A stretch of 50,631 nt of DNA from Erysipelotrichaceae bacterium (lineage in GTDB: Bacteria; Bacillota_I; Bacilli_A; Erysipelotrichales; Erysipelotrichaceae), in assembly GCA_030528645.1 (NCBI GenBank), contig JAUMYM010000009.1, forward strand, positions 1-50,631, written 5' to 3'. Within the stretch, counting starts at the first letter, position 1; each line of letters opens with the position of its first letter. The notes under the pieces are model-generated. The model did no database searches. It was given only the letters and a program-made list of their open reading frames with translations, and was not told the origin of the DNA. Of this stretch, positions 1-50,631 are shown piece after piece. The position numbers and the translations under genes are program-made.

Positions 1-1120
1 AATCACGTTTCCCTGCTGAACCAAACACTGCAATAATACGTCGTTCTTTCGGTGTAATTTCTTGTGCATATTTCATAACTTTTTCAATACCATCCGGTGT
101 ATGTGCAAAATCAACAATGACATTAAATGGTTGTCCCAAAACTACCTTTTCCATACGCCCTTCAATTTGTTTTAACTGAGTAAGCTGTTGAATAATTAAA
201 TCCATAGAAAGACCTGTTTTATGTAAGGCACTAATCGCTGCCAATAAATTATAGACATTAAACAAAGCAACTAAATTCGTTTCAATACGATATTCTTGTT
301 GATTCACTTTTAACGTTAATACTGTTTTATCAGCCATCAATTGAATATTACATGCTTGATAATCAGCTACATGATTAATACCATAAGTAACGATATTAGC
401 ATGACAATCCTCTACCATTTTTAATGCATAAGGATCATCAATATTAATAATGGCATAACTATTCGGATGCATCATATCAAATAATTTCTTTTTTGCATGA
501 AAATAATCTTCAATGGTACCATGATAATCTAAATGATCATGAGTTAAGTTTGTATAGACACACACATCAAAATGAATACCATCCACACGCTTTTGTTCTA
601 TACCAATGCTACTAACTTCTAATGCACAAGCCTTCACATCATCCTTCACCATTGCATCTAAGTAGTATTGTAAATCTACAACATTGGGTGTCGTTAGTAA
701 TGGTGGAAGTTTTACATTCCCATATTCAATAGATATGGTGCCAATATACCCACACTTTTGATATGGATTTAAAATATTACGAATCAGTGTTGTAACACTA
801 CTTTTTCCATTTGTACCTGTTACACCATACATTTTTAACTTTTGACTAGGATATTGATAAAACTTATTACAGATGACATTTAAGGCCTTCGTTACATCAT
901 TCACTTTAATATAAATAACATCTTCTTTTTTTGTAATATCATCACTATATACAATTACTTTAGCTCCATTTTGAATTGCCATATCAATATAATGATGTCC
1001 ATCATTTTCTAATCCTTTTAAACAAAAGAAAATGGCATCTTTACACTTTTGACGACTATCAATCATCAATTGTTGTATTTCAATACTTGGTGCATCCTCA
1101 AACAATTGGTTCAACAACAT
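1..1120 (-). CDS. murE: UDP-N-acetylmuramyl tripeptide synthetase MurE, 3' end outside the window
   Basis: This is the N-terminal 373 or so residues of MurE, the cytoplasmic ATP-dependent ligase that adds the third amino acid to UDP-MurNAc-L-Ala-D-Glu during peptidoglycan precursor synthesis. I translated it by hand from an ATG at 1120, preceded by GGAAAGGTGG. It reads MLLNQLFEDAPSIE, followed by the Mur-ligase ATP loop GVTGTNGKSS, and towards the window edge VFGSAGKRD, which is the usual C-terminal domain signature. The start overlaps the end of mtaB by 23 bp, so the two are probably translationally linked. The motif that decides between lysine and meso-diaminopimelate as substrate lies beyond base 1, so the peptide chemistry cannot be read here. 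The reading frame is open to the edge; the gene is cut, not broken. Confidence 0.93.
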   Translation of the reverse strand, partial: MLLNQLFEDAPSIEIQQLMIDSRQKCKDAIFFCLKGLENDGHHYIDMAIQNGAKVIVYSDDITKKEDVIYIKVNDVTKALNVICNKFYQYPSQKLKMYGVTGTNGKSSVTTLIRNILNPYQKCGYIGTISIEYGNVKLPPLLTTPNVVDLQYYLDAMVKDDVKACALEVSSIGIEQKRVDGIHFDVCVYTNLTHDHLDYHGTIEDYFHAKKKLFDMMHPNSYAIINIDDPYALKMVEDCHANIVTYGINHVADYQACNIQLMADKTVLTLKVNQQEYRIETNLVALFNVYNLLAAISALHKTGLSMDLIIQQLTQLKQIEGRMEKVVLGQPFNVIVDFAHTPDGIEKVMKYAQEITPKERRIIAVFGSAGKRD

Positions 1121-2414
1121 TTTCTTCGACCACCTTTCCATGTAACGTATCATCTTTAAAATGTGTACATACTACTTTAACGATTTTATTGCTTGTAACT
1201 GGAGTATCTACAATTACTTTTACATATTGAGAAGTATATCCAGATGCACTTGTCTCATCACTTTTTTCAATTAATACATCAACCTCTTGATTGACAAAAC
1301 TTGTCATATACGCATAATACAAACGCATAGATACACTATTTGCAATAGAAACACGATGCTTCTTTTCTTGACTAGATACTATTGGTTTAATTTTACTTGC
1401 GATGGTACCATCTTTAGCACTATACGGAAACACGTGCATAAAACTTAATTTTAACTCTTTCATCGTATCCATTGACTCCACAAATTCTTGATCTGTTTCA
1501 TCTGGAAAACCGACAATTAAATCAGTGCTAATCGAAATGGAAGGAATCTTTTTTCTAATTTCTTTTACTTTATCTTTAAACATCGCAATCGTATATGGTC
1601 GATGCATTCGCTTTAATACTGCATCACTTCCTGATTGAATTGGTATATGCAGATGTTTACACAAACGATTATTATTTGCCATTAAATCAATAAATTCATC
1701 TGTAATCTCAGTTACCTCAATGGAAGAGATACGTATACGAGCAATCGATACTTCTTTTAAAATACGTTTAATCAGCGTTGTTAAGTCTACTTCACTATTG
1801 ATACCATATCTTCCTGTATGAATACCACTTAAAACAATTTCATGATGATTTTCCGCTAACTGTCTTGCTTGATGAATCACTTCATCAGCATCTAAACTAC
1901 GCTCTTTTCCTCTAGCATAAGGAATAATACAAAAGCTACAATACTGATTACATCCATCCTGTATCTTTAAAAATGCCCTTGTATGATGATTAAACATATT
2001 AATTGGAAGTAAATCAAATTTTACATCCTTTAACACATTATTGACATGTACAATTTTATTACGCTCTTCAAACGCACGTTGTATTAAATCTGGAATCATA
2101 TACTTACCACTTGATCCAACTAAAATATCAATACGTTCATCTTCTTGTAACTTATCAGCATTAATTTGAACATAACATCCAACTACACAAATAATTGCAT
2201 CCGGATTACAGTGATTGGCTTGACTGACTTTTTGTCGAGACTTACTAGCAGCTGTATTCGTTACTGCACATGTAAAAACAATATAAATATCTGCATACTC
2301 TTTAAAATCCACTTCAATAAAGCCACGTTCCTTCATAGCTTCATTAATACTTTCTGCTTCAAAGGTATTCACTTTGCATCCCAATGTCGCAATCGCATAT
2401 TTCTTTTTTTCCAT
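1098..2414 (-). CDS. mtaB: tRNA t6A37 methylthiotransferase MtaB
   Basis: This is a radical-SAM methylthiotransferase of the MiaB family that converts t6A37 to ms2t6A37 in tRNAs reading ANN codons. The N-terminal UPF0004 domain supplies three cysteines for one [4Fe-4S] cluster (C13, C49, C80). The radical-SAM triad is C155-x3-C159-x2-C162 within CNQYCSFCIIPYARG. A TRAM-like RNA-binding end follows at about residues 375-430. The length of 438 aa is normal. The ATG has an AGGTGG ribosome site. It follows rsmE and an unknown gene, as yqeV follows yqeU in Bacillus; that neighbourhood and the lack of a MiaB-type N-terminal extension favour MtaB over MiaB. Confidence 0.93.
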   Translation of the reverse strand: MEKKKYAIATLGCKVNTFEAESINEAMKERGFIEVDFKEYADIYIVFTCAVTNTAASKSRQKVSQANHCNPDAIICVVGCYVQINADKLQEDERIDILVGSSGKYMIPDLIQRAFEERNKIVHVNNVLKDVKFDLLPINMFNHHTRAFLKIQDGCNQYCSFCIIPYARGKERSLDADEVIHQARQLAENHHEIVLSGIHTGRYGINSEVDLTTLIKRILKEVSIARIRISSIEVTEITDEFIDLMANNNRLCKHLHIPIQSGSDAVLKRMHRPYTIAMFKDKVKEIRKKIPSISISTDLIVGFPDETDQEFVESMDTMKELKLSFMHVFPYSAKDGTIASKIKPIVSSQEKKHRVSIANSVSMRLYYAYMTSFVNQEVDVLIEKSDETSASGYTSQYVKVIVDTPVTSNKIVKVVCTHFKDDTLHGKVVEENVVEPIV

Positions 2415-2421
2415 ATTCCAC

Positions 2422-3165
2422 CTATTTAACTACTTTTTTTCGATACTTCATTAATTTGTTTCGTATCTTCTCATTATAAAGTTGATATTCTTGAATATAA
2501 TCAATCATTCCAACTACATCTTTTTCAAGATATAAACGAACAAATTCAAATGCATATTTTAAATCACCATCATAAAAAAGACATGTATATCCTTCTTGAT
2601 TTAAAATATATAAATGCTTATTTTCCTGCGCAAACACAATTGCATATTCTTTTAGAACACCAATATTAATAGTATTTAAAAAATCACTTAGATACACATT
2701 TGGAAAATATTGATTGATATCCTGCGCTAATTCTTTAAAATCATTCGATAATTTAAAAAATTGAGGCAATTCACGAACTGCAATTTCATCTTTGTAAAGT
2801 TTATTAATTAATTCATCAAAAAAAGGTACTAAAATCGTTACATTATTATACGTAAATGATTTTATTAAGTCACTTCTTTTCATGATTGCTTGCTTACTAA
2901 ATGCATTTTTTTGATTATAATCTAAGGTATCCCATATATCTAACATCGCAAAACGATTTTCTTCGTATAAATCTTCAATAATACTTTTGTTGATAATCCC
3001 TTGATACATAATATACGCTTTAAAATAATCCAAGTCATTTTTTATTTTAAACTTGAATTTATATTTAGCTAATTCTGTTTCAATGACCTTAATATTTCGT
3101 TTAACTTCTTTATCTTTTAATATTGACTTATGATATTTATTAATAATTGTTATAATTTTATTCAT
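2422..3165 (-). CDS. Conserved-looking hypothetical protein between rsmE and mtaB
   Basis: I do not recognise this 247-residue protein. It has no signal peptide or membrane segment, so it is probably cytoplasmic. It is rich in Lys, Ile, Tyr, Asp and Asn and reads as mostly helical. The N-terminal 50 residues are strongly basic (repeated KxIK-type stretches) and the C-terminal tail is also basic (KLMKYRKKVVK). It starts at an ATG that overlaps the end of rsmE by 8 bp and ends 7 bp before mtaB, so it is cotranscribed and probably translationally coupled with two RNA-modifying enzymes. That context hints at an RNA-related role, but no motif proves it. Confidence 0.8.
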   Translation of the reverse strand: MNKIITIINKYHKSILKDKEVKRNIKVIETELAKYKFKFKIKNDLDYFKAYIMYQGIINKSIIEDLYEENRFAMLDIWDTLDYNQKNAFSKQAIMKRSDLIKSFTYNNVTILVPFFDELINKLYKDEIAVRELPQFFKLSNDFKELAQDINQYFPNVYLSDFLNTINIGVLKEYAIVFAQENKHLYILNQEGYTCLFYDGDLKYAFEFVRLYLEKDVVGMIDYIQEYQLYNEKIRNKLMKYRKKVVK

Positions 3166-3883
3166 ACGTTTCTACCAAACTACTGATTACACTCAATGCA
3201 TACAACGATGCGGTTTCAGCCCTTAATATTCTCTTTCCTAATGTTACTACTTGATACCCCTTTGCAATAAGCTCATTCACCTCTTGCAACTCAAAACCAC
3301 CCTCTGGACCAATAACTAAATTAATATCTTTATCTTTACAAACAACATCGTTTAGTGATTTGGATACTTTTAAATGATCTTCATACGCAATAATATTTAC
3401 CTTTGTAGGTTCAAAAGGAATCTCTTTTACATGCATATACTCACATACTGTAGGTATAAGTATACGCTTAGATTGTTCACTAGCTTGTTGACATATCTTT
3501 TGAAAACGCTGTATCTTTTGATCTTTTTTATCATTGACCTTAACAACACAACGCTTAGAAATCAATGGAACAATACTGGAAACACCTAGTTCAGTTGCTT
3601 TTTGTAAGAAATAATCCCAAGCTTCCTTTTTAATTAAACCTTGATATATAGTTACTTTTATCGGTAATTCACTGTCTACTTCAACTTTTTCTTTGATATA
3701 TCCATAAACCTTATGCTCTTGATATTGAATACTTGCATAAAAACATTGTTGATGGCTATCAACAATGCGAACGACACTATCCATTTTCATGCGCATCACT
3801 TGTTGAATGTGCTTACTATCCTCTTGGTTAAATAAGTACAATTCATGAAGCTGTAATACTTTATCTGCAAAATATTGTTGCAT
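3158..3883 (-). CDS. rsmE: 16S rRNA (uracil1498-N3)-methyltransferase RsmE
   Basis: This is a SPOUT-class, SAM-dependent methyltransferase for m3U1498 of 16S rRNA. The length (241 aa) is normal. An N-terminal PUA-like RNA-binding part (HVMRMK-like region, here HIQQVMRMK at about 24-32) precedes the knotted catalytic domain. That domain shows the diagnostic VIGPEGGF at about 191-198 and LGKRILRAETA near 216-226, which form the SAM knot. The ATG has AGGTGA upstream. The gene is first of the rsmE-unknown-mtaB-murE run; the uraA terminator lies just upstream, so it should have its own promoter, but I could not fix one with confidence. Confidence 0.95.
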   Translation of the reverse strand: MQQYFADKVLQLHELYLFNQEDSKHIQQVMRMKMDSVVRIVDSHQQCFYASIQYQEHKVYGYIKEKVEVDSELPIKVTIYQGLIKKEAWDYFLQKATELGVSSIVPLISKRCVVKVNDKKDQKIQRFQKICQQASEQSKRILIPTVCEYMHVKEIPFEPTKVNIIAYEDHLKVSKSLNDVVCKDKDINLVIGPEGGFELQEVNELIAKGYQVVTLGKRILRAETASLYALSVISSLVETYE

Positions 3884-3914
3884 GTAATCACCTATTAAAT
3901 TTTAACAAAAAATA

Positions 3915-3950
3915 AAGGTATTTAAAAGTCATAACGACATTAAATACCTT
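3915..3950 (-). terminator. Rho-independent terminator of uraA
   Basis: An 11-bp perfect inverted repeat (AAGGTATTTAA / TTAAATACCTT) with a 14-nt loop is followed on the minus strand by TTATTTTTT. It sits between the uraA stop and the rsmE start and separates the two transcripts. Confidence 0.85.
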
Positions 3951-3978
3951 TTTTCATTAGCTTGCTAGTTACAGAGAT

Positions 3979-5265
3979 TTATTTTTCATTCGGTAAAATA
4001 AGGTTTAATAAAATCCCTACGGTTGCCGATAATGCAGTTCCAGATAGCGTAACAAAATTACCTAATGGTAATAATGCCCCACCTAAACCAATAACCAACA
4101 TTGCACTTGCGATAATTAAATTCTTTTGTTTTGCAAAATCAATGTTATTATCAACCAATACACGTAATCCATTGGATGCGATAACTCCATACAACATAAT
4201 ACTCATACCACCTAATACACTCTTAGGAATGGTCGAAATGACAGCCGAAATCAACGGAATACAAGATAATACGATAGCGATACATGCTGCTCCAAACGTT
4301 ACATAGACAGAAGCAATTTTTGTTAAACCGATTACTCCTGTATTTTCACCATACGTTGTATTGGCAGGTCCACCTAAAAATGCAGATACAGAAGTTGCAA
4401 TACCATCTCCCATCAATGTTTTATTCAAACCGGGATCTTTTAAGAAATTCTTACCACATACCTTACCTAATACAGTATGATCTCCAATATGTTCAGCAAT
4501 GGTTACTAACGCAACCGGTAAGATTGCCCATGTCTCAGGACCAAAATATAATCTATATTCTTTAAAAACACCGTTTGTGCTAAATGGCAGAATAAAATCC
4601 GGTAAAGCTAGATAATGTTGAGATGCAATGACAGTCTTAACAGGATCAAAATCTACAATCTTTAATACAACTGCAAACAAATAACCTAAGGCAATTCCAC
4701 ACAAGAAAGGAATGATTTTAAAGAATCCTTTTGCTTTTGTTGAAATAAAGGCTGTAACCAGAAACGTAAAGATAGCAACAAGCATGTGTTTCCAATCTCC
4801 ACCTTCTACAAATCCAGCATTTCCTACTGCAATCGAAGCTAAACCTAATCCAATTACTGCAATCATTGGACCAATCACAATTGGAGGCAATAAACGATCA
4901 ATCCATCCCTTACCAATTGCATTTACAATTAATGCAACCACAAAATAAATAATACCAACTAAAATTAAACCCGTTTGAGCAGCACCGTATTCTCCACCCA
5001 TAGCAGCAACTGCAATATTAACTGCTACAATATAAGCAAACGAAGAACCTAAATACACCGGAACTTTAAAGCGTGTAATCACATTATAAATAATTGTACC
5101 TATACCCGAAGCAAATAAAGCAACTGAAACTGGATAGCCCGTTAAAATCGGAACTAGAACTGTAGCACCAAACATCGCAAAGACATGTTGAAATGACAAC
5201 AACAACCATTGCAATTTACTTGGCTTTTCATGAACTTGAAGTTTTAAATCGACGACTTGTGACAT
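3979..5265 (-). CDS. uraA: Uracil permease (NCS2/UraA family)
   Basis: This is a polytopic nucleobase:cation symporter of the NCS2 family. The 428 aa are almost wholly hydrophobic, with about 12-14 membrane segments. The N-terminal block QHVFAMFGATVLVPILTG and the GDGIATSVSAFLGGPANTTYGENTGV region are the family signatures: the substrate-site Glu/Gly loop and the NxxT motif. The start has a very strong AAGGAGG site. It is a single-gene transcription unit with its own promoter, PyrR-type leader and terminator, which supports uracil rather than xanthine as the substrate. Confidence 0.93.
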   Translation of the reverse strand: MSQVVDLKLQVHEKPSKLQWLLLSFQHVFAMFGATVLVPILTGYPVSVALFASGIGTIIYNVITRFKVPVYLGSSFAYIVAVNIAVAAMGGEYGAAQTGLILVGIIYFVVALIVNAIGKGWIDRLLPPIVIGPMIAVIGLGLASIAVGNAGFVEGGDWKHMLVAIFTFLVTAFISTKAKGFFKIIPFLCGIALGYLFAVVLKIVDFDPVKTVIASQHYLALPDFILPFSTNGVFKEYRLYFGPETWAILPVALVTIAEHIGDHTVLGKVCGKNFLKDPGLNKTLMGDGIATSVSAFLGGPANTTYGENTGVIGLTKIASVYVTFGAACIAIVLSCIPLISAVISTIPKSVLGGMSIMLYGVIASNGLRVLVDNNIDFAKQKNLIIASAMLVIGLGGALLPLGNFVTLSGTALSATVGILLNLILPNEK

Positions 5266-5292
5266 ATTTTCCTCCTTCTTAGTCCTTGTAAA

Positions 5293-5379
5293 ATATAAAA
5301 GGGGCTACACTACGCCCCATAAAAAAACCAGTTATATTTACTACCTTAACAACCTCTCTGGATTATTTTAAAGGACCTT
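5293..5379 (-). promoter_or_regulatory. PyrR-type pyrimidine attenuator in the uraA leader
   Basis: The leader carries AATCCAGAGAGG at 5353-5364, matching the PyrR-binding loop consensus of Bacillus pyr leaders (UCCAGAGAGG). Some 35 nt further on there is a GC-rich hairpin GGGGC-N8-GCCCC (5301-5318) followed by TTTTATATTTT, which is a terminator. The established mechanism is that PyrR with bound UMP holds the anti-antiterminator, letting the terminator form. The order binding loop, terminator, ribosome site, uraA fits that scheme. The antiterminator pairing was not folded computationally. Confidence 0.85.
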
Positions 5380-5385
5380 TACTAA

Positions 5386-5413
5386 ATTCTAACATACTTT
5401 TATAAAATTGCAA
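5386..5413 (-). promoter_or_regulatory. Sigma-A-type promoter of uraA
   Basis: The -35 box TTGCAA (5408-5413) and -10 box TAGAAT (5386-5391) are separated by 16 nt. The predicted start near 5379 places the PyrR loop about 15-25 nt into the transcript. Confidence 0.75.
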
Positions 5414-5429
5414 TCTCTTTTATAAATAA

Positions 5430-5453
5430 ATCCCTTCATCTTTTCTAAAGGAT
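5430..5453 (-). terminator. Weak terminator after the CorC-type gene
   Basis: A 7-bp stem (ATCCTTT / AAGGGAT with one G-U pair) and a 10-nt loop start 8 bases past the stop of the CNNM/CorC gene. The following TTATTTATAAA is only moderately T-rich, so this is a probable, not strong, terminator. Confidence 0.45.
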
Positions 5454-5460
5454 ATGTTTA

Positions 5461-6747
5461 CTAATTGATTTTTTTAACTTCACTATCTACTTCTTCTTGT
5501 TCCTTATTTACAACCACTTTAATTTCTTTCACCTTACGCTTATCTGCATCTGTAACAGTTACACTTAAGTGCTTATATTCAAACTGCATACCTATTGTTG
5601 GAATATCTCCTAAAATACTAATCACCCATCCACTGGCAGTAATAAAATCAAAATCCTCTTCCAGTTTTAAATGAAAATATTCAAACATATCATCAATATC
5701 CACTTCACAATTTACTAAGAACGTATTCTCATTAAGCTTTTTATAATACTCAATAATTTCATCATGCTCATCATAAATCTCGCCGACAAGTTCTTCTAAA
5801 ATATCTTCCATCGTAATGATTCCCAAAGTACCGCCATATTCATCTAAAACAATCGCAAGATGACTTTTACTATTTTGCAATTGTCTTAATAAATAACTTA
5901 CTTTTACATGTGGTGAAGTATATTGCACAGGTTTTACAAGTTGACGAATACTAGCTTTACTTTTGGTATAGTATAGATAATAAAAGTCTTTTTGATGTAA
6001 AACACCTACAATATTATCAATGGTTTTTTCATAAACAGGCAAACGTGAAAAGTTATTTTCACGAAATAATTTTTCAATTTGTTCAATCGACATAGTAGTA
6101 TCAATCGCTACAACATCTACCCTTGGCGTTAATACTTCTTTTACTTCCATCTCATTAAACTCAATAGCCGCAACAATTAAGTCCGATTGATGTTCCTCTA
6201 GTTCTCCATCATTTTGAGCTTCTTCCACAATTGTTACAAGCTCATCACTTGTCATACTTTGATCCTCTTCTACTTTGAATATCATATTAATAAACTTATT
6301 CCATTGTTCAAAAATATAAATAACAGGAGAAAGTATAAATATACAAAAAGATACAATATCCACAACAGCCATTGCCCATGATTCATCATATTTTTTCGCT
6401 AGATTCTTAGGTGTAATTTCCCCAAAAATTAATACAACTAAAGTCATTACTAAAGTAGATACCGTTAAAGCTGTATCTTGATTAAAATAATTTGTAAATA
6501 AAATTGTCGCTAAAGAAGCAGCAATAATATTTACAACATTATTTCCAATTAATAAAGATGTAATTAACTTTGAGTAATTATCATATATTTTTAATGTTTT
6601 AATTGCTTTTTTATTTCCATTATTCGCTAATGATTTAATTTTAATACGATTTAAGCTAGAATACGCAGTTTCAGTAGCCGAAAAAAAGCCAGACAATAAC
6701 ACCAAACCAATTAAAACAATACTAATTGTGCTTTGATTACTATTCAT
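5461..6747 (-). CDS. CNNM/CorC (hemolysin C) family membrane protein with CBS pair
   Basis: This protein has 428 aa. An N-terminal DUF21/CNNM transmembrane domain (about 1-190, including the FSATETAYSSLN motif) is followed by two CBS domains (about 200-320, with VLTPRVDVVAID and VVGLHQKDF-like IVGVLHQKDF), then a C-terminal CorC_HlyC domain (about 340-415). Family members are linked to Mg2+ (and Co2+) export or homeostasis; calling it a hemolysin is a historical label. An in-frame GTG lies 9 nt upstream, but AGAGGTG is 6 nt before the ATG at 6747, so I use that start. The gene is monocistronic, with its own promoter and an unusually long leader. Confidence 0.88.
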   Translation of the reverse strand: MNSNQSTISIVLIGLVLLSGFFSATETAYSSLNRIKIKSLANNGNKKAIKTLKIYDNYSKLITSLLIGNNVVNIIAASLATILFTNYFNQDTALTVSTLVMTLVVLIFGEITPKNLAKKYDESWAMAVVDIVSFCIFILSPVIYIFEQWNKFINMIFKVEEDQSMTSDELVTIVEEAQNDGELEEHQSDLIVAAIEFNEMEVKEVLTPRVDVVAIDTTMSIEQIEKLFRENNFSRLPVYEKTIDNIVGVLHQKDFYYLYYTKSKASIRQLVKPVQYTSPHVKVSYLLRQLQNSKSHLAIVLDEYGGTLGIITMEDILEELVGEIYDEHDEIIEYYKKLNENTFLVNCEVDIDDMFEYFHLKLEEDFDFITASGWVISILGDIPTIGMQFEYKHLSVTVTDADKRKVKEIKVVVNKEQEEVDSEVKKIN

Positions 6748-6858
6748 TATTATCACCTCTTAGCTTTAAAACATTGATAGATAATAATAAACTATCCTTG
6801 AAATAACAGGATATCGGCAAATCGTCCAACACAACACACTTCCTTTCAAATATTTTTA

Positions 6859-6885
6859 ATTATACCATAAATTTAATTTATTACA
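6859..6885 (-). promoter_or_regulatory. Promoter of the CNNM/CorC gene
   Basis: A perfect -10 TATAAT lies at 6859-6864 on the minus strand. A TTGTAA-like -35 sits 16 nt upstream, just beyond the metQ terminator T-run. The start falls near 6852, giving a leader of about 105 nt before the ATG, which contains a TATCCT-N9-AGGATA hairpin at about 6793-6813. Confidence 0.6.
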
Positions 6886-6907
6886 AAAAAATCCTATTAC
6901 TAGGATT
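6884..6907 (-). terminator. Terminator of metNIQ
   Basis: A perfect 7-bp stem AATCCTA / TAGGATT with loop GTAA is followed by a run of T. The stem begins directly after the metQ stop codon. Confidence 0.92.
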
Positions 6908-7735
6908 TTATTGTGCCGGAATTACAGAACCATCACTAAATTTATTTAAAATAAACTGTTTAATTTCTTCAGACTTTAATACTTCAATTAATTTAACAAG
7001 TTTCTCTTCATTTTCACGACCCTTTTTCACTGCCACAATATTTACATACGGATTATTTTGATCTGCTTGTTCTAACACCAATGCATCTTTAACAGGATTT
7101 AAACCACCTGTAATTGCATAGTTACCATTGATCGCAACCAAAACTCCTTCATTTGCATTTAAAGCTGTCACAAGTAATTCGGGCTTAATTTCAACAAATT
7201 TTAAATTCTTTGGATTTTCAGCAATGTCATCTAACGTTGCATTGGTTGGATTAAATCCATCTTTTAAAGTAATTAAACCAGCTTCTTTTAAAATACTTAA
7301 AATGCGTCCATAATCAGCAACACTATTTGAAATAACAATACGATCATTTTCTTTTACTTCATCAATTGATTGAATTGACTTTGAATATAAACCAAATGGC
7401 TCAATATGAATACCACCAGCATTTACAATATCATATCCATTTGTTACAACTTCATTTTCAAAAAATGGTACATGTTGGAAAAAATTTGCATCTACTTCAT
7501 TTTCACTTAACGATTTATTAAAAATATAATAATCATCTAAAATTATAATATCTAACTTAATATTATATTTTTCTTGTAGAATTTTATCTGCTTCTTCTAA
7601 AATTGTTGCATGTGGCTCTAATGTAGCTGAAATTTTAATCACTTCTTGCTTGCTTTCTTCTTTTTTTGCATTTTTAGAACTACACCCTGTTAAAAATAAA
7701 CCGATTGCTAATAAACTAATTAATATTTTTTTCAT
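6908..7735 (-). CDS. metQ: Methionine ABC transporter substrate-binding lipoprotein MetQ
   Basis: This is the extracellular binding protein of the methionine importer. The first 18 residues are a lipoprotein signal ending in the lipobox LTGC, with Cys18 as the lipidation site. The rest is an NLPA/MetQ domain: ATLEPHATILEEADKIL, NANFFQHVPF-like ANFFQHVPFFE, and HIEPFGLYS, which are family hallmarks. At 275 aa it is of usual length. The start has AAGGAG. It is the last gene of metN-metI-metQ and ends on a terminator. D/L-Met binding is inferred from the Met T-box controlling the operon and from the NIL domain in MetN. Confidence 0.95.
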   Translation of the reverse strand: MKKILISLLAIGLFLTGCSSKNAKKEESKQEVIKISATLEPHATILEEADKILQEKYNIKLDIIILDDYYIFNKSLSENEVDANFFQHVPFFENEVVTNGYDIVNAGGIHIEPFGLYSKSIQSIDEVKENDRIVISNSVADYGRILSILKEAGLITLKDGFNPTNATLDDIAENPKNLKFVEIKPELLVTALNANEGVLVAINGNYAITGGLNPVKDALVLEQADQNNPYVNIVAVKKGRENEEKLVKLIEVLKSEEIKQFILNKFSDGSVIPAQ

Positions 7736-7746
7736 ATTTTTCTCCT

Positions 7747-8397
7747 TTAACGTTTATCAATTTTCATTACAATATAATCTCCAATAAATTGTATCACAAA
7801 GACAATAATTACAATTAATATGGTCGATATAAATAATACAACTTCATCTCTTCGCACCGAGCCATATAAATAGGCTAAGTTACCAAGACCTCCCGAACCA
7901 ATGGCTCCTGCCATTGCTGTATAGCTTACCAAAGAAATAGCTGTAAGACTAACGCCACTTATTAATGCCGGTAAACTTTCAGGAATTAACACTTTATATA
8001 TAATTTCAAAATTACTGGCACCCATCGCTTTACAAGCTTCAATAGTACCTTTATTCACTTCATTAAATGCAATGATACACATCCGAGCATAAAATGGCGA
8101 TGCTGCAATTACTAAACTTGGAATGGCAGCCTTTGCTCCAAGTAGTGAACCGGTAAGCATTTTAGCAAGTGGTACTACAAGAATCATCAAGATAATAAAT
8201 GGTATGGAACGTAAGATATTAACAATTAAATCCACAATACGATTTATCACCTTACATTGATATAACCCTTTACTTTGCGTAATATAAAGTAAAATACCAA
8301 TCATAATACCAAAGATTACCGTAAACAACAAAGAAGCAAAGGTCATAAATAAAGTTTCTTGTAATGCTTTTACAATTTGTTCTATTTTTGTACTCAT
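7747..8397 (-). CDS. metI: Methionine ABC transporter permease MetI
   Basis: This is the inner-membrane permease of the MetNIQ importer: 216 aa with five predicted membrane segments. The cytoplasmic coupling (EAA) loop is present as EACKAMGASNFEIIYKVLIPESLP, cut here as EACKAMGAS...IPESLP, at about residues 120-145. A GSGGLGNLAY motif follows near 168. The ribosome site GAGGT lies inside the end of metN, one base before which metN stops, so translation is coupled. Confidence 0.95.
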   Translation of the reverse strand: MSTKIEQIVKALQETLFMTFASLLFTVIFGIMIGILLYITQSKGLYQCKVINRIVDLIVNILRSIPFIILMILVVPLAKMLTGSLLGAKAAIPSLVIAASPFYARMCIIAFNEVNKGTIEACKAMGASNFEIIYKVLIPESLPALISGVSLTAISLVSYTAMAGAIGSGGLGNLAYLYGSVRRDEVVLFISTILIVIIVFVIQFIGDYIVMKIDKR

Positions 8398-8398
8398 A

Positions 8399-9418
8399 CT
8401 ATAATACCTCTACAATAACCCCTTCCTGTTTTAAATGATTCACCACAACATCCAATTGATTACAAAATGCTTCTGTAATATGACAATATAAGATACCAAT
8501 CGGACCCTGTTGACTACTTGTAATATTTGCATTAATAATACTGATTTCAACTCCGGTATGTTTCATCACATTTGCCAAAATTGCCTTATTGGAAATATCA
8601 CCTGTAAAATTCAAACGAATGATATGACCTGTCGGATACATCTTTTTTAAAGATGTCATTAAATCAGATACTTCACTTGCAGATGACACACTACTTACAA
8701 ATACCTTTGTTACTTCATGTTTGGGATGTTGGAAAATATCTTGAACACTTCCCTCTTCAATCACCTTTCCTTCACTCATCACCGCAACACGATGACATAT
8801 TTTTGATACAACTTCCATTTGATGAGTAATCATTACAATGGTGATACCTAATTTATGATTAATGTCATTTAATAAATCTAAAATAGCAAACGTTGTCTGA
8901 GGATCTAAAGCACTGGTTGCCTCATCACACAATAAGATATCCGGATCATTCGCTAAGGCTCTAGCAATACCCACACGTTGTTTTTGTCCTCCACTTAATT
9001 GACTTGGATAGCTATATTCTTTACCGGTTAAACCAACCAGTTGAATCAGCTTCATGACTTTTTCTTTACGATCTTCTTTTTTCACATTCGCAATTTCTAA
9101 TGCCAGTTCAATATTTTGAAATACAGTCTTAGACCACATTAAATTAAAATGTTGAAAAATCATACCAATTTTAATACGTTTTTTAGCTAGCTGTTTTAAT
9201 GATAGTTCTTTCATATTTACACCATCAATATAGACTTCACCACTTGTTTGTGTTTCTAATTGATTGATTAAACGAATCACTGTACTTTTACCAGCTCCTG
9301 AAAAGCCAATAATACCAAAAATTTCATGATCCTTTATCGTTAAACTTACATTGTCAACGGCATGTATAACCAGATTTGGTGTATGATAAACCTTACTTAC
9401 ATTTTTTAACTCAATCAT
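8399..9418 (-). CDS. metN: Methionine ABC transporter ATP-binding protein MetN
   Basis: This is the ATPase of the methionine importer, 339 aa. Walker [10 protein letters not shown] is at about 38-46, the signature [15 protein letters not shown] near 142, and Walker [15 protein letters not shown] near 160. The C-terminal 90 residues (about 250-339) form a NIL/ACT-like domain, the site where methionine binds and inhibits the transporter in characterised MetN proteins. The ATG follows AGGAGGG. It is the first gene behind the T-box leader, so its expression should rise when tRNA-Met is uncharged. Confidence 0.96.
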
Positions 9419-9430
9419 AAAACCCTCCTA

Positions 9431-9695
9431 AAAATAAAAAACTCACCCTATGCAAAGGGCGAGAGATTATTTCGCGTTACCACCTTTATTCATTCAAACT
9501 TCACAATTTGAATCTTATCAAGTACAAAGATACTATACTTTATCGCTTTAACGGGCGAATGCGTCATAGCCTAAGGTCTCCCTTCGGTATGCAACTCCAA
9601 GACCATGTTCATTATTTATCCATATATCCCTTCTCAGCATGCAGGATTCTCTGTAATACTTTTAAATAACTACTTTTCTTTTCACTGTCTTTATG
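9431..9695 (-). ncRNA. T-box riboswitch, Met-specific (AUG specifier), upstream of metNIQ
   Basis: The leader has all main T-box parts on the minus strand. The T-box AAGGTGGTAACGCGAA lies at 9471-9486. A terminator CTCGCCCT-N6-AGGGTGAG (9442-9463) with a long T-rich tail follows. Stem I has UUAUUUA pairing with UAAAUAA and AAGAC pairing with GUCUU, bracketing an internal loop GAACAUGG. The specifier in that loop reads AUG (minus strand, 9604-9606), for methionine. The bulge UGGU (9479-9482) complements ACCA, as expected for a tRNA with discriminator A. Uncharged tRNA-Met should stabilise the antiterminator. Stem III (ATTCAAA / TTTGAAT) lies just before the T-box. Confidence 0.93.
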
Positions 9696-9701
9696 AATTC
9701 A

Positions 9702-9729
9702 ATGATAACACACTAAAATTATATGTCAA
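9702..9729 (-). promoter_or_regulatory. Promoter of the metNIQ T-box transcript
   Basis: A consensus -35 TTGACA (9724-9729) and a -10 TATCAT (9702-9707) are separated by 16 nt. The start near 9695 lies just before Stem I. Confidence 0.85.
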
Positions 9730-9741
9730 TCTTTTTTAATG

Positions 9742-9763
9742 AAAAAAGCACATTTGTGCTTTT
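9742..9763 (-). terminator. Terminator of ftsAZ
   Basis: A 9-bp stem AAAAGCACA / TGTGCTTTT with a 2-nt core loop and a T-run begins inside the ftsZ stop codon. Only about 13 nt separate it from the -35 of the met promoter. Confidence 0.9.
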
Positions 9764-10856
9764 ATGTTCTTCTTCTAAAGAAACCTGGAACAGATCCTTC
9801 TGTATCATCATCTTCTTCGACAACCGTAATCGTATCTTCCACCGGCTTTGTTTCTACCGGTGTACGACGTTGATTTTTGTTATAAGAAGTTGCGGTTTTC
9901 GTTTTTTGTGGTTGTAAATCAAAACCAGTAGCGATAACGGTAACAATGATAGAATCTCCCACATTTTCATTGATCGCAACCCCAAAGATAATATCTACAT
10001 CTCCACCAGCTGCATCACGAATGTAATCTACCGCATCACTAGCATCATAAATAGATATACTTGCCCCGCCTGTAACATTAATAATTGCAGATTTTGCTCC
10101 TGAAATTTGGGCTTCTAACAATGGCGATAAAATTGCTTTAGCTGCAGCTTCTTGCGCTTTGTTATCACCTTGAGCCATACCAATACCAATTAAAGCACTA
10201 CCTTGTCCTTCCATAACCGTTTTAACATCCGCAAAATCCAAGTTGATTAATGCAGGAACTGCAATTAAGTCCGTAATTGTTTGAACCCCTTGACGTAATA
10301 CATTATCCGCTTCTTTAAATGCTTCTTGGAATGGAATACGACCAATAACTTGTAATAATTGATTATTAGAAACAATAATCAATGAATCCACATTTTCTTT
10401 TAACTGTTCAAGACCATTTGTAGCCGCTTCTAAACGTTTACGACCTTCAAAGGTAAATGGCTTAGTAACAATACCAACGGTTAACGCACCCATTTCTTTT
10501 GCAATCTTCGCAAATAACGGCGAAGCACCTGTACCCGTTCCACCACCTAAACCAGCTGCCAAGAAAATCATGTCGGCACCAGCCATCGCTTGACGAATTT
10601 CTTCTTCCGATTCAATTGCAGCACGACGACCAGTTTCAGGATCACCTCCTGCACCTAAACCTTTTGTAATTTCAGCACCTAAAATAATCTTATTTGTTGC
10701 ACTAGATACATTTAATACTTGTAAATCCGTATTTGCAACATAAAATTCTACACCTTGAACACCTTCATCCACCATACGATTTACGGCATTACATCCAGCA
10801 CCACCAATACCAAACACTTTAATTCGAGCTATTTGATTGTAATTTAAATTTGTCAT
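9762..10856 (-). CDS. ftsZ: Cell division GTPase FtsZ
   Basis: This tubulin-like GTPase forms the Z ring. The nucleotide motif GGGTGTGA is at residues 104-111, IGGAGCNAVN at 17-26, and the T7 loop NLDFADVKTVM near 205. At 364 aa it is slightly short because the linker (about 315-350) is brief. The C-terminal peptide SVPGFFRRRT matches the conserved tail that binds FtsA and other partners. The ATG directly follows the ftsA TAG, with GGAGG upstream, so the two are tightly coupled. No other dcw genes lie beside it here. Confidence 0.97.
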   Translation of the reverse strand: MTNLNYNQIARIKVFGIGGAGCNAVNRMVDEGVQGVEFYVANTDLQVLNVSSATNKIILGAEITKGLGAGGDPETGRRAAIESEEEIRQAMAGADMIFLAAGLGGGTGTGASPLFAKIAKEMGALTVGIVTKPFTFEGRKRLEAATNGLEQLKENVDSLIIVSNNQLLQVIGRIPFQEAFKEADNVLRQGVQTITDLIAVPALINLDFADVKTVMEGQGSALIGIGMAQGDNKAQEAAAKAILSPLLEAQISGAKSAIINVTGGASISIYDASDAVDYIRDAAGGDVDIIFGVAINENVGDSIIVTVIATGFDLQPQKTKTATSYNKNQRRTPVETKPVEDTITVVEEDDDTEGSVPGFFRRRT

Positions 10857-12110
10857 CTAATGTTCCTCCTTCTTCTTGTTATCAAACAAGATTCCTTTTA
10901 ATCGTCCAGTAAATGAATTGTCCTCTTGCTTATCTTTTTTTATTTGTATTGTTTGATTAAATTGTAATAAATCTATACTAACTGCACTGTTATTTAAAAT
11001 CGCAAGCTGATCTTTATAGTTATAAAATAAACCCAACACCGTAGATAGAGAACCATTTCGCACTCCCAATGTTTCAGGAATATAATGTTTCACATTTACA
11101 TCTAGTTTTTTACGAATCAATTGTTTAAATCCTTGAAGTTCAGCACCTTCACCGGTAATAATAACACTAATCTTATCATCCTTTAAAGTAGGTTCCGCCG
11201 CTTTATAAATCTCTTCCACCAAATACTCTGCTTCCTTAGCTACCATTGTATAAATTTCTTGTTCAGATAATGTCTTTGTCTGTCCATTATTAGCCCAAAT
11301 ATAAGAAGGACTATCTAAATGTTTATCACTGTTAAAACGACAATTATACTTAATTAAACGAGAACAGATTGGTATAGGTAGCTGTGTTTCATCCGCCAAC
11401 TTACCAATAAGATTATGTAAACCAACATTTAGTACTTCACTACTAATTAACTTACCTTTTGATAATAATCCTAACGTAGTTACTTGACGTTCCATCTTTA
11501 AAATAATCAAATTATGATCTACTGTTTGCTCAAACAACGCTGCTTCCTTACTAATTGCAAACAAGTCTAAACAAATATCAATAATTTCTAATCCGCTTCG
11601 TTCTACTAAACTTACATAACTAAACGCTAACTCTTTGTTTGCACATAACAAATCAATATCTACGGTTAACGAATTACAAAACTCATTAATTGGCATACGT
11701 CTTGTTGAAATACCATTACATGTATATTTCACACATACTGCATTAATCAAAGCCAAATCTTCGCTGATTTCTGTTTCCATAGCTTTTTTTAATGCTTTGT
11801 TAATATCACTTTTTGATACAGCGCCTGGAATTGGAACTGTAATCTTTAATGGCTTACGAACCATGTCTAAAGAAGGAATCGCTAGTAAAACACGTTGGAT
11901 TTTAGCACCGATTAATTTAGAAGCATTGTTCACTGCTTTTTTAATCGCAATCATAACGTCCTTACTATCTACAATATTAATACCTTCAATTCCGGAAGTT
12001 AAAACTCGTTCCACTTTAATAACATTGAAGCGAGTATTAAAAAATTCACCTATCACTAATCGGATTTCTCCATCCGCAATTTCTAAAGCTGCAAATATTT
12101 GTTTATCCAT
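10857..12110 (-). CDS. ftsA: Cell division protein FtsA
   Basis: This is the actin-like membrane tether for FtsZ. It shows the ASKHA features AALEIADGEIRLVIGE at the N-terminus (phosphate 1 region), the 1C insertion domain around residues 85-165 (KITVPIPGAVSKSDINKA), and VIITGEGAEL near 313-322. The C-terminus ends in a basic stretch (GRLKGILFDNKKKEEH) that could form the membrane-targeting helix. I take the ATG at 12110. A TTG two codons upstream (12116) is closer to AGAGG, so the start is uncertain by two residues. Sequence is more divergent than ftsZ, as usual. Confidence 0.93.
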   Translation of the reverse strand: MDKQIFAALEIADGEIRLVIGEFFNTRFNVIKVERVLTSGIEGINIVDSKDVMIAIKKAVNNASKLIGAKIQRVLLAIPSLDMVRKPLKITVPIPGAVSKSDINKALKKAMETEISEDLALINAVCVKYTCNGISTRRMPINEFCNSLTVDIDLLCANKELAFSYVSLVERSGLEIIDICLDLFAISKEAALFEQTVDHNLIILKMERQVTTLGLLSKGKLISSEVLNVGLHNLIGKLADETQLPIPICSRLIKYNCRFNSDKHLDSPSYIWANNGQTKTLSEQEIYTMVAKEAEYLVEEIYKAAEPTLKDDKISVIITGEGAELQGFKQLIRKKLDVNVKHYIPETLGVRNGSLSTVLGLFYNYKDQLAILNNSAVSIDLLQFNQTIQIKKDKQEDNSFTGRLKGILFDNKKKEEH

Positions 12111-12138
12111 AACCAAATTACCTCTTTAAAACACTTAT

Positions 12139-12147
12139 ATAATATCA
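12139..12147 (-). promoter_or_regulatory. Likely extended -10 promoter of ftsAZ
   Basis: TGATATTAT on the minus strand is an extended -10 element about 30 nt before the ftsA start. No convincing -35 is seen, so this is tentative. Confidence 0.4.
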
Positions 12148-12207
12148 TAATCAAAAATCTTTAAAAAGCCTAAATAACAATTATTCGATGAAAATCATTA
12201 AAATTAC

Positions 12208-12236
12208 TTGCAATTTTAGTTTAACCATGTTATATT
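12208..12236 (+). promoter_or_regulatory. Promoter of rpmB
   Basis: A -35 TTGCAA (12208-12213), a 17-nt spacer and a -10 TATATT (12231-12236) lie 39 bp before the rpmB start, divergent from ftsA. Confidence 0.8.
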
Positions 12237-12274
12237 TAACAAGCACTGAAATTGAAAGAAAGGGGGTTTACGGT

Positions 12275-12472
12275 ATGTCAAGAAAATGCGCTATCACCGG
12301 TAAAAAGGCCTTATCAGGTAATAAACGTTCACACTCACTTCATGCAACAAGAAGAAAATGGAATGTCAATTTACAAAAAGTTAAAGTTATGGTGGATGGT
12401 AAACCACAAGTTGTCCGTATTTCTGCCCGCGCTTTAAAAACATTAAAAAAGGCTAATCAAGTTGTTGCTTAA
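12275..12472 (+). CDS. rpmB: 50S ribosomal protein L28
   Basis: This is the 65-residue large-subunit protein bL28. It begins [16 protein letters not shown], continues through the family block [12 protein letters not shown], and ends with [12 protein letters not shown]. The start at 12275 is set by AAAGGGGG ten bases upstream; longer in-frame openings from 12188 are artefacts. Only two Cys-free residues follow the first Cys, so the zinc-binding four-Cys version is absent (a C- form). It is monocistronic between its promoter and a terminator, opposite the thiN end of the large leftward operon, as in Bacillus. Confidence 0.97.
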
Positions 12473-12476
12473 AAAC

Positions 12477-12500
12477 AAGAGGTTCTAACCTCTTTTTTTA
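12477..12500 (+). terminator. Terminator of rpmB
   Basis: An AAGAGGTT / AACCTCTT inverted repeat lies five bases after the stop, followed by TTTTTTTATTT. Confidence 0.9.
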
Positions 12501-12504
12501 TTTA

Positions 12505-12530
12505 AAAGAGATTGTACTCACAATCTCTTT
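12505..12530 (-). terminator. Terminator of the suf-to-thiN operon
   Basis: An 11-bp perfect stem AAAGAGATTGT / ACAATCTCTTT with a 4-nt loop is followed on the minus strand by TTTAAAT. It starts in the thiN stop codon and faces the rpmB terminator. Confidence 0.8.
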
Positions 12531-13125
12531 ATTCATTTACTTGCATAATCATTACTTTACCACAATGGATGTTTATGGTTGCTTCTGAATGGACTACCTC
12601 ATTTGAAATACCTATACTATCTCCAACATCCAAATCATAGTGATCTAGATCATACTTAAAGCCACTTAGAGAAAGATTACTATCCACTAAGGCAAAAATC
12701 GAAACATATTGATATTCGTTAGAAATAGAAACCGTTTTACTAGAAGCCGTAATGATACTTGAAACATTATACAACGTAACATCAATTTCATTATCCATCA
12801 TTAACAATAAATTAGCATAACTATGATCAATACGATTATAGATGGCTCCTATAATTTTAAACTCTTTATAGCCAAGCTTCTTTAAATAACGAATAGCCGC
12901 TAACGTATCTGTTTCATCCTTTTCATTGGGTAAGTAAATAATACTATCACAATACTGCTCAATTTGTTTCATTTCTTCTTGACTTACAGAATCAAAATCA
13001 CCAATGGCATACTGCATGTGTATCCCCTTGGAAGCTAGTAAATATGCACCTTTATCTACACCGATTAACGGCTTTACTACATCTTTAAAATGACCGATAT
13101 CAGATAAAACTAATGTACACTTCAT
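12529..13125 (-). CDS. thiN: Thiamine pyrophosphokinase
   Basis: This enzyme transfers pyrophosphate from ATP to thiamine to give the cofactor TPP. The 198 aa contain the family motifs VDKGAYLL (about 23-30), the acidic metal/ATP loop IGDFDSVS (about 41-48), the NEKDETDTLAAIRY substrate motif (about 67-80), and NRIDHSYANLLLM (about 97-109). The C-terminal half is the vitamin B1-binding beta-sandwich. It is the last gene of the long operon and overlaps rpe by ATGA. Confidence 0.93.
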   Translation of the reverse strand: MKCTLVLSDIGHFKDVVKPLIGVDKGAYLLASKGIHMQYAIGDFDSVSQEEMKQIEQYCDSIIYLPNEKDETDTLAAIRYLKKLGYKEFKIIGAIYNRIDHSYANLLLMMDNEIDVTLYNVSSIITASSKTVSISNEYQYVSIFALVDSNLSLSGFKYDLDHYDLDVGDSIGISNEVVHSEATINIHCGKVMIMQVNE

Positions 13126-13766
13126 AGCAGTGAATTCACTCTTTCAACAATATCCCCTTTGAATATATAGCTACCCGCAACCAAGACATCCGCTCCACAA
13201 TCCACACACTGTTTTCCAGTTTCTGCATTAATACCACCATCTACTTCAATTAAACAAGAATAATTATGTTTATCAATAACTTCTCTTAAATACTTAATTT
13301 TATCTAAAGCGGTAACATCAAAAGCTTGTCCACCAAAACCAGGTTCAACACTCATAACCAACACCAAATCAATCATCGATAAATATGGCAAAATCATTTC
13401 AACCTTCGTAGATGGTTTAATAGAAAGACCTACTTTTACTTGTTTACTTTTTAAAAAATTAATGATTTCTGAAATTTCTTGATGCGTACAAACTTCATAA
13501 TGAAAGGTTAAATAATCAATGTTTAACTTAGAAAATACTTCAGCAAAATATCTTGGATTACTTACCATAATATGAACATCAAAAATTTTTGTTGAAAGTT
13601 TACGTAAACCTTTTAAAACATCAGGACCAAAACTTAAATTTGGTACAAAATGACCATCCATAACATCAAAATGAATCCATTTCGCTTTCGACTGTTCTAC
13701 TTGTTCCATTTGTACATTAACATTAGCGTAATCAAGGGATAATACAGAAGGTGCAATAATTGTCAT
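13122..13766 (-). CDS. rpe: Ribulose-phosphate 3-epimerase
   Basis: This TIM-barrel enzyme interconverts ribulose-5-phosphate and xylulose-5-phosphate in the pentose phosphate pathway. Of its 214 aa, APSVLSLDYANV, HFDVMDGHFVPNLSFGP (metal His/Asp pair), DVHIMVSNP, VMSVEPGFGGQAF and EVDGGINAET are classic Rpe blocks. It overlaps rsgA and thiN by 4 bp on each side (ATGA junctions), so all three are coupled. Its place between rsgA and thiN is as in Bacillus. Confidence 0.97.
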   Translation of the reverse strand: MTIIAPSVLSLDYANVNVQMEQVEQSKAKWIHFDVMDGHFVPNLSFGPDVLKGLRKLSTKIFDVHIMVSNPRYFAEVFSKLNIDYLTFHYEVCTHQEISEIINFLKSKQVKVGLSIKPSTKVEMILPYLSMIDLVLVMSVEPGFGGQAFDVTALDKIKYLREVIDKHNYSCLIEVDGGINAETGKQCVDCGADVLVAGSYIFKGDIVERVNSLL

Positions 13767-14626
13767 ATCTTTTTTCTCCTATCATTTATTATTTTTTTTA
13801 TCTCTAAATAACTTTGATAACGATGTTTTGAAATTTTATTGTCTAAAATAGCTTGTTTAATCGCACAACCTGGCTCATGTTCATGTTTACAGTCATTGAA
13901 TTTACATTTACCTATATAAGGTTTAAATTCCAGAATGGATTGTACTAAATCTTCCTCTTCCATATAAGAAAAATCAAGGGAAGAAAATCCAGGTGTGTCT
14001 GCCACATATCCTCCATGAATTTTAAACAATTCTACATGTCTTGTTGTATGTTTTCCTCTACCTAAGGCTTTTGATATATCCTGTGTTTGTAGTTTAAACT
14101 CTGGATTTAAGCTATTTAATAATGAAGATTTTCCAACACCGCTTTGTCCTGTTAACACAGTAATTTTATCTTTAAAAATCGTATCAAAACGAACATCTAA
14201 AGCATCATTACCATTACATAACACTGTATAACCTGCATCTTGATATTCTTTGATAATGTCATAGATTGGATGATTCTTATTAACCAAATCTAATTTTGTT
14301 ACACATATAATAGGTGTAATATTAGCAAAATGAATCAATACACAAATACGGTCAACTAAACTAATCGAAAACTCTGGCTCCAAAGCTGACATTACAATGA
14401 GAGCTTGATCTACATTTGCAATCTGTGGACGTATTAAATCTGTTTTACGAGGTAAAATCTTTGTAATCCCATATTTTTGTTCATACTCTTCATATTCTAC
14501 ATAATCTCCAACTTTAGGAGACTTGTCTAAGCGTAATTTTCCTAAAGCAAAGGCTTCAATATTTTTCTTATCTTGTGTTTCCAAAGTATATTGATTGGAA
14601 ACAATTTTAATTACTTGCGCTATCAT
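13763..14626 (-). CDS. rsgA: Small ribosomal subunit biogenesis GTPase RsgA
   Basis: This circularly permuted GTPase checks late 30S assembly. An N-terminal OB-fold (about 1-65) is followed by the permuted G domain: G4 TKLD near 119, G1 GQSGVGKSSLL near 160-170, and G3 DTPGF near 210. A C-terminal zinc finger carries Cys/His in CKFNDCKHEHEPGC (about 242-255). At 287 aa its length is usual. It lies 3 bp from prkC; RsgA is a reported substrate of PrkC-type kinases in Firmicutes, which gives the linkage functional sense. Confidence 0.96.
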   Translation of the reverse strand: MIAQVIKIVSNQYTLETQDKKNIEAFALGKLRLDKSPKVGDYVEYEEYEQKYGITKILPRKTDLIRPQIANVDQALIVMSALEPEFSISLVDRICVLIHFANITPIICVTKLDLVNKNHPIYDIIKEYQDAGYTVLCNGNDALDVRFDTIFKDKITVLTGQSGVGKSSLLNSLNPEFKLQTQDISKALGRGKHTTRHVELFKIHGGYVADTPGFSSLDFSYMEEEDLVQSILEFKPYIGKCKFNDCKHEHEPGCAIKQAILDNKISKHRYQSYLEIKKIINDRRKKI

Positions 14627-14629
14627 ACT

Positions 14630-16324
14630 TTAATAATAATACAACGTAATTGTATTCCCTTCACTTTGAGTATAAGCAACTCCACTTACAGGTAATGTTT
14701 CAATGACTACATTTACTTTTAGATTATCAATTTGATCCTGTGTCATCTCGCTTGTATCTAATTGACTCAAAACAACTTCTGCACCCATTGACTCTAATAA
14801 CTCTTTTGCTTGTATGACATCCATACCAACAATATTAAATGGAATTACAAATGTTTTATAGCTTGCATAAACAAAACGCATTTCACTGATTTTATTACCA
14901 TCAAACTTTTCATTTGGTAGCAGAAGCTCTTGAGCAATAATCGTACCTGCCTTTACTTCATTATTTTCCATAGGAACAGAAATAACTCGCACATTTGGAT
15001 AACGTGTCGTTACATCTTTAATCGCCTCATCAATATTTTGATGAGTATAATCATTCATAACCGAATAAATACCACTACTTACTACGATTGTAACACGACT
15101 CCCTTTATTGACAGCAGTATCTACATCCGGAGTTACTTCAATAATTAGTCCCTTTTCAACATCATTGGTTAAAATACGTTTAATATTTTGACGATCTAAA
15201 TCTAAACCAGATTCTAATAAAACCTCACTTGCCTGCTCAACAGTTAAATTAAGTATATTGGGTACCTTGACCGTTTTATTTTGTTTACCAATGACACCGG
15301 AAACATATAAAAGAAATACACACATCAATACAACAACTATACTTGCTAAAGAAATCATCACATAACCAGCATAACTCTTTTCTTTCTTTTTATGTACAGT
15401 AGCTTTTTTTACTTGAGGTTCAACCGGTTTAGAATCCGCAACCTTACTAATCACTTTTGTATAATTTTCTTCCGGTGCTTGAGGTTTATATTTCCCTTCA
15501 CTAGCGCGCTTGGTATCGAAACAACTATTTAAATCTTGTAATAATTCATGTCCATTTGCATAACGATGCAATCTATTTTTAGCACATGCCTTTTGAATGA
15601 TATTATCAATGGATTGTGGAACACTTGGATTAATATCTCGTACAGAAGGCATTTGATTCTGCATGTGCGATATAGCAACACTAACAGCTTGTTCTCCACT
15701 AAATGGAACTTTCCCTGTCAACAATTCATAAAACACAATACCTAAAGCATATAAATCTGATTGTGCCGTAGCATTTTCACCACGAGCCAACTCCGGGGCC
15801 AAGTAATGTACAGAACCCATAACCGAATCTGTCTGTGTCAATTGTAGGGCATCATTTGCAAGAGCAATCCCAAAATCTACGACCTTGATTGTACCATCAT
15901 CTTTCACCAATACGTTTTGAGGTTTAATGTCACGATGAATAACACCATTACGATGTGCTTCAATTAAAGCATTTGTCAACTGTTTAATAATATGAACCGC
16001 TTCTTCTTTTAAAAGCGCACCACGATCGTTGATAAGCTGTTTCAAGGTTTTTCCTTTAACATATTCCATAACGATAAAACTTTTATCTTGATCTTGACCT
16101 ACATCATATATTTCAACAATGTTTGGATGAATTAAAGAACTTGATGCACAAGCTTCTTGTTTAAAACGTAAAATAGATACCGGATCACTCGTTAGTTCTC
16201 CACGTAAGATTTTAATCGCCACTTCACGATTTAAAACCATATCATTGGCAAAATATACATCTGCCATACCACCACTACCAATATGTTTTAGTAAGACATA
16301 TCGATTTGCAATCACTCTACTCAT
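14630..16324 (-). CDS. prkC: PASTA-domain Ser/Thr protein kinase PrkC
   Basis: This is a membrane Hanks-type kinase that senses cell-wall fragments. The kinase domain (about 1-270) has GSGGMADVYFA, catalytic Lys in VAIKILR, HRDIKPQN and DFGIA. A basic linker precedes one membrane segment near 320-345. Outside there are three PASTA-like repeats (about 350-420, 422-490, 491-564); the second is the most divergent. Its start overlaps prpC by 8 bp, the usual kinase/phosphatase pairing. Expected targets include cell-wall synthesis and translation GTPases; none is proven by sequence. Confidence 0.96.
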   Translation of the reverse strand: MSRVIANRYVLLKHIGSGGMADVYFANDMVLNREVAIKILRGELTSDPVSILRFKQEACASSSLIHPNIVEIYDVGQDQDKSFIVMEYVKGKTLKQLINDRGALLKEEAVHIIKQLTNALIEAHRNGVIHRDIKPQNVLVKDDGTIKVVDFGIALANDALQLTQTDSVMGSVHYLAPELARGENATAQSDLYALGIVFYELLTGKVPFSGEQAVSVAISHMQNQMPSVRDINPSVPQSIDNIIQKACAKNRLHRYANGHELLQDLNSCFDTKRASEGKYKPQAPEENYTKVISKVADSKPVEPQVKKATVHKKKEKSYAGYVMISLASIVVVLMCVFLLYVSGVIGKQNKTVKVPNILNLTVEQASEVLLESGLDLDRQNIKRILTNDVEKGLIIEVTPDVDTAVNKGSRVTIVVSSGIYSVMNDYTHQNIDEAIKDVTTRYPNVRVISVPMENNEVKAGTIIAQELLLPNEKFDGNKISEMRFVYASYKTFVIPFNIVGMDVIQAKELLESMGAEVVLSQLDTSEMTQDQIDNLKVNVVIETLPVSGVAYTQSEGNTITLYYY

Positions 16325-17063
16325 CTTGTGCTCCTTTCTCCATTTGTATTAAAATTTCAGTAATGTTATCGTATCCACCAGCTGCAAGGGCTAGATGCAT
16401 TAATTTCTTTCCTTTATTTGAAACCGGTTCATTCTCTACTAAAATATTTAAAATATATTGTTCATCAACATATCCAAATAAGCCATCACTGCATATCAAA
16501 TATACATCATAATGTGTATTCAATTTCATTAAGTCTATATTTACACTTGCCCATATTCCTAAAGCATTAGTAATCGATTTTGCCTTAGGATGCATACATG
16601 CCTCTTTTGGAGTTACCTTTCCACTTCTTAACAGTTCATTATATAAATTATGATCATTGGTTAATTGATGAAGTTGATGATGTTTGACACCATAAACACG
16701 ACTATCCCCAATATTGAAGATATAATGTGCATGTTTGGTAATTAAAATACCTGTAAGTGTTGTTCCCATACCTTGATATTTTTTTGATGTAGTTGATAAT
16801 ACATATACCAATTCATTTGCCTTACGAATGTGATAATTTAAAAAAGACTCAATATCAATGTCATCCTTAAAACCACGATGCACCTGAAAGACTTGAGCTA
16901 AATAATTAATACTTTCTTGGGAGGCAATTTCTCCATAATTACCACCACCGATACCATCCGCAACCGCAGCTAAAACATCGCCTACTTCATTATAGGCAAT
17001 GATATAACTGTCTTGATTCATTTTACGTAGAAATCCCTTATCGGTTGCTCCAAAACACTTCAC
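16317..17063 (-). CDS. prpC: PP2C-type Ser/Thr protein phosphatase PrpC
   Basis: This metal-dependent phosphatase opposes PrkC. It has the PPM motifs ATDKGFLRKMNQD (metal Asp), VADGIGGGNYGE, GMGTTLTG, FNIGDSRVYG, and the late SDGL and GGYDN. The length is 248 aa. The start is GTG at 17063 within a GTGA overlap with rlmN; ATGGAG lies 7 nt upstream and no suitable ATG exists nearby. It is coupled to prkC downstream. Confidence 0.95.
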   Translation of the reverse strand: MKCFGATDKGFLRKMNQDSYIIAYNEVGDVLAAVADGIGGGNYGEIASQESINYLAQVFQVHRGFKDDIDIESFLNYHIRKANELVYVLSTTSKKYQGMGTTLTGILITKHAHYIFNIGDSRVYGVKHHQLHQLTNDHNLYNELLRSGKVTPKEACMHPKAKSITNALGIWASVNIDLMKLNTHYDVYLICSDGLFGYVDEQYILNILVENEPVSNKGKKLMHLALAAGGYDNITEILIQMEKGAQDE

Positions 17064-18106
17064 GTTTGTTCTCCATTTTTATAATTTGCACGCAACTGTC
17101 CGCAAGCAGCATCAATGTCATCCCCTTGTCTTGCACGTAGAGTTGCTTTTACATTCAGTTTCATTAAAGTATCATAAAACCTTAAAGCTTCGATATCACT
17201 CACACCTTGATAACCATGTTCACTTACTGCATTATACGGTATTAAATTGACATAGGCATTCATGCCTGAAATTAATTTTGCTAATTGTTTTGCATCTTCT
17301 TTTGAATCATTTACATCTTTTAACAAAATATATTCAAATGTAATACGACGATTATTTAAAGTACTATATTCTTTTAATGCACTTATAAGTTCCTTTAAAT
17401 TATAACATTGATTAATAGGCATTAATTCACTACGAAGTGCATCATTAGCCGCATGCAAAGAAATTGCCAAATTAAACTGGGTCTTTTCTTTTGCAAATTG
17501 TCTAATTTTAGGAACAATACCACAAGTTGAAATCGTAATATGTCGAGCACCTATTGCTAAACCTAAGTCATGATTAACAATACGACAAAAGTTCATCACA
17601 TGATCATAATTATCAAACGGTTCCCCCGTCCCCATAACAACAATATTACTTACACGTTCTTCTTTTTCATCTAAATAACGTTGTACATACATAATCTGTG
17701 CAACAATTTCACCAGCTGTTAAGTTTCTTTGTTTCTTCAATAAACCACTGGCACAAAACTTACATCCCATATTACAACCAACCTGAGATGTTACACATAC
17801 GCTTTTACCATAACTAAAACTCATTAAAACTGTTTCAATTAAAGCACCATCTTGAAGCTTAAACAGATATTTAATCGTACCATCTTTACTTTCTTGTTTT
17901 TTTACAAGTATAAGCGGATCTATAATAAATTCTTGTTTGAAATAGCCTAATGTTTTATGATCAACATCACTCATCGTATCAAACTCTACTACACGTTTTT
18001 TATATAACCACGAAAAGATTTGTTTAGCACGATACTTCTTTAAACCTAAAGTATCAACAACAAATCCCTCTAATTGTTCTAATGTAAAATCATACATTGT
18101 TTTCAT
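17060..18106 (-). CDS. rlmN: Dual-specificity rRNA/tRNA C2-methyladenosine methyltransferase RlmN
   Basis: This radical-SAM enzyme makes m2A2503 in 23S rRNA and m2A37 in some tRNAs. The cluster motif is CNMGCKFCASG at about residues 109-119. The methyl-carrying cysteines are expected near the C-terminus, where AACGQLRAN is present at about 334-342. GTGEPFDNYD and ISLHAANDALRSELMP are family blocks. The length of 348 aa is typical. Cfr is a paralogue, but the Bacillus-like position before prpC-prkC-rsgA favours RlmN. Confidence 0.95.
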   Translation of the reverse strand: MKTMYDFTLEQLEGFVVDTLGLKKYRAKQIFSWLYKKRVVEFDTMSDVDHKTLGYFKQEFIIDPLILVKKQESKDGTIKYLFKLQDGALIETVLMSFSYGKSVCVTSQVGCNMGCKFCASGLLKKQRNLTAGEIVAQIMYVQRYLDEKEERVSNIVVMGTGEPFDNYDHVMNFCRIVNHDLGLAIGARHITISTCGIVPKIRQFAKEKTQFNLAISLHAANDALRSELMPINQCYNLKELISALKEYSTLNNRRITFEYILLKDVNDSKEDAKQLAKLISGMNAYVNLIPYNAVSEHGYQGVSDIEALRFYDTLMKLNVKATLRARQGDDIDAACGQLRANYKNGEQT

Positions 18107-18132
18107 ATCTTCACCCTAAATATTTTACCACA

Positions 18133-19341
18133 CTATTTTATTCTTTGACATAAAGCCATATAAAAACCATCACTATCAAACTCAAAAGGAAAGATGGTGC
18201 GTTGTTGAATTAATTTAAAATCTTCATGTTTTGATAAAAAGTGTTCTATTTGTTTTTCATTTTCTTTCTTATTTAATGTACAGGTACTATATACAAAATA
18301 ACCATTGACCTTTACATACTTAGTAATATTTTCTAAAATCTTTGCCTGTAATGCAACCAATTCATCAATGGTTTCCGGTTGTATACGCATTGCAATTTCA
18401 CATTTATGACTCAATGTCCCTAAACCACTACATGGTACATCTAACAAAATACGATCAAAGACTTTATCAAAACTTACTGTACTTGTATCACATACTTGAT
18501 ATTGAAGATTCAAAAAGCCATAACTTTGCATTTTTTCTTGTACCAGTTGTAAACGATGCAAATGTATATCACAAGCAATAAGACTTCCTGTATGCCCTAA
18601 CGCTGAGGCAATTTGAACGGTTTTACTACCAGGAGCACTACATGCATCTAAAACATCTTGGTGTTTATTTACTTGAAGTAATTTTACAATTTGTTGACTT
18701 CCATAATCTTGTATATCAAAAACATGATGAATAAATTCTTTGCTATGTACCAAATTATGTTTACTTGTAAAACAAGTATCATCGATTTGTTTGACATCTA
18801 AATGTTTAATATCTTGAATGGTATAACCAGTATTCAAACGATAAAACATAGTTGCTTTTTTTAGTTTAGATTCCAATATTTTTTGTGTAGTTTCACTTCC
18901 ATATTGTTTATGCCACATTGCAACAACCCACGAAGGAAGCGAGTAATAAATACCAAGATGTTCAAAAGAATCTAAGTGTAATTGTTTTTCTTTACGTGCT
19001 AAAAATGCCCTTAATACAGCATTGACAAATCCTTTTTGATTCTTAGCTAATGTACATGCATCATTAACAACCGCATAATCCGGATCATTGGTATATAACA
19101 ATAAATAAATTGCCATATCGATTAAAATCGCAATTTTATTTTTCGGTTTATGTTTCACTAAATCCATCCATTGATATCTTAGATAACGATAATTTCTTAA
19201 TACCCCATAAACAACTTCACTAATATATCCACGTTTTACTGAATCTACCTTCATTAATGCTTGACGCATAATAAGATTACTATACTTTCCATCAAGCATT
19301 ATTTCTTGTAGTAATTGATAAGCTATTTCTCTTTGACTCAT
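18133..19341 (-). CDS. rsmB: 16S rRNA (cytosine967-C5)-methyltransferase RsmB
   Basis: An N-terminal NusB-like RNA-binding domain (about 1-130, including VNAVLRAF) is fused to a SAM methyltransferase (about 150-402). Catalytic features are DACSAPGSKT (SAM), LDVPCSGLGTLSHK (Cys of motif IV) and YSTCTLNKKENE (nucleophilic Cys of motif VI). The length is 402 aa, slightly compact. No strong ribosome site precedes the ATG, and it starts one base after priA ends, so translation probably depends on coupling. Confidence 0.94.
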   Translation of the reverse strand: MSQREIAYQLLQEIMLDGKYSNLIMRQALMKVDSVKRGYISEVVYGVLRNYRYLRYQWMDLVKHKPKNKIAILIDMAIYLLLYTNDPDYAVVNDACTLAKNQKGFVNAVLRAFLARKEKQLHLDSFEHLGIYYSLPSWVVAMWHKQYGSETTQKILESKLKKATMFYRLNTGYTIQDIKHLDVKQIDDTCFTSKHNLVHSKEFIHHVFDIQDYGSQQIVKLLQVNKHQDVLDACSAPGSKTVQIASALGHTGSLIACDIHLHRLQLVQEKMQSYGFLNLQYQVCDTSTVSFDKVFDRILLDVPCSGLGTLSHKCEIAMRIQPETIDELVALQAKILENITKYVKVNGYFVYSTCTLNKKENEKQIEHFLSKHEDFKLIQQRTIFPFEFDSDGFYMALCQRIK

Positions 19342-19342
19342 A

Positions 19343-21490
19343 TTAATCTAAATAATACGGATTCACATCAACCCTAATATTACTTTTTCCTTTCTTATCA
19401 AAATATAATTTAATAATTTCATATACTTCTTTTTGCATTGCTTGTAAATCTTTGCCTTTAATAATAAAACGATAGCGATGATAATTCACTAACTTTAAGA
19501 TTTTACTAGGACCTAGACGTTCAAAGGAGCATTGTTCAAATAATGAAAGTAAATACTGTAACGACTCTAATGCAACATGATCATAAATATCACTAATATA
19601 TATAGCAATAAAGTAAGTATATGGTGGATATTGTCCTAAATGACGAAACTTCATTTCTTGCACAAAGAAAGATGGATAATCATTTTTAATGGCACATTGA
19701 ATTGCATAATGATCTGCATGGAATACCTGTACCATAACACTTCCCTTGGTATGACTACGACCACTACGACCACTTGCTTGAACAATTAAATCAAAGGTTG
19801 TCTCCACACTACGATAATCTAAGCGATTCAAACCTGCATCTGCATTTAAAATACCTACCAATGATACATTAGGAAAATCTAAGCCTTTTGCAATCATTTG
19901 AGTACCTAATAAAATGTCATATTCTTGCTTCTCGAAAGCATTTAACATATGAAAATGACTATTTTTATGTCCGGTCGTATCTTGATCCATCCTTAAAACT
20001 CTAGCTTCCGGAAACAATGTATGTAACAGCTCTTCTACTTTTTGAGTTCCATAACCATACGTTGAAAATTTATGATAACCACAACTAGGACAAGTTTGCG
20101 GTAATGGTTTAGTTAACCCACAAACATGACATTTCAAACAATCATCACTACGATGATAACTCATCACAACATCACAACAATCACACATAATCACATGTTG
20201 GCAACTACTACATTGATATAAAGTGGTATAACCTCGTCGATTTAATAAAATAATAATTTGTTGTTGTTTCGCTAAGGTTTCTTTTATTGCCTGTAAAAGT
20301 GGTTTAGATAAGATAGCTTTATGATCTTCTTTCATACTTTTTTGCATATCAATCAGCTTTACTACAGGCATTTGTTCATTAATTCTTTGATTTAAAGATA
20401 CCAAATGATATACCTTTTTTATTGCTTTGGCATACGTATCAATCAAGGGTGTTGCACTGGCTAAGATTACTTTCCCTTTAAAGTATTCATTACGTTTTAT
20501 TGCAATGTCAATGGTGTTATAGCAAGGCACTTTATCTTGTTTATAAGAAGCGTCATGAGCTTCATCTAAAATTATAAAGCCAAGCTGATCAAACGGCATA
20601 AAAATACTTGAACGAGTTCCCACAACAACTGAAACTTCTTTATTCATAACCAATTGATACTGTTGATATTTCTCACTATTATTTAAGCCTGAATGATAAA
20701 TAGCAACATTATCTCCAAAAATCGCAGTTACTCTTTGTATCATCATAGTCGTAAGTGCTATTTCAGGTACTAAAATTAATACTTGCTTCCCTTGTTTTAC
20801 AGCTTGATATGCCAAATGCAAATACACTTCCGTTTTTCCACTGCCTGTAATTCCATGCAATACATATGTAGTATGATGCGTTTCCATAATCTCTTTATAA
20901 CACGCCTGTTGATTTGTGGTTAATGTTTTTAAAGTGCCCTGTGCCTGAAAAGTATTCTTCCTGTAATTGACTTCATATTTTATTAAAGCATTTAACCTTA
21001 GCAAACGATTTACACGACTTAGACTAATCTTTCTAGCTTCACTTAAAAGCATTGGCTCTTTAAATGTATATAAAAATTCTCTTATATCCTCTTTTAAAGA
21101 AGTGGTATCAAAGTCTTTATTACACTTCACCATCGTTTTCATAACGATTTTTTGCTTACGATTTGATGGTTTAATACTGCTAGGTAACATAGCTTGATAA
21201 CACGCAATAGTAGGACTAATGGTTGTTTGCGCCATCCATTTTCCTAAAGCCATTAATTCTTCATTTAAAATTGGTCTTTCATCCATTACCTGATATATTT
21301 CTTTTATTTCATATTCTAGGATTGGTAAAACATCAACTTGTTGTACTTGGTTAACAAATCCAACCAACGTTTGCTTATGAAAAGAAACAAGCACACGACA
21401 ACCAACATGAACTTCTTGTTTACAACTATATGTATACGTTTGATCAATTTTAAAAACAGGATGACTAATCCAAACTTCAACTAGATACAT
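19343..21490 (-). CDS. priA: Primosomal replication-restart helicase PriA
   Basis: This is the 3'-to-5' DNA helicase that reloads the replisome at stalled forks. The 715 aa hold an N-terminal DNA-binding domain (about 1-100), Walker A GITGSGKTEVY, DEAH box in LDEAHDASYK, paired zinc-binding cysteines in CSSCQHVIMCDCC...CHVCG...CPSCG, and ASGRSGR (motif VI). An upstream TTG (21511) opens the frame earlier, but AGAGG seven bases before the ATG at 21490 fixes the start, four bases after the upstream stop. In Bacillus def and fmt follow priA; here rsmB follows directly. Confidence 0.95.
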   Translation of the reverse strand: MYLVEVWISHPVFKIDQTYTYSCKQEVHVGCRVLVSFHKQTLVGFVNQVQQVDVLPILEYEIKEIYQVMDERPILNEELMALGKWMAQTTISPTIACYQAMLPSSIKPSNRKQKIVMKTMVKCNKDFDTTSLKEDIREFLYTFKEPMLLSEARKISLSRVNRLLRLNALIKYEVNYRKNTFQAQGTLKTLTTNQQACYKEIMETHHTTYVLHGITGSGKTEVYLHLAYQAVKQGKQVLILVPEIALTTMMIQRVTAIFGDNVAIYHSGLNNSEKYQQYQLVMNKEVSVVVGTRSSIFMPFDQLGFIILDEAHDASYKQDKVPCYNTIDIAIKRNEYFKGKVILASATPLIDTYAKAIKKVYHLVSLNQRINEQMPVVKLIDMQKSMKEDHKAILSKPLLQAIKETLAKQQQIIILLNRRGYTTLYQCSSCQHVIMCDCCDVVMSYHRSDDCLKCHVCGLTKPLPQTCPSCGYHKFSTYGYGTQKVEELLHTLFPEARVLRMDQDTTGHKNSHFHMLNAFEKQEYDILLGTQMIAKGLDFPNVSLVGILNADAGLNRLDYRSVETTFDLIVQASGRSGRSHTKGSVMVQVFHADHYAIQCAIKNDYPSFFVQEMKFRHLGQYPPYTYFIAIYISDIYDHVALESLQYLLSLFEQCSFERLGPSKILKLVNYHRYRFIIKGKDLQAMQKEVYEIIKLYFDKKGKSNIRVDVNPYYLD

Positions 21491-21494
21491 GACG

Positions 21495-22019
21495 CTACCT
21501 CTTATTAACAATTATAACATCTAACTTTACATCAGTTTCATTGGTTTCAATAAAATCTACAAAATAAAAATCATAAGCTAATCCTATTTTAAGACATGAA
21601 TGATTTGCAAAATATCGATCATAAAATCCTTTTCCATATCCTATACGATGATTATATTGATCATAAGCAAGCATAGGTACAAACATAATCGAGATATTAT
21701 CCACTACTACCTTAGTAGTAGGTTCTAAAAGATGAAAATAACCTTCTTCCAGTTGATTGACATCTGTAATTTCATAAAAGATTAAATCTTGACCAACAAC
21801 TTTTGGAACAGCCACCCGAATACTCTGCTTTAAAAGATAATCTATAAGCAAAAACGTATCTACCTCATCCATCCTACTAACATATACACCCACAACATCA
21901 CTTGGTTTTATATATGTAATGGCTTGTTTAAAGATATTCATATCAAAAAGAGCTTTATCCTCTTTTGACAAAGCTCTTCTTAAAGACATCTTAGATTTAC
22001 GAATCGATGCTTTATCCAA
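21495..22019 (-). CDS. 5-formyltetrahydrofolate cyclo-ligase
   Basis: This is a 174-residue MTHFS/YgfA family enzyme that recycles 5-formyl-THF to 5,10-methenyl-THF with ATP. The C-terminal hallmark is [12 protein letters not shown] (about 125-136), after [11 protein letters not shown]. The N-terminal start [17 protein letters not shown] is set by a TTG at 22019 with GGAGG six bases upstream; an earlier in-frame TTG at 22037 lacks a good site. It overlaps sufB by 8 bp, tying one-carbon metabolism to the suf transcript. Confidence 0.92.
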
Positions 22020-23421
22020 CAGAACCCTCCATATCAAGTTTTAACAATTGGTTTAACTCAACTGCATATTCCATTGGAAGCTCACGTGTAAATGGCTCTA
22101 AGAAGCCCATAACAATCATATCTGTTGCGGTTTCTTCATCTAAACCACGTGACATTAAATAAAACAATTGTTCTTCTGAAATCTTAGAAACCGTTGCTTC
22201 ATGTTCAATGGTACTATGACTATTTACAGTTTCATTAATTGGTAAGGTATCTGATTTACTAATACCATCTAAAATTAAAGTATCACACTCAATTTTACTT
22301 TTTGCTTTATAGGCATCTTTACCATGATACACCAATCCACGGTAATCTACTTCACCACCATTACGCGCTACCGATTTTGAAACAATGGTACTGGTTGTGT
22401 ATGGTGCTAGATGAATCATCTTAGCTCCTGCATCTAAAATTTGATTTTTACCTGCAACTGCAATCGAAATAGTAATCCCTTTCGCATATTCTCCTTTTAA
22501 GATACATGCAGGATACTTCATCGTAATAGAAGAACCAATATTTCCATCAATCCACTCCATTGTACCATAAGCATCTACAACTGCACGCTTCGTTACTAAA
22601 TTCAAAATATTATTTGACCAGTTTTGTACTGTACTATAACGACATTTCGCATTTTCTTTGACAATAATTTCAACAACTGCAGCATGTAAAGAATCCTTAG
22701 AATAAACAGGAGCTGTACAACCTTCTACATAATGTACATCAGCACCCTCATCCACAATGATTAAAGTTCGTTCAAATTGACCCATTTGTTCAGAGTTAAT
22801 TCTAAAATAAGACTGTAAAGGCTTATCTAACTTAACACCTTTTGGTACATAAATAAATGAACCGCCAGACCAAACCGCACTATTTAATGCTGCATACTTA
22901 TTATCTTGATTACTTACCACCGTTGCAAAATACTCTTTAAACAATTCCGGATATTGTTTTAACGCACTATCCGTATCTAAAAAGATAACACCCTTATCTT
23001 CCACTTCCTTTAGCATATTGTGGTACACCACTTCAGATTCATATTGTGTAGATACACCAGCTAAAAATTTTTGTTCAGCTTCCGGAATCCCTAATTTATC
23101 AAACGTATTCTTAATCGTTTCCGGTACATCATCCCAAGAAGACTCTGATTTATCACTTGACTTAATGTAGTAAGTAAACTCATCAAAATCGATATCCAAA
23201 GTTGGACCAAAATTAGGTTGGGGCATAGCTTTAAACTTATGGTAAGAATCCAAACGAAACTCTAACATCCATTGAGGTTCTTGTTTCTTAGCAGAAATTG
23301 CTTTAATGACTTCTTCATTTAAGCCTTTGTCTGTTTGATAAACACTTTCTACCTCATCTTTAAATCCATATTTATACTCTAGCTGGCTATTTAAAAATTC
23401 TTCATTCTTATTATTCGTCAT
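22012..23421 (-). CDS. sufB: Fe-S cluster assembly scaffold SufB
   Basis: This is the main scaffold subunit of the SufBCD complex. The 469 aa contain the family blocks [46 protein letters not shown]-like [18 protein letters not shown], and the C-terminal [21 protein letters not shown]. The ATG at 23421 is used; an earlier GTG is ignored because GAGGTG lies four bases before the ATG. It overlaps sufU by 11 bp. SufB follows sufU in the order C-D-S-U-B, as in many Firmicutes. Confidence 0.96.
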
Positions 23422-23857
23422 TTGACACCTCACTTTCTTCGATTAATTCACTAATCGCATTGACACCAATCAATCCACATTTAATGCGATTGGCTTGTTT
23501 TGATAAATTACAAAAGCAATTTGCTTCTTCTAAAAGCTCACTATCATAATCCAATTCATTTAACATCGCACGATATTGTGCAATGATGTGTTTTGCTTGT
23601 TTGATGTCTTTGTTTTTTAATAATGCAGTCATAATAGAAGTAGAACTTGTTGAAATCGTACAAGCTACTCCATCAAAACGCAAATCCTTAATCACACCAT
23701 CTTCAATTTTACTTTGTACATAAATATCATCAATACATGATTCACTTGCCATATGCTTTGTCTTATAGCTTTCATCTTCCACTAGTTTTTTATTGCGTGG
23801 ATTTGTATAATGATCCATAATAATAGCTCTCATTAAATTTTGATCAAAATATGTCAT
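23411..23857 (-). CDS. sufU: SufU, zinc-dependent sulfur-transfer partner of SufS
   Basis: This 148-residue IscU-like protein accepts sulfur from SufS in Firmicutes. The metal ligands are kept: ESCIDD (first Cys and Asp, where most SufU have CGD), [11 protein letters not shown] (second Cys), and NRIKC (third Cys, near residue 128). The Gly between the first Cys and Asp is replaced by Ile, a small deviation. The N-terminus matches the family ([14 protein letters not shown]). It is placed between sufS and sufB, with AGGAGA upstream. Confidence 0.93.
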
Positions 23858-23866
23858 AGTACTCTC

Positions 23867-25084
23867 CTAGATTACAACTGCGATACATTTTTCAAGTGTA
23901 ATTTCACTCAACACTTGAATAAACGCATCAATTTCTTCTTTCGTATTATAAAAATAGACACTAGCACGTAATGTTTCTGATGCTTGAATGACATCTATTA
24001 AAATTTTTGCACAATGATTTCCTGCACGAATAGCAAAACCTTTACTACTTAAATAACTGGCAACATCTTGAGCAAAGATTCCTTTCACATTAAAAGTAAC
24101 AATGCCACAAGTGCCAGATGGATTATAAATCACAACATGCTCTAACGGACGAAGTTTTTCAATAAAATATCGATTTAACTCTTTTTCATATTCTTCAATA
24201 TGTTCCATACCAATATCCATTAAATATTCAACAGCCGCTTTTAAACCCAATACCCCTTCAATTGCTGGAGTACCTGCCTCGAATTTATAAGGAGCATTCT
24301 TTAATAAAATATTCCCACAGATATCAAAACGAGCATTAGAACCACCACCCAATAAAAATGGATCTGTTGCTTGCAGTAAATCATATTTACCATATAATAC
24401 ACCAACCCCTGTTGGACCACACATTTTATGAGCACTAAAAGCTAAAAAATCAACATCTAAATCTTGAACATCAATTTTTAAATGAGGAACAGATTGTGCT
24501 CCATCCACAACAACAATAGCACCATAACTATGTGCAATCTTACAAATTTCTTTCATTGGTACTTTATGCCCTAATACATTAGAAACTTGAGCTAAAGTAA
24601 CAACTTTGACCTTATCATGCATCGCTTTCTTAAAGTTTTCAACACTTAAAATACCTTCCTCATTTAATGGAACATATTCTATTTTGGCCTTTGTAACTTC
24701 ACTTACCTTAAACCAAGGTAAAATATTACTTGCATGTTCTGCCTCTGTTGATAAAATAACATCGCCTTCTTTTAAATACTTTTGTCCATATCCATAGGCA
24801 ACAAGATTCAATGAAGAACTCGCTCCACTTGTAAAAACAATTTCTCTACTTGTCGCATTTAAAAACTTCGCTACTGCTTCTCTTGCTTGATCAAATTGGT
24901 TTGAAACTTGAAAAGACAAATCATAGTCTCCTCGGTGAACATTAACAGAACAATTTTCATAGTAATCCATAACTGCATTTATCACCTTATAAGGTTTAAA
25001 TGTCGTTGCTGCATTATCAAAATAAACTAAATTATCTTTCTTTAGCATTGGAAACTCATTACGAATGTTCGTTAAATCAAGCAT
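23867..25084 (-). CDS. sufS: Cysteine desulfurase SufS
   Basis: This PLP enzyme takes sulfur from cysteine for Fe-S clusters. The 405 aa show YFDNAATTFKP, the PLP-Lys motif FSAHKMCGPTGVGVLYG, FEAGTPAIEG, and the catalytic Cys loop AIRAGNHCAK (Cys about 358; the usual HHC is NHC here). The RAS...YNTKEEID tail is typical of group II enzymes. Its ATG overlaps the end of sufD by 13 bp. The operon partner SufU is the expected sulfur acceptor. Confidence 0.96.
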   Translation of the reverse strand: MLDLTNIRNEFPMLKKDNLVYFDNAATTFKPYKVINAVMDYYENCSVNVHRGDYDLSFQVSNQFDQAREAVAKFLNATSREIVFTSGASSSLNLVAYGYGQKYLKEGDVILSTEAEHASNILPWFKVSEVTKAKIEYVPLNEEGILSVENFKKAMHDKVKVVTLAQVSNVLGHKVPMKEICKIAHSYGAIVVVDGAQSVPHLKIDVQDLDVDFLAFSAHKMCGPTGVGVLYGKYDLLQATDPFLLGGGSNARFDICGNILLKNAPYKFEAGTPAIEGVLGLKAAVEYLMDIGMEHIEEYEKELNRYFIEKLRPLEHVVIYNPSGTCGIVTFNVKGIFAQDVASYLSSKGFAIRAGNHCAKILIDVIQASETLRASVYFYNTKEEIDAFIQVLSEITLEKCIAVVI

Positions 25085-25863
25085 AATGCATTCACCTTAT
25101 CTTCTATTTTTGTTTTCAATAATTCTTTTAATTGCTCATCATCAATAAAATCAACAATTGGTGTTAAATATCCAATCGTAATTAAATTGGTTGCTTCTTT
25201 ATACGTTAATCCTCTTGATTGTAAATAATACATTTGATTTTCATCAATTTGCCCAACGGAAGCTGCATGAGAAGCTTGTAAATCATTTTCATCAATCAAT
25301 AGTAAAGGACTAATATTGGCTTTTTTAATATCACCAAACGTCAAACAACGGCTAGTTTGAAAATTAGTAGCTCCTTTACTTCCTTTCATAATATTACCAA
25401 TTGCCTCTAATGCAAAGACACCCTTTTCCGTATTAATACAGTGATTTTCCATTTCTACATGTGTATTTACATTACTATTCATACACTCAATGCGATATGA
25501 CTTATCATTATTATTTAAAGTAGCTGTTTTTAAATGCAACGTGCTATTTGGACGCTCTAAAACACTTTTACTATCATAAATGACATTACCCATGGATAAT
25601 TGTCCAAACGCCACCTTAACAACACTATTTTCTTTTAATTCATTTACTTCGTTTATCTCTACATCAAAATCACAATCATTCCAATATAAAATATGATAAT
25701 TTCCATCCGAAAATAATGTATGCAAACTAATTTTTTTAGCACTTTTAATTAATACATATAATGAACTATCCATTCCATGCCCAACAATTGATAATTTTAA
25801 ATCTTCTTTCGTATCAATGGTATATGTATTAAATCCAGGCTTCAACACTAATGTTTCTTCCAT
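25072..25863 (-). CDS. sufD: SufD-like Fe-S assembly subunit, short form
   Basis: This is the SufB paralogue of the SufBCD complex. It has the family C-terminal part HAASVGQIDENQMYYLQSRG (cut here: SHAASVGQIDE...YLQSRGL) and ATNLITIGYL. It is only 263 aa, against roughly 420 in Bacillus and E. coli: the N-terminal helical domain is absent and the beta-helix is shortened. No upstream frame remnant is visible, since sufC ends on its start codon (TAATG). The shortening therefore looks evolved rather than a recent break. The heterodimer-contact C-terminus is retained. Confidence 0.9.
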   Translation of the reverse strand: MEETLVLKPGFNTYTIDTKEDLKLSIVGHGMDSSLYVLIKSAKKISLHTLFSDGNYHILYWNDCDFDVEINEVNELKENSVVKVAFGQLSMGNVIYDSKSVLERPNSTLHLKTATLNNNDKSYRIECMNSNVNTHVEMENHCINTEKGVFALEAIGNIMKGSKGATNFQTSRCLTFGDIKKANISPLLLIDENDLQASHAASVGQIDENQMYYLQSRGLTYKEATNLITIGYLTPIVDFIDDEQLKELLKTKIEDKVNALCLI

Positions 25864-26681
25864 TATTTTACACCTTTATTTACAGCACAGCTTCCTAAAG
25901 AGTATACAATTGGACGAGTTTCGGTTTTAGGCTTAATCTTTAATTCTTTATATAACCAATCATAGCCCTCACCATCAATTTTATTTACCAATTCATAATC
26001 ACCTTGAGCCACAATCTTACCATCAACAATAACATGTGCATGTGTTGGTTTAATTAATTGATAAAAACGTTTATAGTGAGACACAACCAAAAGACCCATA
26101 TTGCTTTCTTTTACCATTTCATCTAAACCAGATGATACCACTTTAATCGCATCCACATCAAGTCCACTATCAATTTCATCTAACATTGCAATCGATGGTT
26201 TTAACATACGCATTTGTAAAATCTCATTACGTTTACGTTCTCCACCTGAAAAACCTTCATTTAAGAAACGATGAGCTAAATCTTTTTTCATATTTAATTT
26301 TTTGATATTACTTTCCATTTCCTTAATAAATTGGAACAATGGAATTGGCTCTTCACTACGAGCATTTAAACATGCACGTAAAAAATCACTATTTGTTACA
26401 CCTGTAATTTCTGCAGGATATTGCATCGCTAAAAATAAACCAGCTTTGCTTCTTTCATCAACACTCATACTTAAAACATCTTGACCATCAAATGTAATCG
26501 TACCATTTGTAACCACATATTTAGGATGACCCATAATAGCTGCTAGTAATGTTGATTTCCCATTACCATTTGGACCCATTAAGGCATGAATTTCTTTGTC
26601 TTTAATCGTTAAATCTATTCCTTTTAAGATTTCACGACCTTCTATTTCAACATATAGATTTCTAATATCTAAAGTTCCCAT
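25863..26681 (-). CDS. sufC: Fe-S assembly ATPase SufC
   Basis: This ABC-type ATPase powers the SufBCD complex and is cytosolic. The 272 aa include Walker A MGPNGNGKSTLL (about 36-47), the signature FSGGERKRNEILQM (about 143-156), Walker B PSIAMLDEIDSGLD, and the switch His in VVSHYKR. The ATG follows GGAGG. It is the first gene of the 14-gene leftward run, preceded by a divergent promoter region shared with the foldase operon. Confidence 0.97.
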   Translation of the reverse strand: MGTLDIRNLYVEIEGREILKGIDLTIKDKEIHALMGPNGNGKSTLLAAIMGHPKYVVTNGTITFDGQDVLSMSVDERSKAGLFLAMQYPAEITGVTNSDFLRACLNARSEEPIPLFQFIKEMESNIKKLNMKKDLAHRFLNEGFSGGERKRNEILQMRMLKPSIAMLDEIDSGLDVDAIKVVSSGLDEMVKESNMGLLVVSHYKRFYQLIKPTHAHVIVDGKIVAQGDYELVNKIDGEGYDWLYKELKIKPKTETRPIVYSLGSCAVNKGVK

Positions 26682-26706
26682 TTAATTACCTCCACAATTC
26701 TGAACC

Positions 26707-26735
26707 ATTATAACACATAACTTATCTTATACTAA
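26707..26735 (-). promoter_or_regulatory. Probable promoter of the suf operon
   Basis: A perfect -10 TATAAT (26707-26712) lies 26 bp before the sufC ATG, with a poor -35 (TTAGTA, 17-nt spacing). A second TATAAT at 26735-26740 lacks a spaced -35. A weak -35 would suit activator or repressor control, but no operator was identified. Confidence 0.5.
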
Positions 26736-26761
26736 TTATAACGCACTTTATTACATCTAAA

Positions 26762-26790
26762 TTGCAATAATAGATAAAATAACTTATAAT
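26762..26790 (+). promoter_or_regulatory. Promoter of the prsA-like operon
   Basis: TTGCAA (26762-26767), a 17-nt spacer and TATAAT (26785-26790) form a strong vegetative-type promoter about 30 bp before the start codon. Confidence 0.85.
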
Positions 26791-26819
26791 TATCATTGCT
26801 TTATATAAGGAGGAACAAA

Positions 26820-27809
26820 ATGAAAGACAACAAAGGATTGATTAAAAATTACTGGTTTGTTGGAGTAATTGCACTTTGTTTAGTAACAATTTTAGGCTAT
26901 TTCGTACACGAAAAAATATCTGCCGGTGAGTTTAACTACCTGCAAGGAAAAAAAGTAGATGGCAAAGATGTTATTTATACAATTGGTGATAAGGTTTCAA
27001 CAGCCGATGAAATGTATGAAGTACTATATGAAAAATATGGAGTGGAACGTGTGTATAACGCTCTTCAAAAAGCAGTGATTGACCAAGGTGTAGAAACAAC
27101 GGATGAAATCAAAGAGCAAGCACAACACTTATCAGATGATTTAATCCAAAGAGCAATTCAAAGTTATGGGGCAGAACACTATGAAGCTTATATTGTATCT
27201 CAATTAAAAAACTTAGGTTATACATCACTGAAAGATTTACCTCAATATTACACCGTTTCATTAAAGTTTAACCAACTGATTGAAGACTATGTTAATACTC
27301 ATATTGATGAAGTATATCCAGCATTTAATGAAGCATTTAAGCCACGTATGGTAAGTCACATTCTAATTAAACTTGCAGATCCAGCAAATCCAACAGAAGA
27401 AGAACTTGCATTAGTACAATCTGTCCAAACTGCCCTAGCAAACGGTGAAGACTTTACAAAAGTCGCAACAGAGTACTCTCAAGATGGAAGTGCTGCAAAT
27501 GGTGGATCATTAGGCTACATGGATGTCACAACTCAATTTGTAACACCATTTAAAGATGCTGCACTAGCATTAAACCAAGGTGAAGTAAGTGATTTAGTCT
27601 TAAGTGAATTTGGTTATCACATCATTAAAGTAGATTCAACCGAACTTGAAGAATTAAAACAGCAAGAACAATTTTATAACGCAATGATTAACAATGATCC
27701 AACCATTGCATCAAAAGCTGTCTGGAATAAAGCACAAGAATTAAATATTACTTTTGCAAATGAAGAATTAGAAACAGCTTTAAAGAAACATATGGGAATA
27801 GGAGAATAA
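26820..27809 (+). CDS. Membrane-anchored parvulin-type foldase (PrsA-like)
   Basis: This protein folds secreted proteins on the outer face of the membrane. Of 329 aa, residues 11-29 form one membrane segment that lacks a lipobox, so it is a transmembrane-anchored variant, unlike the lipoprotein PrsA. An N-terminal SurA/trigger-like helical part (about 55-170) is followed by a PPIC parvulin domain (175-271) with VSHILIKL, the catalytic-region hallmark NGGSLGYM, and FGYHIIKV, all intact. A closing helix follows. The start at 26820 follows AAGGAGG; an earlier TTG is spurious. The next gene begins two bases after its stop. Confidence 0.88.
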   Translation: MKDNKGLIKNYWFVGVIALCLVTILGYFVHEKISAGEFNYLQGKKVDGKDVIYTIGDKVSTADEMYEVLYEKYGVERVYNALQKAVIDQGVETTDEIKEQAQHLSDDLIQRAIQSYGAEHYEAYIVSQLKNLGYTSLKDLPQYYTVSLKFNQLIEDYVNTHIDEVYPAFNEAFKPRMVSHILIKLADPANPTEEELALVQSVQTALANGEDFTKVATEYSQDGSAANGGSLGYMDVTTQFVTPFKDAALALNQGEVSDLVLSEFGYHIIKVDSTELEELKQQEQFYNAMINNDPTIASKAVWNKAQELNITFANEELETALKKHMGIGE

Positions 27810-27811
27810 CG

Positions 27812-28687
27812 ATGAAAAAGTTAACAATACTATTAACTTCATTACTTATATTAAGTGGATGTGGGAAAAATGTTAGTGCAAATATCTCATTTGCCAACGA
27901 TGAATTACTAACGGTTGGAAACACTAAGATTACAAAAGGTGAAATCTATCAAACATTAAAGAACTCTGGATCATCATTTTACATCATCGAAGAAGCTACT
28001 GACTACTTTATTGAAAAAGAAATTACAAACAATGATGCATTGATGGAAAAAGCACTTGGTGAATTAGAAAATATTAAAAAATTATATGGCGATAATTTCT
28101 CTAGTATTATTTCAAGCTATGGATATACTTCTGAAGAAGAATTTGTAAAAAACACAATTCTTCAACAACTGCAAGTACAAGAATTAAATAATACATACTT
28201 AAATGAAAATCTACAAACATATCTTGATAGTTATTTACCTAAAAAAGCTCAACTGATGACTTTTGACAACTTAGATACAGCCCAAAATGCTTATGTTGCA
28301 TTAACAGAAGGAAAAGACTTTAAAGAGATCGCAAGTCAAATGAATTCATCAAGTAATCCTGATGAACTAATTTATACTTCAAAATCTCTTTTAGCCAGTC
28401 CTGTTAAATTTTATTTAGATAAGGCAGAAACAGCAGGTTTATCAGAAGTATTAATTGATGCTGAAAATACAAAATATTATCTTGTAAATATAACTTCAGT
28501 TGATCCTACAACCTATAAAGATGAATTCATTGAATCCATTGCACATGATCAAGAAGTCGTACAATCTGCTTTAAGTTATTACTTTAAAAAATATAACTTT
28601 ACATTATATGACATTGATATTTATCAACAATTTAAAGAATCATATCCAACCTATTTAAATCAAAAAGAAATTAACAATAAAAAATAA
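27812..28687 (+). CDS. PrsA/SurA-like lipoprotein with degenerate PPIase region
   Basis: This is a 291-residue lipoprotein whose signal ends in LSGC (Cys17). The opening after it (LLTVGNTKITKGEIYQTLK) matches the start of PrsA/SurA-type chaperones, followed by a helical part. The region where a parvulin domain should lie (about 150-232) keeps helical and strand blocks (AYVALTEGKDFKEIASQM, TKYYLVNITSV) but lacks the GGxLG signature and the SHIL/HIIK histidines. It therefore probably acts as a chaperone without proline isomerase activity. Cotranscribed with the foldase; ends on a strong terminator. Confidence 0.8.
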   Translation: MKKLTILLTSLLILSGCGKNVSANISFANDELLTVGNTKITKGEIYQTLKNSGSSFYIIEEATDYFIEKEITNNDALMEKALGELENIKKLYGDNFSSIISSYGYTSEEEFVKNTILQQLQVQELNNTYLNENLQTYLDSYLPKKAQLMTFDNLDTAQNAYVALTEGKDFKEIASQMNSSSNPDELIYTSKSLLASPVKFYLDKAETAGLSEVLIDAENTKYYLVNITSVDPTTYKDEFIESIAHDQEVVQSALSYYFKKYNFTLYDIDIYQQFKESYPTYLNQKEINNKK

Positions 28688-28701
28688 AGTAATAAAATAC
28701 T

Positions 28702-28736
28702 AAAAAGGATGTTTATAAGAAACATCCTTTTTATGT
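28702..28736 (+). terminator. Terminator of the foldase operon
   Basis: A 13-bp perfect stem AAAAAGGATGTTT / AAACATCCTTTTT with a 5-nt loop starts 14 nt past the stop codon. Confidence 0.92.
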
Positions 28737-28742
28737 AAAAAA

Positions 28743-28771
28743 ATACCCCTATCTATTACAGTTAGAGGTAT
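28743..28771 (-). terminator. Terminator of the peroxiredoxin gene
   Basis: A 9-bp stem ATACCTCTA / TAGGGGTAT (one G-U pair) is followed on the minus strand by a run of eight T. Confidence 0.88.
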
Positions 28772-28782
28772 CAATATTTGAA

Positions 28783-29343
28783 CTAGATTTTACCAATTAA
28801 ATCTAAACCTGGATTTAATGTATCAGATCCTGGTTTCCATTTCGCAGGACATACAACACCGTTTTTCGCAACAAATTGAGCTGCTTGAATTTTACGAACT
28901 AATTCATCACTATTACGTCCTACACCATCCGCATTTACTTCATATAAAACAACTTTACCTTCAGGGTTAATTAAGTACGTACCTCTACCTGTTAAACCTG
29001 ATTCACTGTTATATACATCAAAGAATTTACCTAATACAGCTGTTGGATCACCAATCATTGGGAATTTCACTTTTCCAACTGCTGATGACTCATTGTGCCA
29101 TGCCGCATGAACGAAGTGTGTATCTGTACTTACAGAGAATACTTCTACACCCATATCTTTGATTGTATCGTATTTTTCTGCTAAGTCTTCTAATTCTGTT
29201 GGACAAACAAAAGTGAAATCTGCAGGATAAAAGAAGAACACTGCCCATTTTCCTTCAATATCTTTTTTTGTTATTGTTTTAAATTCATTGTTGTGATAAG
29301 CTTCTAATTTAAAGTCAATTAATTCTTTATCTAATAAACTCAT
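28783..29343 (-). CDS. ahpC: 2-Cys peroxiredoxin (AhpC type)
   Basis: This cytoplasmic thiol peroxidase reduces H2O2 and organic peroxides. The 186 aa show the peroxidatic Cys in FTFVCPTELED (about Cys47), the conserved Arg in GRGTYLINPEG, and the resolving Cys in NGVVCPAKW (about Cys166), so it is a typical 2-Cys enzyme. The start follows AGGAGGAAGAAA. No AhpF reductase gene is beside it; its reductant must be encoded elsewhere. It stands alone between its own promoter region and terminator, divergent from the HIT gene. Confidence 0.96.
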   Translation of the reverse strand: MSLLDKELIDFKLEAYHNNEFKTITKKDIEGKWAVFFFYPADFTFVCPTELEDLAEKYDTIKDMGVEVFSVSTDTHFVHAAWHNESSAVGKVKFPMIGDPTAVLGKFFDVYNSESGLTGRGTYLINPEGKVVLYEVNADGVGRNSDELVRKIQAAQFVAKNGVVCPAKWKPGSDTLNPGLDLIGKI

Positions 29344-29375
29344 TTTCTTCCTCCTATTTTTTATTATCTTAACAT

Positions 29376-29385
29376 ATTATATAAT
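29376..29385. promoter_or_regulatory. Shared palindromic -10 region between ahpC and the HIT gene
   Basis: ATTATATAAT is a perfect palindrome and gives a TATAAT -10 on each strand, in the 86-bp gap between divergent genes. Neither side has a good -35. A PerR box was considered but the 7-1-7 pattern is not matched. Confidence 0.45.
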
Positions 29386-29429
29386 GAATGTGTATTGATA
29401 TGCTTTATATTTTAAGGAGGTCTTATCTT

Positions 29430-29819
29430 ATGTGTATTTTTTGTAAAATTATTCAGCGAGAAATTCCAAGCCATATCATCTACGAAGATGAATCCACTTT
29501 AGCCTTTTTAGACATTTCACCCTCTACGTTTGGACATACATTAGTCATACCGAAAAAACACTATGACACAATTTATGATGTTGACCAACCTACTTTACAC
29601 AGTTTAATTTCATCTATTCAAAAAGTAAGTAAACATATCAAAAATAAAACAGGTTGTAAAGGTATTAATATCATTCAAAACAATGAAGAAATGGCAGGAC
29701 AAACTGTCTTTCATATTCACTTTCACATCATACCACGCTATGAAAAAAATGACTTTGTAATACAATATTCTGAAAATTCTACGATATCGTTACAAGAAGT
29801 GTATGATTTACTCAAATAA
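29430..29819 (+). CDS. HIT-family nucleotide hydrolase/phosphoramidase
   Basis: This is a 129-residue histidine-triad protein of the Hint/HinT branch. The N-terminus has CIFCKIIQREIPSHIIYED, with two zinc-type Cys, and the triad is in FHIHFHIIPRY (about 95-105). Such proteins cleave AMP-lysine-type phosphoramidates; the physiological substrate is unclear. The start at 29430 follows AAGGAGG by nine bases; earlier in-frame ATGs at 29388 and 29400 lie upstream of that site and are rejected. Confidence 0.93.
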   Translation: MCIFCKIIQREIPSHIIYEDESTLAFLDISPSTFGHTLVIPKKHYDTIYDVDQPTLHSLISSIQKVSKHIKNKTGCKGINIIQNNEEMAGQTVFHIHFHIIPRYEKNDFVIQYSENSTISLQEVYDLLK

Positions 29820-29823
29820 AATA

Positions 29824-29851
29824 AAGGATTGTATCCTATGATACAACCCTT
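29824..29851. terminator. Bidirectional terminator between the HIT and glucosaminidase genes
   Basis: A 12-bp stem (AAGGATTGTATC / GATACAACCCTT, one mismatch) and 4-nt loop separates two convergent genes. T-rich tails are present on both strands. Confidence 0.88.
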
Positions 29852-29852
29852 T

Positions 29853-32800
29853 TTATTTTGTTACGGTAAACTCCAGTATGTTTTTATTATGCTTAATGCG
29901 TTCTACTTTAATAGATGGTTGATTTATGTTTATTTTTGATGAAGATGAACGTAAATCAATATAATCAATTAAGCTACCATTTTCAATACGTAATACAGCA
30001 TAGTAACGTCCACCATCTAACTGATCTAATGGTAAATCAAAACTAAACCACGATGTATCATAGTTATAAGAAGATGTAATGTTTTCTGAATGTTTCCATG
30101 AAGGAAACTCTGTTAAACTACTGATAGCTTCTGTATCAAACATTTTCATTTCATTTGTATCTTTATTCATTAAATACAATTTATATTTTACATTTGCAGC
30201 ATCTACATTCCATATAAAACTTGTCCCAGCTAATGTTAATGTATTAGTATCAGCATTAAATTTTATACCACTTACATATAAGTAACTTTCTCTTATAGAT
30301 GGTAATGCTGTCTTATCACCTGCTACAAATTGATCATCAATAAGCAATTCAAAACGATTTGAATACCCTTTTTCTTTTCTTAATGAATAATATCTTTCAT
30401 TGATACTTTGTCCAAGTAATTCCTTTACCTGTCTTGAAGCAAACAATGACTTACTAAAACGTTCTTCTTGAATTGTTGTGATTAAATTAAATTTATAATT
30501 TCCTTTTTCAAAGGTAGTAGTATCAATGGTTCCTTCAAACCATCCTAAATCATAATTAAAACCATCCTTGAAGCCATCACTAAGATTATAATCACCTGTA
30601 TGGCTTTGTAAATCAAAGGTATGAGTAACACGATTTTCAAATAAATCATACACTTCAACTTGATGCTTTACTTGGTCATGATTTAATCCTTCTACCATCG
30701 CTACACCTCGTAGTGTCAGTTTACCGGTATCATGAAACTCATACTTTGTAAGTAAAACATTATATACCTTTTTCACTTCTGGCTGTTTTGGTTCGTTTAC
30801 TACAGGTGGCTTAGGTGCTTCTTTACTTACGGTTAAGTAAACACGTTGATCATCTTTAGTAAGTTCGTATTTCATTTGATTCAACGTAATAGCCTTAGGT
30901 AAATCACCACTGTAATTTAAATATGTTTCTTCATTATACTCTGTATATTTAGAATAATTTGTTTTAATCTTGAAAGTATATTTACCCTCTTTAATATCTT
31001 GTAAATTTAAAGATTTATTAAAACTTGCAACTTCTTTATCTTTTATTGTTGTTACAGCATCATATTTAGTTTCTTCGTAATAATCATTGATAAAATATAA
31101 TTCATGAATAATTTTATTTTCCTCACTTACATGAATACCTGGACGATAACCTTTTCCATCAAAAACAATTTGGTTATTTTCAAATGTCAATTTTGATAAA
31201 TCAAAGACATACTCTGCTGTAGGAACTTTTCCTACATTTGATTCTGCCTTCGGTGCATTGATATATTTTAAATCACTACTTCTTGCATACACTTGACTTA
31301 AATCAAAATTATAATTTGTTTTTACACCTCTAAAGTTTTTATGTAAAATCAAAGAACCATCCGGATTAATCGCATTACTTGATTGCACTTTAGAAAATGC
31401 TCCCAAATTTTCATTTACATTTACTGTATAAACAAACTGATAACCAGAACGATTTAAACTATCATATTTACGGTTTACACCACTAGCATCCAAATAGAAA
31501 TTTGTAGGTTTATTGACTAGTGCAACAGAATATTGATTATAATCGGATAAATTACCATTGTAATTGTTATAGACCTTATCCATACGATAAGCAATCGAGC
31601 TGATTGAAGCACCCCAATATGGATCTGAGGCATATTTCACCCCAAAACCTGAACCTTTATTTCCATAATGACTACCAAAACTACGTGGATCATCCACATC
31701 CATATATCCACGAATATGGATTGCCGCCATTTCTAAAATACCATCACGAATCGAATGAAACGTATTGGCTGCCCCAACATTAGAATCCACTGCATTCCAA
31801 CCAAATAAATTAAATTTAGAAACAGCTAAATTACTTCGTCCATATCCAGATTCATGAATCGCATGAGCAAATAGCAATAATGCATTAACACCGTAATTAT
31901 TTTGAGCTTCAATAAACGTTGCTCCTTCATCCCATAACGTAGATTGATTTGCCTTTAAACTATAATAATTTTGCCCTTTGGTTGTTTTTTGAGTAATCCC
32001 TTTTGCTTCTGTTAAAAACTTATTGAATGCTTCCGCAGGTAGATTCGTCTTTGAACGAGCTGATAAATATTGATAATAATTATAATAAGTGCCAACCAGA
32101 TTACTATAAGAACGATCAGAATAGAAATGAATTCCATCCGCACTGTAATATCGACTTCCAACACTCATCCAATCACTTGCTGGACCAACTACTAAAGAAC
32201 GATGATTATATCCACCGTTTTTTGACCAACCAAAAAAGTAATGAAGAACTACATCACGGTAATTACCATTTTGTTCTATTGTATAGTATGGTTGTCCTAC
32301 TTGCATTAAAAATGGATCTTCCGGTTTAACTCCACTATTTAAACGATGATTTTTATGTCCACCTAAATATAATGGAATATCTGTACGCAAGTATTTTTCC
32401 GGTACTAAATCAACTCCATATAAACGTGCATAGCCTTTAAAACCGCCAAAGTTCATTGCAACAACACCATCACCCTTACCATTATAAGAGTACGTTGATG
32501 CCTGTTCTAAAGGATAATGCAAGGCAACATACGTAGATGTACCGCTTAAATTTGGATTATCATAAATATTTAATGTAACTTGATTAATACGCCACGAATA
32601 TGCATAAGCAAGACCTGATACCATCGCAATAATCTTACTTGGACTACCCGAAGCATGATGACGAACAACATGATCTCCTTGTAATTCGTTCATTTTATTT
32701 CGAGCAACATCAAAACTATTAAAACAAGCGACTGTATCAAAGCCACCAGAATCATTAATCCAAGCTACTTCGTAATTACTACAACCAATTTGATTTGCAT

Positions 32801-32876
32801 GTACATCAGCTACAAAAATAGGAATTGAAGCAAGCACTAAGCTCAATAACAAGATACCTTTTATAAACGTTTTCAT
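29853..32876 (-). CDS. Large secreted endo-beta-N-acetylglucosaminidase (GH73) with repeated C-terminal modules
   Basis: This is a 1007-residue exported wall hydrolase. A signal peptide ends at VHA (residue 27). Residues 100-160 resemble an SH3-type segment. The region 240-300 with YYNYYQYLSARSKTN resembles the stretch before the catalytic domain of LytD-type autolysins. The GH73 glucosaminidase domain spans about 310-440, with the catalytic Glu342 in AHAIHESGYGRSNLA. After that come three related beta-rich modules (about 556-655, 704-815 and 863-980), the last two sharing a Y-D-x-x-W-F block; a Pro/Lys-rich linker (about 687-703) precedes the second. No LPXTG or known wall-binding repeat is seen. 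It lies 12 bp after the anchored-protein gene. Confidence 0.9.
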   Translation of the reverse strand: MKTFIKGILLLSLVLASIPIFVADVHANQIGCSNYEVAWINDSGGFDTVACFNSFDVARNKMNELQGDHVVRHHASGSPSKIIAMVSGLAYAYSWRINQVTLNIYDNPNLSGTSTYVALHYPLEQASTYSYNGKGDGVVAMNFGGFKGYARLYGVDLVPEKYLRTDIPLYLGGHKNHRLNSGVKPEDPFLMQVGQPYYTIEQNGNYRDVVLHYFFGWSKNGGYNHRSLVVGPASDWMSVGSRYYSADGIHFYSDRSYSNLVGTYYNYYQYLSARSKTNLPAEAFNKFLTEAKGITQKTTKGQNYYSLKANQSTLWDEGATFIEAQNNYGVNALLLFAHAIHESGYGRSNLAVSKFNLFGWNAVDSNVGAANTFHSIRDGILEMAAIHIRGYMDVDDPRSFGSHYGNKGSGFGVKYASDPYWGASISSIAYRMDKVYNNYNGNLSDYNQYSVALVNKPTNFYLDASGVNRKYDSLNRSGYQFVYTVNVNENLGAFSKVQSSNAINPDGSLILHKNFRGVKTNYNFDLSQVYARSSDLKYINAPKAESNVGKVPTAEYVFDLSKLTFENNQIVFDGKGYRPGIHVSEENKIIHELYFINDYYEETKYDAVTTIKDKEVASFNKSLNLQDIKEGKYTFKIKTNYSKYTEYNEETYLNYSGDLPKAITLNQMKYELTKDDQRVYLTVSKEAPKPPVVNEPKQPEVKKVYNVLLTKYEFHDTGKLTLRGVAMVEGLNHDQVKHQVEVYDLFENRVTHTFDLQSHTGDYNLSDGFKDGFNYDLGWFEGTIDTTTFEKGNYKFNLITTIQEERFSKSLFASRQVKELLGQSINERYYSLRKEKGYSNRFELLIDDQFVAGDKTALPSIRESYLYVSGIKFNADTNTLTLAGTSFIWNVDAANVKYKLYLMNKDTNEMKMFDTEAISSLTEFPSWKHSENITSSYNYDTSWFSFDLPLDQLDGGRYYAVLRIENGSLIDYIDLRSSSSKININQPSIKVERIKHNKNILEFTVTK

Positions 32877-32888
32877 ACAATCCCCTTT

Positions 32889-33866
32889 CTACAAATCTAC
32901 ATTGATGATAATCTCATTTGTTTGTCCCTTAATTTTTAAATGAAGTGTTCCTTTACGTGTAATTGGATTTTTACTTGGATTTAACGTCATAAAAAACAAA
33001 GAACCCATTGACTTATCTGTAATTTTTAAACCTATTAAATTCACATACTTATTACTTTGAATATTAATCGGTAATGCTTCAAATACTTCATTTGTATCCG
33101 TTACATAACGGGCACTTTCAATTACAAGTTCATCCCCCCACAACGATACCGCTTCAATGTCAAAGCTGTAGATTTGTGATGTTGATGGCACTACATATTC
33201 TTCACTATAACCATCCTCAAAAGTAACCGTAAATTCTTCTCCTGTAATATCATACGCTTTGGAAACCTTCATTTGATATGTTTTACCATCCGAAATAACA
33301 TCATCCGCAACATATTTCAACAATTTGCTATCTGATGTTGTTTTTGTTAAATCAAACTTCAATTGTTTCTTTTCACCTAAATTAACATCCACTGTAAGAT
33401 CTTTTTGACTACCATCTTTTACCGGAATAAATATATTCGCTAAATAACTTGAATCCGTCGATATTAATTCAAACCAAACATTTTGCTTTCCTAAAAAATA
33501 CTGCTTATTTTCCAATTGTTGTACATAAGCATCTACTTGATCTAATAAGATTCCTTCACTTGTTCTAAAGTTTGACAAAGAAACATTAATAGAACCATCA
33601 TCGGCTTTAACACGAATTTTAGCGATTACAAATTTAAAGTCAATATCATCAAACTTATACACTTTATAGTCTATTAAATCCACTAAAAGTTTATCTAAAT
33701 CTTTACTTTTTTCCGGTTTTTGCAAATTACCTTGTTCAGGCAACTTTACCTCCTCTTTCATCGGACTCTTAAAAAAGCTTATTTTAAATAAATAGGCTGT
33801 ACTAGCAAGCACTAATATCCCTAATATAACAACAAATACTTTTAATTTTTTAGTTAAATTTTTCAT
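32889..33866 (-). CDS. Membrane-anchored extracellular protein of unknown function
   Basis: I do not recognise this 325-residue protein. A basic N-terminus and one membrane segment (about 9-27) without a lipobox or clear cleavage site suggest a type II anchored protein with a large external part. A Lys/Glu/Pro-rich linker (about 32-55) leads to a strand-rich body with alternating hydrophobics, ending FFMTLNPSKNPITRKGTLHLKI and INVDL. The start is the ATG at 33866, with GGAG upstream; an earlier TTG is ignored. It lies 12 bp before the glucosaminidase and probably shares its transcript, suggesting a wall-related role. Confidence 0.82.
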   Translation of the reverse strand: MKNLTKKLKVFVVILGILVLASTAYLFKISFFKSPMKEEVKLPEQGNLQKPEKSKDLDKLLVDLIDYKVYKFDDIDFKFVIAKIRVKADDGSINVSLSNFRTSEGILLDQVDAYVQQLENKQYFLGKQNVWFELISTDSSYLANIFIPVKDGSQKDLTVDVNLGEKKQLKFDLTKTTSDSKLLKYVADDVISDGKTYQMKVSKAYDITGEEFTVTFEDGYSEEYVVPSTSQIYSFDIEAVSLWGDELVIESARYVTDTNEVFEALPINIQSNKYVNLIGLKITDKSMGSLFFMTLNPSKNPITRKGTLHLKIKGQTNEIIINVDL

Positions 33867-33883
33867 ATTAAATCTCCATAATA

Positions 33884-33892
33884 ATTCTATCA
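33884..33892 (-). promoter_or_regulatory. Extended -10 promoter of the anchored-protein/glucosaminidase pair
   Basis: TGATAGAAT is an extended -10 element 18 nt before the start codon, downstream of the galE terminator. No clear -35 was found. Confidence 0.5.
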
Positions 33893-33923
33893 CATTCTCA
33901 CTCAAATAGAGCAGGTATTTATA

Positions 33924-33949
33924 AAAAAAGCCCTTATATTCTAAGAGCT
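33924..33949 (-). terminator. Terminator of galE
   Basis: An 8-bp stem AGCTCTTA / TAAGGGCT (one G-U pair) with a 5-nt loop and seven T; the stem starts at the galE stop codon. Confidence 0.88.
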
Positions 33950-34947
33950 TACTTTAAGCTTTTTTGAAAATTCCAACTATCCTTACACATTTGATCCACA
34001 TCACATTCTGCTTTAAATCCTAGTAACTTAAATGCCTTAGTAGGATCTGCATAGCATGTTGCAATATCACCCGGTCGACGTTCTACAATCTTAAATGGAA
34101 CTTCTTTGCCACTCGCTTTTTCAAAGGCATTCTTCAATTGAAGTACAGAATATCCCTTTCCTGTTCCAAGGTTAAAGGCTTCAATAGATTCATGATCAAT
34201 GACATATTCACAAGCTTTCACATGTCCTTGAGCTAAATCTACAACATGGATGTAATCACGAACACCAGTACCATCCACGGTATCGTAATCATCACCAAAT
34301 ACTCTTAAATAGTCACGAATACCTACGGCTGTTTGCGCAATGTATGGAAGTAAATTATTTGGTATACCATTTGGTACTTCACCAATTAAACCTGATTCAT
34401 GTGCCCCAATTGGATTAAAATATCTTAATAGTGCAATTGACCAAGTAGGATCTGATTTATATAAATCTTGCAAAATCATTTCATTAAATAATTTAGTTGT
34501 ACCATACGGATTTGTTGTACTTAATGGAAAATCTTCTTTAATTGGCACTGTATGTGGATCACCATATACCGTTGCACTAGAAGAAAAGACTAACTTCTTA
34601 ACATTGTGTTTCTTCATAATTTCATACAGATTTAAAGATCCGGCTACATTATTTTGATAATACGTTAGAGGAATACTTACAGATTCTCCAACTGCTTTAT
34701 AACCTGCAAAATGAATAACCGCATCAAATTTATGTTCTACAAACACTTGATTTAAAGCAATTTTATCTAAAATATCCACCTGATAAAATGTAGGTTTTAC
34801 CTTTGTAATATGTTCAATTGCATCTAATACTGTAATTGATGAATTATATAAATTATCTACAATTACAACTTCATGTCCACTTTTTATTAATTCCACACAA
34901 GTATGAGAACCAATATAACCTGTACCACCTGTAACTAAAATTTTCAT
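33949..34947 (-). CDS. galE: UDP-glucose 4-epimerase
   Basis: This NAD-dependent short-chain dehydrogenase interconverts UDP-Glc and UDP-Gal (and possibly the N-acetyl forms), feeding surface-glycan synthesis. The 332 aa show the Rossmann motif GGTGYIGSH, HFAGYKAVGES, the Ser/Tyr/Lys triad in SSSATVYGD and NPYGTTKLFNE, and VRDYIHVVDLAQGH. The start at 34947 follows GGAGG; a TTG 12 bases earlier is spurious. It starts just after DUF368 ends. No galK or galT is nearby, so the role is more likely anabolic than catabolic. Confidence 0.95.
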   Translation of the reverse strand: MKILVTGGTGYIGSHTCVELIKSGHEVVIVDNLYNSSITVLDAIEHITKVKPTFYQVDILDKIALNQVFVEHKFDAVIHFAGYKAVGESVSIPLTYYQNNVAGSLNLYEIMKKHNVKKLVFSSSATVYGDPHTVPIKEDFPLSTTNPYGTTKLFNEMILQDLYKSDPTWSIALLRYFNPIGAHESGLIGEVPNGIPNNLLPYIAQTAVGIRDYLRVFGDDYDTVDGTGVRDYIHVVDLAQGHVKACEYVIDHESIEAFNLGTGKGYSVLQLKNAFEKASGKEVPFKIVERRPGDIATCYADPTKAFKLLGFKAECDVDQMCKDSWNFQKSLK

Positions 34948-34948
34948 T

Positions 34949-35809
34949 TTACCCTCCAATAGTATCTCTCTTTATTTCTTGTTTTGAAAAATAATACACC
35001 ATACCCATAAGTAAAATCATCATGATGAAAGAAGTGATAAATGTAGTATTTAACGCTACTATTATACCACTTTGTTTATATAATTCAAAAAGAGAACCAA
35101 TCAGTAATCCCAAAATAATACAATATGTCAATTGATGATACTTATGAAGCATATACTTAATCAATTTAGCACCACCAATTAAACCAAAAATTGCACCTAA
35201 ACCTGCAGGAATCAATAATGGAATATAAAACTCAGCAATGATATATCCATAAACAGTTCCATACGTTCCAATGATAATCAAAATCAAAGAACCACTGATA
35301 CCAGGAACAATCATTGTAGCAGCAGCAATCGCCATCGATAAGAAAATAACGATGAACGATGTTAGATTCAATGATGTATATTTGATTAATTCTTTTGCAC
35401 TTTCTTTATCTCCATTTGCAAACGATAAAGCAATCATAATCCCTAAGGCACATATAAAAGCGATGTACCCTTTTGTTTGTATGGATTCCTGTTGTTTCGC
35501 CTTATGGAAAATTAAAGGTAAACTACCTATAACAATACCAATGAAGCTGAAAAAGGTTTGAGTTGGATAATATTGTAGGGCAAGTTTCATTAACTTACTA
35601 AAGCCGACAATTCCTACTGCAACTCCTAATAACAATGGTATAATAAACGTTAAATTCTTTTTAATCACTGAAATATTTAATGTTACCAGCTCCATTAATT
35701 TATCATAAATGTTTAAAATGATGGCCATTGTACCGCCACTTACCCCTGGTATTACATTAGATACACCAATAATAACCCCAAAAATAACATACTTTATTGC
35801 ATTCATCAT
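34949..35809 (-). CDS. DUF368 membrane protein, candidate polyprenyl-phosphate transporter (PopT type)
   Basis: This 286-residue integral membrane protein has about 8 hydrophobic segments. It carries the paired family motifs, NVIPGVSGGTMAI near residue 18 and IVPGISGSLILII near 166, an internal duplication typical of DUF368. DUF368 proteins have been reported to return undecaprenyl phosphate to the inner face of the membrane. That role fits its place one gene from rseP, dxr, cdsA and uppS, which make isoprenoid and C55 carriers. Two ATGs lie side by side; AGGAGG allows either. The name is inferred from family and context. Confidence 0.88.
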   Translation of the reverse strand: MMNAIKYVIFGVIIGVSNVIPGVSGGTMAIILNIYDKLMELVTLNISVIKKNLTFIIPLLLGVAVGIVGFSKLMKLALQYYPTQTFFSFIGIVIGSLPLIFHKAKQQESIQTKGYIAFICALGIMIALSFANGDKESAKELIKYTSLNLTSFIVIFLSMAIAAATMIVPGISGSLILIIIGTYGTVYGYIIAEFYIPLLIPAGLGAIFGLIGGAKLIKYMLHKYHQLTYCIILGLLIGSLFELYKQSGIIVALNTTFITSFIMMILLMGMVYYFSKQEIKRDTIGG

Positions 35810-35817
35810 AGATCCTC

Positions 35818-36876
35818 CTAAGATAATCGAATAATATCACGATAGGTTGAATAAATAACCAACATCAATAATAATATCATACTAATACTCATTAAAGCCA
35901 TCTCAATTTTTTTGTTTATTGGTTTTTTAAATATCGATTCTAATAACGTGATAACTACTCGACCTCCATCTAAAATAGGAAGAGGAAGTAAGTTTGCAAT
36001 ACCTATGTTTAATGATATTAATGCAAGCATTGATAAAAAACTTGTAAAGCCTAAATTAGAAGCCTTCGCTGTTGCATTATATATACCCACTGGACCAGAT
36101 AAATTCTGTAATCCACGCCCTAAAAATAATTGCCCAATCGCTTTAAAAATTAAATTAGCATTATCCAATAAATACTCCATCGTATAACCAAAGGCATTCA
36201 ATATCGTCACCTTAACTTTTTCTCCTGGAACTAAACGTATACCAACTACATAAGTTTCCGTTTCCATGCTGTAGGTTGGTGTAACGTTTATCGTTATTTC
36301 TTGTTGATCGCGTAACACCGTATATGTTCTAAGGCCACTTTCTGAAGCTAAAAACGCTACCATCTCCGTACCATTTTTCGGTTTGATGACAACACCATTT
36401 TCTAATTCTACTTTTAAGATTTTATCACCTTTTAAAAATCCAACTTCACTTGCTACACTTCCAGCAACTACCTCATCTACAATCGGTAGTGGTGCTTTAA
36501 TGTGAACTTTATTGACAATTAAAAGACTCATAACAACAAAAATAGATAATATGAAATTCATCATGACACCAGCAAGCATAATAATGATTTTTTGATATGT
36601 CTTGATACCTGGCAGTGTTCTATGAAATGGTACATTGACTTCTACTTTGGTTTCTAAAGCATTTTCATTATCTCCAGCCATTGCCACAAATCCACCAATG
36701 GGAAGAAGACGAATACTATATGTTGTCTCTTTAAACTTTTTACTAAAGAGTTTTGGTCCAATCCCAATCGAAAACTCATGACAATATACCCCAAACTTTT
36801 TGGCAGCTAATAAATGTCCTAATTCATGCACCGTAACAATAATTGAAATTAAAACTATAAAATAAATAAAACTCAT
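35818..36876 (-). CDS. rseP: Site-2 zinc metalloprotease RseP/RasP
   Basis: This intramembrane M50B protease cleaves anti-sigma factors and signal-peptide remnants within the membrane. The metal site HELGHLLAAKKFG is in the first membrane helix (about 18-30). A PDZ domain lies at about 125-205, and the third ligand is in NLLPLPILDGGRVV (about 298-311). The 352 aa have four membrane helices. It overlaps dxr by ATGA. The Bacillus order uppS-cdsA-dxr-rasP is kept; proS and polC, which follow there, are replaced by DUF368. Confidence 0.95.
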   Translation of the reverse strand: MSFIYFIVLISIIVTVHELGHLLAAKKFGVYCHEFSIGIGPKLFSKKFKETTYSIRLLPIGGFVAMAGDNENALETKVEVNVPFHRTLPGIKTYQKIIIMLAGVMMNFILSIFVVMSLLIVNKVHIKAPLPIVDEVVAGSVASEVGFLKGDKILKVELENGVVIKPKNGTEMVAFLASESGLRTYTVLRDQQEITINVTPTYSMETETYVVGIRLVPGEKVKVTILNAFGYTMEYLLDNANLIFKAIGQLFLGRGLQNLSGPVGIYNATAKASNLGFTSFLSMLALISLNIGIANLLPLPILDGGRVVITLLESIFKKPINKKIEMALMSISMILLLMLVIYSTYRDIIRLS

Positions 36877-38018
36877 TTTAAACCCTCTATTTTTCTTCTT
36901 ACATATTCTCTTGCTAAAGCATCGGCTTTTAAAATATCTTCTAAATTTGGATCTTGTTTAAACCATACATCTTTACATGCATCCATAACGAAATCTTCAA
37001 TATCTAAGAAACGTATTTTACCTTTTAAAAATAATGCATTGGCTTCCTCATTAGCCGCATTCAAAACTGCAGGTAACGTTCCTTGTTTTTTTCCAACTTC
37101 ATATGCTAACTTTAACAACGGAAAACGTTTAAAACTTAATTCTTTAAAATGCAAACTCCCTATCTTCTTTAAATCTAAAGCCTCACTATTATACACTTCC
37201 AAACGATTTGGGTAAGTAAGTGCATATTGGATAGGTAGACGCATATCTGCAAGACCTAATTGTGCAAGTACACTATGGTCCTTAAATTGTACCATTGAAT
37301 GTATAATGCTTTCAGGATGCATAACAACTTCAATATCTTCAAATGGTATATCAAATAACCAGTGTGCTTCGATTACTTCAAATCCCTTATTCATCATCGT
37401 TGCACTATCAATCGTAATTTTTGCACCCATATTCCAATTTGGATGTTTTAAAGCTTCTTTCACCGTAACATTTTTTAACTCTTCACGTGTTTTATCTCGA
37501 AAAGAGCCTCCACTGGCTGTGATGATTAATTTACTTATCTCTTTTCTATCATTGCCTTTTAAGCATTGCCAAATAGCTGAATGTTCGGAATCAATTGGCA
37601 GTAATTGAACCTTATGTTTCTTTGCAGCCTCACTTACAAACTTACCTGCAACAACCAATGTTTCTTTATTCGCTATCGCTATGTCTTTTTTTAATTCAAT
37701 CGCTTTTAAAGTAGGAAGTAAGCCTACAAAGCCAACTAAAGCATTCACTAATACATCATAAGATAAAGAAACTAACTGTAATAATCCTTCATCACCATGA
37801 AAAAAGTGAATATTAGGATATTCTTCTATGAGTTCCTTGTGATATTGTGCCGTACATACGTATGACACGGATACCTTTGTTAATATATCTTTTAAGACTT
37901 CAATATTATGTCCAACACTTAAACCTACAATTTCAAAAGATTCTTTATGATGTATGCATACATCAATCGTTTGCAAACCAATGGATCCACTTGCTCCTAA
38001 TAAGACAATTTTCTTCAT
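36873..38018 (-). CDS. dxr: 1-deoxy-D-xylulose 5-phosphate reductoisomerase
   Basis: This NADPH-dependent second step of the MEP isoprenoid pathway supplies precursors for undecaprenyl phosphate. The 381 aa include GASGSIGLQTIDV (NADPH), VDSEHSAIWQCL-like PIDSEHSAIWQCLKG, ITASGGSFRD, HPNWNMGAKITIDSATMMNKGFE (shown in parts: metal and substrate site), and HPESIIHSMVQF. It overlaps cdsA and rseP by 4 bp each. Its presence shows the organism uses the MEP route rather than mevalonate alone. Confidence 0.97.
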   Translation of the reverse strand: MKKIVLLGASGSIGLQTIDVCIHHKESFEIVGLSVGHNIEVLKDILTKVSVSYVCTAQYHKELIEEYPNIHFFHGDEGLLQLVSLSYDVLVNALVGFVGLLPTLKAIELKKDIAIANKETLVVAGKFVSEAAKKHKVQLLPIDSEHSAIWQCLKGNDRKEISKLIITASGGSFRDKTREELKNVTVKEALKHPNWNMGAKITIDSATMMNKGFEVIEAHWLFDIPFEDIEVVMHPESIIHSMVQFKDHSVLAQLGLADMRLPIQYALTYPNRLEVYNSEALDLKKIGSLHFKELSFKRFPLLKLAYEVGKKQGTLPAVLNAANEEANALFLKGKIRFLDIEDFVMDACKDVWFKQDPNLEDILKADALAREYVRRKIEGLK

Positions 38019-38782
38019 GCAATCACCATTAATACACCAAAGAAGAATACTAAGGTAAACAATAAGGAATCAATTCGATCTAAAGCTCCACCATGACTTA
38101 AAAAGATAGTACCAAAATCTTTTTTACCATAATGACGTTTCATTAGTGAAAAAGCCAAATCTCCTACTTGAGCAACCAAGGGAATTAAAAAGGATGTAAT
38201 CAAATAGAAATGCAGTGGAAAAAAGTGTGGTATTACAAAATATGCATAGGCAAACGAAACTATAAAACTAAATAACCATCCACCAATAAAACCTTCTACT
38301 GTTTTCTTTGGTGAAATACGTTCAATTAACTTATGTTTACCAAAAAAAGATCCTGCAAAATAAGCACCACTATCTGTTGCATAATTTGCAATCGCAACAT
38401 AAATCATCAATAACCCACCATAACTATAAATTTTATAAATAGATGCAACTGCAAAATAAAATAACATTGTCATTGTAAATACACCAGTGACATCTTCATA
38501 TCCTACTGTTTCATCAAACAAGGCAAGTAAAAATAAAATTAGAATAAAAGAGATTAGAGTTAATATTTGATACTGTACTTTAAAAAAGTTTAGACAACAA
38601 AACGCAATCAGCATAATGGCATATAACACTATATTAAAATTATATTTTCGCAATGAAATAAACTCATAACACCCAATGAATATAAAAGCAGCTACCAATA
38701 GATGTAGTAAAAAACCTCCAAAATATAGGGGTGGAAAAACCAGAAGAATTAAAAGTAATGCGACCATAATTCTTTGTTTCAT
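38015..38782 (-). CDS. cdsA: Phosphatidate cytidylyltransferase CdsA
   Basis: This integral membrane enzyme makes CDP-diacylglycerol for phospholipid synthesis. The 255 aa have about seven membrane segments. The C-terminal signature SHGGALDRIDSLLF (about 228-241), with its metal-binding Asp, is intact, as is SPKKTVEGFIGG (about 157-168). It lies 2 bp after uppS and overlaps dxr by 4 bp. Confidence 0.96.
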   Translation of the reverse strand: MKQRIMVALLLILLVFPPLYFGGFLLHLLVAAFIFIGCYEFISLRKYNFNIVLYAIMLIAFCCLNFFKVQYQILTLISFILILFLLALFDETVGYEDVTGVFTMTMLFYFAVASIYKIYSYGGLLMIYVAIANYATDSGAYFAGSFFGKHKLIERISPKKTVEGFIGGWLFSFIVSFAYAYFVIPHFFPLHFYLITSFLIPLVAQVGDLAFSLMKRHYGKKDFGTIFLSHGGALDRIDSLLFTLVFFFGVLMVIA

Positions 38783-38784
38783 AA

Positions 38785-39477
38785 CTAGATACCTCCAAAC
38801 CTACGATTGCGTTTGTAAAAGTCTTCAAGGCACTTTAAAAACTGTTGTTCATCAAATTCAGGCCATGGCAAATCTACAAACATAAGTTCAGCATAAGCCA
38901 ATTGCCATAATAAAAAGTTTGAAATACGATATTCTCCACTTGTACGAATTAATAAATCCAAAGGTGGAAACTTAGATGTCATTAAATATTGCTCGAATCG
39001 TTCTTCATCTACAGTTTCAAGTTTTCCTTCTTTTGCATCTTTTAGTATATGATTCACTGCTAAAATCATTTCTCTTCTAGAACCATAATTCATCGCAAAA
39101 TTTAAAATCATACCTGTATTATTCTTTGTTTGTTCCATAGCTTTCATTAAAATTTGAGCTGTTTCTTTTGGTATCTGATCCATTTCACCCATCATCATAA
39201 TTCGAATATTCTTTTCCATTAATTCAGCCATAAATTTATTAAAAAATAAAGCAGGTAGTTTCATGAGATAACTTACTTCATCTTTAGGTCGCTTCCAATT
39301 TTCTGTTGAAAAAGCATATAAAGTTAATACTTCTACTCCTTGATCATTAGCAGCAATCGCTATATTTCTAACATTATCTGTACCTTTTAAATGACCAAAT
39401 GTTCGCATCTTATTTTGTGATTTTGCCCATCGGCCATTTCCATCCATGATAATTGCTATATGACGTATTTTTTCCAT
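38785..39477 (-). CDS. uppS: Undecaprenyl diphosphate synthase UppS
   Basis: This cis-prenyltransferase makes the C55 carrier lipid for peptidoglycan and wall glycans. The 230 aa include the substrate motif IIMDGNGRWAKSQ (about 7-19), GHLKG, LYAFSTENWKRP, and the C-terminal LLIRTSGEYRISNFLLWQ and WPEFDEQQF. The start at 39477 follows GAGGTG; a TTG 12 bases earlier is not used. Its own promoter lies just after the frr terminator, so uppS-cdsA-dxr-rseP can be expressed separately from pyrH-frr. Confidence 0.96.
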   Translation of the reverse strand: MEKIRHIAIIMDGNGRWAKSQNKMRTFGHLKGTDNVRNIAIAANDQGVEVLTLYAFSTENWKRPKDEVSYLMKLPALFFNKFMAELMEKNIRIMMMGEMDQIPKETAQILMKAMEQTKNNTGMILNFAMNYGSRREMILAVNHILKDAKEGKLETVDEERFEQYLMTSKFPPLDLLIRTSGEYRISNFLLWQLAYAELMFVDLPWPEFDEQQFLKCLEDFYKRNRRFGGI

Positions 39478-39496
39478 CTTACACCTCAATATAACT

Positions 39497-39524
39497 ATTT
39501 TAGCATATTATTAACTTTACCCAA
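39497..39524 (-). promoter_or_regulatory. Promoter of uppS-cdsA-dxr-rseP
   Basis: TTGGGT (39519-39524), a 16-nt spacer and an extended -10 TGCTAAAAT (-10 TAAAAT at 39497-39502) lie 20 bp before the uppS start. Confidence 0.7.
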
Positions 39525-39547
39525 CAAAAATATGCTTCTACATAAAA

Positions 39548-39571
39548 AAATCATGTATAATTACATGATTT
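39548..39571 (-). terminator. Terminator of pyrH-frr
   Basis: A 10-bp perfect stem AAATCATGTA / TACATGATTT with loop ATTA and a run of T; it begins at the frr stop codon. Confidence 0.9.
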
Positions 39572-40116
39572 TAAATAGTCATAATTTCAGCATCTTTCGC
39601 TTTTGCGATTTCATCTACTTTAGCGATAAATTTATCTGTTTCTTTTTGAATTTTATCTAAACAATCTTTCTCTAAATCTTCTGTTAATGTATCATCTTTT
39701 TTAACAAGCTCATTTACATCACGACGAACATTACGAATCGCAACTTTAGCTTCTTCCGCATGCTTATTTACTTTCTTTACTAATTCCTTACGTGTTTCTT
39801 CTGTAAGCGATGGAACTGTAATACGAATCACTGTACCATCTGATTGAGGAGGTAAACCTAAGTTTGAAGCATTGATGGCTTTTTCAATGTCTTTTAAGCT
39901 TTGTGAATCAAACGGTTTAATTACCAATGTTTTCCCTTCACTTACAGTAATCGAACTTAATTGATTGATTGGTGTCATCATGCCATAGTAATCCACTTCA
40001 ATATCATTTAATAATCCTGGATTGGCACGACCTGTTCTTACTGTATTTAAATGTTCAGAAAATTGTTCTGTAACTTTTTGCATTTTTTCAGCGCATAAAT
40101 CTAAAAATTGTTTCAT
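39571..40116 (-). CDS. frr: Ribosome recycling factor
   Basis: This tRNA-mimic splits post-termination ribosomes with EF-G. The 181 aa have TVRTGRANPGLLNDIEVDYYG (shown in part: RTGRANP), the mid-domain INQLSSITVSEGKTL, IRITVPSLTEETRKELVK and the C-terminal coiled-coil region KAKDAEI. The length is normal. It starts 1 bp past the pyrH end, with a weak GGAGAA site. Confidence 0.97.
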   Translation of the reverse strand: MKQFLDLCAEKMQKVTEQFSEHLNTVRTGRANPGLLNDIEVDYYGMMTPINQLSSITVSEGKTLVIKPFDSQSLKDIEKAINASNLGLPPQSDGTVIRITVPSLTEETRKELVKKVNKHAEEAKVAIRNVRRDVNELVKKDDTLTEDLEKDCLDKIQKETDKFIAKVDEIAKAKDAEIMTI

Positions 40117-40117
40117 A

Positions 40118-40831
40118 TTATTTCTCCTTCTTTACTACAGTACCTATAACTTCACCTTTAGCAGCCTTTAAAATATTTTCCATATGATTCATATTAAATA
40201 CTACTAAATCGATGTTATTGTCATTACATAAGCTTGTTGCAGTTGTATCCATAACAGCTAAGCCATTTTTAATCAAATCCATATAAGTAATTTCATCAAA
40301 CTTAAAGGCATCTAAATGTGTTTTTGGATCTGCACTATAGACACCATCTACACCGTTTTTAGCCATCAAAATTACATCCGCTTTAATTTCAGAGGCACGC
40401 AATGCAGCAGTTGTATCCGTTGAGAAGAATGGACTACCTGTACCAGCACCAAAGATTACCACACGTTTTTTCTCTAAGTGACGATTGGCACGACGAACAA
40501 TGAATTGTTCTGTGACTTTCGGCATATCAATCGCACTCATAACTCGAGTTGGAACATCAATTTGTTCTAAAGCACTTTGTATTGCCAATGCATTAATCAT
40601 GGTCGCTAACATTCCCATATAATCCCCTTGAACACGATCAATTCCTAAGCTTTCAGCAAATTTTCCACGAATAAAGTTTCCACCACCAACAACAATGGCA
40701 ATTTCAATATCAAGCTCATGTACTTTTTTAATTGTTAGAGCTAACTCTTTTAATATGTTTGGATCAAAATTGTTGCCATTTCCGGCTAATGCTTCTCCAC
40801 TTAGTTTTAGTAATACTCTTTTATATTTCAT
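40118..40831 (-). CDS. pyrH: Uridylate kinase
   Basis: This bacterial UMP kinase (amino-acid kinase fold) makes UDP. The 237 aa have KLSGEALAG at the N-terminus, [10 protein letters not shown] (phosphate loop), [20 protein letters not shown] and [21 protein letters not shown] precedes the ATG. It is placed after rpsB-tsf as in most Firmicutes, though a terminator now intervenes. Confidence 0.97.
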
Positions 40832-40850
40832 AATGCCTCCTTATTTTTAG

Positions 40851-40874
40851 AAAAAGGGCAAAAAATGCCCTTTT
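40851..40874 (-). terminator. Terminator between tsf and pyrH
   Basis: AAAAGGGCA / TGCCCTTTTT with a 5-nt loop lies 7 nt past the tsf stop. It may be partial, since I see no clear promoter of pyrH in the 50-bp gap. Confidence 0.85.
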
Positions 40875-40881
40875 AAAATAA

Positions 40882-41769
40882 CTATTTACCTACAATACTT
40901 GCAACTTCATCTGCAAAGTTTTCTTCTTTTTTCTCAATACCTTCACCAACTGCATAACGAACAAACGATTTTACAGCTGTATTGTTATTTTTTAAGAATT
41001 GACCACATTTTAAATCATTGTCTTTAAAATAAGGTTGATCTACTAAAGAAATATCTTGCAACGACTTACTTAAACGTCCTTCAACCATACGTTCGATAAT
41101 ACCTTCTGGCTTACCAGCATTTGCAGGGTCATTTTTTGCAATTTCAAGTTGAATGCCACGTTCATGTTCAATGAAATCAGACGGCATATAGTCACGTGAA
41201 ACGAATTGTGGAGACATTGATGCAACTTGCATTGCCATATCTTTTGCTACTTCTTCACTTGTTGTACCTTCAAGCACAACTAAAGAAGAAATTTTACCAC
41301 CCATGTGAATATAAGCACCAAATGTATCATTTGCATCTTTTTCAATTAATTCAAAACGACGTAACGTGATTTTCTCTCCAATGGTAGCTGTTGCATTTAC
41401 TAACAATGCATCTAAATTAGAACCATCTACTTCTAAGGCTAATGCTTCTTCTAAAGTTTTTGCATTACTATTTAAAATAGTTGTCGTTACTTTATCAAGT
41501 AAAGCTAAGAATTGTTCATTTTTCGCTACGAAATCTGTTTCTGAGTTTACTTCAACTAAAACAGCTTTATTTCCATTCACTAGAACACGTGATAAACCTT
41601 CAGCAGCAATACGACCTGCTTTTTTTGCAGCTTTCGCAATTCCTTTTTCACGTAACCAGTCAACAGCTTTTTCCATATCACCATTTGTTTCTGTTAAAGC
41701 TTTTTTACAGTCCATCATTCCAGCGCCTGTAACTTCTCTTAATTGTTTAACTAAAGCGGCAGTAATCAT
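40882..41769 (-). CDS. tsf: Translation elongation factor Ts
   Basis: This exchange factor reloads EF-Tu with GTP. The 295 aa start with the UBA-like domain ITAALVKQLREVTGAGMMDCKKAL, followed by the paired dimerisation domains with TDFVAKNEQF (the EF-Tu contact motif) and VASMSPQFVSRD. Length is usual. It follows rpsB by 2 bp. Confidence 0.97.
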   Translation of the reverse strand: MITAALVKQLREVTGAGMMDCKKALTETNGDMEKAVDWLREKGIAKAAKKAGRIAAEGLSRVLVNGNKAVLVEVNSETDFVAKNEQFLALLDKVTTTILNSNAKTLEEALALEVDGSNLDALLVNATATIGEKITLRRFELIEKDANDTFGAYIHMGGKISSLVVLEGTTSEEVAKDMAMQVASMSPQFVSRDYMPSDFIEHERGIQLEIAKNDPANAGKPEGIIERMVEGRLSKSLQDISLVDQPYFKDNDLKCGQFLKNNNTAVKSFVRYAVGEGIEKKEENFADEVASIVGK

Positions 41770-41771
41770 CC

Positions 41772-42776
41772 TTATTCAGCCTCACTTTCATCTTTTTTCT
41801 CAACAGTAGCTTCTACTTTAGGTTTTCTAACTCTTTTTGGTTTTTCAACCACTTCTTCACTACCTTCAGCTTTTACTTCTTCTTTTTTCTCTTCCGTTGC
41901 TTCTGTTGCTACTTCATCACGTTTAACAAAAGTTCTTCTTTCTGAAACACGTCCACCTTGACGAGGTTTTCTTTCTTCATTACGTGCTTTACGACGTCTT
42001 TCATTTTCTTCATGAACTTTTTCAACATTGATGATTACATCTGACATTGTAATATCTTCTGCTTCTGCATCTTCTTGATATGCATCTTGTAATAGACCAC
42101 CTTTAACTTCAACAATCGCATCTGCTAATACTGAACAGATTAAACGAATTGATTTTACTGCATCATCATTTGCAGGAATTGGATAATCTACAACCGCAGG
42201 ATCGCAGTTTGTATCTACTAAACCAAATACAGGAATACCTAATTTTTTAGCCTCTGCAACTGCGTTGTGTTCTTCCATTGGATCGATTACAACAACTGCA
42301 TCAGGAAGTTTTTTCATTTCTTTAATACCACCTAAGAAATTTTCAAGTCTAGAAGCTTCTTTTCTGATTAATACCACTTCTTTTTTAGGATATACATTAA
42401 TAGTACCTGTAGCTTCCATTTCTTCAATTTCTAATAAGCGTTTAATTCTTTTTTGGATTGTTCTAAAGTTTGTTAAAGTACCACCTAACCATCTTTGGTT
42501 TGCATAGAATGAACCAGAACGTAATGCTTCATTTAACACGATTTCTTGTGCTTGTTTTTTTGTTCCGATAAACAATACTTTACCGCCCTTTTCTGCAATA
42601 TCTTTCATTGCATTGTAAGCTTTTTCTAATTCTACTTGTGTTTTTGCTAAATCAATGATGTATACACCATTTTTTGCTGTGTAGATAAATGGTTTTGCTT
42701 TTGGATTCCATCTGCGAGTTTGATGACCAAAATGAACCCCACTTTCTAATAATTTACGCATTGAAACAACTGACAT
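41772..42776 (-). CDS. rpsB: 30S ribosomal protein S2 with long charged C-terminal extension
   Basis: The first 230 residues are ordinary uS2: [57 protein letters not shown] and [14 protein letters not shown]. The protein is 334 aa, about 85-90 longer than Bacillus S2. The added tail (about 240-334) is highly charged: a basic, Arg-rich part ([12 protein letters not shown]) is followed by a Glu/Lys/Val-rich part with [10 protein letters not shown]. The frame is open and clean, so it is a real extension, probably disordered. GAGG precedes the ATG. Confidence 0.96.
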
Positions 42777-42885
42777 TAATTTTTCCTCTCTTTCCGTTTG
42801 TTTCCTCCACTATTTCTAACATTAGTAACTCAATTGAGCACGGAACCAATGAATTCATAGTGTGTGTATTTGGCATTTTATGCCA
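42777..42885 (-). promoter_or_regulatory. Candidate structured leader of rpsB-tsf
   Basis: The predicted transcript has about 108 nt before rpsB. It starts with a hairpin TGGCAT-AAA-ATGCCA (42871-42885), then a CTCAATTGAG palindrome (42829-42838). UUCCG (42841-42845) can pair with CGGAA (42792-42796) just before the ribosome site. Autoregulation by S2 through such a leader is known in other bacteria, but I do not recognise a named family here. Confidence 0.4.
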
Positions 42886-42891
42886 CTTAAT

Positions 42892-42920
42892 AATATATCA
42901 TACTATACCACTATATTCAA
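42892..42920 (-). promoter_or_regulatory. Promoter of rpsB-tsf
   Basis: TTGAAT (42915-42920), a 17-nt spacer and TATATT (42892-42897). Confidence 0.75.
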
Positions 42921-42925
42921 CAAAA

Positions 42926-42944
42926 AAAGAAGCTTTACTTCTTT
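42926..42944 (-). terminator. Terminator of the topA-trmFO-xer run
   Basis: A 7-bp stem AAAGAAG / CTTCTTT with loop TAAAG and T-run overlaps the stop codon of the recombinase gene. Confidence 0.8.
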
Positions 42945-43831
42945 CTTGGATGATAATTTTCAACAATGGTTTTAAGATGCTCTTTTGATAAATGGGTATA
43001 AATCTGCGTTGTACTTAAAAGACTGTGTCCAAGTAATTCTTGCACACTTCGCAAATCTGCACCATTATTCAACAAGTGGGTTGCAAACGAATGCCTTAAC
43101 ATGTGCGGATGAACATTCATAGTAAGACCTGCTTTTATCCCTTGTTTTTTTAACATATCTTGTATGAAGCGAGAAGAAATTTTCTTACCCTTTTGATTCA
43201 CTATTAAATATTCTTCTTTATCATTTATTGCATGATAATATACATCCATATATAATTTTACTAATTGCTTTATTCTTGGATAAAAAGGTACATATCGATA
43301 TTTCTTTCCTTTACCGATTACACTTAAACATGCTTCCTGGAAATCAAAATCTGAATATTTAAGATTTGTACATTCTGAAACACGTAAACCGCAAGCATAG
43401 ATAATTTCAGTAATAAAACGATTTCTTACATCAATGGGATCCTTTAAATTAAATGAATCAAATAATGTAATCACATCATCAAAAACCAGATACTCAGGTA
43501 GCTTCTTTGTTACTTTTGGATTTTTATAAAGAATGAATGGATTTTCTTCAACTAATTTTTTGTCGATTAAAAAACGATAAAAAGATCGCAAACAAGCCAT
43601 ACTTCTGGCAAAAGTACGATTTGAGATAATCCCTCTTGTAATACTTCCGCTTCTTAAGCACTGTGTATATGCAAAGACATCTTCTTTATTAACATCAAAA
43701 ATTGATTTTGTATCCATAAAATCTAAAAAACGTGTTATATCACGAAAATAACTATCGTTTGTCTTATCCGATGATGTATTGGATACTGCTAAATGTTTTA
43801 AAAACAAATCACGATACTCATAATTCTTCAT
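42935..43831 (-). CDS. Tyrosine recombinase (XerC/XerD/CodV family)
   Basis: This is a 298-residue integrase-type recombinase, probably one of the Xer pair that resolves chromosome dimers at dif. An N-terminal SAM-like domain (about 1-95) precedes the catalytic domain. The catalytic residues are Arg in [12 protein letters not shown], Lys in [20 protein letters not shown] (His and Arg), [14 protein letters not shown] (His and the nucleophilic Tyr). It overlaps trmFO by 14 bp, the same order as gid-codV of Bacillus. The hslVU and codY genes that follow there are missing. XerC versus XerD cannot be told from this alone. Confidence 0.92.
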
Positions 43832-45119
43832 AAAAGTATTCTTTAATCACTCTAGATGCTTGCGGCCAATAAGCATCCTTTTTATTATGCTTTTCATATG
43901 AATCTACTAAAGCAAAGATACCGAAATTTGCATTCATTGGCTGAAAATTGCTTTTACTTGCTGTTGTAATGTAATTTGCCATAGCACCCATCATACAGGT
44001 ACTTGGTAAATGTATTAACTCTTTTTTTAATAGAAAACGAGCCATATTAATACCAGCCAATAACCCGGAAGCTGCTGATTCGATATAGCCTTCCACCCCT
44101 GTCATTTGACCGGCAAAAAATAAATCATCACGTTGGATAAACTGATACGTTGCTTTTAATACCTTAGGTGCATTTAAATACGTATTACGATGCATTACAC
44201 CATAGCGAACAATATTACAGTTTTCCAATCCAGGTATCATTTGTAAAATTCTTTTTTGTTCCTTGAATGTTAAATGTGTTTGAAACCCAACCACATTATA
44301 TAATGAAGCAATCGCATCATCTTGTCGAAGTTGCACTACAGCATAAGGACGCTTATCCTCTTTGGTTTTTTCTAATCCAACCGGCTTCATAGGTCCAAAC
44401 AACAATGTTTTATAGCCACGTCTTGCAATTTCTTCAAATGGCATACATCCTTCAAAATATATTTCTTTTTCAAATTCTTTTAATTGTATTGTTTGTGCTT
44501 TGATTAATTCTTGATAAAATGCAAAGAATTGTTCTTGATTCATTGGACAATTAATATAATCACCTTTATTTTCATGATCATAACGTGACTTATAATAAGC
44601 AATGTCCATATTGATACTGCTTTTTTCAATAATTGGTGCTGCAGCATCGTAAAAATATAATGACTCCTGTTGTACTAAATCTTTGATTTTTTCACTTAAG
44701 GTATCACTTGTTAAAGGACCACTTGCAATAATCGTTGGTCCATCAAAAATCTCAGTAACTTCTTGGTGAATGACACGTATATTGGGATGCTCTTTGATAA
44801 GTTGTGTAACCATCTTAGCAAATCCTTCACGATCCACCGATAGACTTGAGCCACTTGGAACACTACATGCATCTGCTGCTTTCATAATAATCGAGTCAAG
44901 CATACGCATTTCTTCTTTTAAAATTCCTACCGCATTGGTAAGTTGATTGCTACGCAATGAATTTGAACACACCAATTCTGCAAAATACTCTGTTTTATGC
45001 GCCAATGTAGACTTTGTAGGACGCATTTCATAAAGGTCAACCTGTATACCTCTTTTTGCTAATTGATAGGCTGCTTCCACTCCAGCGAGACCTGCACCTA
45101 CAATTTTTACTCTATTCAT
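43818..45119 (-). CDS. trmFO: tRNA uridine-54 C5-methyltransferase TrmFO (folate-dependent)
   Basis: This flavoprotein makes ribothymidine-54 in tRNA using 5,10-methylene-THF. The 433 aa begin with the FAD loop [18 protein letters not shown] (about 5-22) and carry [37 protein letters not shown], and [22 protein letters not shown]. It overlaps topA by 8 bp and xer by 14 bp. It depends on folate one-carbon supply, linked to the cyclo-ligase found elsewhere in the window. Confidence 0.96.
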
Positions 45120-47169
45120 CTTTTTTCTTTACCGCCTTTTTTGATGTTTTCTTACTCTTTGTTGTTTTCTTTTTTGTAAACGGTCTTTTTTCACCTTCTA
45201 TATTTTCAATATAGCGACACTTAGGGAAATTACTACATCCTAAAAAATAATTACCAAAACGACTCTTACGTTTTAATAGTTCACTATTACACTCAGGACA
45301 CAATTTTCCTGTTTTTTCCGGTTCTTCTTTATTCGGATTCTCAATTTTAGCTGTGTACTTACATTCCGGATACGCAATACAACTGATAAACTTTCCATAA
45401 CGACCTTGACGGAATACAAGTTCTTGACTACACAATGGACATAAATCCCCAGTCTTCTCTAACTCTTTTTTCTCCATGTTTTCATACGCCTGAAGTAACA
45501 AAGGTTCAAATTTATCATAAAATGCTTGTAAAGAAGATACACTGTCTAAATGATTTAATGCAATTTCATCTAATTGTTCTTCCATATTAGCCGTATATTT
45601 TACATTAATAATAGAATCAAAAAACTGACCGAGCTTTTCATCCGTTAATACACCTTGTTCTGTTGGGAAGAAATATTTTACTTTCCCAGTTTCCGATGCT
45701 TTCTTTAATTCCACATAACCACGTAATTGAATGGTATCAATAATCGTTGAATATGTTGATGGTCTACCAATCCCATCCTCTTCCATCTCTTTAATCAGTT
45801 TTGCCTCAGTATAACGAGATGGAGGTTCTGTAAAGTGTTGATTTTTTTCAACCTTTTTAGCCTTTAATACTTCTTTTTCTTCTAACGTTGGTAAAATAAC
45901 ATCTTTGCTATGGTCGTATTCATCATATACCTTTAAAAACCCATCAAAGACAAGTTGACTACCATTTGCACTAAATTGTAATTCTTCAACATTTAATAAA
46001 ACATTAACCGTATGATTACGTGCAGAAGCCATCAAAGAAGCTAATGCTCGATAATAAATAAAACGATACAACTTATATTGTTCAGGTGTTAAATATTGCT
46101 TTACACTCTCCGGTGTTAATTCAATGTTGGTAGGTCGTATTGCTTCATGGGCATCTTGAGAACCTTCATCATTTTTCACTTTGTAATGACCAACATATTC
46201 TTTTCCATATTCATGTAAAATATAGTCTTTCGCACTATCTACAAAAACCTTACTTAAACGAGTAGAATCTGTACGCATATACGTAATTAACCCCTGTGTT
46301 TGATTTTTTAAATCAATTCCTTCATAAAGTTTTTGAGCAATCGTCATTGTTTTTTTAGGGCTAAACCCAAGCTTATTCGAAGCTTCTTGTTGAAGTGTTG
46401 ATGTAATAAATGGTAAGCGTGGCTCACGTAGTTTTACTTTTTTATTAACACTAGAAATTGTATACTCATGTAATGCTTTTTGATAAATTTCATTGGCTTG
46501 ATCTTCATTAGAAATTACAGCTTTTTTATTATTAATCTTAACTAAACTAGCTGTAAATGGAATATCCTCTTGTTGAAAATGCGCCATAATACTCCAATAT
46601 TCCTCCGGAATAAATGCCGCAATTTCTTTTTCACGATCACATATCATCTTTAAAGCAACCGATTGTACCCGACCTGCTGACTTACTACGAATTTTATTTT
46701 TGAGTAATTTTGACAATTTAAAACCAATGATACGATCTAAAATACGTCGTGTCTCTTGAGAACGAACTAAACCCATATCAATACTTCTAGGATGCTTAAA
46801 GGCATCTAAAACCGCATCTTTTGTAATTTCATTAAAAACAACACGATTATGAAGATCTAAATCTAATTCAAATTCATTTGCAATGTGCCAAGAAATTGCC
46901 TCTCCTTCGCGATCCGGGTCAGTTGCAAGATAAACCATATCCGCCTTCTTAATTTTCTTTTTTAATTCTTTTACAACTTCTTTTTTATCTTTATTAACAA
47001 TATAAGTGGGAGTAAATTTATTTTCAATATCTACCCCTAGTCCATCTTTTCCTTTAATCGCAAGATCTCGAATATGACCAACTGATGATACGACTTCAAA
47101 GTCCTTACCAAGATATTTTTCAATTGTTTTTGATTTCGAAGGAGATTCTACAATAACCAGATTTTTCAT
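45112..47169 (-). CDS. topA: DNA topoisomerase I
   Basis: This type IA topoisomerase relaxes negative supercoils. The 685 aa show the Toprim domain [15 protein letters not shown] and [14 protein letters not shown], and the catalytic Tyr in [10 protein letters not shown] (about 295-305). Two C-terminal four-Cys zinc elements follow, CPLCSQEL...CIAYPECKY and CPECNSEL...CSNFPKCRY. It ends with a Lys/Thr-rich tail (about 660-685) that may bind DNA. It precedes trmFO-xer, as in Bacillus. Confidence 0.97.
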
Positions 47170-47235
47170 TTTACATTCCTACCTCAACTACTTATTTAAT
47201 AATATTGCCATACTATGTTTATTTTATCAAATAGA

Positions 47236-47967
47236 TTACAAAAATTTAACATCTTCCAACATCAATAAATGTGCACCTTCTTTAATAAGTTGATTACATC
47301 CTTTTCCATAAATATTATCATTAGGATAAGGAATAACATATACATCTTTCGATAAATCTAAAGCTGCATTTACCGTTGTAAGAGTTCCACTTCTTTGCTC
47401 AGCACTTACCACGACCAGAAAATTACTCAAGGCTGCAATAATACGATTACGCCAAGGAAAGTGATGTTTTAATGGGGCAACTTGTTCAGGATACTCACTA
47501 AGAATAAGATGTTTATGCTCCATCATTTCATATAATTCTTTATTTTCTAAAGGATAAATGGTATCTATCCCACAACCAATCACTCCAATTGTTTGATTTG
47601 TTAAAGAATTTTGATGCGCTAAGGCATCAATCCCTTTCGCTAATCCGGAAACAATCGTATATTTCTTTTTTAATTCCTCAGTAACACAGTGAACCATTTT
47701 ACTTGCATAATCACATACACTACGTGAGCCTATTATTCCACACGTTTGATTATTTAATAACTCTACATTTCCCTTATAAAATAACACTAAGGGAGGATAC
47801 TTTAAGTTTCTTAAAGCCTTTGGATACTGCTCATCCAAAATAGTTAACGTTTGTTTTGATGTTAATAAATAATCAACAGGCTCTTTTTTATTAATTGCCG
47901 ATATAATTTTAAAATAATCTCCTTTATGTTTTATAGCATAATGGACTAATAAATCACGAATTGTCAT
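47236..47967 (-). CDS. dprA: DNA processing protein DprA (Smf), short form
   Basis: This binds single-stranded DNA and loads RecA in natural transformation. The 243-residue Rossmann-like core is complete: GNVELLNN, GIIGSRSVCDYA (nucleotide-like loop), VSGLAKGIDALAHQ, IGVIGCGIDTIYPLEN and SAEQRSGTLTTVNAALDLSKDVYVIP. It is shorter than the 290-370 aa usual because the N-terminal SAM-like and C-terminal winged-helix domains are reduced or missing. Whether it supports uptake or only recombination is unclear, as no com genes are visible here. Confidence 0.92.
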   Translation of the reverse strand: MTIRDLLVHYAIKHKGDYFKIISAINKKEPVDYLLTSKQTLTILDEQYPKALRNLKYPPLVLFYKGNVELLNNQTCGIIGSRSVCDYASKMVHCVTEELKKKYTIVSGLAKGIDALAHQNSLTNQTIGVIGCGIDTIYPLENKELYEMMEHKHLILSEYPEQVAPLKHHFPWRNRIIAALSNFLVVVSAEQRSGTLTTVNAALDLSKDVYVIPYPNDNIYGKGCNQLIKEGAHLLMLEDVKFL

Positions 47968-48013
47968 AAAGCCCTCCTACTTTATTATAGAAATAAGACT
48001 TTATTTATCTAAA

Positions 48014-48625
48014 TTATAAATCAAGTTTTAAAGCAAAGTAATTCGAAATTGGCTTATAACTTTTACGATGAATTGGTAAAACTCCATACTGTTGAATTGC
48101 TTCTAAATGTTTTGCAGTTGCATACCCCTTATGTTGTTTAAATCCATATTCCGGATAAGACTCACCATAGTCATCCATAATTTGATCACGTGTTACTTTC
48201 GCTAAAATACTTCCGGCTGCAATACTGATACTTTTTTGATCACCCTTAATTAAACTAATCGCATTATTATACTCTTTTAAAGGCATTGCATCGGTTAAAA
48301 TGACATCTGCCTGTAACTGCAACGCTATTTCTTTGGTAGCATGCAAAGTTGCTTGATAAATATTCAAACGATCAATTTCTTCTACATCTACAATTTTAAT
48401 GGTATATGCAAGAGCATCTTTTTTAATTTCCTCAAAAAGCTTAAGGCGCTTTTTAGCACTTAATTTCTTTGAATCATAGATTTCTTTATTAACATAACCA
48501 ATAGGAAAAATTACACCCGCTACCACTAATGGCCCTGCTAAAGGACCTCTACCTGCTTCATCAATCCCTAAAACAAGTTGATTGTTTGACCAAGCTTCCA
48601 GTTCATATCGATTCTCTGTTTCCAT
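48014..48625 (-). CDS. rnhB: Ribonuclease HII
   Basis: This enzyme removes ribonucleotides and RNA from RNA-DNA hybrids. The 203 aa hold the DEAGRGPLAGP motif with the first acidic residues (about 21-31), YDSKKLSAKKR, DAMPLKEY (acidic) and AGSILAKVTRD. GYATAKHLEAI and HRKSYKP close the family. It overlaps rbgA by 23 bp, the Bacillus order ylqF-rnhB. Confidence 0.96.
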   Translation of the reverse strand: METENRYELEAWSNNQLVLGIDEAGRGPLAGPLVVAGVIFPIGYVNKEIYDSKKLSAKKRLKLFEEIKKDALAYTIKIVDVEEIDRLNIYQATLHATKEIALQLQADVILTDAMPLKEYNNAISLIKGDQKSISIAAGSILAKVTRDQIMDDYGESYPEYGFKQHKGYATAKHLEAIQQYGVLPIHRKSYKPISNYFALKLDL

Positions 48626-49487
48626 GTACTTTCTCCCATGTAATTGGCCCTAGTTTATCATCACGAATGTCATTTAAAAACATCATCATCGTTCTTTGAA
48701 CATCCACTTGATTATTTGCCATCAACCAATTTTTATTACGTCCTATTTTTTCAAAAATAGTCGTCAAATCACCACTTAGATCTATATCATAACGCTCCCT
48801 TAAACGCTCTGGATACTCTTTCACCAAAATATCAAGCGCAAATAGACAGACATCCATTAAAGGTAATACTTGATCATTAATACTACCTACTAAAGCCAAA
48901 TAATAACCGACATTAAGATCTTCAAACTTTGGCCATAAGACCCCAGGTGTATCTAATAATTCAATATCTTTATTCAGTTTTACCCACTGTAAAGATCTAG
49001 TTACTCCCGGACGATCACTGACAGCTGTAATCTTCTTTTTCGCAATTTTATTAATCAAGGTACTTTTACCAACATTCGGTATTCCTACCACCATACAACG
49101 AATGGCACGAGGTTTCATCCCTTTACGAACCCATCGGTTGATTTTCTCTTCCATCACACTCAAACATGCATGTACAATCTTATGGACTACATTTTCACTT
49201 AAACTATCAATCGCAATGACTTTTGTTACATCATTACTTAAATACTCTATCCATTGAGTAATGTATTCCATTTGGCCTTTATCTTTCTTAGTTAATATAA
49301 TTAATCTTGGTTTCTGATGTAAAAGCTTATCTAACATCGGATTGGCACTTGCTAATGGAATACGACAATCTCTTAATTCAATGACCATATCAACCAATTT
49401 TAAATTCTTTTCCATTTCACGCATCGCTTTTGTCATATGCCCTGGAAACCAGTTAATATTCGCTTTAAGATTTGTTTTTCCTTCCAT
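48603..49487 (-). CDS. rbgA: Ribosome biogenesis GTPase RbgA (YlqF)
   Basis: This circularly permuted GTPase acts in late 50S assembly. The 294 aa start with INWFPGHMTKAMREM (RNA/ribosome contact), then G4 LTKKDKG (about 80), G5-like SLSE, G1 GIPNVGKSTLIN (about 133-144), G2 TRSLQWVK and G3 DTPGVLWPKF (about 176-185). The C-terminal helical domain follows. AAGGAGG precedes the ATG. Gene order rplS-lepB-rbgA-rnhB-dprA-topA matches Bacillus. Confidence 0.97.
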   Translation of the reverse strand: MEGKTNLKANINWFPGHMTKAMREMEKNLKLVDMVIELRDCRIPLASANPMLDKLLHQKPRLIILTKKDKGQMEYITQWIEYLSNDVTKVIAIDSLSENVVHKIVHACLSVMEEKINRWVRKGMKPRAIRCMVVGIPNVGKSTLINKIAKKKITAVSDRPGVTRSLQWVKLNKDIELLDTPGVLWPKFEDLNVGYYLALVGSINDQVLPLMDVCLFALDILVKEYPERLRERYDIDLSGDLTTIFEKIGRNKNWLMANNQVDVQRTMMMFLNDIRDDKLGPITWEKVHGNRESI

Positions 49488-49512
49488 TTTAAGACCTCCT
49501 TATCTAACCTCT

Positions 49513-50046
49513 TTACTCTTTTGTTCCAAAACTATTTAATGGAAAAACAGTAAAAATGTCTTTACTTTTAATATCCTTTAATTTAAATGGACCATAATAC
49601 CTTGAATCACTTGAGTTATTACGATTATCCCCCATTAAAAAGTATTCATCTTGACCTAAAACATATGTAAAATCTTCTGTATAGAGATTATTATGTTTTG
49701 CAAAGGGTGTATTTAAAAATACTTCATCTACATATACATCATTGATATACAATTTATTATCTGTATAACGTACTATTTCATTTGGTAAACCAATCACACG
49801 TTTCACTAGATATTCACCCTTATTTTCTAGATAAACGGTAACAATGTCAAAACGCTTTAGACCATCTAACTTTAAGCTTAAAATATTACTGATACCTAAG
49901 TAATTATTTTTTAAAGTTGGATACATGGAATTACCAGATACACGTATAGGCTTAAAGATATAAGTAGTGATTAATAATACTAAAATAAAACAGATAATTA
50001 CTGTTTTCGCTAAATCAAAGATTTCTTTTAAAATACGTTTATTCAT
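49513..50046 (-). CDS. lepB: Type I signal peptidase
   Basis: This membrane Ser/Lys protease removes export signals. The 177 aa have one N-terminal membrane helix (about 10-30), the Ser motif SGNSMYPTL (about 39-47), the Lys motif YLVKRVIGLP and the third box GDNRNNSSDSRYYGP. The start at 50046 follows GGAGGTTAAG; the TTG 12 bases earlier is spurious. It would process the glucosaminidase signal peptide in this window. Confidence 0.95.
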   Translation of the reverse strand: MNKRILKEIFDLAKTVIICFILVLLITTYIFKPIRVSGNSMYPTLKNNYLGISNILSLKLDGLKRFDIVTVYLENKGEYLVKRVIGLPNEIVRYTDNKLYINDVYVDEVFLNTPFAKHNNLYTEDFTYVLGQDEYFLMGDNRNNSSDSRYYGPFKLKDIKSKDIFTVFPLNSFGTKE

Positions 50047-50063
50047 CTTAACCTCCAAAAATA

Positions 50064-50084
50064 AAAGCCGGATGTTCCGGCTTT
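50064..50084 (-). terminator. Terminator of rplS
   Basis: AAAGCCGG / CCGGCTTT with loop AACAT and a T-rich tail; it overlaps the rplS stop and ends before lepB. Confidence 0.93.
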
Positions 50085-50433
50085 ATTTACGAATTTCTTT
50101 AATACGAGACGCTTTACCAGATAATCCACGTAAGTAAAATAATTTTGCTCTTCTAACTTTACCTTTGCGTGTTACGGTAATTTTGTCAATTACTGGTGAA
50201 TGCATTGGGAAAGTTCTTTCAACCCCAATACCAGAACTTAATTTACGAACTGTAAATGTTTGTCCAATCCCTGATCCTTGTACTTTAATAACTAGACCTT
50301 CAAATCCTTGGATACGAGATTTATCTCCTTCTTTGATTCTTACATCAACTCTTACTGTATAACCAGCACGAATTTCTGGTAAATCAGTACGTAATTGATC
50401 TTTTGTAATTTCATTTACTAAATTTAAATTCAT
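50083..50433 (-). CDS. rplS: 50S ribosomal protein L19
   Basis: The 116-residue bL19 includes [26 protein letters not shown] (shown in part: [15 protein letters not shown]), [16 protein letters not shown] and the C-terminal [19 protein letters not shown]. The ATG at 50433 is used, as AAGGAGAG precedes it; an upstream TTG is spurious. It is monocistronic, with its own promoter and terminator. Confidence 0.97.
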
Positions 50434-50505
50434 ATTTCTCTCCTTCTTCAACGATAATCAAGCACTCATAACAATACAGTTAGCGGAATACTGATGCTTA
50501 ATAGC
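50434..50505 (-). promoter_or_regulatory. Candidate L19 leader motif
   Basis: The 5' region of about 72 nt folds as AAGCA (50495-50499) with TGCTT (50460-50464), enclosing CAGT/ACTG (50490-50493 with 50477-50480), and ends just before the ribosome site. An L19 leader family is known in Firmicutes; I match it by position and rough shape only. Confidence 0.5.
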
Positions 50506-50511
50506 TATAAT

Positions 50512-50540
50512 ATAATAGCACAACTTCTCTTAAATAGCAA
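50512..50540 (-). promoter_or_regulatory. Promoter of rplS
   Basis: TTGCTA (50535-50540), 17-nt spacer and extended -10 TGCTATTAT (-10 TATTAT at 50512-50517). Upstream of it, to base 50631, I recognise no gene or element. Confidence 0.8.
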
Positions 50541-50631
50541 GAAATTATTCTACAATGTGCTTCAAAATATGTATAAATACAATAGATGTGAGACCCAGTA
50601 AATAAAAAATAGAGAGCGTTATCCAGTATAA

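Follow-up and report, generated by a model that had tools for sequence, protein, structure and literature searches.

A membrane-anchored beta-sandwich protein and a LytB-like glucosaminidase form a conserved gene pair in the Erysipelotrichaceae

The placement of autolysins is an open question for most bacteria, and the locus studied here raises it in a specific form: does a gene for an anchored protein that lies immediately ahead of a wall hydrolase gene encode a partner of this enzyme? The locus occupies positions 29853 to 33892 (minus strand) of the window, i.e. the stretch of 50,631 nucleotides that was analysed. The source genome (1.38 Mb in 28 contigs) has Erysipelotrichaceae bacterium OH741_COT-311 as its nearest named relative, with an A protein that is 94% identical. 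The preliminary description had placed an anchored protein (A) 12 bp ahead of a GH73 gene (B), and the reading frames, the hydrophobic N-terminus of A and the PF01832 match of B bear this out; the ribosome site of B sits in the gap. It had also proposed one promoter and one final terminator for both genes. A terminator-like hairpin does indeed follow B, and a hairpin search of the locus revealed none between A and B. The promoter part is less firm: the consensus match at 33905-33878 overlaps the ribosome site of A, and promoter-like matches around A are even fewer than in shuffled sequence (26 vs 40.3 +/- 6.4). The region upstream of A is nearly identical in the sister species, and a single promoter for both genes is plausible. 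The two-gene unit itself is real. Elsewhere in the window, there are two tandem genes for PrsA-like foldases (26796-28687), of which one begins with a transmembrane segment and the other resembles a lipoprotein, as well as genes for a PASTA-domain Ser/Thr kinase (14630-16324) and its phosphatase (16317-17063), a possible regulator of wall enzymes.

Features of the A-B locus; positions are those of the window, residues those of the encoded proteins.
Feature	Position	Strand	Description
Terminator-like hairpin 3' of galE	33928..33950	-	separates galE from A
Upstream region of A	33867..33905	-	includes ribosome site; promoter not firmly identified
Gene A	32889..33866	-	325 aa; ATG 33866, stop 32889; Shine-Dalgarno GGAG
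Domains of A			TM helix ~2-29; linker to ~56; Ig-like ~57-180; DUF4352-like beta-sandwich ~184-325 (predicted: AlphaFold model and fold matches)
Gene B	29853..32876	-	1007 aa; ATG 32876; secreted LytB-like GH73 N-acetylglucosaminidase, no TM after signal peptide
Signal peptide of B	32795..32876	-	residues 1 to ~27; hydrophobic N-terminus and sequence
SH3b-like domain of B	32396..32621	-	residues ~86-160; AlphaFold model and structure alignment
WW-like motif of B	32124..32174	-	residues 235-251; PF17890 (LytB WW-like), E 1.2e-4, below curated cut-off
GH73 catalytic domain of B	31578..31922	-	residues 319-433; PF01832, E 1.7e-14
C-terminal part of B	29856..31260	-	residues ~540-1007; repeats rich in beta-strands; low conservation; no Pfam match
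Terminator-like hairpin 3' of B	29823..29852	-	

The enzyme does not belong to an unfamiliar kind; B is LytB-like both in its modules and in its aligned catalytic residue: The closest solved structures are those of pneumococcal LytB (E about 1e-23), and Glu342 of B aligns (E 3e-23 for this alignment) with the catalytic glutamate of LytB, Glu585 (PMC4633669). This residue is invariant in 89 of 89 relatives. The model of residues 27-300 has a pLDDT of 86, and its SH3b and WW part superimposes on the LytB structure 4q2w with a VIA-align Z of 10.2 (rmsd 2.1, 120 residues), while the SH3b-like domain gives Z values of 5-7 with bacterial SH3b domains. Pfam detected no choline-binding repeats in the B protein of the window, and no hydrophobic segment was found in it beyond the signal peptide. 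Thus, B of the window is a LytB core without choline-binding repeats, to which a distinct N-terminal part and a long strand-rich C-terminus are added. The only other GH73 gene of the source genome (contig C27, 113523-116282; L232 1524-4283) encodes a protein of 919 aa with a C-terminal transmembrane helix.

Protein A has a single hydrophobic segment, which is located at the N-terminus. Its AlphaFold model (pLDDT 89.7, pTM 0.80, 31 sequences) predicts a helix at the N-terminus that is joined by a disordered linker to two beta-sandwich domains. In this model, the first domain has weak Ig-like matches (Z < 7), and the second one shares the fold of YjhA (3cfu; Z 10.4, rmsd 2.8, 120 residues), MPT63 (1lmi; Z 10.3), YxkC (9a4z; Z 9.0) and YcdA (4r4g; Z 8.5). 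Folds of the 3cfu, 9a4z and 4r4g type go by the names DUF4352 or telokin-like. By its predicted fold, the second domain of A is therefore DUF4352-like, and it is not filed as a DUF4352 member: a search of 25 members at E 0.1 yielded no DUF4352-type Pfam match. The window protein matched no Pfam family, and no family matched more than one of the 25 members even weakly; no solved structure matching A by sequence was found either. An anti-CRISPR-like NCBIfam match (E 0.007, 16 bits vs a cut-off of 40) was judged to be due to chance. According to its title, entry 9a4z is a model of YxkC with DacA; we found no literature linking the two proteins. In B. subtilis, DacA is a peptidoglycan carboxypeptidase. 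All 84 near-complete A frames start with a hydrophobic N-terminus. This is a lipobox in L119/L122, L132 and L143 and a transmembrane helix in the others; the ectodomain of A is thus outside the cell. The conserved motifs of A include YLGKQNVWF and DVITDGKTY.

How tightly are the two genes linked? Among 94 distinct A frames, which include a few fragments, 86 have B directly 3' on the same strand; seven of the others lie at contig ends, and one belongs to an A-A'-B tandem duplication (L168 4617-5618 and the following frame). Homologues of A in unrelated contexts, which the preliminary description had considered as an argument against the pair, did not appear: wherever the sequence 3' of A is readable, a GH73 gene follows, and no such A was found without B. 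The layout does not suggest separate transcription either, as the genes abut or overlap throughout (median stop-to-start gap 9 bp over 90 pairs, 19 of them overlapping). Since the arrangement recurs in every readable homologous locus, it is far beyond chance, and chance adjacency is ruled out by the presence of B after all 86 readable A frames. The direct upstream neighbour of A is galE in 42 of the 94 cases and an acetyltransferase, DinB/SRAP-type or ABC gene elsewhere; hence, the A-B pair is kept while its surroundings change. In 40 loci, the pairwise distances of A and B given galE correlate at 0.57, as compared to 0.38 for A and galE given B, which we regard as supporting evidence only. 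Taken as a whole, the genomic data strongly support a partnership, and A and B very probably form a working pair.

The pair has a defined distribution. Homologues of A occur in 83 of the 195 genomes of the GTDB family Erysipelotrichaceae (25 of 59 genera), and B-like enzymes in 153 of them. No full-length relative of A was detected outside the family in class and phylum samples, where the weak, scattered matches cover nearly exclusively the transmembrane segment; where other families of the class have B-like enzymes, these come without A. A phage or plasmid origin of A was rejected, as phages, plasmids and viral contigs gave no match. Within the family, 11 B loci lack A, which takes about five changes on the B tree, and these enzymes show other routes of attachment: (i) Four carry choline-binding repeats (by Pfam in the two that were scanned, by motif in all four). 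(ii) Another four are of the dockerin type, with Pfam matches in L095 and L097 and assignment of L098 and L106 as close relatives of L097. (iii) In the remaining three, the next gene encodes a transmembrane PASTA protein. Conservation of the catalytic core of B is the same in lineages with and without A. A and other attachment modules do not strictly exclude each other, as seen from the A-paired B proteins, of which 16 of 77 contain a dockerin and two of 77 choline-binding repeats. The latter two are taken to be L099 and L105 from their place on the tree, as the Pfam output gave no names; in these loci, A is shortened to 204 and 201 aa, respectively.

The description as a two-gene unit is too narrow for many relatives, which possess a third, mostly PASTA membrane protein gene, so that the window represents the two-gene form. 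Directly after B, 48 of 77 loci with enough sequence have a gene for a protein with a hydrophobic N-terminus; PASTA domains are present in 32 and cadherin-like domains in 13 of these 48. The transmembrane PASTA gene often overlaps the glucosaminidase gene (e.g. L088 5002-6000, L089 239-1354, L151 8546-10522). The window has no third gene, although genes for two transmembrane PASTA proteins stand on their own elsewhere in its genome. Next to dockerin-bearing glucosaminidases, on their 3' side, secreted Ig/cadherin-like proteins are encoded, some of which end in a membrane helix (L097 3-1352, L106 4274-6001, L212 534-2159, L158 7765-9699). We suspect a cohesin-like role of these proteins; Pfam and PDB searches gave no match for a cohesin partner of the dockerin-bearing enzymes.

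What might A do for B? The preliminary description had proposed a dedicated regulator or tether. That A is a dedicated partner is well supported by the linkage; sequence does not decide between the two roles, but several indirect observations favour the tether. Our preferred reading, for which we see somewhat better than even chances, is that A is dedicated to B, which it tethers or positions at the membrane, and that both form an obligate functional pair. B would be exported and would cut the glycan strands of peptidoglycan as a LytB-type N-acetylglucosaminidase, probably in daughter-cell separation or septal remodelling; the former role is suggested by LytB and by the PASTA neighbours. A would be anchored in the membrane with its two beta-sandwich domains facing the wall, and it would most likely bind B after export and hold or position it at the interface of membrane and wall. 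In this way, B could cut nascent strands rather than being lost to the medium. What the analysis shows is the pairing of the genes, the anchoring, the domain composition, the conservation and the swapping of attachment parts; that A binds and tethers B, and where and to what end B cuts, is inferred. Tethering is the best-supported mechanism because A is always anchored and B is not, because A stays anchored even where a lipobox takes the place of the helix, and because the enzymes that lack A have other attachment routes. Moreover, the absence of a transmembrane segment from B is set against the C-terminal helix of the other GH73 protein of the genome, A has shrunk in L099/L105, where B probably gained choline-binding repeats, and the predicted fold of the second domain of A is common to YxkC, the protein modelled with DacA. 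On the other side of the balance are the dockerins in A-paired enzymes, indicating that A and other modules are not mutually exclusive, the existence of B-like enzymes without A outside the family, and the small number of A-lacking lineages.

The close packing of the two genes as such also fits shared regulation without contact. If A had a wall or surface role of its own and sat in one operon with B for common regulation only, this would agree with both being surface proteins; however, the linkage without exception in 25 genera, amid neighbours that change, and the correlated divergence of A and B beyond that of galE make this quite improbable. An equally improbable role for A is that of an inhibitor or self-protection factor which would hold the autolysin in an inactive state at the membrane while it is being exported. 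The gene order, with A before B, and the result that A was not found without B are in line with such a function, but lineages and families that have B without A show that B is not lethal on its own, and A would act only near the membrane. The existence of B without A thus makes self-protection less likely. The idea that A serves as an activator or orienting scaffold deserves more weight, even though we still consider it rather unlikely: B would be weak or misdirected until the domains of A bind and open or orient its catalytic cleft, after the manner of SpdC, which orients the active site in SagB, likewise a GH73 enzyme (PMC10581084). The structures of LytB include, judged by their titles, open and closed forms, and A has conserved motifs of its own. 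On the other hand, the catalytic core of B is no less conserved where A is missing, and SpdC, a membrane protein, has its homologues among the CAAX proteases and is not DUF4352-like. Activation of B by A, of the kind proposed for SpdC and SagB, may occur either alone or together with tethering.

If A is indeed a tether, it is tempting to speculate that A and B, in many relatives together with the PASTA protein, form an undescribed wall-cutting complex of the Erysipelotrichaceae. In this complex, a beta-sandwich tether unrelated to SpdC would hold a LytB-type glucosaminidase at the membrane, the PASTA protein would add wall recognition, and the lineages would swap the attachment part, i.e. the DUF4352-like tether, choline-binding repeats, dockerin or PASTA protein, around a constant catalytic core. 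We put this forward tentatively, and doubts outweigh our confidence. The A/B loci constitute a natural series of different attachments for one and the same enzyme core, and an unnamed protein family present in 83 genomes of the family sample gains a testable function. While membrane-partnered GH73 enzymes are already known, our search of the open-licence literature found no published account of the A-B pair, of A as a partner family, of its strict operon linkage or of the exchange of attachment parts.

The coupling of a wall hydrolase and an accessory protein in one operon is also seen in LytABC of Bacillus subtilis; there, LytC is an amidase and the accessory proteins belong to other families. 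YjhA, YxkC and YcdA are Gram-positive surface proteins, one of them modelled with a wall enzyme, that share the predicted fold of the second domain of A. What sets A apart from them is an extra Ig-like domain, the constant linkage to GH73 and the absence of a Pfam sequence match. With LytB of Streptococcus pneumoniae, B has in common the order of SH3b, WW-like and GH73 modules as well as the aligned catalytic glutamate. In contrast to LytB with its choline-binding domain, however, B of the window lacks this part, which appears as choline-binding repeats in some A-lacking relatives, and it has an N-terminal beta-alpha-beta part, the long strand-rich C-terminus and A as a linked partner. A close parallel is provided by S. 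aureus, in which the GH73 N-acetylglucosaminidase SagB is scaffolded at the membrane by SpdC (LyrA) (PMC10581084). Like SagB, B very probably has a dedicated membrane partner. Yet SpdC is an integral homologue of CAAX proteases and A a single helix with two predicted beta-sandwich domains, and SagB is membrane-associated whereas the LytB-like B has no transmembrane segment after its signal peptide. A would represent a second, unrelated type of partner for GH73 enzymes besides SpdC.
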